A stretch of 64,000 nt of DNA from Apostichopus japonicus (lineage: Eukaryota; Echinodermata; Holothuroidea; Aspidochirotida; Stichopodidae). The notes under the pieces are model-generated. The model ran no database searches. It was not told where the DNA came from and was given only the letters and a program-made list of their open reading frames with translations. Positions within the stretch are counted from its first letter, which is position 1. Every line of letters starts with the position of its first letter. Location of the stretch: the NCBI RefSeq assembly GCF_037975245.1, contig NC_092569.1:15745501-15809500 (forward strand). The letters run 5' to 3'. This document shows positions 1 to 64,000 of this stretch, in pieces. Position numbers and translations under genes: made by a program.

Positions 1-271
1 AAAGTGTACTTGTAATAATAACCGACTGATCTGTGAGGACTACAGATGCAGTACCGATGCTGTTTGTGATGTCAGGAATGAAATACGACAGTGTTATTGT
101 GATGAGGGATATGAAGGTGACGGTGAAACTTGTGAATCCTTGTATACAGACTGTCAGGATGTTTATGACGCTGGACAAAGGCAAGAAGGCATATATACAA
201 TCATGCCTACTGGGTGGCCTGGTTTACCATTCGACGTACATTGTAAAATGGAAAACGGCGGAGGATGGACC
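1..271 (+). CDS. Copy A exon 6 (partial): TILa/EGF-like and FBG start
   Basis: Reads from base 2 into a cysteine-rich stretch (KCTCNNNRLICEDYRC), an EGF-like GYEGDGETC, then DCQDV...CKMENGGGWT, the opening of an FBG domain. Ends in phase 0 at a GTAAGT donor. The linker ESLYT replaces PPSVSYR of copies B and C. Confidence 0.9.
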
Positions 272-2527
272 GTAAGTCTTCATTGAAACTCTATGAATGT
301 TTCAAGTATGTTTCCGTGTTTTTCATATATGTATTAGTCTATTGTAAACGGTTATGAAAGTACGAGTTCATGTTTTCGGTTTGGTTGCACGTTTATATTC
401 CTTAGTGTTGATTCAGTATATTAAATATACTTGAGTAAATGAAAATGGTGATAATCCTTAAAATTAACCTCCTCTTAAGAAAAAAAAAAACAACGCTAAG
501 AAATGTCTTAAGTTTATCAGACTGAAATATTATTCTCTAGATATATAGTTGTGAGGTATTCTTAAATTAACTGTGTATGTTAGCATGCTTCAACGACTCC
601 CATTATTTTATTTCTTTCATTATTCTTACCCGCTAACCTTCCAGGTGTTTCAACGTCGTAACGATGGATCTTCTAGCTTTGATCAAAACTGGGCTGCGTA
701 CAAAGACGGGTTTGGTGACAGCAGGAACTTATGGCTAGGAAATGAAAAGCTTCATTACTTGACTAACCAAAGAAACTACAAGCTTCGTTTTGACATCACT
801 ACTTCTAGTGGATCGGCTAAATATGCTGAGTATACAGAATTTCAAGTCGAGTCTGAAAGCAGCAAGTACAGAATGAATAAACTGGGGACTCACAGTGGAA
901 ATACAGGTTTGTTGCATGTGTGATATTTGCGCCTTATCTTGGAAAATAGGTCAAGTTAAAGTTACTAGTGTGTTCACAATAAACTTCATGAGATAATGTT
1001 CGTCACGGTTTCAACACATCTTGATGTTAAATGATAACTCCAAAGTATGCTCTAAGTACACTGGATCAGAAACCCTTACAAAGATGGTTTGGTGTAACAC
1101 CCCACACCTTTCACAAGCCACACCACCGTGTCTACGGTTGTATATACGAGATTAGTAAAAAGTCGATGATCCATTTCTGGGTATGTATGATAAAATTCAC
1201 GCATTAATTAGAACAAAAAACAAATAGAAACAGAACAAAAATGAATAAATAATACCACGCATATTGAACCATCTTAATTAGTTGCAATTGACGTGATGAA
1301 CCATCCTTACATTCGCCAGTTTTGGTGTTGTAATATTGGAAGAGCAAAGAAGGTTTTGTCCCGAACGGGATTTGAGCCAGTGATCTGAACAATTGCGAAA
1401 AAAGTATCGTCCCATCTGGACCCGTTACTTTAAAGAACAGTACAGTGTTAGATATTTACCGTATCATCGTATCAGCTGGATACCGCTGGTATCATTACAA
1501 CATATTAAAGTAGTCTGACTAGCCGATGAAAGAGAATATATGCTGAATGAGCATGCACCAGTCTAAGAACAGGAAATGTCATGGAAGAGAAATACGACCA
1601 TATATATTCATAGAACTATTAACAGAGAATAAAGGTTTCCAGTAAACACATACTACTAACAGAATAATTTTTTTTTACAAGATCTGTGAAACAATTATAC
1701 CAAGAAGAGCCACACACCGTGAGGACAGAGACAACCCTAGACAAAGATACAATTACAATGAGAAAATAATAGCTAAAAACTAGTCAATGGAAAGCCTAGG
1801 ATTTAGTTCTCATTTACAATCAAACACAATATTTACTAATTTAAACATAATATTTAATATCATTAGACAATTAGTTCCTATATACAAGCCTAGTTTTCAT
1901 ATTAAACATCATCCATTTAAATTCAAATCAATGGTCAACTCCATTGAGAAGTAAACCTGATTAAAATAAAGAGCAATAATGAATAAATCAGCTTATAAAG
2001 TATTTATAATGATCACGGAATTATCCCATTATGAATGTATTCTGAATCTCTTTCAAAGTGAATCCTCACCCCCCCCCCCCTTCTCAGTATACTGTAAAAC
2101 TTATTTTATATCCCATCAAAAGTGTCCAATATGACAGGATACTTACGCTATTGTTTAATGATCAAGTATTAACCACTGATGTTTCTTGCTGTTTTCCAAC
2201 ACAGGTCATGAACTCTCGTATAACAAAGGAAAACAATTCAGCACGCATGACCGAGACAATGACGCATGCGATACCTCCAACTGCGCAGAGAAGCACAAAA
2301 GCGGCTGGTGGCACTCGAATACTTGGTGCTCTTGTTATAGTTATAGCTATTGCTATTATTTCCAATACAGCAGTAGCTGCAAGGCAGTTTGTACGGGTGA
2401 CAACCTCAATGGTGTCTACAATGGTGGCGACGGAGAAATGATCTTCTCTTACAATTATTATTATTATCATTATAGTGTATTCTGCAGCCCCCAGTTCGTT
2501 GAAATGAAAATTCGACCATCCTCTTGA
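1..2527 (+). CDS. FReD gene copy A, 3' portion (exons 6-8)
   Basis: Partial gene cut by the window edge. Exons are 1-271 (frame from base 2), 645-906 and 2205-2527, joined in phases 0 and 1 exactly as in the complete copies downstream. The product is the TILa/VWC-like and EGF-like cysteines, then a full fibrinogen C-terminal (FBG) domain ending at TGA. FBG hallmarks visible are CKMENGGGWT, WLGNEKLHYLTNQ, the calcium-loop motif DRDND, NCAEKHKSGWW and a terminal VEMKIRP. By family knowledge FBG domains of this kind are secreted recognition modules (ficolin, tachylectin and FREP type). Ligand and function here are unknown. The N-terminal half lies upstream of the window. The N-Y-T glycosylation sequon of exon 7 in B-D is K-Y-R here. 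Confidence 0.9.
645..906 (+). CDS. Copy A exon 7: middle of FBG domain
   Basis: 262 nt, phase 0 in and phase 1 out, after a TTCCAG acceptor and before a GTTTGT donor. Encodes VFQRRNDGSSSF...GFGDSRNLWLGNEK, the conserved FBG core. The last residues before the splice are SGNTG. Confidence 0.9.
907..2204 (+). other. Copy A intron 7 with decoy acceptor
   Basis: 1.3-kb intron alignable to intron 7 of B and C. Near 2068-2087 a poly-C tract runs into TTCTCAG, a better-looking polypyrimidine/AG pair than the real acceptor 117 nt downstream. No coding exon is visible inside. Confidence 0.7.
2205..2527 (+). CDS. Copy A exon 8: FBG calcium/ligand end and stop
   Basis: Starts after ACAG at 2201-2204 and ends with TGA. 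It has the longest tyrosine-rich stretch of the four copies: 11 residues between the final Ser and the Cys before PQFVEMK. This exon is two codons longer than that of copy B. Confidence 0.9.
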
Positions 2528-2858
2528 GTTAATGACGGATAGTCTGTCATGTGATTTCTCTCGAAACCATTGTGGAAAAATGAGTAGTAAAATGAATATA
2601 TATTTTTCTTTATGAGAAACACAAATCAACTGGATGAAACGAGCCCTTCGTAGTATCTGAAAAAAAAAATTAAATTATGTTTCATCTTCGAAGATTTTAA
2701 CCTCTCAAGAAAATTTTAATAAGGAATACTTTTTGGTCAAATGTGAGTCAAAGATTGAAAAACAGTCAATATTCGTTAATCTTCAGACACAATGTTGAAT
2801 ATTTATTTATTTGCAATAAGTATCTAAACTAATTCAGCTCTCAATTGCAATGAATATG

Positions 2859-2864
2859 AATAAA
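2859..2864 (+). terminator. Candidate poly(A) signal, copy A
   Basis: AATAAA about 330 nt after the stop. The same hexamer is conserved at the homologous place in copies B and D. Confidence 0.55.
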
Positions 2865-5800
2865 CAAAATGGAACAGTATCATATGTGTCTTTAATTGGT
2901 TCATTGTGTTTATATCCCTAAAGTACAGTAACCAGCGGGGGCGGGGTTCTGGAGCTCCCCCTCCAGTCAAATGTCTCCCCCAAAGACATCGGTGGCCAAA
3001 AAATATTGATCGAAAGTTACAAAATGCATTTAAGGCTCAGTTAAACCAGTTCGCAGTTGACGTTCATCCGTAATTTACGGGAATTATCAAATTTATACAA
3101 GCCAATTGCGTTTGATTTTAAATATTATCCTATTATTTTGCCTTCTGTTATCTCTACGAGGCCCTCATCCCCATCCCTTTCGTGACACACGCTACCCAAC
3201 GAGATAACATGCAACCATGTTTGTTATACCATGTGCATGTTTATAACTTACTACCATCGTTAGTTATATTGACCGCCCGAAGTTATTCTGATATTGTTAC
3301 TCGGAGGCTGCAGAATGATATATTACGTAATTTCAACATCGCCCTTGTGAACTAACTCAGACTGATGAGTCTTTAGAATACGCTCATACAGATTTCATGT
3401 ATTAAAGAGCATGGACCATGGCGCTGGAAAACAGTTTTGTAGTGGCTGGAGCCTCAGTCGATGAAACTGACCGTCATATAAAAATGTATTTAAATCATCA
3501 TTATAGTAAATCATAGACAATGAGATAGCTTAAACTGTACTGTGGATAAATAAATAGTCCAAAACAACATTGGAACTTCAGACAAAACAATTGAAAGGCC
3601 AAAACTAAACCCATTTGTCAAAAACCCAGGCTGTACCATTTATGAATTTTTAAGTTTATCCAATTTCTAAATTTGATTAGGCAAAATTTTACTGAAAAAA
3701 AAACATCCAATTATAAAGAAATACATAGGCTTTTGTAGAAAAAGTGTGAGCGATACATTTATGCATTGCAGTATGAGAACAGAGCACACGGGGTTATCAG
3801 CTAAAAGTATGGTGACTTTATCCAAACGCGAAGCCAGGAGGCTAAAAGGGGCAGTCGCCCACCTCCTAAAAATTAATCAAAAAAGAAGGAAAAGAAAGAA
3901 TAAAGGTGGAACATTAGGCAGGGAGAATTTGGAGAACAACGTTAAGAGATCTCACACAAAGTTTCAAACTATGGAAATTCCCATACGTGTCTTCAAATAA
4001 CCAACATTTAGGATACCTACCCAAAGGCAAAATGTATTTGTTGCCTTTATTTTCTTGATTTGGCTGGTGAATTCTCTAAATTTGACAGAATGTGTTACAC
4101 AAAACTGGCAAACCTGCTGTAGGCTATAATCTTCCAACTGATACTAAAGCCTTCAAAGTTCACCATACTGTATAGCTGTAAACTGAGCATTTTACGAAAC
4201 ATTTTTCGTAATAATTCAGAAGTTAAATTTGTCTGACCAAACGCAGCCTGGTTGAATTGTCTTTATGGAGAACATCCTAAGAAAACATTATACCTTAAAA
4301 TTCAAAATTCACTAAAGAATTTCTTGTTTGAAAGTGAATGACAACTTTAAAAATCGGAGCAAAGACCAACAGAATATTCATTGCTCTACTGGTGAGTCAT
4401 TCATCACTGCAAATGACTACTGCGAGACCTAAACAACACTAAAATTACAATAAACAAAGTATTAAGAAAAAAAAAGTGTGTCGAGTTTTTATTTAAATTG
4501 TAAAAGTTTATAAAAAGAGAACCAGAGATAACAGTCGTACACACCATACACATCGAAATTCATAAATAGTTATTAGCATAACATTGCGTGTAAACCTTAT
4601 ACTATTGACATAAGGTGTAGTCTAAATGTGTCACATATATCTCACCCTTTTTTCGTATATACCCAGAACCCGCTCTATACATGACTAATTGAAATAAAGT
4701 GTTATGTTAACATTTGAAACATTACTCAACAACGTCTTCAACAGAATTAAGGTGAAAATGCCTGAACTTACATGATTGGTACTGTTGTGTTTTCTATATC
4801 AAAATGCATTCGAAATACAGTTTACCGGGTATACATATCTGTTGTACGAGATCCACGTAGTATGGACCTATTTTAAGTTAGACTGACCATACGTATAAGC
4901 TTGTTTGCCCGCCTGGGAAACAATAGCAGAGAAAGTTGGTATCCGTCACGTTTTCTTTTTTTTTTACTTCTTTGCAATTAATGAGGTACTGAAAGAGGGT
5001 CTATGGAGCAGTTTTCTCCCAACCCTTTTCAAAATACAACAAAATCGTTTCTGCTTATGTTACTGATTATTTCAACATTGAGCGTTTGATTTTTCATGCT
5101 CAACTTTTAATAAAATGCCTCAGTATTCTTTGAATATAGGTATTCTTAACTTCGAAAGAAGTTATTCCAGTTTATCATAGGGGAGTTAAAATTTATACAA
5201 TCCCCGTGTCTTTTTAAAATATCATAATGTGTTTTTCATATTATGTGAAATGTAAATCCGCGTGTAGTTACTAGTCGTTCACTATACTCACAAACAATGA
5301 CGTAATATATGAGATTTCAATTGAGAGAATATAGCCTACAATAAGCTGCAAATAATCGAGATGGTTAACCTCGTATCTCATAGCTTGCAAAAATCGTACG
5401 GAAACGGCCTGTCTTTTATCAAGTCGGTTGCTAATGAGGACTAATTTCGGAACAATTTCAATCGTTACATGGTTTACATTAGTGATATAAAAATTGAAAT
5501 GACAATGTTCAGTCTGTTTATTGTAGCACATTGTGTTAAGGTTTATTCTAAGTTTATTTGCTAGATATTTTGCACAAACACAACTTTATTTTATTGACAT
5601 GTTCAAAATTGGATACTTATTATTAAAGACATAACACCTTCTCACCTCCCCCCCCCCAAAAAAAAATGTAATAATAACATATTAACTCAAATGCTCATTG
5701 TATAAGAAGGGAACGAATCATGAACTCACTGAATATCTGTCTTAAAGTTTAGGAAAATCCGTCAGTATCAGAAATATAGCGTTTATCCCTGTTTTGTGAT

Positions 5801-8800
5801 GACAAATAGCGGCTCTTTTCTTTTTAGACGATGTGTTAGCCATTAGATTATATCCGTTTGAAGAACGTTCATCATATTTGGTATTATATTGGTTCAAAAA
5901 TGGTCAATATTTTCCACTCTGGTATTAATATAGAAGGGAATATTTGTCTATACTTATCTGACATTTCAAATCAATTTAAAAATAACATATCGTTAGGATA
6001 TTCTTCATTCAAAATAATATTAAGCGCGTTCCACCAATTCATCAGTAATAACGATTCGTTGCGAAAGAAAGAAGCAGTGTAAGAAATTCCAGCAATATTC
6101 AAATACTATACTGAGCACACATTGCGATTGCCTTGGTTGACACAGGTTATTACATAATGCGTTGTTACATTTCGTGTTATTTTGTATTGAAGTTTGCGTC
6201 AAAATGGTATTACATAACTCGTAAAATGCGTCTTGCGCCAAAAAATTATTAGGCCTACACGTTCAGTTATGAATTTTTTTTGCGGCGAAACATATCTGGT
6301 TAACACTACATTTTGCGTCAATTATTATATTTTTTAAAGACGATATTCAATATATGTTGACTGATTCACAGACTAAAAGGTATGTTGATAATTATGGGTA
6401 TAGGTAATAATGTCGCGGGTATACAGCATTCTTGCATAAGTTACCTCAGAGGAATAGCAGTATCATCAAGCAGTGTGCTCATGCAATTAACATTCCAAAA
6501 GAAAGAAATTGTTTGATTCTTAAAATGAAATAAAACTATAAATAAACTATGTATATAAATTAAAGAAAACCAAGATGAAACACGATTTCGTGTTCTGCTA
6601 TATTGTACTAAAGTTAACACAGACTGATCTTTTTTGTTGTTAAAATATGACTTCATATTAACAGAAGTCACTGTCAATTATGACTTCATATTAACAGAAG
6701 GCGCAAACGAACTTCAGTATTATGGTAGAATATCAAATTTGGCTTAACACTGTCCTTAAGATGTCGGCATACCACAACCATGATTGTTCCATTGAATTAA
6801 ACCCGCGGTAGACCCGAAATAGAACTTGCGTAATCCCATTGTAATATTTTACCCATTCCGCAAGGCCATAACACTGATGGGTGTAACTACTTCTGTTCAC
6901 TTTATTGGGTCCTGACTGGAGCAATATGCTAACGAACGGTAGTAGTTTTAGGGGTATGCCGGTTTCCAGCTTGGAAACAACATCCGTCTATAGTAATTTC
7001 CCACAACTGTGTAGGGCGAGTTTTCGTCAACGCCTGGCCAGACTTGACAGATCGGGATTTACATTCCATAAATCAGTAAGGTCTGCATATGTTCTTTCTT
7101 ATATAACCTAGTAGCCAGATCGCAAGTTAGACTTTTGCGAATGACATAGAAAATGTATCAAAGACTTTTTCCTTAGACTTCTTCACCCTCTCCCCCCCCC
7201 CCCCCATTCAATTCAATTCAAGATATGGTACGTGTACACAGAGAATAGTTAGCTTTTATAGTGTTAGGAATTTTCATATACGCAGATGTTTGTCATAAGA
7301 AAACAGTTTTTACATATACTATTACTTTCTCGTTGTGCTTCAATAACGCACATTTAACACAACCCGTTTATCTAGATACCATAAAGATTTGGAGTCTAGA
7401 CATTAACATCTACTAAGTTAAATTACCACTGTTATTGTTCGGAAATGTTCATTTGTTTACGCTAGAAATTCTTTCCGTTTATCATAAACTTCCCCAAACA
7501 ATAATCTGCACAAGGTTATAAACGTAATAGAAAATCACGATTGAAGAGAGACACATTTATATGTGTGCCAAATATGCAATTTTATTTTGGAAAAGATAGT
7601 TAGTTTATAGGCCGTTAAGTAAAGATATCTTACAATGTAAATATGCAAGTATGCATACACATGGTATCTATAAGTTTATCCCTTCTGTTGTCAATGATAC
7701 GACATTGGCTAAGTTGTTAGGTAGCCAAAGTACCATTAAACTAGGCACGTATGCAGATGTTGGCATGTAACTTTTTCTTTGTGTTGTCGAAGCTACGAAC
7801 TTTCCCTTTTGTTAAATGATGTACTACCAGCATAAACAGTACAAGGTAATACAGGGTTGGGTTCAGTTGCACAAAATCTAGAAACATGCAGGCATACATC
7901 ATGTATGCCGTGTAAGCCCTTATATACTTGGTAGAGTTCAAGAATCATCATCGCGTGGGATGAGGTAATGTCTTGCATGGCAGGCAGATAGCCAGCGTTC
8001 GTGATATGATGGAACAAACGAATCTTTATCACCATCCTAAGAGTCCGAGAACAAAGGTTTCATGATACGATGTAGGCTCTAACCTAGCGGGGCAAGCATA
8101 TTTTTTTTTGTAGTGGGAGGATAAGATATGTTACCGTCCAGAGAAGGGTCTAAACAGACATTTATCACCTTTTGGGAGTTTTAGTAAAAAAGGAAGGAGC
8201 TTAGATGCAACATGGTGCTATATTTTGCAACTTTTTAATAAAATGTTGAAGGATTTCGACTGCATATATATCAACTATTAAAAGAATACTTCGTATTTTT
8301 TTGTAAAAGTCTGTCTGTCAGTGGAAAGGAGTTGGGTGGGCTTCCTGATTTCTTCTGGGGATTGAAACCGCCAAAGATGTACGTTGTTGCACCCTTGATT
8401 TACCCTCTGTATCGATTTCAAATTTTAGTTGGGGAGGGGGGGGTCACCAAATTTGGCTTACATCCGTTATGGGGAAAGATCTTAGCAAACATGTTTACTT
8501 TGGTAAATGGGGAAATTATGATATTATTTCCATCATCTACAATACATTTTGTAGTAGAACTTCAAAACTTCCCAAAGCACTTCCCTATTTAACATTACAA
8601 GCACGTTGTATATGATGATAGTATTGACCGCGGAAACTAAAGTCTAGCGAAAATGTAATATCATTATTGTTTCCTTACATTTTTCAACTGTTCTAGGATC
8701 AAATTGAATACAAAATCTACATATTTCATGGAGGCAGATTTTTGTGACGCATAAAGTCGTACGGTTAAGTGTTTTATTCAAAAAAATGAGAATAATCTTG

Positions 8801-8996
8801 TTTTACTTAACCCGCTTCCTTGCATTAAATAAACACATCTACAAAACTGTAGATTGCAAATTCTCGTACAATGCGTAAATAGTTCCGCAACGTGACGTAA
8901 CATGTATCAGTTCTTATTGACCGACTGAAGGTCATCATATGGGATGGGTGCCTTGGAATCCGTATCTGTTTACAACTGAAAGACGGTGTGACGACG
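2865..8996. other. Intergenic DNA, A to B
   Basis: No gene recognised. AT-rich, with poly-C/poly-A tracts (about 5647 and 7191) and a 34-bp tandem duplication of a TATGACTTCATATTAACAG motif at about 6646-6700. Most of it aligns with the B-C and C-D spacers, so it belongs to the duplicated block. Unlike those spacers it lacks the exon-8 relic: the sequence jumps at about 4175 straight to the flank that follows the relic elsewhere. Short open frames are not supported as genes. Confidence 0.7.
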
Positions 8997-9004
8997 TATA
9001 AGTA
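8997..9004 (+). promoter_or_regulatory. TATA-like element upstream of copy B
   Basis: TATAAGTA about 155 bp before the ATG, conserved at the same place in copy C and replaced by a GAAGAAGAA-like sequence in copy D. The start site was not mapped, so the promoter role is inference. Confidence 0.4.
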
Positions 9005-9158
9005 CAATGCGATCTGGCTAAGAAACATCATCATTTTACAACTTTGTAAGTACACTTCAGGTCATCCGTTGCTTTCAGGAACATCGAGGATATTTCTTAC
9101 CTATGGAGATACATTTCATTTGAATTGTCTTTCATATTATACCAAGACATTCACAAAT

Positions 9159-9239
9159 ATGGAGCTTTCCGTGGCTGTTCGAGCAGTATTTGCATTCTTG
9201 TGCACAGCAACCATCGCCTTTACGTCCTCGGACGAAACG
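9159..9239 (+). CDS. Copy B exon 1: signal peptide
   Basis: ATG followed by a short polar start and a hydrophobic core (VRAVFAFLCTATIAF) ending at TSSDET, typical of a cleaved secretion signal. Ends phase 0 at GTGAGT. An in-frame ORF extends further upstream, but this Met opens the signal peptide and is kept in C and D. Confidence 0.85.
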
Positions 9240-12200
9240 GTGAGTTAAACATTTTTCAGTTTATGTTCTTCTTTCTTATAAATCGTTGCGTTTACGTTTT
9301 TTTTTGTTCCTTGTTAGATGTTATAATTTAATCCTGGGTAACATGTTTTAACATGTTTCTTTCTTGCTTGCTGGATTATATAATTTCCCACAAAAGTTAA
9401 GAAAAGTTTTATTACTTGATAACCTGTTTTACAATTTTTAATACAACATTTTTGTTTTCAGTAGCTTATGCAGTTGAAATATTGCAACTGATATGAAAGT
9501 AATTTGAATTTTGCGAGTAACAATTCTTCTTCAATAAATTCCTTCTTTCCAAAATAATTATCTTCTACAGCCTACAGAAGGGTGCGTTTTTGGTGTAAAA
9601 TTTTCACTGCACCTTATGATGAAAACATTACATAACAAATTCTATTTTTTGCTTAGTTACATTTGAAATTTTACATTGCCTTGAGAAACGTTATCTTAAA
9701 TTGTCAATTAATATCGCACGTTATCGCTTATGTATCCCTAAATTTATCTATTTAACCACTCGTCGCTGATTTGTGCAATATAACACTAACGCTTAAAACT
9801 AGAATCGTATGTTTTACGTAATGGTTTAGAACATAACCATTAACAATTTCAGAATAACATCAACATTTGTGAAAGTTATTTTAAGACAATTGAACAGTTA
9901 TATCCTAACTATTTTAGAAACTTTGATGTTACAACGTAGACCTCACTTAATTTCATTAACCATCATCAAATCTCTATATTTCCTAACTAGATACGGATAA
10001 CTGCATCTTGACAAATCGATTTCACTACATTAGTACGCTAAGTATTGAAAAACTACAGTATAGGTTAATCGTACTCGAATAAAAAATAAAAAAAATAGAA
10101 TAAGTAAGTTTCTATCTTTAGCTTGAATTGTTTTAATTGTAGTGAAAAATATATAATATTAATAATCATTATAATTGCCGTCCGCTTTCTGTTACATAAA
10201 ATCACTCCACTTCTTGTCAAAGTAGGCGCCTTTGCCGTTACGCATGAACAATAGTCAAAGTTAGATATTTTTTAAAAATCTATTGCATACATGATAAAAT
10301 AGTTAAGATGATAACGTTGTTTGCTATTGCACAATCATAGACTTTTAAATAGTTACTTCGGAAATATCTACAGTGATAATTTAGACATAACAAATACCCC
10401 TTTATGATAAAGTTTATAATTCAAATTCGTCCTCTTTGTCCTTGTTTATCAATCAACGTCATTTAACAAAACTGAGTTTATTTTCGGGTTTAGATTACTT
10501 AATTTTAATGAAGAAAAAACAGATGTTTTCAAAACTTGCTGCAATCATTAACTAATATATTTTCAAATGAGTTTTATTTGATTTTTTTCTTAGTAAGCAT
10601 TGATAAATCTTTGAAAGGAAACATAAACACCAATGCATTTTTGCTTCGCTTTACTGAACTTAACAGTTAGCTCCTACGGAATACTTACTTGAGTAAACTT
10701 CAAAGGCTACACATCACTTGCAATACTATACTTTAGTCTATACCGTATTCACTTGCACAATATTCAGAACATTGAAATTATTGTTAGTTTAAACTAATAA
10801 TATCGAATATGTATCTATGTTTATCTCGTTCAAATTCGTCCTTCTCGTTGTCTTAAAAATTACTTAGAGTTCCAAAAACCGATCACCCATGGTTTTGATT
10901 AATATTTTCAGAGTAAAACAAAAAAAATTGTGAAGTTATTTTAAGAAATTTGAACAGTTATATCCTAACTATTTTAGAAACTTTGAAGTTACAACGTAGA
11001 TCTAACTGAATTTCATTAACCATTATCAAGTCTCTATATTTCATAACTAGATATGGATAACTGCCTCTAAACAAATCGATTTCACTACATTAGCACGCTA
11101 AGTATTGAAAAACTACAGTATAGGTTAATCGTACTTGAATAACAAAGTAGTAAAATCTTTAAATTTCATTAATTAAGTATTCAACCTTAAAGCTTAAAAG
11201 TCTTTAATTGTAGCGAAAAATATATAATAATCATAATAATCGCAGTCCGCTTTCTGTTACATAAAATCACTCCACTTCTTGTCCAAATGGCGCCTTTTTA
11301 CGCGTGAACACTAGTCAAAGATAAATATTTTAACAATCTATTGTATAATTTTAGAAAATGTGTAAATTTCTTGATCTTTCCATTTCTTTTTTTCTCTTTG
11401 TCGTATATGTTTTTAAATTATTGTTGAGCGTTAAAAACATAGGAAACTTATGGTCAATATATTAATATCATACTCAAAGTATCAACAAAGTTGTGTCAAT
11501 ATTACAGGCGGAACTGTAAAATAATAACGTTGTTTGCTATTTCACAAACATTGACTTTCATTTAGTTACTTCGAAAATATTTATGGTGATAACCTAGACA
11601 TAACAAATACCCCTCCCTTTATGTTTATAATTCGTCCTCTTTGTCCTTGTTTGTCCATCAACGTAGTTTAACGAAACTGAGTTTATTTTCGGGTTTAGAT
11701 TACTTAATTTTAATGAAGAAAGAACAGATGATTTCAAAACTGGCTGCAATCATTTACTATTATATATTTTCAAATGAGTTTTATTTGATTTTTTTCTTAG
11801 TAAGCATTGGTAAATCTTTGAAAGCAAACGTGAACACCGATGCATTTTTTGCCTCGCTGAATTGAACTTAGCAAATAGCTTCCATGCAATACTTGCACGG
11901 GTAAACTTCAATGGCTACAAATCTCTTGCAATAATATACTTTAGTCTATACTGTATTAACTTGTACAATTGTCAGAACTTTGAGATTATTGTTAGTTAAA
12001 ACTAATAATATCGAATATGTATCTGTGTTTATCTCGTTCATATTCGTCCTTCTCGTTGTCTTAAAAAGTACTTAAAAGTTCCAACTACCGCCCTCCCATG
12101 ATTTTGAAGATTAATGCACAAGTATAGAGTTTATGTCCTTCAACTATCGAGCAAGTAGTTTTTAACTTGACAATAAGACCCTTAAGTACAATATTTTGAT

Positions 12201-15200
12201 ATTCTTGGAATTTGAAAAGTATCTGCTTAGGAGCTATACTATAAAGATTGTTGTCGACGATTTCGCATTATGACGTTTACAACAATTGCATCCTTAATTC
12301 GTTTTACTGTATGTGTTATGTAAGGTTAACTCGCGTTATAACGCAGACAAACCAGGATCGGATATAGCCAGGTACTTACACTTGTGTTATTTTTTGAGGC
12401 CTTGGTATATTTGCAATTTAAAACCATTTTTATTGCATTTACATCGGCCAATATCTCATGTAAACCTATCGCATGCAATTGGTGCAATTCATACCGTGCC
12501 ATATTTCAATGTCAACCAGTAGTGTACTTTCACTGTGTAAGAATGGTTTTACTTAATAAATGCAATATTTGGTGTATACAATTTTCTGTCATATACTCAA
12601 TTCCATTTACAAAAGACATAAAATGTTTGCTGTGTTTGTTTTACACCTTAACGCACGTCGTATACTTCATTTATTGAAATAATTGATATGTTTTATCAAG
12701 CTACAAAACACTCGTAATATCTTATAAGCGATAGGCTCAAGTAATCATTTAACTTATATTCACTTCGTTAGTATTCAAAAACATTAACTCTTTCACAATT
12801 AGGCTATTCTTAATTGCAATCGTCATTAATGTATCACCTCTGACAACGCTGCGATAGTACCGTTGACGATCTCTGATAGTGTAAGAAGTTTTTTTTTTTT
12901 ATATATCAATTTGAGGATCTTTATCAATACAAAAACATTACTTTATTTCACTAAATGCAAACAAATAAACGATACAATTTTGATAACAAAAACTTTCATT
13001 GTAAAATATAGCGGTATAATTATATTGCGACGTTGTCCATGTTGCTATGTAGTGAATTCAACATTTAAAGATTATTTGTCATGTTTTCTTCATACACCGA
13101 AGTTACTACTTCTAGACAAAATACAGTCAAATATCGATCTTAATTATATGCTGAGATGACTGTGAATATAAAAATTAATGCTCACAAACATATTTTGCTC
13201 ACATTTTCGTTAGTGTCAGAAAGTAAAATTCGAAATTCTTTAATCTCTATTAAGTTTTTATCGCTAACATAGTTTTGCGAAAAATAAATTCTATTTTCAT
13301 CTGTTTTCCTTGAATGTATAACTCATATATTTGCAAATATTTCTGGTGCAATTAGGAAAACAAGAATACACAAGTAGATTGAGCTTCAACTGTAGCCAAT
13401 GTTAGTGAAACAACCACCTCCACTTTCCTCCACACCCACCCCCCCCCAAAAAAAAATGATATATGGGATATATTTCCAGTCAATTCTGATTGTTTTTTAC
13501 TCATTACATCAAGTTGGATAGATATTTCAAAATTAAAATTTAATAATTGTATCGCTGTTATGGATGAAGATATCAAACATCCTGACATAGGCAAGAATGT
13601 TTGTGAACAACCGTTTAGATTATTAATCATTATGAAATTGCTTTTTCCAAGTTTGAACATTCTTAAATTGCCTGTACATGATTATTTGATAAATGATATT
13701 TAAAAAATCTTTACAAGCAGTTACAATCTATTAACAGAACATATTGACATATATTTTTGGATGACTCTTCTTCTCATTAATAGAGTATTCACCGGAGAAG
13801 TGTACCTTTAACAACAGATGACACTCAAAGTAAGATATTTCACCTTAACTGCTTTGTTTTTCATTCCATAAATATTTAAAAAAGAAATGTAATTAACCGA
13901 AATAAATGAGTTTTGTTATTTCCAAGATAATTTTGTATTTTTGTTTCTGTTTCATTGACCGTATCTGTGTGAGACAGCATTTAGTATGTTACTTTCGACG
14001 ACTTAAAACGATGCAAAAATTACAAACTGTAATACCGTGAACAAGACAAGAAATGTTGTGACAAATGTTTTATAATGTAAATAATATTGACCCCACCCCG
14101 CCCCGAAAAAAATAATAAAGCAAAAAGTAGTTAGGGAATAGGACAGGGAGGGAGAGAATAAATGCAACGTATTCTAACACAGGAAATGATATATGTACAA
14201 ACTTTGACGTTAGGTTTCCATGTTACTTTTCAAGTTCCATTTTTCCTGTTGCGGTTTTAGCTATCTCGTAAAATCACAGAGAATTGTCAATTTCTTGCAG
14301 GATTTTCTTTAACGGTCAAGTATTGCATACGGTGACAAGGTTTTGTTACAAATTGAACACAAAGCTTGTATATTATATAAGTTTTTAATGTTTTTATCTC
14401 TTTATTACAGTGGCACATTACTTCTTTTATCAACGTTCTGAATATCCAAAAGACTGCCGAGACGTTCAAAGTCAGTGTTCTACGTCCAAATCTAGCGGAG
14501 TATACATTATCAAGCCAGATGGATTTGAAGAGCCATTTGAGGTGTTCTGCAACAACGACGTTGGTGGAGGAGGCTGGACGGTACGTCTAAATGGAAATGT
14601 TGATGTCATGTTTTAAACGTGATAAAGCCTTTCGTTAGCATGTAGGTATTATGACTTGAAATGTGTAGGGGTAATCAACAAGTCGCATCCTCCACTCAGC
14701 AACGTCGAAATTGGGAAATAGCTATCATTTTCGGAGACGATCTTTCTTAATACAGGGGCGTATCCAGGGGGGCGCAACAGGCGCGCCCCCCCCCCTATTG
14801 GCCGTCACCCAAAAAAAAAAAGTTTAGCAAAAAAAAAAAAAAAAATTGATGACGACCTTTATGTGAGATGTCGGTGATCGCTCAACCCCCCCCCCCCTCC
14901 CGTATGCTTTATTTTTTGTTTGCCAAAAAAAGGTTCTGGCGAAGTTCGGCGGCATAATAGTTTTAGAAACATAGATGGTAATTGTGTTTGTATTATCACT
15001 ATAATCACTAAATGACATGCCAGCCATACTAAATTGTGCATTTTGTGTCCATATTTACTGGAAATGTTGCTTATTATTAAGGTCGAAAAATGGATCACAT
15101 ATGGCCATGGGCGGCGATCCTGGGTGGAGGGGGGATATATCCCCCCATGAAAATGGGTGGAGGGGATGTAATGCACCATATCCCCCCCCCCCCACCAAAT

Positions 15201-18200
15201 GCCAGGGATAAGAATATTTTCATGCCTACATTTATGCATCTTCGTTAATGTACGGCTCTTTTTTAGCTTCATTTCTCGCCTACCATAAACGCAGTGCGAT
15301 CTTTTCATATAAAGCGTCTTTATAAAGCAAAAAAAGTTGACTGTAGGCTTCATTGGCCCTATAACAACAAAATGTATTATTGCGCCCACGGTATTGATAT
15401 AGTACATATATGCACCCTCATAGTATTCATATAGGCCCTATAGTAGGCCTACACACGTACATGGTCCCTCGAACAGCTGAGAATCTCATGTAACCAGGGT
15501 AATGCTTAATACACGTTTCACCTGGATGCCCTAGCAATCGGTAACTATGTGTAATTGTGTATTGCATGTGTATAGGCCTAATATCGCCTGCATGAGGCCA
15601 TTTTCTTCATCGAATAATATAACAGAGCTCTCGAACATTTTAACGTTGCGCCTGAAACAAGATTGACAGGGGCAGTTTTCCCAAAATAACACCCGAAATT
15701 TAAAAAAAAAAAAGGATTTTGGATCCTGATTATGAGATATTTCGGACATGACATCCCTATTTTAAAGTTGGGTATATGCCGCTTGGAAACCTCGGGAAGT
15801 GCCGTTTCCGGCCATCTAGAGGGTTTGTTAATCCCAAAATTTTCTTGTACGCTTCGCGCCAACCCATGGTGGCGCTACGCTTAGATAGTCAACAAGGTCA
15901 TACCCCCCCCCCCCCACTCGGAAGTACGGATCGCCGCCCATGCATATGACACCATTTTGCATTTCAGCCCTACTTTGAAAGCAAAAATTGTACACCCCTC
16001 CCCTTAGACCCATCCCCCAGGACGGCGATCATTCATGCCTGGCGCCCCCCCTATTGGAAAATCCTGGATACGCCCCTGTTAATAGTTATATAAATGGAAA
16101 ACATAAATTGTCCATTTCCTACTAGTGTTCTCAATGTTTTTCTTCTGTTATAGGTCATACAACGCCGCGATAGTGGAGCTGTGAATTTCAATAGGAGTTG
16201 GTCACAATATCAAGATGGATTTGGTTTCCTCTCAACTGAGTTTTGGCTCGGTAATGAAAAGTTATCATACTTGACGAACCAAGCAGACTACGAACTTCGT
16301 GTGGACATAGAATTATCTAATGGAGCTTCTTTCTATACAACATACAAAGGTTTTCGTATCACTGATGAACGGGGGCAATATAAGGTTACACATATTGAAC
16401 CACTCGAAAGTAATGCACGTAAGTATAAAACTTAGTAAACTTAGTAAAAAGGAAAATCGAAACGTTTCAACCATAACTTTAATAATAGTGATAATAATAA
16501 AAATAGTAATAATAATAATAATATTCTACTTTTATATAGCGCTTTATACTAGCAATAGGTTTCAAAGTGCTTTACAGACGATATGTACCCCTGATCAATG
16601 ATAACATGTCCCATAGACAATCCCTCTGTATACATATACATCTAATACGTTTTCTACAATCTGCATGATCTTTAAATGTAATTCCTTCTTATTTTACTAT
16701 TTAACGGTAATATTTATAAGCGATCATTTTTTCATGGCAGAGGTATTTGCAAACATTCTTGTCAAAATTGGATGTCTTTTCTTGATCTTACCAACTGACA
16801 GGTCCATTTCCCTCTATATGTCCTACGAACATGATCTACGGAACATGTACTTGTCAAGCAACATGTGAAGATCCCAACGGACAATCTGGTTGTTATAGTG
16901 ACTGTTTGGGTAGTGAGGGTTGCACCTGTCCAGCTGGTTTCTTGTTGCAAGGGAGCGACTGTATCCGTGCGAGTGAATGCGGGTGTTTCGTGGCAGAGGC
17001 CAACTTGGTTATACCAGTGAGTATATATATGATTCATTTCAATATCACGTGACTATGCAAACGAAACAGAAACGAAAATTAGGCTAAATGACGTTGTGAT
17101 TACACAGAAACTTAGAAAAAAAAATCCAATGTGTAATAAATACTATTAATTTTTATCTATTTATTCTAGGATGGAGAAACATTCGTTAACGATGACTGCA
17201 CACAGAAGTGTTCTTGTATCAATAATCAACTGATCTGTGAAGACTACAGATGTAGTACCAATGCTGTTTGTGATGTCAGGAATGAAATAAGACAGTGTTA
17301 TTGTGATGAGGGATATGAAGGTGACGGTGAAAACTGTCCACCCTCAGTGTCCTATAGAGACTGCCAGGATGTTTATGACGCTGACCATAGGCAAGATGGC
17401 GTATATACAATCATGCCTACTGGGTGGCCTGGTATACCATTCGACGTACATTGTAAAATGGAAAACGGCGGAGGATGGACCGTAAGTCTTCATTGAAACA
17501 CTATGAATGTTTCAAGTATGTTTCTGTGTTTTTTATATATGTATTAGTCTATTGCAAACGGTAATGAAAGTACCAGTTTATGTTTTCGGTTTGGTTGCAC
17601 TTTTATATTCCTTAGTATGGATTCAGTGTATTAAAAATACTTGAGTAAATGAAAATGGTGACATTATTATCTTTCTTTTATTATTCTTACACGCTATCCT
17701 TACAGGTGTTTCAACGTCGCAACGATGGCTCTCCTAGCTTTGATCAAAACTGGGCTGCGTACAAAAACGGGTTTGGTGACAGCCGAAACTTTTGGCTAGG
17801 AAATGAAAAGCTTCATTACTTGACGAACCAGAGAAACTACAAGCTTCGCTTTGACATCACTACTTCTAGTGGATTGGCTAAATATGCTGAGTATACAGAA
17901 TTTCAAGTCGAGTCTGAAAGCAGCAACTACACAATAAATAAACTGGGCATTCACAGTGGAAATACAGGTTTGTTGAATGTGTAATATTTGCGCCTTGCCT
18001 TGGAAAATAGGTCAAGCTAAAGTTACTAGTGTTCACAATAAACTTTATGAGAAAATGTTGGTCACAGTTTGAACACATCTTGATGTTAAATAATAACTCC
18101 AAAATATGCTCTAAGTACACTGGATCAGAAACCCTTACAAAGAGGGTTTGGTGTAACACCCCACCCCCTTTCACAAGTCACACCACTGTTTCTACGGTTG

Positions 18201-19581
18201 TATATACGAGATTAGTAAAAAGTCGATGATCCATTTCTGAGTATGTATGATAAAATTCACGCATTAATTATCACAGAAAACAAATAGAAACAGAACAAAA
18301 ATGAATAAATAATACCACGCATATTGAACCATCTTAATTAGTTGCAATTGACGTGAAGAACAATCCTTACATTCGCCAGTTTTGGTGTTGTAATATTGGA
18401 AGAGCAAAGAAGGTTTTGTCCCGAACGGGATTTGAGCCAGTAATCTGAACAATTGCGAAAAAAGTATCTTCCCATCTGGACCCGTTACTTTAAAGAGCAG
18501 TACAGTGTTAGATATTTAGCGTATCATCGTATCAGCTGGATACCACTGGTATCATTACAACATATTAAAGTAGTCCGACTAGCCGATGAAAGAGAATATA
18601 TGCTGAATGAGCATGCACCAGTCTAAGAACAGGAAATGTCATGGAAGAGAAATACGACCATATATATTCACAGAACTATTAACAGAGAATAAAGGTTTCC
18701 AGTAAACACATACTACTAACAGAATAATGTTTTTTTTACAAGATCTGTGAAACAATTATACCAAGAAGAGCCACACCGTGAGGACAAAGACTACCCTAGA
18801 CAAAGATGCAATTACAATGACAAAATAATAGCTAAAAACTAGTCAATGGAAAGCCTAGGATTTAGTTCTCATTTACAATCAAACACAATATTTACTAATT
18901 TAAACATAATATTTAATATCATTAGACAATAAGTTCCTATATACAAGCCTAGTTTTCATATTAAACACCATCCATTTAAATTCAAATCAATGGTCAACTC
19001 CGTTGAGAAGTAAACATGATTAAATAAAGAGCAATAAAGAATAAATCATCATATGAAGTATTTATAATGATCACGGAATTATACCATTAAATATGAATTC
19101 TGAATCTCTTTCAATGTGAATCCTCATCACCCCCTCCCCTTTTCCAGTATACTGTAAAACTTATTTTATGTCCCAACAAAAGTGTGCAATATAACAGGAT
19201 ACTTACGCTATTGTTCAAAGACCAAATATTAACCACTGATTGTTCCTGCTCTTTTCCTTCACAGGTTATTATCTCTCTTATAACAAAGGAAAACAATTCA
19301 GCACGCATGACCGAGACAATGACGCATGTGGTAACTTCAACTGTGCAGAGAAGCACAAAAGCGGCTGGTGGCACTCGAATACTTGGTGCTCTTGTTACAG
19401 TTATAGCTATTGCTATTATTTCCAATACAGCAGCAGCTGCAAGGCACTTTGTACGCCTCACAACCTCAATGGAGTCTACAACGGAGGCAACGGAGAAAGG
19501 ATCTTCTCTTACTATTATTATTATTATAATTACTACTGCAGCCCTCAGTTCGTTGAAATGAAAATTCGACCATCCTCTTGA
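9159..19581 (+). CDS. FReD gene copy B, complete (8 exons, 555 aa)
   Basis: Secreted modular lectin-like protein. Exons: 9159-9239, 13784-13829, 14411-14580, 16154-16418, 16802-17016, 17170-17481, 17706-17967, 19265-19581. The joined frame is open for 1,668 nt including the stop. Residues 1-27 form a signal-peptide-like N-terminus; 28-43 a basic linker with HRRS; about 55-187 the first two thirds of an FBG domain; 189-259 a TIL domain with about ten cysteines; 260-315 TILa/VWC-like and EGF-like cysteines; about 320-555 a complete FBG domain. The second FBG keeps the DRDND calcium loop at 466-470 but has 30 residues (487-516) between GWW and NLNG where family members usually have about 7. The 46-nt exon 2 was chosen because exon 1 (ends phase 0) and exon 3 (starts phase 1) cannot join directly, and B, C and D all keep it. 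Architecture is certain; ligand and tissue are unknown. Confidence 0.9.
9240..13783 (+). other. Copy B intron 1
   Basis: 4.5-kb intron, longer than in C and D because about 1.06 kb is tandemly duplicated (see the repeat entry). The rest aligns with introns of C and D. No further exon was found in it. Confidence 0.75.
9870..12110. repeat. Tandem duplication of ~1.06 kb in copy B intron 1
   Basis: The block from about 9870 recurs from about 10931 with the same landmarks in order (CAGTTATATCCTAACTATTTT, CGCTAAGTATTGAAAAACTA, the CCGCTTTCTGTTACATAAAA stretch, then CTCGTTGTCTTAAAAA). Copies C and D have a single version. The two halves have diverged by substitutions and small indels. Confidence 0.85.
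13784..13829 (+). CDS. Copy B exon 2: 46-nt linker exon
   Basis: Lies between a TAG acceptor and a GTAAGA donor. Read from phase 0 it gives SIHRRSVPLTTDDTQ plus one base that completes ATG/Met with exon 3. Length, splice sites and most codons are conserved in C and D. The RRS could be a processing site, but this is only a suggestion. Confidence 0.75.
14411..14580 (+). CDS. Copy B exon 3: start of first FBG domain
   Basis: Encodes AHYFFYQRSEYPKDCRDV, then GVYIIKPDGFEEPFEVFC and GGGGWT, the FBG opening with its two conserved cysteines plus one extra (SQCS). Ends phase 0 at GTACGT. Confidence 0.9.
14753..16078. mobile_element. Non-autonomous DNA transposon in copy B intron 3
   Basis: 1,326-bp insertion absent from C and D. 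Ends are perfect inverted repeats (CAGGGGCGTATCCAGG and its complement) flanked by TTAATA at 14747-14752 and 16079-16084; the empty site in copy C reads TTAATA once. No transposase frame is visible; open frames inside are repeat-derived. Poly-A and poly-C runs occur inside. Superfamily unresolved, since the 6-bp duplication fits neither hAT (8) nor piggyBac (TTAA) cleanly. Confidence 0.85.
15107..15945. mobile_element. Possible nested inverted-repeat element
   Basis: Inside the larger insertion, ATGGGCGGCGATCC near 15107 faces its exact complement ending near 15945. This suggests a second element nested in the first, or an internal inverted repeat of the same element. No convincing target duplication was seen. 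Confidence 0.45.
16154..16418 (+). CDS. Copy B exon 4: core of first FBG domain
   Basis: 265 nt, phase 0 in and phase 1 out, matching exon 7 in phases and in motif order (VIQRRDSG, GFGFLSTEFWLGNEK, LTNQADYELRVDI). It contains the N-R-S sequon. In place of an exon-8-type pocket, the next exon is a TIL domain. Confidence 0.92.
16489..16580. repeat. (ATA)n tract with TATAGCGCTTTA-type repeat
   Basis: A trinucleotide run followed by TTTATATAGCGCTTTATA and AAAGTGCTTTACA in copy B intron 4. Copy C has a shorter version at about 31737-31783; copy D lacks it. Looks like the end of a short interspersed element, family not identified. Confidence 0.55.
16802..17016 (+). CDS. Copy B exon 5: TIL domain
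   Basis: Phase 1 in, phase 0 out. Reads PSICPTNMIYGTCTCQATC, GCTCPAGFLLQGSDC and SECGCF, the trypsin-inhibitor-like cysteine pattern found next to VWD/C8 domains in mucin- and tectorin-type proteins. Here it probably acts as a rigid spacer; inhibitor activity cannot be claimed. Confidence 0.88.
17170..17481 (+). CDS. Copy B exon 6: TILa/VWC-like, EGF-like, FBG start
   Basis: 104 codons in phase 0 on both sides. Begins DGETFVNDDCTQKCSC, continues through NAVCDVRNEIRQCYCDEGYE (EGF-like), then RDCQDVYDADHRQDGVYTIM and CKMENGGGWT of the second FBG domain. Confidence 0.9.
17706..17967 (+). CDS. Copy B exon 7: middle of second FBG domain
   Basis: 262 nt. VFQRRNDGSPSFDQNW, GFGDSRNFWLGNEK and an N-Y-T sequon near the 3' end. 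Donor GTTTGT. Confidence 0.92.
17968..19264 (+). other. Copy B intron 7
   Basis: 1.3-kb intron colinear with those of A and C. A decoy AG preceded by pyrimidines lies at 19141-19147, and the true ACAG at 19261-19264. No exon is visible inside. Confidence 0.7.
19265..19581 (+). CDS. Copy B exon 8: FBG pocket and stop
   Basis: Encodes the DRDND calcium loop, NCAEKHKSGWW, the 30-residue Cys/Tyr loop (core CSCYSYSYC), NLNGVYNGG, a run of tyrosines and VEMKIRPSS. Six cysteines beyond the usual FBG set are visible (one in the calcium loop, four in the insert, one before PQFVE). Confidence 0.92.
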
Positions 19582-19910
19582 GTTCATGACGGAAAGCCTG
19601 TCTGGTAATTTCTCTCGAAACCATTGTGGAAAATGAGTAGTAAAATGAATAGATAACTTTCTTTATGAGAAACACAAATCAACTGGATGAAACGAGCCCT
19701 CGGTAGTATCTGAAAAAAATATTTGAAATTATGTATCATCTTCGAGGATTTTAACCTCTCAAAAAACTTTAATAAGGAATACTTTATGGTCAAATGGGGG
19801 TCAAAGATTGAAAAACAGTAATATTCGTTAATCTTCAGAAACAATGTTGAATATCAATTTATTTGCAATAAGTATCAAAACTAATTATGCTCTCAATTGC
19901 AATGAAAATG

Positions 19911-19916
19911 AATAAA
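19911..19916 (+). terminator. Candidate poly(A) signal, copy B
   Basis: AATAAA 330 nt after the stop, at the place homologous to that of copy A. Confidence 0.55.
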
Positions 19917-22900
19917 CAAAATGGAACAGGATCATATATGTGTCTTTAATTGGTTCATTGTGTTTATATCCCTAAAGTACAGTAACCAGCTGGGGCGGGG
20001 TTTGGGGGCTCCCCCCTCCAGTCAAATTGCCCCCCCCCCCTCCAAAGACATCATTGCCCCCAAAAATACTGTTCGAAAGTTACAAAATGCATTTAAAGCT
20101 CAGTTAAACCAGTTCGCGGTAGACGTTCATCCGTAATTGACGGGAATTCTCAAGTTTATAGTAGCAAATTGCGTCTGTGGTTAAGTATTATCCTACCATG
20201 TTGCTTTCTGTTATCGCTACGAGGCCATCATTCTCTTACATTATTTACACACGCTACCCGACGAGATAACCTGCAACCATGTTTGTTATATCATTTGTAT
20301 GTTTATAACTTACTACCGTCGTTAGTTACACCGACTGTACGAAGTTAATCGGATGTTTTTACTTGGAAGCTGCAGCATGATATATTACGTAATTTCAACA
20401 ACGCCCGTGATCAGTCGTTAGAATACGCCCATACATATTTAATGTATTAAAGAGCATAGACTATGGCGCTGGAAAACAGTTTTGCAGTGGCTGGATGGAG
20501 CCTCAGTCAATGAAACTGACCGTCATATACAAATGTACTTAACCCAACATTATAGTAAATCATAGAAAATGAGATAGCTTAAACTGTACTGTTGATAAAT
20601 AAATATTCATAAACAAAATTAGAACTTCAGACAAAACAATTGAAAGGCCAAAACTAAACTCATTGGTCAAAGTCCCTGGCTGTACCATTAATGAATTTTT
20701 CAGTTTATCCAAATTCTAAATTTGATTTGACAAATAACAAATTTTACTGATTTTTTATCCAATTATAAAGAAATACATAGGCTTTTGTAGAAAAAAGTGT
20801 GAGCGATGCATCTATGTGCTGTTGTATGAGAACATAGCACACGGGGTTATCAGCTAAGAGTATAGTGACTCTATCTAAGCGAGTAGTCAGAAGGCCAGTC
20901 AACCCCCCCCCCCCCCACCCATAAAAAAAGAGGAAAAAGGAGAAAATGCGGACCATTAGCGGGGATAATTTGGAGAACAACGCAAAGAGATTTCACACGA
21001 AGTTTTAAAAATGTGGAAATTTCAATACCACATTCCCAATACTAAAATTTTCTTTCATAGGCATTGGTGTTTTCGAACTACTGAATTTGTTTGCCTTTAT
21101 TTACTCGATTTGGCTGTTGAATTCTCTAAATTTGACAGTTTGTGTTACAGAAAATCTGACAAACCTGCTGTAGGCTATAACCTTTAAACTGATATCAATA
21201 TCGACCGATTGTAACAAATTTCAGCCTGTAAAGTCCACCAAACTGTATAGCTCCCAGGGACTCCGCCCCTTGATCCCACTCAGACAGCGCAAAACGTTCT
21301 CGTTGACAAGTCATTTAACTGAATCCGCCCCACCCCTAAGATGAACTCCTGTATATGCGCTTGACTTTCTCTACAATATATCAAGGTCATATTTCTAGTT
21401 GGACCATCCCTTTAACAATTTAGCACATTGAACTCAAAAAGTGAACTGTTTAATTTGGTTGAGAAACATTCATAACAGTACTGTTACCATGGTTTCAAGT
21501 GTTTGGGAATGGGTCAAATGGCAAAGGTACGAAACTTGTACCAACCACTCGAACATTTTTCACCCTTCCATCAGCCCCCACCCCAGGGGAAAAGTCTGGT
21601 TACGCCACTGCTAAAGAATAAACAAATTTTACGGAAGTAAATACCTTAGGCTAGAGAAAAGCGTCCATTTATGATTATATCTTTCATAATAATGCGTTAA
21701 AAACTAAAAATTAAGAAAATTGAATTGGAAGACATTTGTACGACTGTAAACCTCAACGCTGTGTTCAAATGGAGGCAATGAAGAAATTATTTCCTCTCGC
21801 TATTATTATTATTACTACTGCAACGTCCAATTCGTTGAGATGAAATTCGTACATCTTCTTGAGTTAATGAGCAAGATGACTGTGAAACTGAGCACATTGC
21901 GAGACATTTTCGTAATAATTCAGAAGTTTAATAAGTCTGACCAAACGGAGCGTGGCTGAATTGACCTTATGGAAAACAATCTAAGAAAACATTAAAACAT
22001 TCACTATAGAATTTCCTGTTTGAAAGTGAATGACAACTTGAAAAATCGGAGCAAAGACCAACAGAATATTCATTGCTCTACTGGTGAGTCATTCATCAGT
22101 GCAAATAACTACTACGAGACCTAAACAACACTTACATTACAATAAACATAGTATTAAGACAAAGAAAGTGTGTCGAGTTTAATTTAAATTGTAAAAGTTT
22201 ATAACAAGAGAACCAGAGATACCAGTTGTACACACCATAAACATCGAAATTCATAAATAGTTAGTAGCATAACATTGCGTGTAAACCTTATACTATTGCA
22301 ATAAGTTGTATTCTAAATGTGTCACATATATCTCACCCTCTTTTCGTACATACCCAGAACCGCTCGTTACATGACTAATTGAAATAAAGTGTTATGTTAA
22401 CATTTGAAACAATACTCAACAACGTCTTCAACATAATTAAGGGGAAAATGCCTGAACTTACATGATTGGTACTGTTTGTGTTTTCTATATCAAAATGCAT
22501 TCGAAATACAGTTTACCAGGTAAACATGTCTGTTGTACGAGATCGACGTAGTATGGACCTATTTTAAGTTAGACTGACCCTACGTAAGCTTGTTTGCCCG
22601 CCTGGGAAACAATAGCAGAGAAAGTTGGTATCCGTCACGTTTTTTTTTTTTGTCTTCTTTGCAATTAATGAGGTACTGAAAGAGGGTCTATGGAGCAGTT
22701 TTCTCCCACCCCTTTTCAAAATACAACAAAATCGTTTCTGCTTATGTTATTGATTATTTCAACATTGAGCGTTGGAGTTTTCATGCTCAACTTTTAATAA
22801 AATACCTCAGTATTGTTTGAATATAGGTATTCTTAACTTCGAAAGAAGTTATTCCAGTTTATCACCGGGGAGTTAAAATTTATACAATCCTCGTGTCTTT

Positions 22901-25900
22901 TTAAAATATCATAATGTGTTTTTCATATTATGTGAAATGTAAATCCGCGTGTAGTTCCTAGTCGTACACTATACTCACAAACAATGACGTAATATATGAG
23001 ATTTCAATTGAGAGAATATAGCCTACAATAAGCTGCAAATAATCAAGATGGTTAACCTCGTATCTCATAGTTTGCAAAATTCGTACGGAAACGGCCTGTC
23101 TTTTATCAAGTCGGTTGCTAATGAGGACTAATTTCGGAACAATTTCAATCTTTACATGGTTTACATTAGTGATATGAATATTGAAATAACAGTGTTTAGT
23201 CTGTTTATTGTAGCACATTGTGTTAAGGTTTATCCAAAGTTTATTTGCTAGATATTTTGCACAAACACAACTTTATTTAATGACATGTTCAAAATTGGTT
23301 ACTTCTTATTGAAGACATAACGCCTCCTCACCCCCCCCCCCCCTAAAAAAAATAGTAATAATAATAACATATTATCTCAAATGCTCATTGTATAAGAAGG
23401 GAACGAATCACGAACTCACTGATTATCTGTCTTAAAGTTTGGGAAAATCCGCCAGTATTAGAAATATAGCGTATACCCCTGTTTTGTAATGACAAGTAGC
23501 GGCTCTTTTCTTTTTAGACGATGTGTTAGCCATTAGATTATATCCGTTTAAAGAACGTTCATCATATTTGGTAGTATATTGCTTCAAATATGGTCAATAT
23601 TTTCAACGCTGGTATTAATATAGAAGGAAGTATTTGTCTATACTTATCTGACATTTAAAATCAATTTAAAAATAACATATCGTTATGATATTCTTCATTC
23701 AAAATACTATTAAGCGCGTTCTACCGTTGCGAAAGATAGCAGTGTAAGAAATTCCAGCAATATTCAAATACTATACAGAGCACACATTGCGATTGTCTTG
23801 CTTGACACAGGTTATTACATTATGCGTTGTTACATTTCGTGTTATTTTTTTATTGAATTTTGCGTCAAAATGGTATTACATAACTCGTTAAATGCGTCTT
23901 GCTCCAAAAATTAGTAGGCCTACACGTACAGTTATGAAAACATTTTGCGGCGAAACATATCTGGTTAACACTACATTTTGCGTCAATTATTATATTTTTT
24001 AAAGACGATATTCAATATATGTTTACTGATTCACAGACTAAAGGGTATGTTGATAATTATGGGTATAGTTAATAATGTCACGGGTATACAGCATTCTTGC
24101 ATAAGTTACCTCAGAGGAATAGCAGTATTAACAAGCAGTGTGCTCATGCAATTAACATTCCAAAAGAAAGAAATTGTTTGATTCTTAAAATGCAATAAAA
24201 CTATAAATAAACTATGTATATAATTGAAAGAAAACAAAGATGAAACACGATCTCGTGTTCTGCTATATTGTACTGAAGTTAACACAGGCTGATCTTATTT
24301 GGTGTTAAAATATGACTTCATATTAACAGAAGCCATTGTCAATTATGACTTCATATTAACAGAGGGCGCCAACGAACTTCAGTATTATGGTAGAATATCT
24401 AATATGGCTGAACACTGTCCTTAAGGATGTCGGCGTACCACAACCATGATTGTTCCATTGAATTAAATCCGCGGTGGACCCGAAATAGAGCTAGCTGGAT
24501 CTCATTGTAATATTTTATCCATTTTGCAGGGCCATAACACTGATGGATGTACCTACTTCTGTTCACTTTGAATTTGCTTCTGACTGGAGTAATATGCTAA
24601 CGAACGGTAATATATAGAGGGGTTAGCCGGTTTCCAGTGTGTATACAACATCTGTCTATAGTCATTTCCCACAACTGTGTAGGGCAAGTTTTCGTCATCG
24701 CCTGGCCAGACTTGACAGATCGAGATTTACATTCTATAAATCAGGAAGGTCTGCATATGTTCTTTCATATTTAACCTAGTAGCCAGATTGCAAGGTACAC
24801 TTTTGCGAATGAAATAGAAAATGTATCAAAGACTTTTTCCTTAGACTTCTTCACCCCCCCCCCCCAATTCAATTCAAGATATAGTACGTGTACACAAAGA
24901 ATAGTTAGCTTTTATATTGTTGGGAATTTTCATATACGCAGATGTTTGTCATAAGAAAACAGTTTTTACATAGAGTATTACTTTCTCGTCGTGCTTTAAT
25001 AACGCTCATTTAACACAACCCGTTTATCTAGATACCGTAAAGATTTGGAGTCTAGACATTAATATCTACTAAGTTAAATTACCACTGTTATTGTTCGGAA
25101 ATGTTCATTTGTTTACGCTAGAAATTCTTTCCGTTTATCATAAACTTCCCCAAAAAATAATCTGCACAAGGTTATGAACGTAATAGAAAATCACGATTGA
25201 AGAGAGACACATTTATATGTGTGCCAAATATGCAATTTTATTTTGGAAAAAATAGTTAGTTTATAGGCCGTTAAGTAAAGATATCTTACAATGTAAATAT
25301 GCAAGTATGCATACGCATGGTATCTATAAGTTTATCACTTCTTTTGTCAATGATACGACATTGCTAAGTTGTTAGGTAGCCAAAGTACCATTAAAATAAG
25401 CACGTTTGCAGATGTTGGAATCAAGCTTTTTCTTTTGTGTTGTCGAAGCTACGAATTTTCCCTTTTGTTGAATGATGTACTACCAGCATAAACAGTACAA
25501 GGTAATACAGGGTTGGGTTCAGTTGCACAAAATCTAGCAACATACAAGCATACATCATGTATGCCGTGTAAGCCCTTATATAATTGGTAGAGTTCAAGAA
25601 TCATCATCGCGTGGGATGAGGTAATGTCTTGCATGGAAGGCAGATAGCCAGCGTTCGTGATATGATGGAACAAACGAATCTTTATCACCATCCTAAGAGT
25701 CCGAGAGCTAAGGTTTCATGATACGATGTAGGCTCTAACCTAGCGGGGCGAGCATATTTTTTTTGTAGTGGGAGGATAAGATATGTTACCGTCCAGAGAA
25801 GGGTCTAAGCAGACATTTATCACCTTTGGGAGTTTTAGTAAAAACGGAAGGAGCTAAGATGCAACATGGTGCTATATTTTGCAACTTTTTAATAAAATGT

Positions 25901-26652
25901 TGAAGGATTTTCGACTGCATATATATCAACTATTAAAAGAATACTTCGTATTTTTTTGTAAAAGTCTGTCTGTCAGTGGAAAGGAGTTGGGTGGGCTTCC
26001 TGATTTCTTCTGGGGATTGAAACCGCCAAATATGTACGTTGTTGCACCCTTGATTTACCCTCTGTATCGATTTCAAATTTTAGTTGGGGAGGGGGGGGGT
26101 CACCAAATTTGGCTTACATCCGTTATGGGGAAAGATCTTAGCAAACATGTTTACTTTGGTAAATGGGGAAATGATGATATTATTTCCATCATCTACAATA
26201 CATATTGTAGTAGAACTTCAAAACTTACCAAAGCACTTCCCTATTTAACATTACAAGCACGTTGTATATGATGATAGCATTGACCGCGGAAACTAAAGTC
26301 TAACGAAAATGGAATATCATTATTGTTTCCTTACATTTTTCAACTGTTCTAGGATCAAATTGAATACAAAATCTACATATTTCATGGAGGCAGATGTTTG
26401 TGACGCATAAAGTCGTACGGTTAAGTGTTTCATTCAAACAAATGAGAATAATCTTGTTATACTTAACCCGCATCCTTGCATTAAATAAACACATCTACAA
26501 AACTGTAGATGGCAAATTCTCGTACAATGTGTAAATATTTCCGCAACGTGACGTAACATGTAGCAGTCTTTCTTGACCGACTGAAGGTCATCATATGGGA
26601 TGGGTGCCTTGGAATCCTTATCTGTTTACAACTGAAAGACGGTGTGACGACG
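19917..26652. other. Intergenic DNA, B to C
   Basis: Aligns with the A-B spacer over most of its length. It additionally carries about 21240-21890, with an exon-8 relic and a stretch ending AAAAGTCTGGTTACGCCACTG that resembles a transposon terminus. Poly-C tracts lie at about 20030, 20905, 23330 and 24856. No gene recognised. Confidence 0.7.
21734..21862 (+). pseudogene. Exon-8 relic downstream of copy B
   Basis: Matches the last third of exon 8: CTCAACG, ATGGAGGCAATG, a TATTATTATTATTA run, TGCAACGTCCAATTCGTTGA, and a TGA at the homologous end. A deleted base between CTCAACGCTGTGTTC and the glycine codons breaks the frame, and the 5' part with the calcium loop is missing. Confidence 0.8.
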
Positions 26653-26660
26653 TATAAGTA
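26653..26660 (+). promoter_or_regulatory. TATA-like element upstream of copy C
   Basis: TATAAGTA identical to that of copy B and at nearly the same distance from the ATG. Confidence 0.4.
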
Positions 26661-26813
26661 TAATGCGATCTGGCTGCGAGACAGCATTATTTTACAACTT
26701 TATAAATACACTTCATGTCATCCATTGTTTTCAGAACATCGAGGAAATTTCTTACCTCTGGAGATACATTTCATTTGAGTTGTCATTCGTATTATAGCAA
26801 GACATTCATAAAT

Positions 26814-26894
26814 ATGGAGCTTTCCGTGGCTGTTCGAGCACTATTAACATTCTTGTGCACAACAACCATCGCCTTTACGTCCTCGGAAGAAACG
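26814..26894 (+). CDS. Copy C exon 1: signal peptide
   Basis: MELSVAVRALLTFLCTTTIA and then FTSSEET. Same length and GTGAGT donor as copy B. Confidence 0.85.
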
Positions 26895-29800
26895 GTGAGT
26901 TAAACGTTTTTCAGTTTCTGTTCTTCATTCTTATAAATCACGTTTCTTTCTTGTTTGTTAGATGTTACCATTTAAACCTGGGTAGCATGTTTTAACGTGT
27001 TTCTTTCTTGCTTGCTGGATTATATAAATTCCCACTAAAATTCAGAAAAAGGTTATTACTTGATAGCCTGTTTTACAATTTTTAATGCAACATTCTTTTT
27101 TTTTAGAAGCTTATGCCGTTTGAATATTGCGACTGATATCATTTTTTTGGCGAGTTACAATTCTTCTTCAATAAATTCCTTCTTTCCAAAATAATAATCT
27201 ATCTTCAGCAGCCTACAGAAGTGTGTTTTTGTTGTAAAATTTGCACTGCAACTTATCATAAAAAAATTGCATAACAAATTATATTTTCGGCTTAGCTACA
27301 TTTGAAATTTTACCTTGAGGTTTTGCCTTGAGAAACGTTCTCTCATATTTTCAAATAATATCGCACGTTATCGCTTATGTATCCCTAAATGTATCTATTT
27401 AAACACTCGTCGCTGATTTGTGCAATATAACACTAACGCTTAAAACTAGAATCGTATGTTTTACGTAATGGCTTAGAACATAACCATTAACAATTTCAGA
27501 ATAACATAAACATTTGTGAAAGTTATTTTAAGACATTTGAACAGTTATATCCTAGCTATTTTAGAAATTTTGATGTTACAACGTAACTTTGATGTTACAC
27601 TAAATCTCATTAACCATCATCAAGTCTCTATATTTCCTAACTAGATACGGATAACTGTCTCTTTACAAATCGATTTGACTACATTAGTACGCTAAGTATT
27701 GAAAAACTACAGTATAGATTAATCGTACTCGAATTAAAAAATTAAAAAAACCTTTAGCTTGAATTTTTTTAATTCTAGTTAAAAATATATAATATTAATA
27801 ATAATCATTATAATTGCAGTCCGCTTTCTGTTACATAAAATCACTCCACTTCTTGTCAAAGTAGGCGCCTTTGCCGTTACGCATGAACAAAAGTCAAAGT
27901 TAAATATTTTAAAAATCTATTGTATAATTGAGAAGATAGGTAAAAATTCTTGATCATTCCATTTTTTTTTCTCTTTGTCATATATGTTTTTAATTATTGT
28001 TGAGCGTTAAAAAATAAGAACTTATGGTCAATATATTAATATGATACTCAAAGAATCAACAAAGTTGTTTCAATATTACAGACGGAACTGTAAAATAATA
28101 ACGTTGTGTGCCATTGTACAATCATAGACTTTCACATAGTTACTTCGCAAATAACTACGGTGATAACTTAGAAATAACAAATAACCCTTTATGATAAATT
28201 GTATAATTCAAATTCGTCCTCTTTGTCCTTGTATGTCCACTAACGTCATTTAACGAAACCGAGTTTATTTTCGGATTAAGATTACTTAAGTTTAATGTAG
28301 AAAGAACAAATGTTTTCAAAATTATCTACTATAATTTACTAATATATTCCAAATTAGTTTTATTTGATATATTTCTTAGTAGGCATTGGTATATCTTTGA
28401 AAAATATATAAACACCAATGCATTTTTTGCCTCACTGAATTGTTAGCAATTAGTTCCATGCAATACTGCACGGGTAAGCTTCACTGGCTTCAAATCTCTT
28501 GCAATAATATACTTTAGTCTATACCTTATTACCTTGTACAATTGTCAGAACTTTGAAATTATTGTTATTTAAAATTAATACTGTAATATCTTTGTGTCTA
28601 TGTTTATCTCGTTCAAATTCGTCCTTCTCGTTGTCTTAAAAAGTACTTAGAAGTTCCAACTACCGCGCTCCCATGATTTTGAAGATTAATGCACAATTAT
28701 AGAGTTTATGTCCCTTAAACTATCGAGCAATTAGTTGACAATAAGACCCTTAAATACAATATTTTGATACTCTTGTAATTTGACAAGTATCTGCATGGGA
28801 ACTATACTATAAAGACTGTTGTCGACGATTTCGCATTATGACGTTTACAACAATTGCATCCTTAATTCGTTTTACTGTTCGTGTAATGTAAGGTTAACTC
28901 GCGTTGTAACACAGATAAACTAGTATCGGATATTGCCAGGTACTTGCACATGTGTTATCTTTTAACGCCTTGGTATATTTGCAATTTAAAGCATAATTTT
29001 TTGTATTTGCATCGGCCAATATCTCATGTAAACCTATTTGCATGCAATTGGTGCATTTCATACCGTTCCGTATTTCAACGTCAACCAATAGTGTACTTTC
29101 ACTGTGTAAGAAAAGTCTTAAGTAATAAGTACAATATACGGTGTATACAACTCTTAATTTCTTTCATATACTCAGTTCCATTTCCAAAGACATAGCATGT
29201 TCTTTGTGTTTGTTTTACACATTAACTCACGTGGTAAACTTTATTCATTGAAGTATTTGATATGTTTTACCACGCTAGAAAACACTGACAAATATTTTAT
29301 AAACGATAGGCTCAAATTATCATTTAACTCCAAGTCACGTCTTTAGTCTTCAAAAACATGACTCTCTTAATTGCAATCGTCGTTAATTTATCACCCCTGA
29401 CAACGCTATACCGGGGACGATATCTGCGTAAAAGGTGTCAGAGGTTTTACTTTTGTATGTCAATTTGAGGATATGTATCAATACAAAAAGCATTGCTTTA
29501 TTTCATTTCATGCAAACAAAATGAAACGATACAATTATGATAACAAAAACTTTCATTGTAAAATATACCGGTTCATAAATGTTGGGACGTTGTCCACATT
29601 GCCATGTAGTAAATTCATCATTTAAAGATTATTTGTCATGTTTTCTTCATGCACCGAAGTTACTACTTCTATAGACAAAATACAGACAAATCTCGATCTT
29701 AATTATATGCTGGAATGACTGTTAATATAAAAATTAATGTTCACAAACATATTTTGCCCACATTTGCGTTAATGTAAGAAAGTAAAATTCGAAATTATTT

Positions 29801-32800
29801 TCTATTAAGTTTTTATCGCTTACATAGTTTTGCGAAAAAATATATTCTATTTTCATCTGTTTTCCTTGAATGTATAGCTAATATATTTGCAATTTCTGGT
29901 GCAATTAAGAAAACAAGAATACTACACAAATAGATTGAGTTTAAATTCTAGCCAATGTTTAGTCACACAACCACCTCCACTTTCCTCCACACCCACCCCC
30001 CGCCTCCCCAAAAAATGATATATGGGATATATTTCCAGTCAATTCCGATGGTTTTTATACTCATTTCATCAAGTTGGGTACACATTTTAAAATTAAAATT
30101 TAATAATTGTATCGCTGTAATGGATGAAGTTATCAAACATCCTGACATAGGCAAGAATGTTTGTGAACAACCATTTAGATCATTAATCATTATGAAATCG
30201 TTTTTTTCCAACATTCTTAATTTGCCTGTACATGATTATTAGATAAATGAGATTGAAAAAAGGGCAATAGTTCTTTACAAACAGTTACAATAAATAAACA
30301 TCACATATTGACATATATTTCTGATGACTCTTCTTCTCATTTAAAGAGTATTCATCGGAGAAGTTTACTTTCAACTACAGAGGATACGCAAAGTAAGATA
30401 TTTCACCTTAACTGCTTTGTTTTTCATTCCATCTATATATGAAAAATGTAATTAACCAATATAAATGACTTTTGTTATTTCCAAGATAACTTTCTGTTTT
30501 TATTTCTGTTTCATTGACCGTATCTGTGTGAGACAGCATTTAGTATGTTACTTTCGACGACTTACAACAATGCAAAAATTACAACCTTTAATACCATGAA
30601 CAAGACAAGAAATTTTGTGACAAATGTTTTATACTGCAAATAATATTGACTCCATCCACCGAAAAATATAATAAAGCAAAAAAGAGTTAGGGAATAGGAA
30701 AGAGAGGGAGAGAAAGGAATGCAACGTATTCTAACACAGGAAATGATATATGTACCAACTTTGATGTTAGGTTTTCATGTTACTTTTCAAGTTCCATCTT
30801 TCCTGTTGCGGTTTTAGCTATCTCCTAAAATCACAGAGAATTGTCAATTTCTCGCTGGATTTCCTTTAACGGTGAAGTATTGTATACGGTGACAAGGTTT
30901 TGTTACAAATTGAACACAGAGCATGCATATTATATAAGTTTTTAATGTTTTTTATCTCTTTATTACAGTGGCCCATTACTTCTTTTATCAACGTTCTGAA
31001 TATCCAAAGGACTGCCGAGACGTTCAAAGTCAATGTTCTACTTACAACTCTAGCGGAGTATACATTATCAAGCCAGATGGATTTGAAGAACCATTTGAGG
31101 TGTACTGCAACAACAACGTTGTTGGAGGAGGCTGGACGGTACGTCTAAATGGAAATGTTGAAGTTATATTTCAAACGTGATAAAACCTTTCGTTAGCATG
31201 TAGGTATTTTGACTTAAAAGTGTAGGGGTAATAAATAAGTCGCATCATTCACTCAGCAACGTCGAAATTGGGAAATAGATATTATTTTTGTAGACGATCT
31301 TTCTTAATAGTTATATAAATGGATAACATAAATTGTACATTTCCTACTCGAGTACAATTGAGATGGTGTTTTTAATTGGTGATAGTGTACTCAATCTGTT
31401 TCTCTTCTTTTATAGGTCATACAACGCCGCGAAAGCGGAGCTGTTAATTTCAATAGGAGTTGGTCACAGTATCAAGATGGATTTGGTTTCCTCTCAACTG
31501 AGTTTTGGCTCGGCAATGACAAGTTATCACATTTGACGAACCAAGCTGACTACGAACTTCGTGTGGATATAGAATTATCTAATGGAGCTTATTTCTATAC
31601 AACATACAAAGGTTTTCGTATCACTGATGAATGGGGGCAATATAAGGTTACACATATTGGCGCACTCGAAAGTAATGCACGTAAGTAAACAATAATAATG
31701 AAAAGTAAAAACGAAACGTTAATAATAATACAACCATAACAATAATAATAATATTCCACTTTTATATAGCGCTTTACAGACGATATGTTACCACTGGTCA
31801 ATGATAACCTGTCCCAGAGACAATCCTTCTTTATACATATACATTTAAGTCGTTTTCTACAATCTTTCAATGTAGTTCCTTCTTATTTTACTATATAACT
31901 GTAAAATTTAAAAACGATCATATTTCATGGCAGAGGTACAGTACTTGCAAACATTCTTGTAAAAATTTGATGTCTTTTCTTGATCTTACCAACCGACAGC
32001 TACATTTCCCTCTATATGTCCTACGAACATGATCTACGGAACATGTACTTGCCAAGCAACATGTGAAGATCCCAACGGACAATCTGGTTGTAATAGAGAC
32101 TGTTTGGGTACTGAGGGTTGCACCTGTCCAGCTGGTTTCTTAATGCAAGGGAGTGACTGCATCAGTGCGAGTGAATGCGGGTGTTTCGTGGCAGAGGCCA
32201 ACTTGGTTATACCAGTGAGTATATATATGACTCATTTCAATATTACGTGACTATGTAAACGAAACAGAAACGAAACTTAGGCTAATTGACGTTGTGATCA
32301 CACATAGTCTTAGAAAGAAAAATCAAATGTATAATAAATACTATATATTTATATTTTATCTATTTATTCTAGGATGGAGAAACATTCGTTAACGATGACT
32401 GCACACAAAAGTGTTCTTGTATCAATAATCAATTGATCTGTGAAGATTACAGATGTAGTACCAATGCTGTTTGTGATGTCAGGAATGAACTAAGACAGTG
32501 TTATTGTAATGAGGGATACGAAGGTGACGGTGAAAATTGTCCACCCTCAGTGTCCTATAGAGACTGCCAGGATGTTTATGACGCTGACCATAGGCAAGAT
32601 GGCGTATATACAATCATGCCTACTGGGTGGCCTGGTTTACCATTCGAGGTAAATTGTAAAATGGAAAACGGCGGAGGATGGACCGTAAGTCTTCATTGAA
32701 ACACTATGAATGTTTCAAGTATGTTTCTGTGATTTGTTTGTATGTATTAGTCTATTGTAAACGGTAATTGAAGTACGAGTTTATGTTTTCGGTTTGGTTG

Positions 32801-34936
32801 CACTTTTATATTCCTAACTATGGATTAAGTATGTTAAAAATACTTGAGTAAATGAAAATGGTGACAACCCTTAAAATTAACCTCCTCCTAAGAAACAAAC
32901 AACGCTAAGAATTGTCTTAAGTTTATCAGACTGAAATATTATTCTAAAGATATATAGTCGTGAAGTATTCTTAAATTGAGTGTGTCTGTTAGCATGCTTC
33001 AACGACCCCCGTTACTTTATTTCTAAATTCCTTCATTATCCTTACCCGCTATCCTTACAGGTGTTTCAACGTCGTACTGATGGCTCTACGAGTTTTGATC
33101 AAAACTGGGATGCGTACAAAGACGGGTTTGGTGACATCAGGAATTTATGGCTAGGAAATGAAAAGCTTCATTACTTGACGAACCAGAGAAACTACAAGCT
33201 TCGCTTTGACATCACTACTTCTAGTGGAGCTGCTATATATGCTGAGTATACAGAGTTTCAAGTCGAGTCTGAAAGCAGCAACTACACAATGAATAAACTG
33301 GGAACTCGCAGTGGAAATACAGGTTTGTTGCATGTTTGATATTTGCCCCTTGCCATGGATAATAGGTCAAGTTGAAGTTACTTGTGTGTTAACAATAAAC
33401 TTCATGAGAAAATGTTCGTCACTGTTTCAACACATCTTGATGTTAACTATTAACTCCAAAATATGCTCTTAGTACACTGGATCAGAAACCCTTTCAAAGA
33501 GGGTTAAGTGTAACAGTAACACCCCCACCTCCGTTCACAATTCACCGTTTCTACGGTTGTATAGAAAAGATAATTTAAAAGTCGATAACCCATTTCTGAG
33601 TATGTATGATAAACTTAACGCCTTAATTAGAACAAAAACAGATAGAAACAGAAAAAGTGAATTAATAATGCCACGCATATTGAACCATCTTAATTTGTTG
33701 CAATTAATGTGAAGAACCATCCTCACATTCGCCAGGTTTTGTTGTTGTAATATTGGAAAGCAATGAAAGTTTTGTCCCGAACGGGAATTGAGCCAGTGAG
33801 CTGAACAATTGCGAAAACAATATAGTCCCATCTGGACCCGTTACTTTAAAGAAACAGTATAGCGTTAGATATTTACCGTATCACCGTATCAATTGGATAC
33901 CGTTGGTATCATTTACAAAATATTGAATTAATCTGACTAACCGATGAAAAATAATATATGCTGAATGAGAAAGCAGTCTAAGAACAGGAAATGTTATGGT
34001 AGAGCAATACGACCACATATCTTCAAAGAACGATTAACAGAGAATGGAGGTTTCCAGTAAACACATACTAGCCTACAAGATCTGTGAAACAATTATACCA
34101 GGAAGAGCCACACACCGTGGTTGAAGACAAAGACAACCCGTGACATAGATACAATTACAATGTGTAAATAATAACTAAAAACTAGTTAGTGGAAAGCCGA
34201 GGATTTAGTTCTCATTTACAATCAAACACAATATTTACTAATTTAAACATAATATTTAATATCATTAGACAATAAGTTCCTAAAGACAAGTTAGTTTCCA
34301 TATTTAACATCATCCATTCAAATTAAAATCAATGGTCAACTCCATTGAGAAGAAAAACTGATTAAAATAAAGAGAAATAAAGAATTAATCAACTCATGAA
34401 GTATTTATAATGATCACGGAATTATCAAATTTAAAATGAATTCCGAATCTCTTTCAATGTGAATCCTCACCCCCCCCCCCCCTCCTTCCAAGTATACTGT
34501 AAAACTTATTTTATGTCCCAACAAAAGTGTGCAATGTGACAGTATACTTACATTTACGTTTTTACTTGTTTAATGACCAAGTATTAACCACTGATGTTTC
34601 TTGCTGTTTTCCTTCACAGGTTATTATCTCTCTAACAACAAAGGAAAACAATTCAGCACGCATGAACGAGACAATGACGAATGCGATACCTTCAACTGCG
34701 CAGAGAAGCACAAAAGCGGCTGGTGGCACTCGAATACTTGGTGCTCTTGTTATAGTTATAGCTATTGTTTTGATTTCCAATACAGCAGCAGCTGCACGGG
34801 ATTTTGTACTATTGACAACCTCAATGGTGTCTACAATGGAGGCAACGGAGAAATGATCTCCTCTCACCCTTATTATTATTATAGTTCAAACTGCAGCCCC
34901 CAGTTCGTTGAAATGAAAATTCGACCATCCTCTTGA
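26814..34936 (+). CDS. FReD gene copy C, complete (8 exons, 555 aa)
   Basis: Exons: 26814-26894, 30347-30392, 30969-31138, 31416-31680, 32000-32214, 32373-32684, 33061-33322, 34620-34936. All splice sites are GT-AG, all phases match copy B, and exon lengths are identical to B. It is the most compact unit, with no large insertion in any intron, and is the best reference for the ancestral structure. Differences from B concentrate in the exon 8 pocket: SYCFDFQYSSSCTGFCTID instead of the more tyrosine-rich B version, and HPYYYYSSNC near the end. The calcium loop reads ERDND instead of DRDND. Confidence 0.9.
26895..30346 (+). other. Copy C intron 1
   Basis: 3.45 kb, single-copy for the segment duplicated in B. 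Contains a CACCCCCCGCCTCCCC run at about 29993-30008 homologous to the poly-C/poly-A tract of B. No coding exon is visible. Confidence 0.7.
30347..30392 (+). CDS. Copy C exon 2: 46-nt linker exon
   Basis: AAAG acceptor and GTAAGA donor. Reads SIHRRSLLSTTEDTQ plus the first base of the Met codon. Confidence 0.75.
30969..31138 (+). CDS. Copy C exon 3: start of first FBG domain
   Basis: AHYFFYQRSEYPKDCRDV, YIIKPDGFEEPFEVYC, NNNVVGGGWT. Donor GTACGT. Confidence 0.9.
31416..31680 (+). CDS. Copy C exon 4: core of first FBG domain
   Basis: VIQRRESGAVNFNRSW, WLGNDKLSHLTNQADYELRV, ending THIGALESNA. GTAAGT donor. Confidence 0.92.
32000..32214 (+). CDS. Copy C exon 5: TIL domain
   Basis: TFPSICPTNMIYGTCTCQ and then GCNRDCLGTEGCTCPAGF. 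Acceptor GACAG. The split codon gives Pro here and Arg in copy B. Confidence 0.88.
32373..32684 (+). CDS. Copy C exon 6: TILa/VWC-like, EGF-like, FBG start
   Basis: Same 104 codons as B, with CNEGYEGDGENC in the EGF-like part and FEVNCKMENGGGWT in the FBG part. Confidence 0.9.
33061..33322 (+). CDS. Copy C exon 7: middle of second FBG domain
   Basis: VFQRRTDGSTSFDQNWDAY, GFGDIRNLWLGNEK, N-Y-T sequon, ending TRSGNTG. Confidence 0.92.
33323..34619 (+). other. Copy C intron 7
   Basis: 1.3 kb. A long poly-C run (about 34470-34483) plus CTCCTTCCAAG makes a decoy acceptor about 127 nt upstream of the true one. No exon is visible inside. Confidence 0.7.
34620..34936 (+). CDS. Copy C exon 8: FBG pocket and stop
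   Basis: NKGKQFSTHERDNDECDTF, NCAEKHKSGWW, pocket core CSCYSYSYC, NLNGVYNGG, then HPYYYYSSNCSPQFVEM. The first Asp of the calcium loop is Glu. Confidence 0.92.
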
Positions 34937-35003
34937 GTTCACGACGGATAGTCTGTCATGTGATTTCTCTCGAAACCATTGTGGAAAATTGAGTAGTAAA
35001 ATG

Positions 35004-35009
35004 AATAAA
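35004..35009 (+). terminator. Candidate poly(A) signal, copy C
   Basis: AATAAA about 70 nt after the stop. The distal site used by homology in A, B and D has mutated to AATTAA here, so copy C may have a much shorter 3' UTR. Confidence 0.4.
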
Positions 35010-36987
35010 TATTTTTCTTTATGACAAACACAAATCAACTGGATGAAACGAGCCCTTGTTAGTGTCTGAAAAAATATATTAAATTATGTATCATCTTCGA
35101 GGATTTTAACCTCTCAAGAAAACTTGAATGAGGATAGTTTTTGGTCAAATGGGAGTGCAAGATTGAAAAACAGTAAATATTCGTTAATCTTCAGACACAT
35201 TGCTGAAAATTCCTTTATTTGCAATAAGTATCTTTTAAACTAATAATGCTCTGAATTGCAAAGAATATAAATTAACAAAATGGAACAGGATCATATATGT
35301 GTCTTTACTTGTTTTATTGTGTTTAAATCCCTAAAGTACAGTAACCAGCGGTGGTTTCGGGAGCTCCCCCCTCCAGACAAATATCTTGCCACTACCCCCA
35401 CCCCCCCCCCCCATGACAATGGTGGCCATATTGGTCGAAAGTTACAAAACTCACTTAAGGCTCAGTTAAAACAGTTCGCGGTTGACGTTTATCCGTAATT
35501 CACGGATATTTTCAAATTTATTCACACCAATTGCGTATGATGTTAAATATTATCCTATCATTTTGCTTTCTGTTATCGCTACGAGGCCCTCATCCCCCTC
35601 CCTCCGTCACACACGCTACCCACGAGATAACCTGCAACCATGTTTGTTACATCATGTGTATGATTATAACCTGCTACAATCGTTTGTTATATCGACCGCC
35701 CGAAGTTAATCTGATATTGTTATTTGGACGCCGCAGTATGATATATTACGTAATTTCAACATCGCCCGTGTGTTAGAATACGCTCACACATATATTTAAT
35801 GTATTAAGAAGGATGGACTACGGCGATGGGAAACAGTTTTGTAGTGGCTGGATGGAGCCTAAGTCGATGAAACTGACCGTCATATACAAATGTATTAAAA
35901 CCAACATTATAGTAAATCATAGAAAATGAGATAGCTTAAACTGTACTGTTGGTAAATAAATAGTCCATAACAAAATTAGAACTTAAGACAACACAATTGA
36001 AAAGTAAACCCAAAACTAAACCCATTTGTCAAAATCCCAGGCTGTACCATTTATGAAATTTTCAGTTTATCCAATTTCTAAATTTGATTTGGCAAATAAC
36101 AAATCTTACTGAAAACAAATATTCTTCCAATTATATAGAAACACATAGGATTTGTGTAGACAAAGTGTGAGCGATGCATCTATGTACTGTAGTATGAGAA
36201 CAGAGCACACGGGGTTATCAGCTAAGAGTATAGTGACTTTGTCCAAGCGCGTAGTCAGAAGGCCAGTCATCCCCCCCCCCCCATAAATTTAAGAAAAAAG
36301 GAGAAATGGGGACCATTAGCGGGGATAAATTGGAGAACAACGTAAAAAGATTTCACACGAGGATTCAAAAATGTGGAAATTTGAATACCACATTCCCATT
36401 CATGACTGAAAAATTTCTTTCATAGGCATTGGTGTTTTCAAACTACTCAGTTTGTTTGCCTTTATTTACTCGATTTGGCTGGTGAATTCTCTAAATTTGA
36501 CGGTTTGTGTTACAGAAAATCTGACAAACTTGCTGTAGGCTATAAACTTTAAACTGATATAAATATCGGCCGATTGTATCAAATTTCAAGTCCCCTAAGC
36601 CTCTGAAGTCCACCAAACTGTATAGCTTCTAGGGACTCCGCTCCATGATTCCACGCAGACAGCGCAAAACGTTCTCGTTGACAAGTCATTAAACTGAATC
36701 CGCCCAAACCCCTTAGATGAAATCCTGTATATGCGCTTGACTTTCTCTACAATTTATCAAGGTCATATTTTTAGTCGGAACACACCTTTAGCAATTTAGC
36801 AGATGGAACTCAGAAAGTGAACTGTTTAATTTGGTTTAGAAACATTCATAACAGTACCGTTACCATAGTTTCAAGTGTTTGGGAATTGGTCAAATTTCAA
36901 AGGTACGAAACTTGCCCCAACCACTCGAACTTTTTGCACCCCTCCGTCAGCCCACGTCCCAGACGAAAAGTCTGGTGACGCCACTTT

Positions 36988-37510
36988 TAAAGTATAAACA
37001 TATTTTACGGAAGTAAATCCCTTAAAAGAGAGAAAAACGTCCATATTGTATCATTATACCTTTCATAATAATTTACAGTTAAATATAATGCGTTCTTAAC
37101 TAAAAAAGACGAACATTGAATTAGAAGACATTTGTACGACTCAAACTAATTATGCTTTCAGTTGCAATGAACATGAATTAACAAAATGGAACAGGATCAT
37201 ATATGTGTCTCTAATTGTTTTATTGTGTTTATATCCCTAAAGTACAGTAACCAGCGGGGCGGGTTTCGGGAGCTCCCCCTCCAGTCAAATGTCTTGCCCA
37301 CCCCTAATGACATTGGTGGCCCAAAAAAACATATTGGTCGAAAGTTACAAAATGCATTTAATGCTCAGTTAAAGTATAAACATATGTTACGGAAGAAAAT
37401 CCCTTAAAAGAGAGAAAAACGTCCATATTTTATGATTATACCTTTCATGATAGTTTACAGTTTAATATAATGCGTTCTTAAGTAGAAGAACATTGAATTA
37501 CAAGACATTT
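36988..37510. repeat. Local segmental duplication downstream of copy C
   Basis: A TATAAACATAT...TTACGGAAG...AAAACGTCCATATT block occurs at about 36993 and again at about 37373. Between them lies a second copy (about 37142-37375) of the C 3' flank (ATGGAACAGGATCATATATG, CCTAAAGTACAGTAACCAGC) normally found once at about 35240-35470. Confidence 0.8.
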
Positions 37511-37618
37511 GTACGACTGAAGACCTCAACGGTGCCTACAATGGAGGCAGCGAAGAAATTATTTCATCTCGCTATTATTATTATAATTACTGCAATGTCC
37601 AATTCGTTGAGATGAAAG
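37508..37618 (+). pseudogene. Exon-8 relic downstream of copy C
   Basis: Open over DLNGAYNGGSEEIISSRYYY and then NYCNVQFVEMK, clearly the end of exon 8, but with no calcium loop and no upstream FBG. It breaks off just after the MK codons. Orthologous to the relic after copy B, so it predates that unit duplication. Confidence 0.8.
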
Positions 37619-40600
37619 ACATTTTTCGTAATAATTCAGAAGGTAAATAAGTCTGACCAAACGAGGCGTGGTTGAATTGACTATATGGAAAACAACCCAA
37701 GAAAACTTCCAACCTTATCATTGAAACATTACCTAAAGAATTTCTTGTTTGAAAGTGAATGGCAACTTGAAAAATCGGAGCAAAGACCATTAGAATAGTC
37801 ATTGCTCTACTGGTGAGTCATTCATCACTGCAAATAACTACTAGACTTTAACACTACATTAATGACAATACATAAAATAATAAGAAAAAGAAAGTGTGTA
37901 GTGTTTTAATTTAAATTGTAAAAGTTTGTAATAAGAGAACCAGAGACACTAGTCGTACACACCATACACATCGAAATTCATAGTTATAAGCATAGCTTTG
38001 CGTGTAAACCTTATACTATTGACATAAGTTGTAGCCTTAACGTGTCACATATATTTAACCTTTTTTTCGTATATACCAAGAACCCGCTCTATACATGACT
38101 AAATGAAATAAAGTGTTATATTAACATTTGCAACATTACTCAACAACGCATTCAACAGAATAAGGGCGAAAATGCCCGCACTGACATGATTGGTACTGTT
38201 GTGTGTTCTACATCAAAATTCATTCGAAATACAGTTTACCAGGCATACATATCTGTTGTACGAGATCCACGTAGTATGGACCTATTTTAAGTTAACTAAC
38301 CTTACGTTAGCTTGTTTGCACGCCTGGAAAACAATAGCAGAGAATGTTGGTATTCGTCACATTTTTGTCGTCTTTGCGATTACTAGGGAGACTGAAAAAG
38401 GGTCTATGTTCACCCCACTCTTTTCAAAATACAACAAATTCGTTTCTGATTATGTTATTGACTATTTCAACATTGAACCTTTGATTTTTCAGGCTCACGG
38501 CTAGTAAAATGCTTCAGTATTGTTTGAATTTAGTCCTACTAAAATTTGAAAGAAGTTAATTTCAGCATATCAAGGGGTAGTTAACATTTATATTATCGTG
38601 TATTTTTTTTAACATCATAATGTGTTTTAGGCCTACATATTATGTGAAATGTACAGCCGCGCGTAGTCCCTCATCGTACACTTTACTCACAATACAATGA
38701 CGTTATATATGATATTTCAATTGAGAAAATATATCCTACGATAAGCTTGGGGATCGAGACTGTTAACCTCATATCTCATAGTTTGTAAATATCGTACGGA
38801 AACGGCCTGTCTTTTATCACGTCGGTTTCTAATGAGGATTAATTTCGAACAATTTCAAGTTTTAAATGGTTTACATTAATGATATAAATAGTGAAATAAC
38901 GGAGTTCAGTCTGTTTACGTAGCACATTTTGTAAAGGTTTATCCTTCGAACCCGGTAATTTATTTGCTTGTTTTTTTTTTGCATAAATATTTTTTTATTG
39001 ACATGTTTAAAATTGGTTACTTATTAAGACATAACGCATCCCACCCCACCCCAATTTTTATATATATTTTTGATCATAACATATTTTCTCGAATGCCCAT
39101 TGTATAACGAGGGAGCGAATCAAGAACCCACTGAACATCTGTCTTAAATATTGAGAAAATCCGGCAGCATTAGAAATAAACCATACATCCCTGTTTGGAA
39201 TTACAAATAGCGGCTCTTATTTTAATTGACGATGTGTTAGCCAGTAGATTATATCCGAATGTTCATTATATTTGGTATTATATTGGTACAAATATGGGCA
39301 ATATTTTCTACGCTGGTATAAACAAAGAAGAAAATATTTGTCTATACTTATCTGAAATTTCAAATCAATTTAAAAATAACATCTCGTTTTATGATATTCT
39401 TTATTCAAAATAATATTAAGCGCGTTCCACCTATTCATCGGTAATAGCTATTCGTTGCGAATGATAGTAGCGGTGTGAATTCCAGCAATATTCAATAACT
39501 ATACTGAGCACACATTGAGCTTGTCTTGGTTGACACAGGTTATTACACGATGCGTTGTTACATTTCTCGTTATTTTCTTATTACATTTTGCGTCGACATG
39601 TTATTACATAACTCGTTAAATGCGTTTTGCGCCCAAAATTAGTACACGTTCAGTTAAGAAAACATTTTGCGGCGAAACATATCTGGTTAACACTACATTT
39701 TGCGTCAATTATGACATTTTTCAATGACGATATTCAATATATGTTGACTGATGTACAGACTAAAGGGTATGTTGATAATTATGGGTATAGTTAACTATGT
39801 CACGGGTATACATCATTTTTGTATAAGTTACCTCAGAGGAATTTCAATATAAAAAGCAGTTTGCTCATGCAATTAACATTCCAAACTCGGTGCAAACTAT
39901 TATTCATTGTCATGTATGACATAAAGCCCATGAAAGGACATGGCATTATATTCAACTTACTTTATTATCTCAACTGTCAAAAATTATGTTGTTTAACTAT
40001 ACCTCAGTAATATATAACGTACCGGAAAATTACGACCATAACATTCAAACAGACCGATTTTATACGTAGTCTGCCTACTTCAAAGTTAGATATATGGGAA
40101 AAACAACGTAGTATCAGTCGTTAGCTTGAATATAACAGCAACGCACTGTGTTACGTACGGTAGTTATCACATGCTGGATTGTTTCTAAAACGATCAAGAA
40201 TGTCGACATTTTTTCTGTATTCACATTTGATAATATCTAAGATGAAATATTAATCCCATTTTCGACACCGCTGTACTAGTGGAGTGCTCAGCTTCATGAT
40301 GCACCATTTTGCTTGTGTTGTCTTTAGTAAGGATTTCTTCCTCATAAAGATAGAAATTGTATGATTCTTAAAATGCAATAAAACCATAAATAAACTATGT
40401 ATATAATTTTTAAAAAAAACGAAGATGAAACACGATCTCGTGTTCTGCTATATTGAACTTTTTTTGTGTTAAAATATGACTTCATATTAACAGAAGTCAC
40501 TGTCAAATATGACTTCATGTTAAACAAGGGCGCTAACGAACTTCAGTGTTATGGTAGAATATTTAATATGGCTTAACACTGTCCTTAAAGATGTCGGCAT

Positions 40601-43169
40601 ACCACAACCATGATAGTTCCATTAACTTAAACCCGCGGGGGACCCGAAATAGAACTCCCATTGGATAATTTTACCCATTCCGCAAGGCCATAACACTGAT
40701 TGGTGTATCTACCTCTGTTCACATTGGATTAGCTTCTGACTGGAGCAATATGCTAATGAACGGTAATATTTTTATGAGTATTCCGATTTACAGCTTGTAT
40801 ACAACATTTGTCTATAGTTGTTCCCCACAACTGTGTATGGCGAGTTTTCGTCATCGCCTGGCCAGAATGGACACATCGAGATTTACATTATATAAATCAG
40901 GAAGGTCTGGATATGTTCTTTCTTATTTTACCTAGTAGACAGATCGCAAGTTAGACTTTTGCGAATGGAATAGTAAAGTTATCAAAGAATTTTCCATAGA
41001 CTTCTTCAAACACCCCCCCCCCCCCCTCCCAATTCAAGTCAAGAAATGAAACGTATACACAAAGAATTGTTAGCTTTTATATTGTTGGGAATTTTCATAT
41101 ACGCAGATGTTTGTCATAAGAAAATAGTTTTTACATAGACTATTACATTCTCGTTGTGCTTCAATAACGGACATTTAACACAACCCGTTTATCTAGATGC
41201 CATCAAGATTTGGAGTCTCGACTTAAATATCTATTTAATAACCACTGTTATTGTTCGGAAATATTCATTTGCTTACGCTAGAAATTCTTTCCGCTTATCA
41301 TTTACTTCCCCAAAAGAATAATCTGCACAAGGTTATAAACGTAATAGAAAATTACGATTGAAGAGAGACAAATTTATATGTGTTACAAATATGCAATTTT
41401 ATTTTGGAAAATATAGTTAGTTTATAGGCCGTTAAGTAAAGATATCTTACAATGTAAATATGCAAGTATGCATACGTTGGTATCTATAAGTGTATCCCTT
41501 CTTTTGTCAATGATACGACATTGCTAAGTTGTTAAGAAGCCAAAGTACCATTAAACAAGGCACATATGCAGATGTTGGAATCAAGCTTTTTCTTTTGTGT
41601 TGTCGAAGCTACGAATTTTCCCTTTTGTTATATCGATGTGATGATGTACTACCAGCATAAACATTACAGGGTAATACAGGGTTGGTTCAGTTGCACAAAA
41701 TAAAGCAACATACAAGCATACATCATGTGTACCGTGTAAGCCTTTATATATATAATTTGTAGATATCAAGAATCATCATCGCTTGGGATGTGGTTATGTC
41801 TTGCATAACAGGTAGATAGACAGTGTTGGCAGTGTGAAGGGACAAAACTAATTGGTGTCACTATCCGAAAAATCCGAGAGCTAAAGTTTCATGGTACGAT
41901 GTAGGCTGTAACCTAGCGGGGCGAGCATATTTTTTTTTGTAGTGGGAGGATTAAATATGTTGTCGTCCAGGGAAGGGTCTCAGCAGACATTTATCACCTT
42001 TGAAAATTTTGTTAAAAACGGAGGGTGCTCAGATGCAACAAGGTGATATATTTTGCAACTTTTGAATAAAATGTTGAAGGATTTCGACTGCATATATATA
42101 TTAATTATTGAAAGAATACTTTTTTTGTTTTGTTATAGTCTATCTGTCAGTGGAGAGGTGTTGGTTGGGCCTCCTGATTTCTTCAGGGGATGGAAACCAC
42201 CAAAGATACGTTGTTGCACCCCTGATCTACCCTCTGTATCGATTTTAAATTTTAGTTGGGAGGGGGGGGGGGGTCACCAAACTTGGCTCTCATCCGTTAT
42301 GGGTAAAGATCAAAGCAAACATGTTTACTTTGGTAAATGGGAAATGAATTTATTATTTCCATCATCTACAATACATTTTGTAGTAGAACTTCAAAACTTT
42401 CCAATGCACTTTCCCGCTTCTGATAAACCACTGATTTTTGTATGAATTTGTGTGGGTGAGTATCAAAAGTACAAATACTAAATAAGAGAGGGAAAAGAAA
42501 TGGAGAGAGTAGAAGACGTTGTTTCCACGAAATGTTCGAATTATTTGATACCTTTAACAAAGGCTGTATACCAAGTGCTTGCCGTATATTTAACATCACA
42601 AGCACGGTGTGTTATGGTAGTATAGACCGCGGAAACTGAAGGCTAACGAAAATGTAATATCATTATTGTTTCCTTACATTTTTCAATTTTTCAACTGTTC
42701 TAGGATCACGTTGAATACAAAATCTACACCATATTTCGTGGGGGCAGATTTTTGTGACACATAAAGTCGTACGGTTGAGTGTCTTATTCAAATAAATGAG
42801 AATAATCTTGTAATACTTAACCCGCTTCCTTACATTAAATTAACACATCTACAAATACTGTACATGGCAAATTCTGGTGCAATGCGTAAGTATTTCCGCA
42901 ACGTGACGTCACATGTATCAGTCTTTCTTGACCGACTAAAGATTATCATATGGGATGGGTGCCTTGGAATCCTTATCTGTTTACAACTGAAAGACTGTGT
43001 GACGCCGAAGAAGAACAATGCGATCTGGCTGCGAGACATCGTCATTTTAAAACTGTGTAAGTACACTTCAGGTTATCCGTTGTTTTCAGGAACATCAAGG
43101 ATAGTTCTTACCTCTGGAGATGCATTTCATTTGAGTTGTCATTCATTTTATATCAAGACATTCGTAAAT

Positions 43170-43250
43170 ATGGAGCTTTCCATGGCTCTTCGAGCACTAT
43201 TTGCATTCTTGTGCACAACAACCATCGCCTTTACGTCCTCGGAAGGAACG
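43170..43250 (+). CDS. Copy D exon 1: signal peptide
   Basis: MELSMALRALFAFLCTTTIA and then FTSSEGT. GTGAGT donor as in B and C. Confidence 0.8.
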
Positions 43251-46200
43251 GTGAGTTAAACTTTTTACAATTTCTGTTCTTCATTATTATAAATCACGTT
43301 TCTTTCTTGTTTGTTAGATGTTATTATTTAAGCCTGGGTAATATGTTTTACACGTTTCTTTCTTGCTTGCTGGGTTATATAAATTCCCACAAAACTTAAG
43401 AAAAGTTTTATTACTTGATAGCCTGTTTTACAATTACTAGTACAACATTCTTGTTTTTAGTAGCTTATGCAGTTGGAATATTGCAACTGATATGAAAGTA
43501 ATTTGATTTTTGCGAGTAACAATTCTTCTTCAATAAATTCCTTCTTTCCAAAATAATAATCTATCTTCTACAGCCTACAGAAGGGTGCGTTTTTGGTGTA
43601 AAATTTGCACTGCACCTTATAATGAAAATATTGCATAACAAATTCTATTTTTTGCTTAGTTAATTTTGAAATCTTACATTGCCTTGAGAAACTTTCTCTT
43701 ATATTGTCAATAAATATCGCACGTTATCGCTTATGTATTCCTAAATATATCTATTTAACCACACGTCGCTGATTTGTTCAATATAACACTAACGCGTAAA
43801 ACTAGAATCGTATGTTTTACGTAATGGCTTAGAACATAACCATTAACAATTTCAGAATAACATAAACATTTGTGAAAGTTATTTTAAGACATTTGAACAG
43901 TTATATCCTAACTATTTTAGAAACTTTGATGTTGAAACGTAACTTTGATGTTACACTAAATCTCATTGACCATCATCAAGTCTCTATATTTCCTAACTAA
44001 ATACGGATAACTGTCTCTTTAAAAATCGATTTGACTACATTAGTACGCTAAGTATTGCAAAACTACAGTATAGGTTAATCGTACTCGAAAAAAAACCCTT
44101 TAAATTTGATTAATTAAGTATTCTACCTTCGCTTGAAAGTCTTTAATCGTAGCAAAAAATATATAATAATCATATGTGCAGTCCGCTTTCTGTTACATAA
44201 ATTCACTCCACTTCATGTCCAAGTGGCGCCTTTTCCGTTACGCGTGAACAAGAGTCAAAGTTAAATATTTTAACGATCTATTGTATAATTGAGAAGATAT
44301 TAGAAATTATTGATCATTCCATGTCTTTTTCTCCTGTTATATATGTTTTTAACTTATTGTTGAGCGTTAAAATCATATGAACAAAGTTGTTTAAATATTA
44401 AAGGCAGAACTGTAAAATAACAACGTTGTTCGCTATCATAGCGCACTATCATAGAATTTCACATATTTACTTCGGAAATATCTACGGTGATAAATTACAT
44501 ATAACAAATACCTCTTTATGATAAAGTTTATAATTCAAATTCGTCCTCTTTGTCCTTGTTTGCCCAATTAACTTCGTTTAACGAGACTTGGTTCATTGTC
44601 GGATTTAAATTACTTAATTTTAATGAAGAAAGAACAGATATTTTCAAAACTTGATGCAATAATGTACTAATATATTTTCAAATTAGTTTTATTTGATTTT
44701 TTTCTTAGTAAGCATTAGTAAATCTTTGAAAGCTAACATAAACACTAATGCATATTTGCCTTGCTAAATTGCACTTAACAATTAGCTTCCGTGCAATACT
44801 TGCACGGGTAAACTTCAATGGCTACAAATCTCTTGCAATAATATACTTTAGTCTATACCGTATAGTAACTTGTACAATATTCAGAACTTTGAAATTATTG
44901 TTAGTTTAAACTAATAATATGTAGATGTTTATCTCGTTCAAATTCGTCCTTCTCGTTGTCTTAAAAAGTACTTAGAAGTTCCAAATACCGCTCTCCCATG
45001 ATTTTGAAGATTAATGCACAATTATAGAGTTTATGTCCTTAAACTATCAAGCAAGTAGTTTATAACTAAACAATTAGACCCTTAAGTACAATATTTTCAT
45101 ACTCTTGGAATTTGAAAAGTATCTGCACAGGTTCTATACTAGAAAAATAATTCTCGGCGATTCGCATCAGAAGTTAACAAAAATTACACCCTTAATTCGT
45201 TTTACTGTTTTTGTTATGTAAGGTTAACTCGGGTTGTAACTTAGTATCGGATATTGCAAGGTACATGCATATGTGTTATTTTTTCGATTTAGTGTATTTG
45301 CACTTTGAAGCATATTTTTTTCTAGTAACATCGTCAATATCTCAGGTTAACCTAACGTATGCAATTGGTGCATTTCATACAGTGTCGTATTCCCATGTCA
45401 ACCAATAATGTACTTACACGGTGTACAAAAGGTCAGGTACATCCCTCACTACCCAAAAAGTCACTTTAACAACCAGATTTTCCGTCGGAATCTTCACATG
45501 TTGCTTGGCAAGTACATGTTCCGTAGATAATGTTTGTTGGACATGTAGATGACAATGTAGCTGTCAGTTGGTAAGACCAAGAAAATACATCCAATTTTGA
45601 CAAGAATGATTGGAAACACCTCTGCCATGAAATGTGATCGTTTCTCCATTTAACAGTTATATAGTAAAATAAGAAGGAATTACATTGACAAATATGGAGA
45701 TTGTAGAAACGACTGGATGTATATGAATAAAGTTATGTTGTATTAGTATTAACGTTTAGTTTTTTACTTACGTGCATTACTTTCGAGTGGTCCAATATGT
45801 GTAACCTTATATTGCCCCCATTCATCAGTGATACGAAAATCTGTGTATGTTTTGTAGAAAGAAGCTCCATTTGATAATTCGATATCCACACAAACTTCGT
45901 AGTCTGCTTGGTTCGTCAAATATGATAACTTTTCATTGTCGAGCCAAAACTCAGTTGAGAGAAAACCAAATCCATCTTTATACTGTGACCAACTCCTATT
46001 GAAATTAACAGCACCGCTATCGCGGCGTTGTGTGACCTATAACAGAAGAGGAACATATTGCGAATAATATAACCAATTAAATACACTCTCGAGAATGTAC
46101 TCGAGTAGGAAAAGTACAATTGAATGTATCCATTTATGTCACTATTAGGAAAGATCGTCTCCGAAAATAATAGCTATATCCCAATTTCGACGTTACTGAG

Positions 46201-49200
46201 TGGGGATGCGACTTCCTGATTACCCTGCACATTTTCAAGTCATAGTACCTACATGCTAACGAAAGGCCTTATCACGTTTAAAATATGACATCAACATTTC
46301 CATTTAGACGTTTCGTCCAGCTTTCCACCAACGTTGTTGTTGCAGTACACCTCAAATGGTTGTTCATATCCATCTGGCTTGATAATGTATACTCCGTTAG
46401 AGCTGGACGCAGAACATTGACTTTGAACGTCTCGGCAGTCCTTTGGATATTCAGAACGTTGATAAAAGAAGTAATGATCCACTGTAATAAAGAGATCAAA
46501 ACATTAACAAATTATATAATATGCATGATTTGTGTTCAATTTGTAACACAAACTTGTCACCGTATACAATACTTCACCGTTAAAGAAAATCCTGCAAAGA
46601 AATTGACAATTCTCTGAGATTTTAGGAGATAGCTAAAAATCGCAGCAGGAAAGATGGAACTTGAAAAGTAACATGAAAACCTAACATCAAAGTTGGTACC
46701 TATGTCATTTCCTTTGTTAGAATACGTTGCATTCCTTTCTCTCCCTCTTTGTCCTATTCCCTAACTATTTTTTGCTTTATTATTTTCTTCCGGGGTGGGG
46801 TTGATATGATTTATATAATAAAACACTTGTTAAAAATTTCTTGTCTTGTTTACAGTATTATAGGTTGTAAAATAGCACCTATTTGACATATATTTTTGAT
46901 GACTCTTCGTCTCATTAATGAAGAATTTATTTATCGTAACTGTTTGTAAAGAACTATTAATTTTTTTTCAATCTCATGTATCAAATAATCATGTACAGAC
47001 AAATTAAGAATGTTGGAAAATAAACAATTTCAAAATGACACATTGACATATATTTTTGATGACTCTTCTTCTCATAAATAGATTATTCATCGGAGAAGTT
47101 TACCTTCAACTACAGTGGACACTCAAAGTAAGATATTTCACCTTGAACTGCTTTGTTTTTCATTCCATCTATATAAAAAAATGTAATTCACCAAAATAAA
47201 TGACTTTTGTTATTTCCAAGATAACTTTCTGTTTTTGTTTCTGTTTCATTGACCGTGTCTGTGTGAGACAGCAATTAGTATGTTACTTTCGACGACTTAC
47301 AACAATCCAAAACTTACAACCTTTAATACTGCAAAAAAGACAAGAAATTGTTGACAAATGTTTTTTATAATGTATGTAACATCGACCCCAACCCCGATAA
47401 AAATAAAGCAAACAAGGGTTAGGGAAAAGGGCAGAGAGGGAGAGAAATGAATGCAACGTGTTCTAACACAGGAAATGATATATGTACCAAATTTGATATT
47501 ACTTTTCAAGTTCCATCTTTCCTGCAGCGGTCTTAGCTATCTCCTAAAATCTCAGAGAATTGTCAATTCAGGAATTCAGGCAGGATTTTCTTTAACGGCC
47601 AAGTATTGTATACGTCGACAAGTTTTTGTTACAAATTGAACACAAATCATGCATATTATATAATTTGTTAATGTTTTGATCCCTTTATTACAGTGGATCA
47701 TTACTTCTTTTATCAACGTTCTGAATATCCAAAGGACTGCCGAGACGTCCAAAGTAAGTGTTCTACGTCCAACTCTAGCGGAGTATACATTATCAAGCCA
47801 GATGGATTTGAAGAACCATTTGAGGTGTACTGCAACAACGACGTCGGTGGAGGAGGAGGCTGGACGGTACGTCTAAATGGAAATGTTGATGTCATATTTT
47901 AAACGTGATAAAGCCTTTCGTTAGCATGTAGGTCTAATGACTTGAAAATATATAGGGGTAATCAGGAAGTCGCATCCCCACTCAGTAACGTCGAAATTGG
48001 GAAATAGCTATTATTTTCGGAGACGTTCTTTCCTTATAGTTACATCAATGGATAACATAAATTGTACATTTCCCACTCGAGTACAACCGAGAGAGTGTAT
48101 TTGATTGATGATAGTGTTCCCAGTCTGTTTCTCTTCTGTTATATATAGGTCATACAACGCCGCGATAGCGGTTCTGTGAATTTCAATAGGAGCTGGTCAC
48201 AGTATGAAGATGGATTTGGTTTTCTCTCATCTGAGTTTTGGCTCGGCAATGAAAAGTTATCATATTTGACGAACCAAGCAGACTACGAAGTTCGTGTGGA
48301 CATAGAATTATCTAATGGAGCTTCTTTCTACACAACATACAAAGGTTTTCGTATCACTGATGAATGGGGGCAATATAAGGTTACACATATTGGACCACTC
48401 GAAAGTAATGCACGTAAGTTAAAAACTTTATAAAAAGTAAATACGAAACGTTAATAATAATAATACAACCATAACTTTATTCATATGCATCTAAGTCGTT
48501 TTCTACAATTTGCATACATTTTCAATGTAATTCCTTCTTATTTTAATATTTTACTGTAAAACTGAGGAACGATCATATTTCATGGCAGAGGTGTTTTCAA
48601 TCATTTTGCCAAAATCGGATGTATTTTCTTGGTATTACCAACTGACAGCTACATTGCCATCTACATGTCCAACGAACATGATCTACGGAACATGTACTTG
48701 CCAAGCAACATGTGAAGATCCTGACGGAAAATCTGGTTGTAAAAGTGACTGTTTGGGTAGTGAGGGCTGTACCTGTCCAGCTGGTTTCTTAATGCAAGGC
48801 AGTTACTGTGTCAGTGCGAGTGAATGCGGGTGTTTTGTAGCAGAGGCCAACTTGATTATACCAGTGAGTATCTGAACGAATTTCATTTCAATATCACATT
48901 ACTATAGAAATGAAACAGAATCTAAGCTAACTGACCTTGTTTCAACACAAAGTCTCAAAGTCTGAGAAAACACACCCACAATGTTTAATAAATATCATTT
49001 TTATATTTTCATTAAATAACTTTTAGAGTGGGCAAACATACGTTAACGATGACTGCACACAACATTGTTCTTGTAACAATAACCAACTGATCTGTGAAGA
49101 CTACGTCTGTAATACTAATGCTGTGTGTGATGTCAGGAATGGAGTACGACAGTGTTATTGTAATGAGGGATATGAAGGTGACGGTGAAAATTGTCAATAT

Positions 49201-52200
49201 AGAGACTACCAGGATGTGTATGACGCTGGCCATAGACAAGGTGGCATATATACAATCATGCCTACGGGATGGCCTGGTTTACCATTCGACGTAAATTGTA
49301 AAATGGAAAACGGCGGGGGATGGACCGTAAGTTTTAATTGAATCACTATAAATGTTTCAAGTATGTTTCTGGGATTTTTTTAATGATCTAGTCTACTGTA
49401 AACGGTAATAGAAGCACAACTTTATGTTTCAGGTTTGGTTGCATTTTTGTAATTCCTTACCATGGATTCAGTATATTAAAAGAACTTATCAATGAGTAAA
49501 CGAAAACGGTGACAACCCTTAAAATGAACCCCTCCTAAGAAACAAACAACGCTCAGAAATGTCTTAAGTTTATCAGACTGAAATATCATTCTATAGATAT
49601 AGGCTATAATCAGTCGTGCGGTATTCTTAGATTAAGTTTGTCTGTTAGCATACTTCAACGACTCCCTTATTATCTTTCTTTTATTTTTCTTACCCGATGT
49701 CCTTCCAGGTGTTTCAACGTCGTTCTGATGGCTCTACGAGTTTTTATCGAAACCGGGCTGCGTACAAAGACGGCTTTGGTAACAGCAGGAACTTATGGCT
49801 AGGAAATGAAAAGCTTCATTACTTGACGAACCAGAAAAACTACAAGCTTCGATTTGACATCACTACTTTTAGTGGATCAGCTTTATATGCTGAGTATACA
49901 GAATTTCAAGTCGAGTCTGAAAGCAGCAACTACACAATGAATAAACTGGGCACTCGCAGAGGAAATACAGGTTTGTTGCATGATTGATATTTGCGCCTTG
50001 CTTGGGTGATAGGTCAAGTTAAAGTGACTAGTATGTTCACAATAAACTTCATTAGAAAATTGTACGTCATGGTTTCAACACATCTTCATGTTAAATATTT
50101 ACTTCAAAAATGCTCCATGTACACTAAGTGTTGTATTGTTGTAAGGGAAAAGAAGGTTCCGTCTCGAAAGGGATTGAGCCAGTGATCTGAACAATTGCAA
50201 AAAAATCTCGTCCCATCTGGACCCGTTATTTTAAAGAAACAGTTATGTGTAAGATAGTTACCGCATCATTGTATCAATTGAATACCGGTGGTATCAATTA
50301 CAAAATATTGAAGGAGTCTGACTAGCCGATGAAAGAGAATGTATGATGTATGAGAAAGCATCAGTCTAAGAACAGGATATATAATGGAAGAGAAATACGA
50401 CCATATATCTTTCCAGAACCATTAATAGAGAATATAAGTTTCCAGCAAACACAAACTTCTAACAGAATAATGTTTCTTTCAAGATATGCGAAACAATTAT
50501 ACCAAGAAGAGCCACACACCGTGTTTGAAGACAAAGACAACCCTGGATAAAATTACAATGTGAAAGTAATAACTAAAAACTAGTTAATAGAAAGCCCAGG
50601 ATTTACTTCACATATAGAATCAAACACAATATATTCTAATTTAATCATAATATTTATTATAATAATGCAATAATTTCCTTTAGAAAAGCCTAGTTTTCAT
50701 ATTAAAAATCATTAATTTAAATCCAAATCAATGGTCACTTCCATTGATCTGTAAACCTGATTAAACTAAAGAGCAATAAAGAATAAATCAGCTCATGAAG
50801 TATCTTTAATTATCACGGAAATATCACATTAAAAATGAATTCTGAATCTCTTTCAACGTGAAACCTCATCGCCCCCACTTCTCAGTAGACTTTAAAACTT
50901 ATTTATATTCCAACAATAGTGTGCGACATATCAGGTTTCTTACGCTATTGTTCACGGTCAAGTATATTGATCGCTGATGGTTCTTGCTGTTTTCCTTCAC
51001 ACACTGTAAATTTTAATTAGTCATATACACATGCCAAAATGGTCAAATGACTAATTTTGCATTAGTCAGAATTTTTGACTAATTTCATCGGTCATATGAC
51101 TAATTAAAATGGCTAAAGACCAATGAAAGTTAGTCATTGTCCAAAATAGTGACGAAGCATAATTAGTCAATTGGGAATCACGAAATTTGATTTCAAAGCT
51201 TTATTTGTTATTTTTGGTCTTCAAGGTTTTTTGTTATTTACTTACAAACAACTTCCGCGCCACAATATGGATGAATATTAAAAAAAAAATTCTAAAATCA
51301 CCAATAATTAAAAACCCAAGGAATAATGGATATGCTATATAACAATTTTCGGTTAAGTGTAAACTCTAAGACGTCATAAGAAAAATTTCCACAAATTTTT
51401 GGGGGAAATTGATAATTACTTATAGCAAAAACTTAATGAGGTTAAGGCGATATTCCAGCACCGGTACTAAAACGTCTTCGTCATTTGACTAATTTAGAAT
51501 TCACAAATGACGTCAGATATACGTAGCCGCGCGTGCGCACTCTGCAGGCGCCAGGCCTCTAGCTCTCGATGATTTCGACGCCATATTTGATACTGCAGTA
51601 AGAAATTCTGGAGCCGAGAAAATGTCTGCAATCGCAAGGTGGGTGTATCTTATAACTTTACTAAATTGTGATTTAATTGCAAGTTATTCTTTATTTAGTA
51701 TTTTTAGAATAGATAGTTAAATTGATGAAAAGTAAATTACCAGTTTTAGTTCTGCTTAGCAACAACGAACGTTCGTCGTTCTAGCCTAACGTTATGCCAT
51801 ATGCATGATATGTGCAGGATACCTCATACTCACAGGCCTAACGTGATGTGCACACAAATTTATCTTTGTTTATTTTTAAATGTTAACCTGAGTAGGGCTT
51901 AGCTTATTTACTGTTCAAATCGATGAAATTGTCAGACTGAAAGTAACGGTGAACAGCGTTATAACTACGGTGGTCGGCACTGGGCGGGCCCGACCAGCAC
52001 GGAGGATTTCCGCCAACCACTCCGGATGAAAAACACTGCTTCCGACCGGCACTAATTTCACATAAAAAAACTGCTTAAAACGTAACTATTTGTGAATAAA
52101 AGTGTTACTTGCATTAATATTTCCGTCCTTAATCGTGTTTTATTTGCAATTGTACAAGAATCATGTTTTGCGAGGACTATTTTCCTGAATGTTTGAGATT

Positions 52201-55200
52201 TAAAAATCTAAAAAAACTGAAACCAAATCACAATCTAACTTCTTGTACACGTGCACATTAGCGTGAACCAGAGCCTAAACATACAGGACGGCTATAATCC
52301 TACCTATGGAGAACAGGACCTAAACTCTCTAGCTAGGTGGAAAACAAGAGCCCAAGGGCACTGTGGTTCCTTGCTTGGGGTATATGACAATACACATAAT
52401 ATTATCAAGCAAGATTGAGCTCAAATAGTCCAAGTAATTGTGGTCCTACATGTTCCCATAGAGTAACCAACACTATAGCCAACACTTTTGTGATCACAAA
52501 ATGTGATCGGATTTTGGATCAAAAGGCACTTTTGAGATCTAAATATGGCGTCGAAAATGTAAGAAATATAAGAGACCTACAAGCGTGTCAACAGATATGA
52601 TAACATTGGTGACCTCAGATGACATGACCTTTAAGTTTCAAAATGTTCCACCACCCCGTTCACAACTTGTCCCAAAATATCAACCATGTCACACCTTGGC
52701 ATTGAGATTTAATTGCATTAAATTAAAAAAAATTAACTTTGAACTTGTATACATAACTTCACACGCAAAGGTCACCCGAAGGTCAACCAATTGACATTTT
52801 TGATCGGTGAGACCTAAATAGAGCATGACTGTAAAAATTCAAACATTTTTTCTTTGCCCATTTTCTCCCCCCAAAATACTACTTTTTTAACATTAGCTGA
52901 CCTTTGGTGACGTTGGACCACATGACCGTTAAGTTTGAAAATATTCCCCTATACCATTTGCAACTTGTCCAAAAAAATAAACCTTGTCACACCTTGGCAC
53001 TGGGAGTTATTGCATTAAATGTGTGAAAATTAACTTTGACCTCATATAACTTCGCACACGAAGGTCACATGGGGGTCAACCCATTGATATTTATGATCAG
53101 AAGGTACCTTTAACATCTGAAAATAGCATCGAAACTGTAAAAATCCACAAAACACGAAAAGATCAACAGAGGTCAAATTGAGGTCAAGGGTCACCCAGAT
53201 GCGAGTCGACAATTGGATTACATTGAAGCAACTCCCAACCCTAACGGACAATTTCTTCTCAAGTTATCGCAAAAATACTAATTTTTTTATCATTAATTGA
53301 CCTTTGGTGACCTCGGATCACATGACCCTTAAGTTTGAAAATATTCCCCTATACCATTTGCAACTTGTCTCAAAATATCAACTGTGTAACACCTCGGCAC
53401 TGAGAGTTATTACACTAAATGTCTGAAAATTAACTTTGACCTCATATAACTTCGCACACGAAGGTCAGACGGGGGTCAACCCATTAACATTTATGATCAG
53501 AAGGTACCTTTAACATCTGAAAATAGCATCGAAACTGTAAAAATCCACAAAACACGAAAAGGTCACCAGAGGTCAAATTGAGGTCAAGGGTCATCCAGAT
53601 GCGGGTCGACAATTGGATTACATTGAAGCAACTCCCAACCCTAACGGACAATTTGTTCTCAAGTTATCGCAAAAATACTAGTTTTTTATCATTAATTGAC
53701 CTTTGGTGACCTCGGATCACATGACCGTTAAGTTTGAAAATATTCCCCTATACCATTTGCAACTACTCCAAAAATATGAACCTTGTCACAACTTGGAACT
53801 GGGAGTTATTGCATTAAATGTGTGAAAATTAACTTTGACCTCATATAACTTCGCACACGAAGGTCACACGGGGGTCAACCCATTGACATTTATGATCAGA
53901 AGGTACCTTTAACATCTGAAAATAGCATCGAAACTGTAAAAATCCACAAAACCCGAAAAGGTCACCAGAGGTCAAATTGAGGTCAAGGGTCACCCAGATG
54001 CGGGTCGACAATTGGATTACATCGAAGCAACTCCCAACCCTAACGGACAATTTCTTCTCAAGTTACCGCAAAAATACTAGTTTTTTATCATTAATTGACC
54101 TTTGGTGACCTCGGATCACATGACCCTTAAGTTTGAAAATATTTCCCTATACCATTTGCAACTTGTCTCAAAAAATCAACTGTGTAACACCTTGGCAATG
54201 GGAGTTATTACACTAAATGTCTGAAAATTAACTTTGACCTCATATAACTTAACATACAAAGGTCACCTTGGGTCAACTTATTGACATTTTTGATTGATGA
54301 GACCTAAATTAGAGCATCAAACTATACAAATTCAAACATCTTTTCTTTGCCCATTTTCTGCCCCAAAAATACTAGTTTTTTAACATTAATTGACCTTTGG
54401 TGACCTCGGATCACATGACCGTTAAGTTTGAAAATATTTCCCTATACCATTTGCAACTTGTCCAAAAATATCAACCATGTCACACCTTGGAACTGGGAGT
54501 TGTTGCATTAAATGTCTGAAAATTAACTTTGACCTCGTATAACTTCGCACACAAAGGTCACACGGGTGTCAACCAATTGACATTTTTGATTGGAAGGTAC
54601 CTTTGATATCCAAATCTAGCATCAAAACCAAACATTTCCTTTTTTGCTCGTTTCCTCCCAAAATAAGCACATTTTTTCTAATGTGACCTTTGACCTTTTG
54701 ACCTTGGTTTCAGTTGTAGTTTAATCTCCTGATTCCAAAAAACAAAACGACAAGTCTGTACAACCATCCAAACTCCGACCGAAAAACTTTGACCCCATAT
54801 AACTTCGCACATAAAGGTCACACGGGGTCAACCTATTGACATTTATGATCAGAAGGTACCTTTGACATCTGAAAATAGCATCAAAACTGTAAAAATCCCC
54901 AAAAACACGTAAAGGTCACCAGAGGTCAAATTGAGGTCAAGGGTCACCCAGATGCGGGTCAACAATTGGATAACATTGAAGCAACTCCCAACCCTAACGG
55001 ACATTTCGTTCTCAAGTTATCGCAAAAATACTAGTTTTTTATCATTAATTGACCTTTGGTGACCTCGGATCACATGACCGTTAAGTTTGAAAATGCTCCC
55101 CTAACCAGTTCACAACTTGTCCCAAAATATCAATCTTGTCGCACATTGGCACTGGGAGTTATTGCAGTTTTAATATTTTCAGTTTTTGGACCATAACTGA

Positions 55201-58200
55201 CCTTTGGTGACCTTTGTGGGCACCAGAAACAATAGGGCACACCTTCTCCATATGGCGGATCTATAGTCCAAGTTTGGCCTCAATCCAACATTCCCTTATT
55301 GAGATAGAGCGTACCCAAGCAAGTGTCACAGACACACACACACACACATACATACACACACACACACACGCCAACCTGACTGCATAGGTTCCTTTTGCTA
55401 AAGCAAGGAACCAAAAATCGGTTTGCTGTAGGGCAATTTTCGCACTCCAGCGGATCTGTACTTTTTTTTTAGCGAGCTAAATGGTAAACATCCCTTTTCA
55501 TATCATGTATTGATCACTGGATTGGGGGTTTACAGCATTTGGTCAAGTTTTCTCGAAAGGGTGTATTACAATAACGTTTCTGGAAAAGTTTGTCCAGTAC
55601 ACGTGTCATGATCATACCGGGGCTGAGCTATACAGCAGCTTGAAGGTCCTCTGCTTCATGCACTGCAATACGATGTGGTGAATTGAACTGAAACTGTTTC
55701 GCAAATAAGCTTGCATAAAATTTTCACCGAATAGTCACTTATATCTCTAACCCTATGGCAGCCTAACAACACACTAAGTCAATGGGGGAAATCAAGTCTA
55801 ACTATATGTTTATTCGCTGAACCTGTGACGCAGTAGGCTGGCACTAAAATTATCCATGGTTTAGAGGGCTGTACTACTATTATGCAGATATTAACGTTAC
55901 GGTCAATGGTCTTTGTAGTTAGCATATATGTGTAGCGTAGCTTAATTGTTTTGTTTGACTTTTGGTATGTCAACATTGGTTTTCTGTAGTTCTTGGGGGC
56001 ATAGTTTTAATGCAAATGGCTAATTCCCATTTTCAATTGTAGTTGCTTACCACTCGTTGAACAAGGCTAACAATGTACAAGGCGCAGGTAAAGGCTATAC
56101 TTATGTGCTGTTTTTATCAGACTTTCGAGTAGCCCATTGTCACAATCATTGATAAGTGACTAAGAAATTATATTTATGAGGTTTGATAACGAGGAAGATT
56201 TGCAAGAATTATACATAGTATTGACTCTCGGACATTTGGTAGCGGCGGATTTTAGTGTATAAGGCAATTGTATTAATGTTTTGAGGGAGATAAAATTGGA
56301 CTATATTTCATTAAAAAATGCCAGATTTCTACAGTTTCGAGTGAAATTCAATTAACCAATGCGAATTGTATCCATCGATATTTGGATTAGTCTCATTCTG
56401 TTGGTGTATGTAAGAAACAAAAAGTGAATTCATCAATCCCATTAACACATTTGAAAATCAAGGGCACTACGGTCAATGGCAGGTTGTTCCTACTAGGCAG
56501 AAACCGTACTGAGCCCTATATTTGTTATCCAAAATTTAAATTCTTTTAAAGTATTATAGTTTTTTGGGTCAACTATGCTCTTTATACTTTTTTTGGCAAT
56601 TGCACTTTTTATGCCAATTAAGGTCTCTAGTGATGTCAAGAGTGAAGAATTCCTAAACACTTCCTGATAAATTTGAATTTGTTAGTGATTTTTCAGAATG
56701 CTGTTGGGTGTGATCATGTTAAGTGCCAAATCATGCCACAGTAATGACTGTTTCTGCCTTCATGATATTGTGGGGAAATGTCAATGATGTAATGGCTTCT
56801 AATAAGGAGAAATTACATGACTGAACAGCATTGGCAATTTGGCACTCAGCCTGTGACACCCCTTGAAATTTTAGCTGCTCCTGCACTAACACCCACTAGA
56901 AGTAACCTTTATATTCAACTTGATTTTTTCCCTCACAACCAATAATGTAAATATCAGTGAATGGTGTGCAAGTAGGTTTATTTGTCAAACCCTGATATTG
57001 ATATTTCTGTATATTTATTTCCAACAGGTATGCAAAGAAGAGGGCATCCATGATTTGTTCATAGCTCCATGGTTGTAGGAAGGTCTTATGAAGTATGGCA
57101 AATCTGTACTACTTAAGGTGTGCCAGTCGATGAAGAGAAAGGGTGAGGTCTTTTCCTGGGCAGTTGATGAGATGCAAGGGCAATGAGATGAGCAGAGTAA
57201 GAAGGGTACATTCCATTATTTGATTATTTATTAATATTCAGTGAGGAAGTGTTGAATGACTTATCTCTTTGATTTAATAGAGCCCAAGTCGGGAATGGCT
57301 TAAAGATTCAGGTAACATGGAATTAGAGGAGGGACTTAACCTTAGATGTAATGTTGCACAGTACACCAGTATTTGAAAAAAATATTGGTAATTACCAGTT
57401 CAAGCAAGGTACGATACCACAAAAATGAAAGGACCGAAGTACCATCAGTGGCAATACTTATGAAATAGTGTAACTGGTGATAGCATGTATTACACATACC
57501 CTATATCACATAGTTCTGAAGACAAAGTAAAGTATGTTGCTTATTTATCTTTTTTTGGGAACCCAAGTATTTCTGTGAAAACACTGTATTATCGGGTGCC
57601 ATTTTTGTCAGTACAACTAGTGCTTGTTTTCAACAGTACCATGCAATTTCACTCAGATGGGTTCATCAGCACGAAAGCAAGCATCAAATAGTGGATCCTA
57701 AATAATTGAAGCAGACATTTTGCCTGTCATGTTTATGACACACATGTTTATGATTGCTTGTGTGGTGCTTCCCGGGTCAGTACTAAAAAGGAATCCTGAT
57801 CAATGAAGGGAGACTATTTTGCTGTCATGTTGTACAGGTTATATCAGCAGAGCTCTGACAAGGTTTATAATAGTTACATTGTTATGAATTGCAATAAAGT
57901 CCTGGTGAGAAGGAGCCATGTTATGAATTTGTATGAAGTCCACGAAGCGGCTATCCTGAGGTTTGTCCGATTTAAGAAGAACACAAGGTGCTGCAGAACA
58001 ATAAAGACGAAGCGTTATTCAGAAACATTAAAATTTCAATGTATAAGAGAAGTAACCGACTTTATATGGGTATCATTGTCATTGTACACATCTAATTATA
58101 ATTCTTATTTATTTTGTCAACAGATGCCACTGCTGTTGCTGCTGTGCTTGGTATTCCATTGCTGTTGAAGGAGAAAATAAAAAGCTTCCTGATATTTGCT

Positions 58201-61200
58201 GATGAAAGTGTAAGGACATATTTTACCCTTCAAGTCCCATGGGATCTTGTCATAATTGATTTGCAAGTGCACTTTTCAAAAAATTAAAACTAGACTTTAC
58301 CATTTCGCTACGTTACAGGACTGTTTGGTGTCATTCAAAAGAGCTAATCTTTTTTTCAGAAATAAAATGACACTTTTTTATGGTGGGGGGGGGGAATATT
58401 GAATACTGCCCTCCACCACACAAGGGCAGTCCAGACAAAGGGGAAAAAGTTCCCCTTTACAGTGTTGGATATATATATATTTCACTTGGGAACAACGGCA
58501 GTTTTTTGACAAAATATGAAATTTAGACAAAATTGGCATAAAATCCAACAAAATTTGCTTGAATTTCTGATGTAACCTCAAAAGCCAAAAAAAGGGTCAA
58601 GTACCAAAAAAAAAAATCGAAATTTTGTAAAACAAGTCTCTAGGATCAAGGGCATGTAGTGTGGGGGAAACTTCTGCCAGCCATGTTAAGTCCGCCATTC
58701 AGTGGGGTGGGGTGCTGGGAAACTGTATGAGGTTCTTGTTGTATTCGCCATTGTGTGCCCTTTTTCAACACAAAGTGCCCCTTTTGTGGGGATTTGTCCC
58801 CTGCCCTATTCCCATGTAGGCGTCCCTGTTTGTACATTCTTTTACCAAAAGAATATATGTGGATGCCTTTATGATCTGTAGATAGCCCCTAATGTTTTTA
58901 TTAGTGATATATATATGGTCAATTCCATTTAAACTTAGCATGGTGGTGTTGGTGTAAACATTTGCCATTTTAATTTGTTCAGATTAATTTTCATGAGTGG
59001 ACAGGGACAGCAATGAATTTCCTACAAAACGCTTGTAAATCTCATGAGAAGTAATGTGATGGGTGTTAAACCAAATTAATAGCCAGTTTGAATTTCATCT
59101 TGAAAGCAAATGTTTTTTCATGGTATTTGGAAACAACAGTTGGCACTAACTGAAGGTGAAGAGTTGGTCTCTGAAAATGTAGGCCATGTGACCATACCTT
59201 TGACGCATAAGGAACAGCTGTGCAAAAAAATATGACCTGTAAAACTGTTCATAATCTAAGCACATTAGTATTATAAATTTCTTATCAATATATGTGTGGA
59301 GTGTATGGTTTTGGCAGATTGTTTTGTGATTTTATTGTTACTTTTGAATTGTCCAGGGTTAGTGTTAGAACTAATTTTTAACAGAGAAAACAAATTTTCC
59401 AAATTTAAATGCAGCTTGATTGGTTGGGATTTATTTTACTTGTCGTGAAACTGCATGCAGCTAGACAACAGCCATTTTGCTTAAAATCACACTTGAATGG
59501 GAATTTAAAAAAGTGGTGTAGAAAGCCAAATTATTTCAGGTTCAAGTAGGGTGACTAAAAGCCACATTGATACCAATAATCACCTGTATCATACCATGTA
59601 AAATATTATGGTGTATTTTCTTGCTTATAGAATGAAGACCCCCAAGCCTCTACATCAGGGGAAATGGTGCCACTTATGGAGAATCAACCTGCTTTACAAT
59701 ATTTGTTGATGGGGAAGAAGTTGGATCTTGCAGTCTGCTGATTTCGGATTTGTCTTCATACATTGCATCGTTTTACGTTTTCGACTTAGCTTACCCCACT
59801 ATTTGAAAGAAGACCATGGTATTCATTCAGAAAATCATCTTAAGCATTAATGACAATTTTAAGTTAGACCTTTCCATTTTAAGTGTGTTGGAGAGGGTTA
59901 ATCAAAACCTCTAGGTGTAAAAACAAGAATAGACATCTGACCGTTGTCGTTTGTCTGCTGTTAAAATGAAATTATCATACTTTTAAACTAGTTGATACTT
60001 AAAATGTAATTCATAATAAGATTTAAATATTTAGCCCTCTACATCAAGGGAAATGGTCCCACTTGTGCAGAATAAACCCACTTTACAATATTTGATGGGG
60101 AAGAAGTTGGCTCTAGCAGTTGGTTGATTTCAGCTCTGTCAGCATACATAGCATACATAGCATCATACTATGTTTTCAACTTGGCTTATCCCACTGTTTG
60201 TAAGAAGACCATGGTCTTCATCCAGAAAATCATCCAGTATTTTCTGGTCAACTTCACATTTGTTGTGTAGCAGTACATTTTAAAGCAAGGATTTGAGTCA
60301 TGACATGACATATGTTTTTAATAGAACTTTGACTTTTCAGTTCTTATTAAAATGTATTTGTCCATTATGTATGAGTGGACATACTGCTGTATAATTTTTA
60401 TATCAATATATTGTATTTCCAATCCTCTGACACAATTTGGTGATTGGGACAGCCATTTGGGACCAACTTGTTTATAATATTTGCATCCCTTGAAACAGTT
60501 CTCTGAAAATATTGGCTTAATCTGACAAAGTTTTTTATAATGATTGAACCATGGGAGAAATATCACCCCATTCTAGCTGTAACACTCCTATTGAGGGTTT
60601 TCATGTATGCTTTTCAAGATATGTTATAGCAATAAATGGGTCTGGTAAAATAAAGCCATGATTTCTGTATTTTTCATTCAAACATACCTTTTCAACCTTG
60701 CAATAGGATTTCCTTCATTTACCCCACAAGACTGCCCAATTTGTTTTGTTTTTTTTTCTGGGAGGGGGGGGGGTCGGATTGTATTAGCAACAGCCAGCAG
60801 GAACCCTGAGTGAAATTTACAGATTTTATGCACACGAATATCTCTACACAAACTGGAGGCCCAAAACATCTGCTAAAGTGAAATCAAAATCGTGATGGAT
60901 GGCGCATTAGTCTGATGACTAATGAATAACAGGTCAAGTGCTGTGTAGGACTAATTTTGGAAGTCACCAGACTAAATGAATGGTCATATGACTATGATAT
61001 ATTAGTCACTTGACTAGTTTAGCTAATTAGTCATACGACTAATCTTTGCTGGTTAGTCATTTGACTAATTTTAATAAGGCGTACGAAGCACTGTGCAGGA
61101 CTAATTTTAATTAGTCAATTTGACTAACTTAGATTAACAGTGCAGGTAATTCTCTTGCTAATAACAAAGGGAAACAATTCAGCACGCATGGCCGAGACAA

Positions 61201-61459
61201 TGACGAATGCGATACCTTCAACTGTGCAGAGAAGCACAGAAGTGGCTGGTGGCACTCGAATACTTGGTGCTTGCATTGTCGTGATGGAAATTGTCTTTAT
61301 TTCCAATACAGCGACAGCTGCCATTCTCTGTGTACTGATGACAACCTCAATGGTGTCTACAATGGAGGCAACGGGAAAAAGATATTCTCTTACTATTATA
61401 TTTATAGTTACCACTGCAGCGCCCAGTTCGTTGAAATGAAAATTCGACCATCCTCTTGA
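43170..61459 (+). CDS. FReD gene copy D, open but probably degenerating (8 exons, 551 aa)
   Basis: Exons: 43170-43250, 47082-47127, 47694-47866, 48149-48413, 48649-48863, 49027-49326, 49709-49970, 61146-61459. The joined frame is open, with one extra Gly codon in exon 3, four codons fewer in exon 6 and one fewer in exon 8 than copy B. Damage signs: the first FBG cysteine in exon 6 is Tyr (RDYQDV for RDCQDV); the conserved Trp of exon 7 is Arg (FYRNRAAY for FDQNWAAY); the TATA-like box is gone; intron 1 holds an inverted duplicate; and a 10-kb transposon splits intron 7 at the splice acceptor. Exon 8 is the most divergent of the four, with pocket core CLHCRDGNC. It may be expressed, mis-spliced or dead; sequence alone cannot decide. 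Confidence 0.75.
45431..46481 (-). pseudogene. Inverted, truncated FReD fragment (exons 3-4-5) in copy D intron 1
   Basis: On the minus strand the order is exon 3 (46481-46314), exon 4 (46036-45772) and part of exon 5 (45560-45431), with intron sequence between them. Exon 4 is open (NFNRSWSQYKDGFGF). Exon 3 has lost two bases near GGGWT and its donor GT is AA. Exon 5 has a TAA in place of a Lys codon, a Cys changed to Phe, and breaks off after GCT. It therefore cannot make a normal product. Confidence 0.9.
46482..47037. repeat. Patchwork of inverted and direct intron pieces
   Basis: About 46482-46870 is inverted intron 2. About 46883-46919 is a short block in plus orientation (TGACATATATTTTTGATGAC). 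About 46925-47035 is inverted again (its complement reads TTCTTTACAAACAGTTACGA). Normal plus-strand intron 1 then restarts with the same TGACATATATTT block near 47044. Confidence 0.7.
47082..47127 (+). CDS. Copy D exon 2: 46-nt linker exon
   Basis: ATAG acceptor and GTAAGA donor. Reads IIHRRSLPSTTVDTQ plus the first base of Met. Confidence 0.75.
47694..47866 (+). CDS. Copy D exon 3: start of first FBG domain
   Basis: DHYFFYQRSEYPKDCRDV, then NNDVGGGGGWT with one more Gly than B. Donor GTACGT. Confidence 0.9.
48149..48413 (+). CDS. Copy D exon 4: core of first FBG domain
   Basis: VIQRRDSGSVNFNRSW, YEDGFGFLSSEFWLGNEK, DYEVRVDIELSNG. GTAAGT donor. No damage seen in this exon. Confidence 0.9.
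48649..48863 (+). CDS. Copy D exon 5: TIL domain
   Basis: TLPSTCPTNMIYGTCTCQ, DGKSGCKSDCLGSEGCTC, GSYCVSASECGC. All TIL cysteines are kept. Confidence 0.88.
49027..49326 (+). CDS. Copy D exon 6: TILa/VWC-like, EGF-like, FBG start
   Basis: 100 codons. The linker after GENC is shortened to QYRDY, and the cysteine that opens the FBG domain is Tyr (TAC for TGC), leaving its partner in VNCKMENG unpaired. Confidence 0.9.
49709..49970 (+). CDS. Copy D exon 7: middle of second FBG domain
   Basis: VFQRRSDGSTSFYRNRAAY with Arg replacing the conserved Trp, then GFGNSRNLWLGNEK and the N-Y-T sequon. GTTTGT donor. Confidence 0.9.
49971..51001 (+). other. Copy D intron 7, original 5' part
   Basis: Aligns with intron 7 of A-C up to GTTTTCCTTCACA, where the transposon begins. 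The decoy acceptor CTTCTCAG (to 50885) and the native polypyrimidine tract are both still here, stranded about 10 kb from exon 8. Confidence 0.85.
51002..51190. repeat. Left terminal and subterminal repeats of the transposon
   Basis: Terminal CACTGT followed by many TTAGTC or GACTAA motifs, including GGTCATATGACTAATTA. Arrangement mirrors that at the right end. Confidence 0.8.
51508..51540 (+). promoter_or_regulatory. CRE and NRF1-like sites inside the transposon
   Basis: A perfect TGACGTCA (51508-51515) is followed by GCGCGTGCGCAC (51529-51540), which resembles an NRF1 site, in a locally GC-rich patch about 85-110 bp before a short ATG exon. This looks like a housekeeping-type promoter inside the element; activity is inference. 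Confidence 0.45.
51622..51638 (+). other. Possible short first exon in the transposon
   Basis: ATGTCTGCAATCGCAAG before GTGGGT, just downstream of the promoter-like sites. It joins in frame to sequence after CCAACAG at 57027 (RYAKKRASM), which soon hits a stop. Could be a remnant of a captured or transposon gene; family not recognised. Confidence 0.3.
52163..52261 (+). pseudogene. Possible THAP C-terminal fragment
   Basis: Short frame MFCEDYFPECLRF followed by KNLKKLKPN resembles the C-x-x-HF...LKPxAxP end of THAP zinc fingers, with the zinc-ligand His replaced by Tyr. Only about 30 residues, so it may be chance. Confidence 0.3.
52600..55190. repeat. Tandem array of ~400-bp units
   Basis: CAAGTTATCGCAAAAATACT recurs at about 53259, 53659 and 55012, with one substitution at 54060; the half-site cluster at 53560 recurs at 53959, giving a 399-bp period. 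Six to seven full or partial units. Two 69-codon minus-strand frames exactly two units apart come from this periodicity and are not genes. Confidence 0.85.
53560..53593 (+). promoter_or_regulatory. Nuclear-receptor half-site cluster (DR4-DR5-DR1), unit example
   Basis: AGGTCA, 4-bp spacer, AGGTCA, 5-bp spacer, AGGTCA, 1-bp spacer, GGGTCA. The same cluster is intact at 53959-53992 and 54913-54946; the unit at 53170-53193 has lost the first half-site. Binding is inference from motif identity. Confidence 0.5.
55331..55370. repeat. (AC)n microsatellite
   Basis: CA-dinucleotide run with small interruptions (CATACATACA) at the right end of the nested repeat. Confidence 0.9.
55413..58123. other. 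Transposon interior, mostly non-coding
   Basis: Single-copy AT-rich sequence. A possible exon starts at 57028 after TTTCCAACAG and closes within 13 codons; a second frame there reads MKYGKSVLLK and is also broken. A 121-codon frame at 57803-58168 has no recognisable domain. I see no intact gene. Confidence 0.5.
58124..58209 (+). pseudogene. Exon-like fragment in the transposon
   Basis: Between CAACAG and GTAAGG, a clean frame reads ATAVAAVLGIPLLLKEKIKS and then FLIFADES. It has coding-like composition and splice sites, but no linked intact exons. Family not identified with confidence. Confidence 0.4.
58380..59630. other. Transposon interior without recognised gene
   Basis: Contains a G-run at 58384-58393, a short TA repeat near 58468 and AT-rich sequence. 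No conserved motif is seen. Confidence 0.5.
59631..60250 (+). pseudogene. Two tandem copies of a degraded 3' exon
   Basis: First copy about 59631-59860, second about 60035-60250. Both share GGGGAAGAAGTTGG, a hydrophobic segment (IASFYVFDLAYPT in one, IASYYVFNLAYPT in the other) and KKTMVFIQKII. The first opens NEDPQASTSGEMVPLMENQP but meets a stop and needs a frame change to reach the hydrophobic part. Likely the end of a multi-exon protein gene, duplicated then decayed. Confidence 0.5.
60251..60890. other. Transposon interior before the right end
   Basis: AT-rich, with a T-run followed by a G-run at about 60748-60774. No gene recognised. Confidence 0.5.
60900..61142. repeat. Right subterminal repeats of the transposon
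   Basis: Dense TTAGTC...GACTAA palindromes (ATTAGTCTGATGACTAAT, TTAGTCATACGACTAAT, TTAGTCATTTGACTAAT) and the terminal ACAGTG. Spacers between the half-palindromes vary. Confidence 0.85.
61143..61145 (+). other. Rebuilt splice acceptor of copy D exon 8
   Basis: The CA target duplication plus the native G restores CAG directly before exon 8. Two competing AGs (61131-61132 and 61139-61140) lie inside the transposon end, and a branch-point-like GACTAAC lies at 61122-61128. The native polypyrimidine tract is not adjacent. Confidence 0.7.
61146..61459 (+). CDS. Copy D exon 8: FBG pocket and stop
   Basis: Open frame NSLANNKGKQFSTHGRDNDE, NCAEKHRSGWW, pocket core CLHCRDGNC, NLNGVYNGGNGKK, VEMKIRPSS. 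The calcium loop is GRDND: Gly replaces the first Asp. One codon shorter than in B. Confidence 0.88.
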
Positions 61460-61719
61460 GTTGATGACGGATAGTCTGTCATGTGATTTCTCTCGAAACC
61501 ATTGTGCGAACAATGAGTTGTAAAATGAAAACATATTTGTTTTTTGAGAAACACAAATCAACTGGATGAAGCTTTGTAGTGTCTGAGGAATAGTTGTTGG
61601 TCAAATGTAAGTCACAGATTGAAAAACATGAAATCTTCATAAATCCTCAGACACATTGCTGAAAATTCCTTTATTTGCAATAAGTATCTTAACTAATGCT
61701 TTTAATTGCAATGAATATG

Positions 61720-61725
61720 AATAAA
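61720..61725 (+). terminator. Candidate poly(A) signal, copy D
   Basis: AATAAA about 260 nt after the stop, at the homologous place to A and B. Confidence 0.5.
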
Positions 61726-63280
61726 CAAAATGGAACAGGATCATATATGTGTCTTTAATTGGTTCATTGTGTTTATATCCCTAAAGTACAGTAACCAGCT
61801 GGGGCGGGGTTTGGGGGCTCCCCCCTCCAGTCAAATTGCCCCCCCCCCCCTCCAAAGACATCGTTGCCCCAAAAAACATTGTTCGAAAGTTACAAAATGC
61901 ATTTAAGGATCAGTTAAACCAGTTCGCGGTTGACGTTCATCCGTAATTTACGGGAATTATCAAATTTATACAAGCCAATTGCGTTTGATGTTTAATATTA
62001 TCCCATCATTTTGCTTTCTGTTATCTCTACGAGGCCCTCATCTCCCTTCCTTCGTGACATACGCTACCCGACGAGATAACCTGCAACCATGTTTGTTATG
62101 TTTATAACGTACGACCATCGTTAGTTATATCGACCGCCCGAAGTTATTCTGATATTGTTACTTGAAAGCTGCAGTATGATATATTACGTAATTTCAACAT
62201 CTCCCGTGTGAACTCACACAGACTGATGAGTCGTTAGAATACGCCCATACAGATTTAATGTATTACAGAGGATGGACTATGGCGCTGGAAAACAGTTTTG
62301 TAGTGGCTGGATGTAACCTCAATCGATGAAACTGACCGTCACATACAAATGTATTTAAATCATCATTATAGTAAATCATAGAATATGAGATAGCTTAAAC
62401 TGTACTTTTGATAAATAAATAGTCCAAAACCAAATTAGAACTTCAGACAAAACAATTGAAAGGCCAAAACTTAACCCATTTATCAAAATCCCAGGCTGTA
62501 CCATTTATGAATTTTAAGTTTATCCAAGTTCTAAATTTGTTTTGGCAAATAACAACTTTTACTGAATAAAGTAATCATCCAATTTTAAAGAAATGCATAG
62601 TCTTTTGTAGAAAAAGTGTGAGCGATGCATTTATGTACTGTAGTATGAGAACAAAGCACACGGAGTTATCAGCTAATAGTATTTTGGCTTTATCCAAGCG
62701 GGTAGTCAGAAGGCCAGTCACCCCCCCCCCCCCCCCTAAAAATGAGGAGAAAATGGGGACCATTAGCGGGGATAATTTGGAGAACAACGTACAGAGATTT
62801 TACACAAAGTTTTAAAAATGTGGAAATTGGAATACCAGATTCACATCCATGACTAAAACTTTCTTTCATAGGCATTTGTATTTTCAAACTACTCAAATTG
62901 TTTGCCTTTATTTACTTGATTTGGCTGGTGAATTCTCTAAATTTGGCAGTTTTTGTTACAGAAAATCTGACAAACCTGCTGTAGGCTATAAACTTCAAAC
63001 TGATATAAATATCGGCCGATTGTATCAAATTTCAAAGCCCCTAAGCCTCTGAAGTCCACCAAACTGTATAGCTTCCAGGGACTCCACCCTGGACTCCTCG
63101 CAGATAGCGCAAATCATGCTCGTTGACAAGTCATTAAACTGAATCCGCCCACCCCCTAAGATGAAATCCTGCATATGCGCTTGACTTTCTCTACAATATA
63201 TGAAGGTCATATTTCTAGTTGGACTATACCTTCAACAATTTAGCAGATGGAACTCAGAAAGTGAACTGTTTAATTTGGTT
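61726..63280. other. Intergenic DNA after copy D
   Basis: Aligns with the spacers after A, B and C, including the poly-C tracts (about 61841 and 62721) and the GGGACTCC block at about 63078. Alignment stops abruptly after TTTAATTTGGTT at 63280. No gene recognised. Confidence 0.75.
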
Positions 63281-64000
63281 AAAGAAGTTATGAAATGGAA
63301 ATTTTTTTCTTTATCATCGTATTCTGTACACTAGTAGCTTTTCAATGATACCCAATTTGTGTCAAACGAAGCTTGCATCCTCGAGGAATAAAGGATCAAA
63401 AATTCGAGGGTAATAAAAACTTTCTAAAAATTGTTGTATTTACGGTAATGCGGCGTGACGTCAGTCGAGGAACTCAGCTCACTTCCGAGACGCTATGTTT
63501 ACATTCTTAAACGTCTGAGAACACACAACATTACACTGTTGCAGTGCTCCGTAGTAATTGAGATTCAAGGTGTTTGGAGTTTTGTTTTTACGTAAATTTA
63601 TCTCGTAACTGTTAAATATGCCGAGCCGATATGTGGTATCAGGTTGCTCTACCACAAGTAAAGACGGATTTTTACTGCAAGCTTTTCCAAAAGATGACAG
63701 AAATCGAAGAATTTGAACACGACTCGTTCAAAACACTACACATAGGCCTACACTAAGTTACGAGTGCCTGTAGGCCTATTTTGTTGCCAAATTACTTGTT
63801 ATGACCATAGCCTAGGCCTCCTTGATGCAGCAAATGACGATTTATTTTTTGGTTACCTAATATTTTGCACAAAACTTAAAGCCAGTTGGTTATAGAACAA
63901 TCTATACTAGATCTGCAAGTTTTCATTTGTGGTAAAACTGGCGTTGTGTTGTGATTTTACGTAACAGCTGGATGATACAATTACACGGGCTAGCCTGTTA
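63281..64000. mobile_element. Unrelated insertion at the window end (right end outside)
   Basis: The spacer alignment breaks at 63281 and TTAA spans the junction (63279-63282), as a TTAA-targeting element would leave. The inserted sequence holds a CRE-like TGACGTCA at 63456-63463 and a THAP-like first exon. Superfamily is a guess, because no right end is visible. Confidence 0.4.
63618..63716 (+). pseudogene. THAP-domain N-terminus, inactivated
   Basis: MPSRYVVSGCSTTSKDGF, then AFPKDDRNRRI and TGA. THAP zinc fingers normally start MPxxC...GCSN and have FPxD...R..W. Here the first zinc-ligand Cys is Tyr and the conserved Trp codon is a stop (TGA for TGG), after which the frame continues TRLVQ. 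Could come from a THAP transposase (P or Kolobok type) or a host THAP gene. Confidence 0.6.

What the first reader, a model, noticed from the sequence alone, without database searches (positions are those of the whole stretch)
51000..61145. Transposon inserted inside a splice acceptor, with the target duplication rebuilding CAG
The 10.1-kb CMC-like element split the CACAG acceptor of copy D intron 7. The duplicated CA followed by the native G recreates CAG exactly at the start of exon 8, so reading phase is unchanged. An insertion into an essential splice site is thereby potentially neutralised at sequence level.
Basis: seen in the sequence. Interest (0 to 1): 0.85.

Follow-up and report, generated by a model that had tools for sequence, protein, structure and literature searches.

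The report
Transposon inside a gene's splice acceptor
In a sea cucumber fibrinogen-like gene, a young 10-kb DNA transposon sits inside the signal that ends the last intron; the small duplication it made keeps the letters CAG next to the exon, but the rest of the signal is now 10 kb away, so splicing is probably weakened rather than untouched.

Summary
A terminal-inverted-repeat transposon (51002-61142) sits between two copies of CA, and the joined flanks read TTTTCCTTCACAG|GT as in paralogues B and C. The genome fits Apostichopus japonicus (inferred); the genes are tandem FREPs. Of 17 complete family copies examined, 16 have 2-bp duplications (12 TA, 3 CA, 1 TG): an ordinary insertion, not an assembly join.

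"Neutralised" is not supported. An insertion removes no base, so CAG beside the exon is automatic. Branch-point region and pyrimidine tract stay 10.1 kb upstream. In a small matrix from this gene family's acceptors, the empty site lies at percentile 99.8 (exon 8 held out: 95.7) of window AGs and the rebuilt CAG at 52.4 (48.6). The element's end supplies a CTAAC branch-point-like motif, but also a CAG 5 nt upstream that would shift the frame; the native tract now faces a TAG in the element's left end.

Most likely: acceptor strongly weakened, some correct splicing possible. The "10.1-kb CMC-like" element is a ~7.1-kb non-autonomous element plus a nested 3.07-kb insert; its superfamily is unproven. 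No RNA or population data were available.

The parts
49709..49970 (+).
   Evidence: Alignment of A-D; PF00147 on the ORF piece 49649-49981
50967..51001 (+). Native branch-point-like motifs (TTGAT, CTGAT with A at 50977) and pyrimidine tract of the last intron, ending in the left CA of the duplication
   Evidence: Sequence; conserved region in family acceptors. The branch point itself is inferred from motif only
51000..51001 (.). Target duplication CA, left copy
51002..61142 (+). Terminal-inverted-repeat transposon, composite, CACTG...CAGTG ends, non-autonomous
51018..51020 (+). TAG in the left end: first AG after the native tract, possible capture site, 43 nt from A 50977
   Evidence: predicted product; low matrix score
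52348..55412 (+). Nested insert with ~400-bp tandem repeats and a terminal hairpin; not part of the host element
   Evidence: limits approximate within the flanking A-rich bases
61124..61128 (+). CTAAC branch-point-like motif in the element's right end (A at 61127), 13 nt before AG 61140 and 18 nt before AG 61145
   Evidence: its role in splicing is inferred
61138..61140 (+). Element's own terminal CAG: competing acceptor, use would add 5 nt and shift the frame
61143..61145 (+). Right copy of CA plus native G: rebuilt CAG acceptor
61146..61459 (+).
   Evidence: (PF00147 E 4.6e-08)

Best explanation
A low-copy, non-autonomous terminal-inverted-repeat transposon that makes a 2-bp target duplication (usually TA, here CA) inserted recently into the last-intron acceptor of one member of a tandem FREP array, between CA and G of TTCACAG (shown). 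Because CA was duplicated, the exon-side junction again reads CAG (shown; automatic). The native branch-point region and pyrimidine tract were not rebuilt at the exon: they lie 10.1 kb upstream, and the new upstream context is the transposon's end (shown). Inferred: the acceptor is strongly weakened. The element's end offers a CTAAC motif and two CAGs 5 nt apart, so some transcripts may be joined correctly at 61145, some out of frame at 61140, and others captured by TAG 51020 behind the native tract, or lost. Expected net effect: reduced or mixed output of full-length copy D, with sister copies as possible backup.
For: Exact ends, duplication and paralogue-matched empty site. Matrix of 19 acceptors from this gene family: empty site at percentile 99.8, rebuilt CAG 52.4, CAG 61140 56.0 among 3,169 window AGs; with the exon-8 class held out 95.7, 48.6 and 58.5; rebuilt CAG ranks 234 (256) of 510 AGs in the element. 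Pyrimidines 16 of 20 in the empty site, 9 in the filled site, 12-17 in 21 family acceptors. No second AG in the 12 nt before 22 of 22 located family acceptors; one in the filled site. [quoted passage not shown]
Against: No RNA was seen, so no splicing outcome is shown. The matrix is small and from one gene family. CTAAC 18 nt before the rebuilt AG is a good motif that only 9.4% of window AGs match at 15-45 nt (CTRAY). AGs within 12-15 nt of a branch point can be bypassed (PMC1431707, passages), which would favour 61145 over 61140. TAG 51020 scores at percentile 5.4-7.9. A 13-kb CACTA element in a soybean intron is spliced out accurately, at lower levels (PMC4219821, passages), though it does not split the acceptor.
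Confidence: 0.65

Rival explanations
1. One reading: the rebuilt CAG neutralises the insertion; the element simply becomes the end of a longer intron and copy D is spliced normally and in frame.
For: CAG and phase are intact; CTAAC lies 18 nt upstream; large elements can be spliced from introns (PMC4219821, passages).
Against: Pyrimidine tract lost at the exon, average-AG score, competing CAG 5 nt upstream.
Confidence: 0.2
2. Capture at the left end: the intact native branch-point region and tract use TAG 51020, giving a C-terminally truncated protein with a 20-residue transposon tail.
For: No AG between A 50977 and 51020; first-AG preference (PMC7317903, passages); the predicted product ends after 20 residues; AATAAA/ATTAAA motifs follow from 51103 on.
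Against: The tract ends about 19 nt before this AG and the site scores at percentile 5.4-7.9; the terminal exon and its polyadenylation are not shown.
Confidence: 0.3
3. Copy D was already a failing gene, so the insertion changed nothing that mattered.
For: D has an arginine where A-C have a tryptophan in the penultimate exon.
Against: The exons examined are open; dN/dS of D against B and C is 0.34 and 0.39 over 417 codons, and B against C 0.32 over 422.
Confidence: 0.1
4. The family targets splice acceptors.
For: 4 of 17 target sites read YAG at the junction (copy D, L041, L048, L049).
Against: At the junction on the + strand only D scores as an acceptor (percentile 95.7; the other three 18.9, 83.8, 44.9). 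On the other strand two AGs within 6 nt score as high (L046 96.1, L056 97.4), with no gene evidence sought. TA is the usual target, 12 of 17.
Confidence: 0.02
5. Assembly artefact joining unrelated sequence.
For: None found.
Against: Both ends coincide with the ends of other family copies, flanked by a duplication, with a paralogue-matched empty site; the assembly is reported as built from HiFi long reads (PMC10344927, passages).
Confidence: 0.01

Closest known systems
TgmR*, a 13-kb CACTA element in Intron2 of a soybean MYB gene (PMC4219821, passages read)
   Same: Large DNA transposon with subterminal repeats in an intron; intron reported as spliced accurately but at lower levels.
   Different: It lies near the start of the intron, not in the acceptor; 3-bp duplication; RNA evidence exists there and not here.
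Introners (PMC9860276, passages read)
   Same: Target-site duplication and element ends together provide splice-site letters.
   Different: Introners create new introns in many copies; here one copy split the acceptor of an existing intron.
Outlaw TRIM insertion in AUX/IAA16 of Bassia scoparia (PMC12277486, passages read)
   Same: A transposable element supplies splice letters, and the transcript changes.
   Different: LTR-type retrotransposon with 5-bp duplication; 19 bases of it enter the mRNA; outcome shown by sequencing.
dSpm/En termini used as splice sites in maize (recalled, no paper seen)
   Same: Ends of a cut-and-paste element acting as splice sites.
   Different: Experimentally shown there as I recall; only predicted here.

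Membership tests
CMC / CACTA (EnSpm) transposons | CACTA/CACTG-type terminal inverted repeats | tested here: met
   CACTG...CAGTG ends; perfect match between the two ends is short (CACTGT)
CMC / CACTA (EnSpm) transposons | 3-bp target duplication (as in soybean Tgmt* and TgmR*) | tested here: not met
   2-bp in 16 of 17 complete copies, none in 1. Other CMC branches with 2 or 4 bp are recalled, from no call
CMC / CACTA (EnSpm) transposons | Subterminal repeated motifs | tested here: met
   TTAGTCA/TGACTAA-type repeats at both ends; CTAAY 6 times in the last 200 bases, 0 of 1,000 shuffles reach it
CMC / CACTA (EnSpm) transposons | Transposase of the superfamily | tested here: inconclusive
   No ORF over 122 aa wholly inside the element; 3 ORFs tested, no Pfam match above cut-off; autonomous partner not found
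Tc1/mariner transposons | Strict TA target duplication | tested here: not met
   TA in 12 of 17, CA in 3, TG in 1, none in 1. That the family is strict for TA is recalled
Introners | Creates a new intron in coding sequence in many copies | tested here: not met
   Paralogues A-C have this intron without the element; no other copy shown to be an intron (looked at target sites only)
FREP (fibrinogen-related protein) genes | Fibrinogen C-terminal domain | tested here: met
   PF00147 above cut-off in 5 of 6 exon pieces of copy D; the sixth is TIL

The most novel reading that the evidence does not exclude
The ends of this family are portable acceptor modules: subterminal CTAAY repeats plus a terminal ACAG|TG, read outward at both ends, put a branch-point-like motif roughly 13-18 nt before an AG, so the element can be tolerated at or near acceptors in either orientation, with its target duplication completing the site.
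Probability: 0.1. Interest if true: 0.55.

Novelty: new member of a known kind. Interest (0 to 1): 0.35.

Why it matters
It is a clean natural experiment: near-identical tandem genes, one of which has its acceptor AG separated from its branch-point region and pyrimidine tract by 10 kb at base-exact positions. Junction reads from a carrier would show whether the spliceosome follows the native tract (51020), the element's own CAG (61140) or the rebuilt CAG (61145). It also shows that 'repair' of a splice site by a target duplication restores only its last letters. FREP genes are reported as expanded, and up-regulated during visceral regeneration, in this species (PMC5638244, passages).

Tried and rejected
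Rejected: assembly join (exact ends plus duplication). Acceptor targeting (see rival). L057 as the autonomous partner: its extra 5.2 kb has its own 27-bp inverted repeats and a 4-bp AATT duplication, so it is another transposon nested in a family copy. L048 as a second acceptor insertion: percentile 83.8 and no gene evidence. An empty allele within the assembly: the next match to the exon query is 84% identical, so none was seen, but 40 of 118 candidates were scored. A first dN/dS run read exon 7 in the wrong frame and was replaced.

Literature: for a transposon at an acceptor restored by its duplication I saw listings (titles and starts of abstracts) (15 of 18 listed; 9 of 9; 5 of 5; 7 of 7; 10 of 27 listed); none I opened or saw listed describes this exact case. 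That is no proof that none is in print. Passages of eight papers were read; no paper was read whole.

Dropped rows: L006 and L008 had no locatable acceptor (21 of 23, which also left out L075; 22 of 24). L051 has no duplication and is counted as a miss. Four copies with one end only in the fetched stretch (L053, L054, L057, L058) are outside the 17. One search aligned 12 of the 17 complete copies.

Full report
WHERE IT IS. The window is C9:15745501-15809500 of a 671,581,487-base genome in 35 contigs. This is close to the Apostichopus japonicus assembly (671.6 Mb, 34 scaffolds, 23 chromosomes of 18.21-46.02 Mb; PMC10344927, passages); the contigs seen range from 18.20 to 46.04 Mb. Size and counts agree closely but not exactly, so the species is an inference. 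The genes are a tandem array of fibrinogen-related proteins: of six exon pieces of copy D, five match Fibrinogen_C above cut-off, one TIL, one also TILa; an EGF match is below its cut-off. FREP expansion, and a cluster of 21 tandem FREP genes, are reported for this species (PMC5638244, passages).

THE OBSERVATION. The element runs from 51002 to 61142. CA stands on either side, and G at 61145 completes CAG before the last coding exon. The joined flanks align without a gap across the junction to copies B and C, which share TTTTCCTTCACAG|GT; A differs (CCAACACAG|GT) and has an alignment gap just inside the exon. The left 200 bases match 20 places in the genome including this one, and the last 23 bases match 22 places with up to 2 mismatches. 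Of 17 complete copies, 12 have TA, 3 CA, 1 TG and 1 no 2-bp duplication. This is a genuine insertion and not a join of contigs.

THE ELEMENT. No ORF over 122 aa lies wholly inside it, and three ORFs tested have no Pfam match above cut-off. The 16 other complete copies are 4,287-9,375 bp long, 14 of them 6.1-7.1 kb; the window copy is 10,141 bp because of a nested ~3,065-bp insert with ~400-bp tandem repeats that 16 of 16 lack at that place. CACTG ends and subterminal repeats resemble CACTA elements, but the 2-bp duplication differs from the 3 bp given for two soybean CACTA elements, and no transposase ties it to a superfamily. In an alignment of 12 of the 17 copies it differs from its nearest relative L040 at 52 of 6,342 sites, and 25 of 7,032 sites are private to it. 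The insertion is therefore young and may be polymorphic (inference).

WHAT IS AND IS NOT RESTORED. An insertion removes no base, so CAG beside the exon is the expected outcome of this cut and not evidence of repair. What matters is the rest of the acceptor. In the FREP family the bases before CAG are conserved by eye. The 20 bases before the last three hold 12-17 pyrimidines in 21 located acceptors of 23 loci (these include A, B and C), 16 in the D empty site and 9 in the filled site; 71.6% of 3,166 window AGs have 9 or more, 1.0% have 16 or more. A matrix from 19 acceptors puts the empty site at percentile 99.8 (exon-8 class held out: 95.7) of 3,169 AGs and the filled site at 52.4 (48.6). The matrix comes from one gene family, with exon limits set by homology, and is a rough guide.

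THREE COMPETING ACCEPTORS. (1) CAG 61145, in frame, 18 nt from a CTAAC in the element's end. (2) CAG 61140, the element's own last CAG, 13 nt from that CTAAC; its use adds 5 nt and changes the whole last exon, which stays open in the other frame. AGs closer than 12-15 nt to a branch point can be bypassed, and AGs less than 12 nt apart compete, the preceding base being important (PMC1431707, passages); here both are CAG. (3) TAG 51020, the first AG after the native branch-point region, 43 nt from the putative branch A. [quoted passage not shown] Its use gives a 20-residue tail and a stop, but the site scores at percentile 5.4-7.9. Weighing these, I give weakened or mixed splicing 0.65.

SELECTION. 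The exons of copy D that were examined are open. dN/dS against B and C is 0.34 and 0.39 over 417 codons, like B against C at 0.32 over 422. This mostly reflects the time before the young insertion.

IS THE SITE CHOSEN? Among 17 target sites, 4 read YAG at the junction, and only copy D scores as an acceptor there on the + strand; on the other strand two AGs within 6 nt of a junction score as high, without gene evidence. I see no support for acceptor targeting.

THE BOLD READING. The right end holds CTAAY six times in 200 bases (mean 0.47 in 1,000 single-base shuffles, none reaching six), and both ends read outward as GACTAAY...ACAGTG. The ends could therefore act as portable acceptors. The motif is more simply explained as a subterminal repeat for transposase binding (recalled for CACTA-like elements), so I give this 0.1.

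VERDICT. The sequence claim is correct; 'neutralised' is unproven and, on sequence evidence, unlikely to be complete. The kind of event is known: splice letters recruited from target duplications in introners (PMC9860276, passages), a large CACTA element spliced from an intron (PMC4219821, passages), and splice motifs changed by an inserted element (PMC12277486, passages). Its value is as a base-exact natural experiment with paralogue controls.

Noticed in passing
window 52348-55412; related repeats in L046 (element positions about 6863-8446): Nested ~3,065-bp insert with ~400-bp tandem repeats, a terminal hairpin GGTTCC...GGAACC and A-rich target; resembles satellite-carrying Helentron-type elements (listing of PMC7492417 and PMC4067079 seen; resemblance otherwise recalled)..
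   Followed up: partly
L057 2438-7612: Another transposon nested in a family copy: 27-bp perfect inverted repeats, 4-bp AATT duplication, 875-aa ORF with DUF7869 just above cut-off.
   Followed up: partly
window 45431-46597: Inverted copies of the exon 2, 3 and 4 regions of copy D (arms 93-95% complementary to 47580-47851, 48144-48427 and 48606-48778) lie in the long first intron of D; the pre-mRNA could form long hairpins.
   Followed up: no
window 61143-61151: The rebuilt site reads CAG|GTAATT, which also resembles a donor; CAG|GTAAT recurs in paralogues L062, L069, L070, L071 and L073.
   Followed up: no
window 49709-49970: Copy D has arginine where A, B and C have tryptophan in the penultimate exon.
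   Followed up: no
window 48149-48430 and counterparts in B and C: The first Fibrinogen_C domain is followed by a TIL exon, without an identified exon for its C-terminal part: an apparently truncated first domain.
   Followed up: no
L040, L045, L049 flanks: By eye, the target sites of these family copies read like coding sequence (fibronectin-III-like in L040, reverse-transcriptase-like in L045 and L049); no search was made.
   Followed up: no
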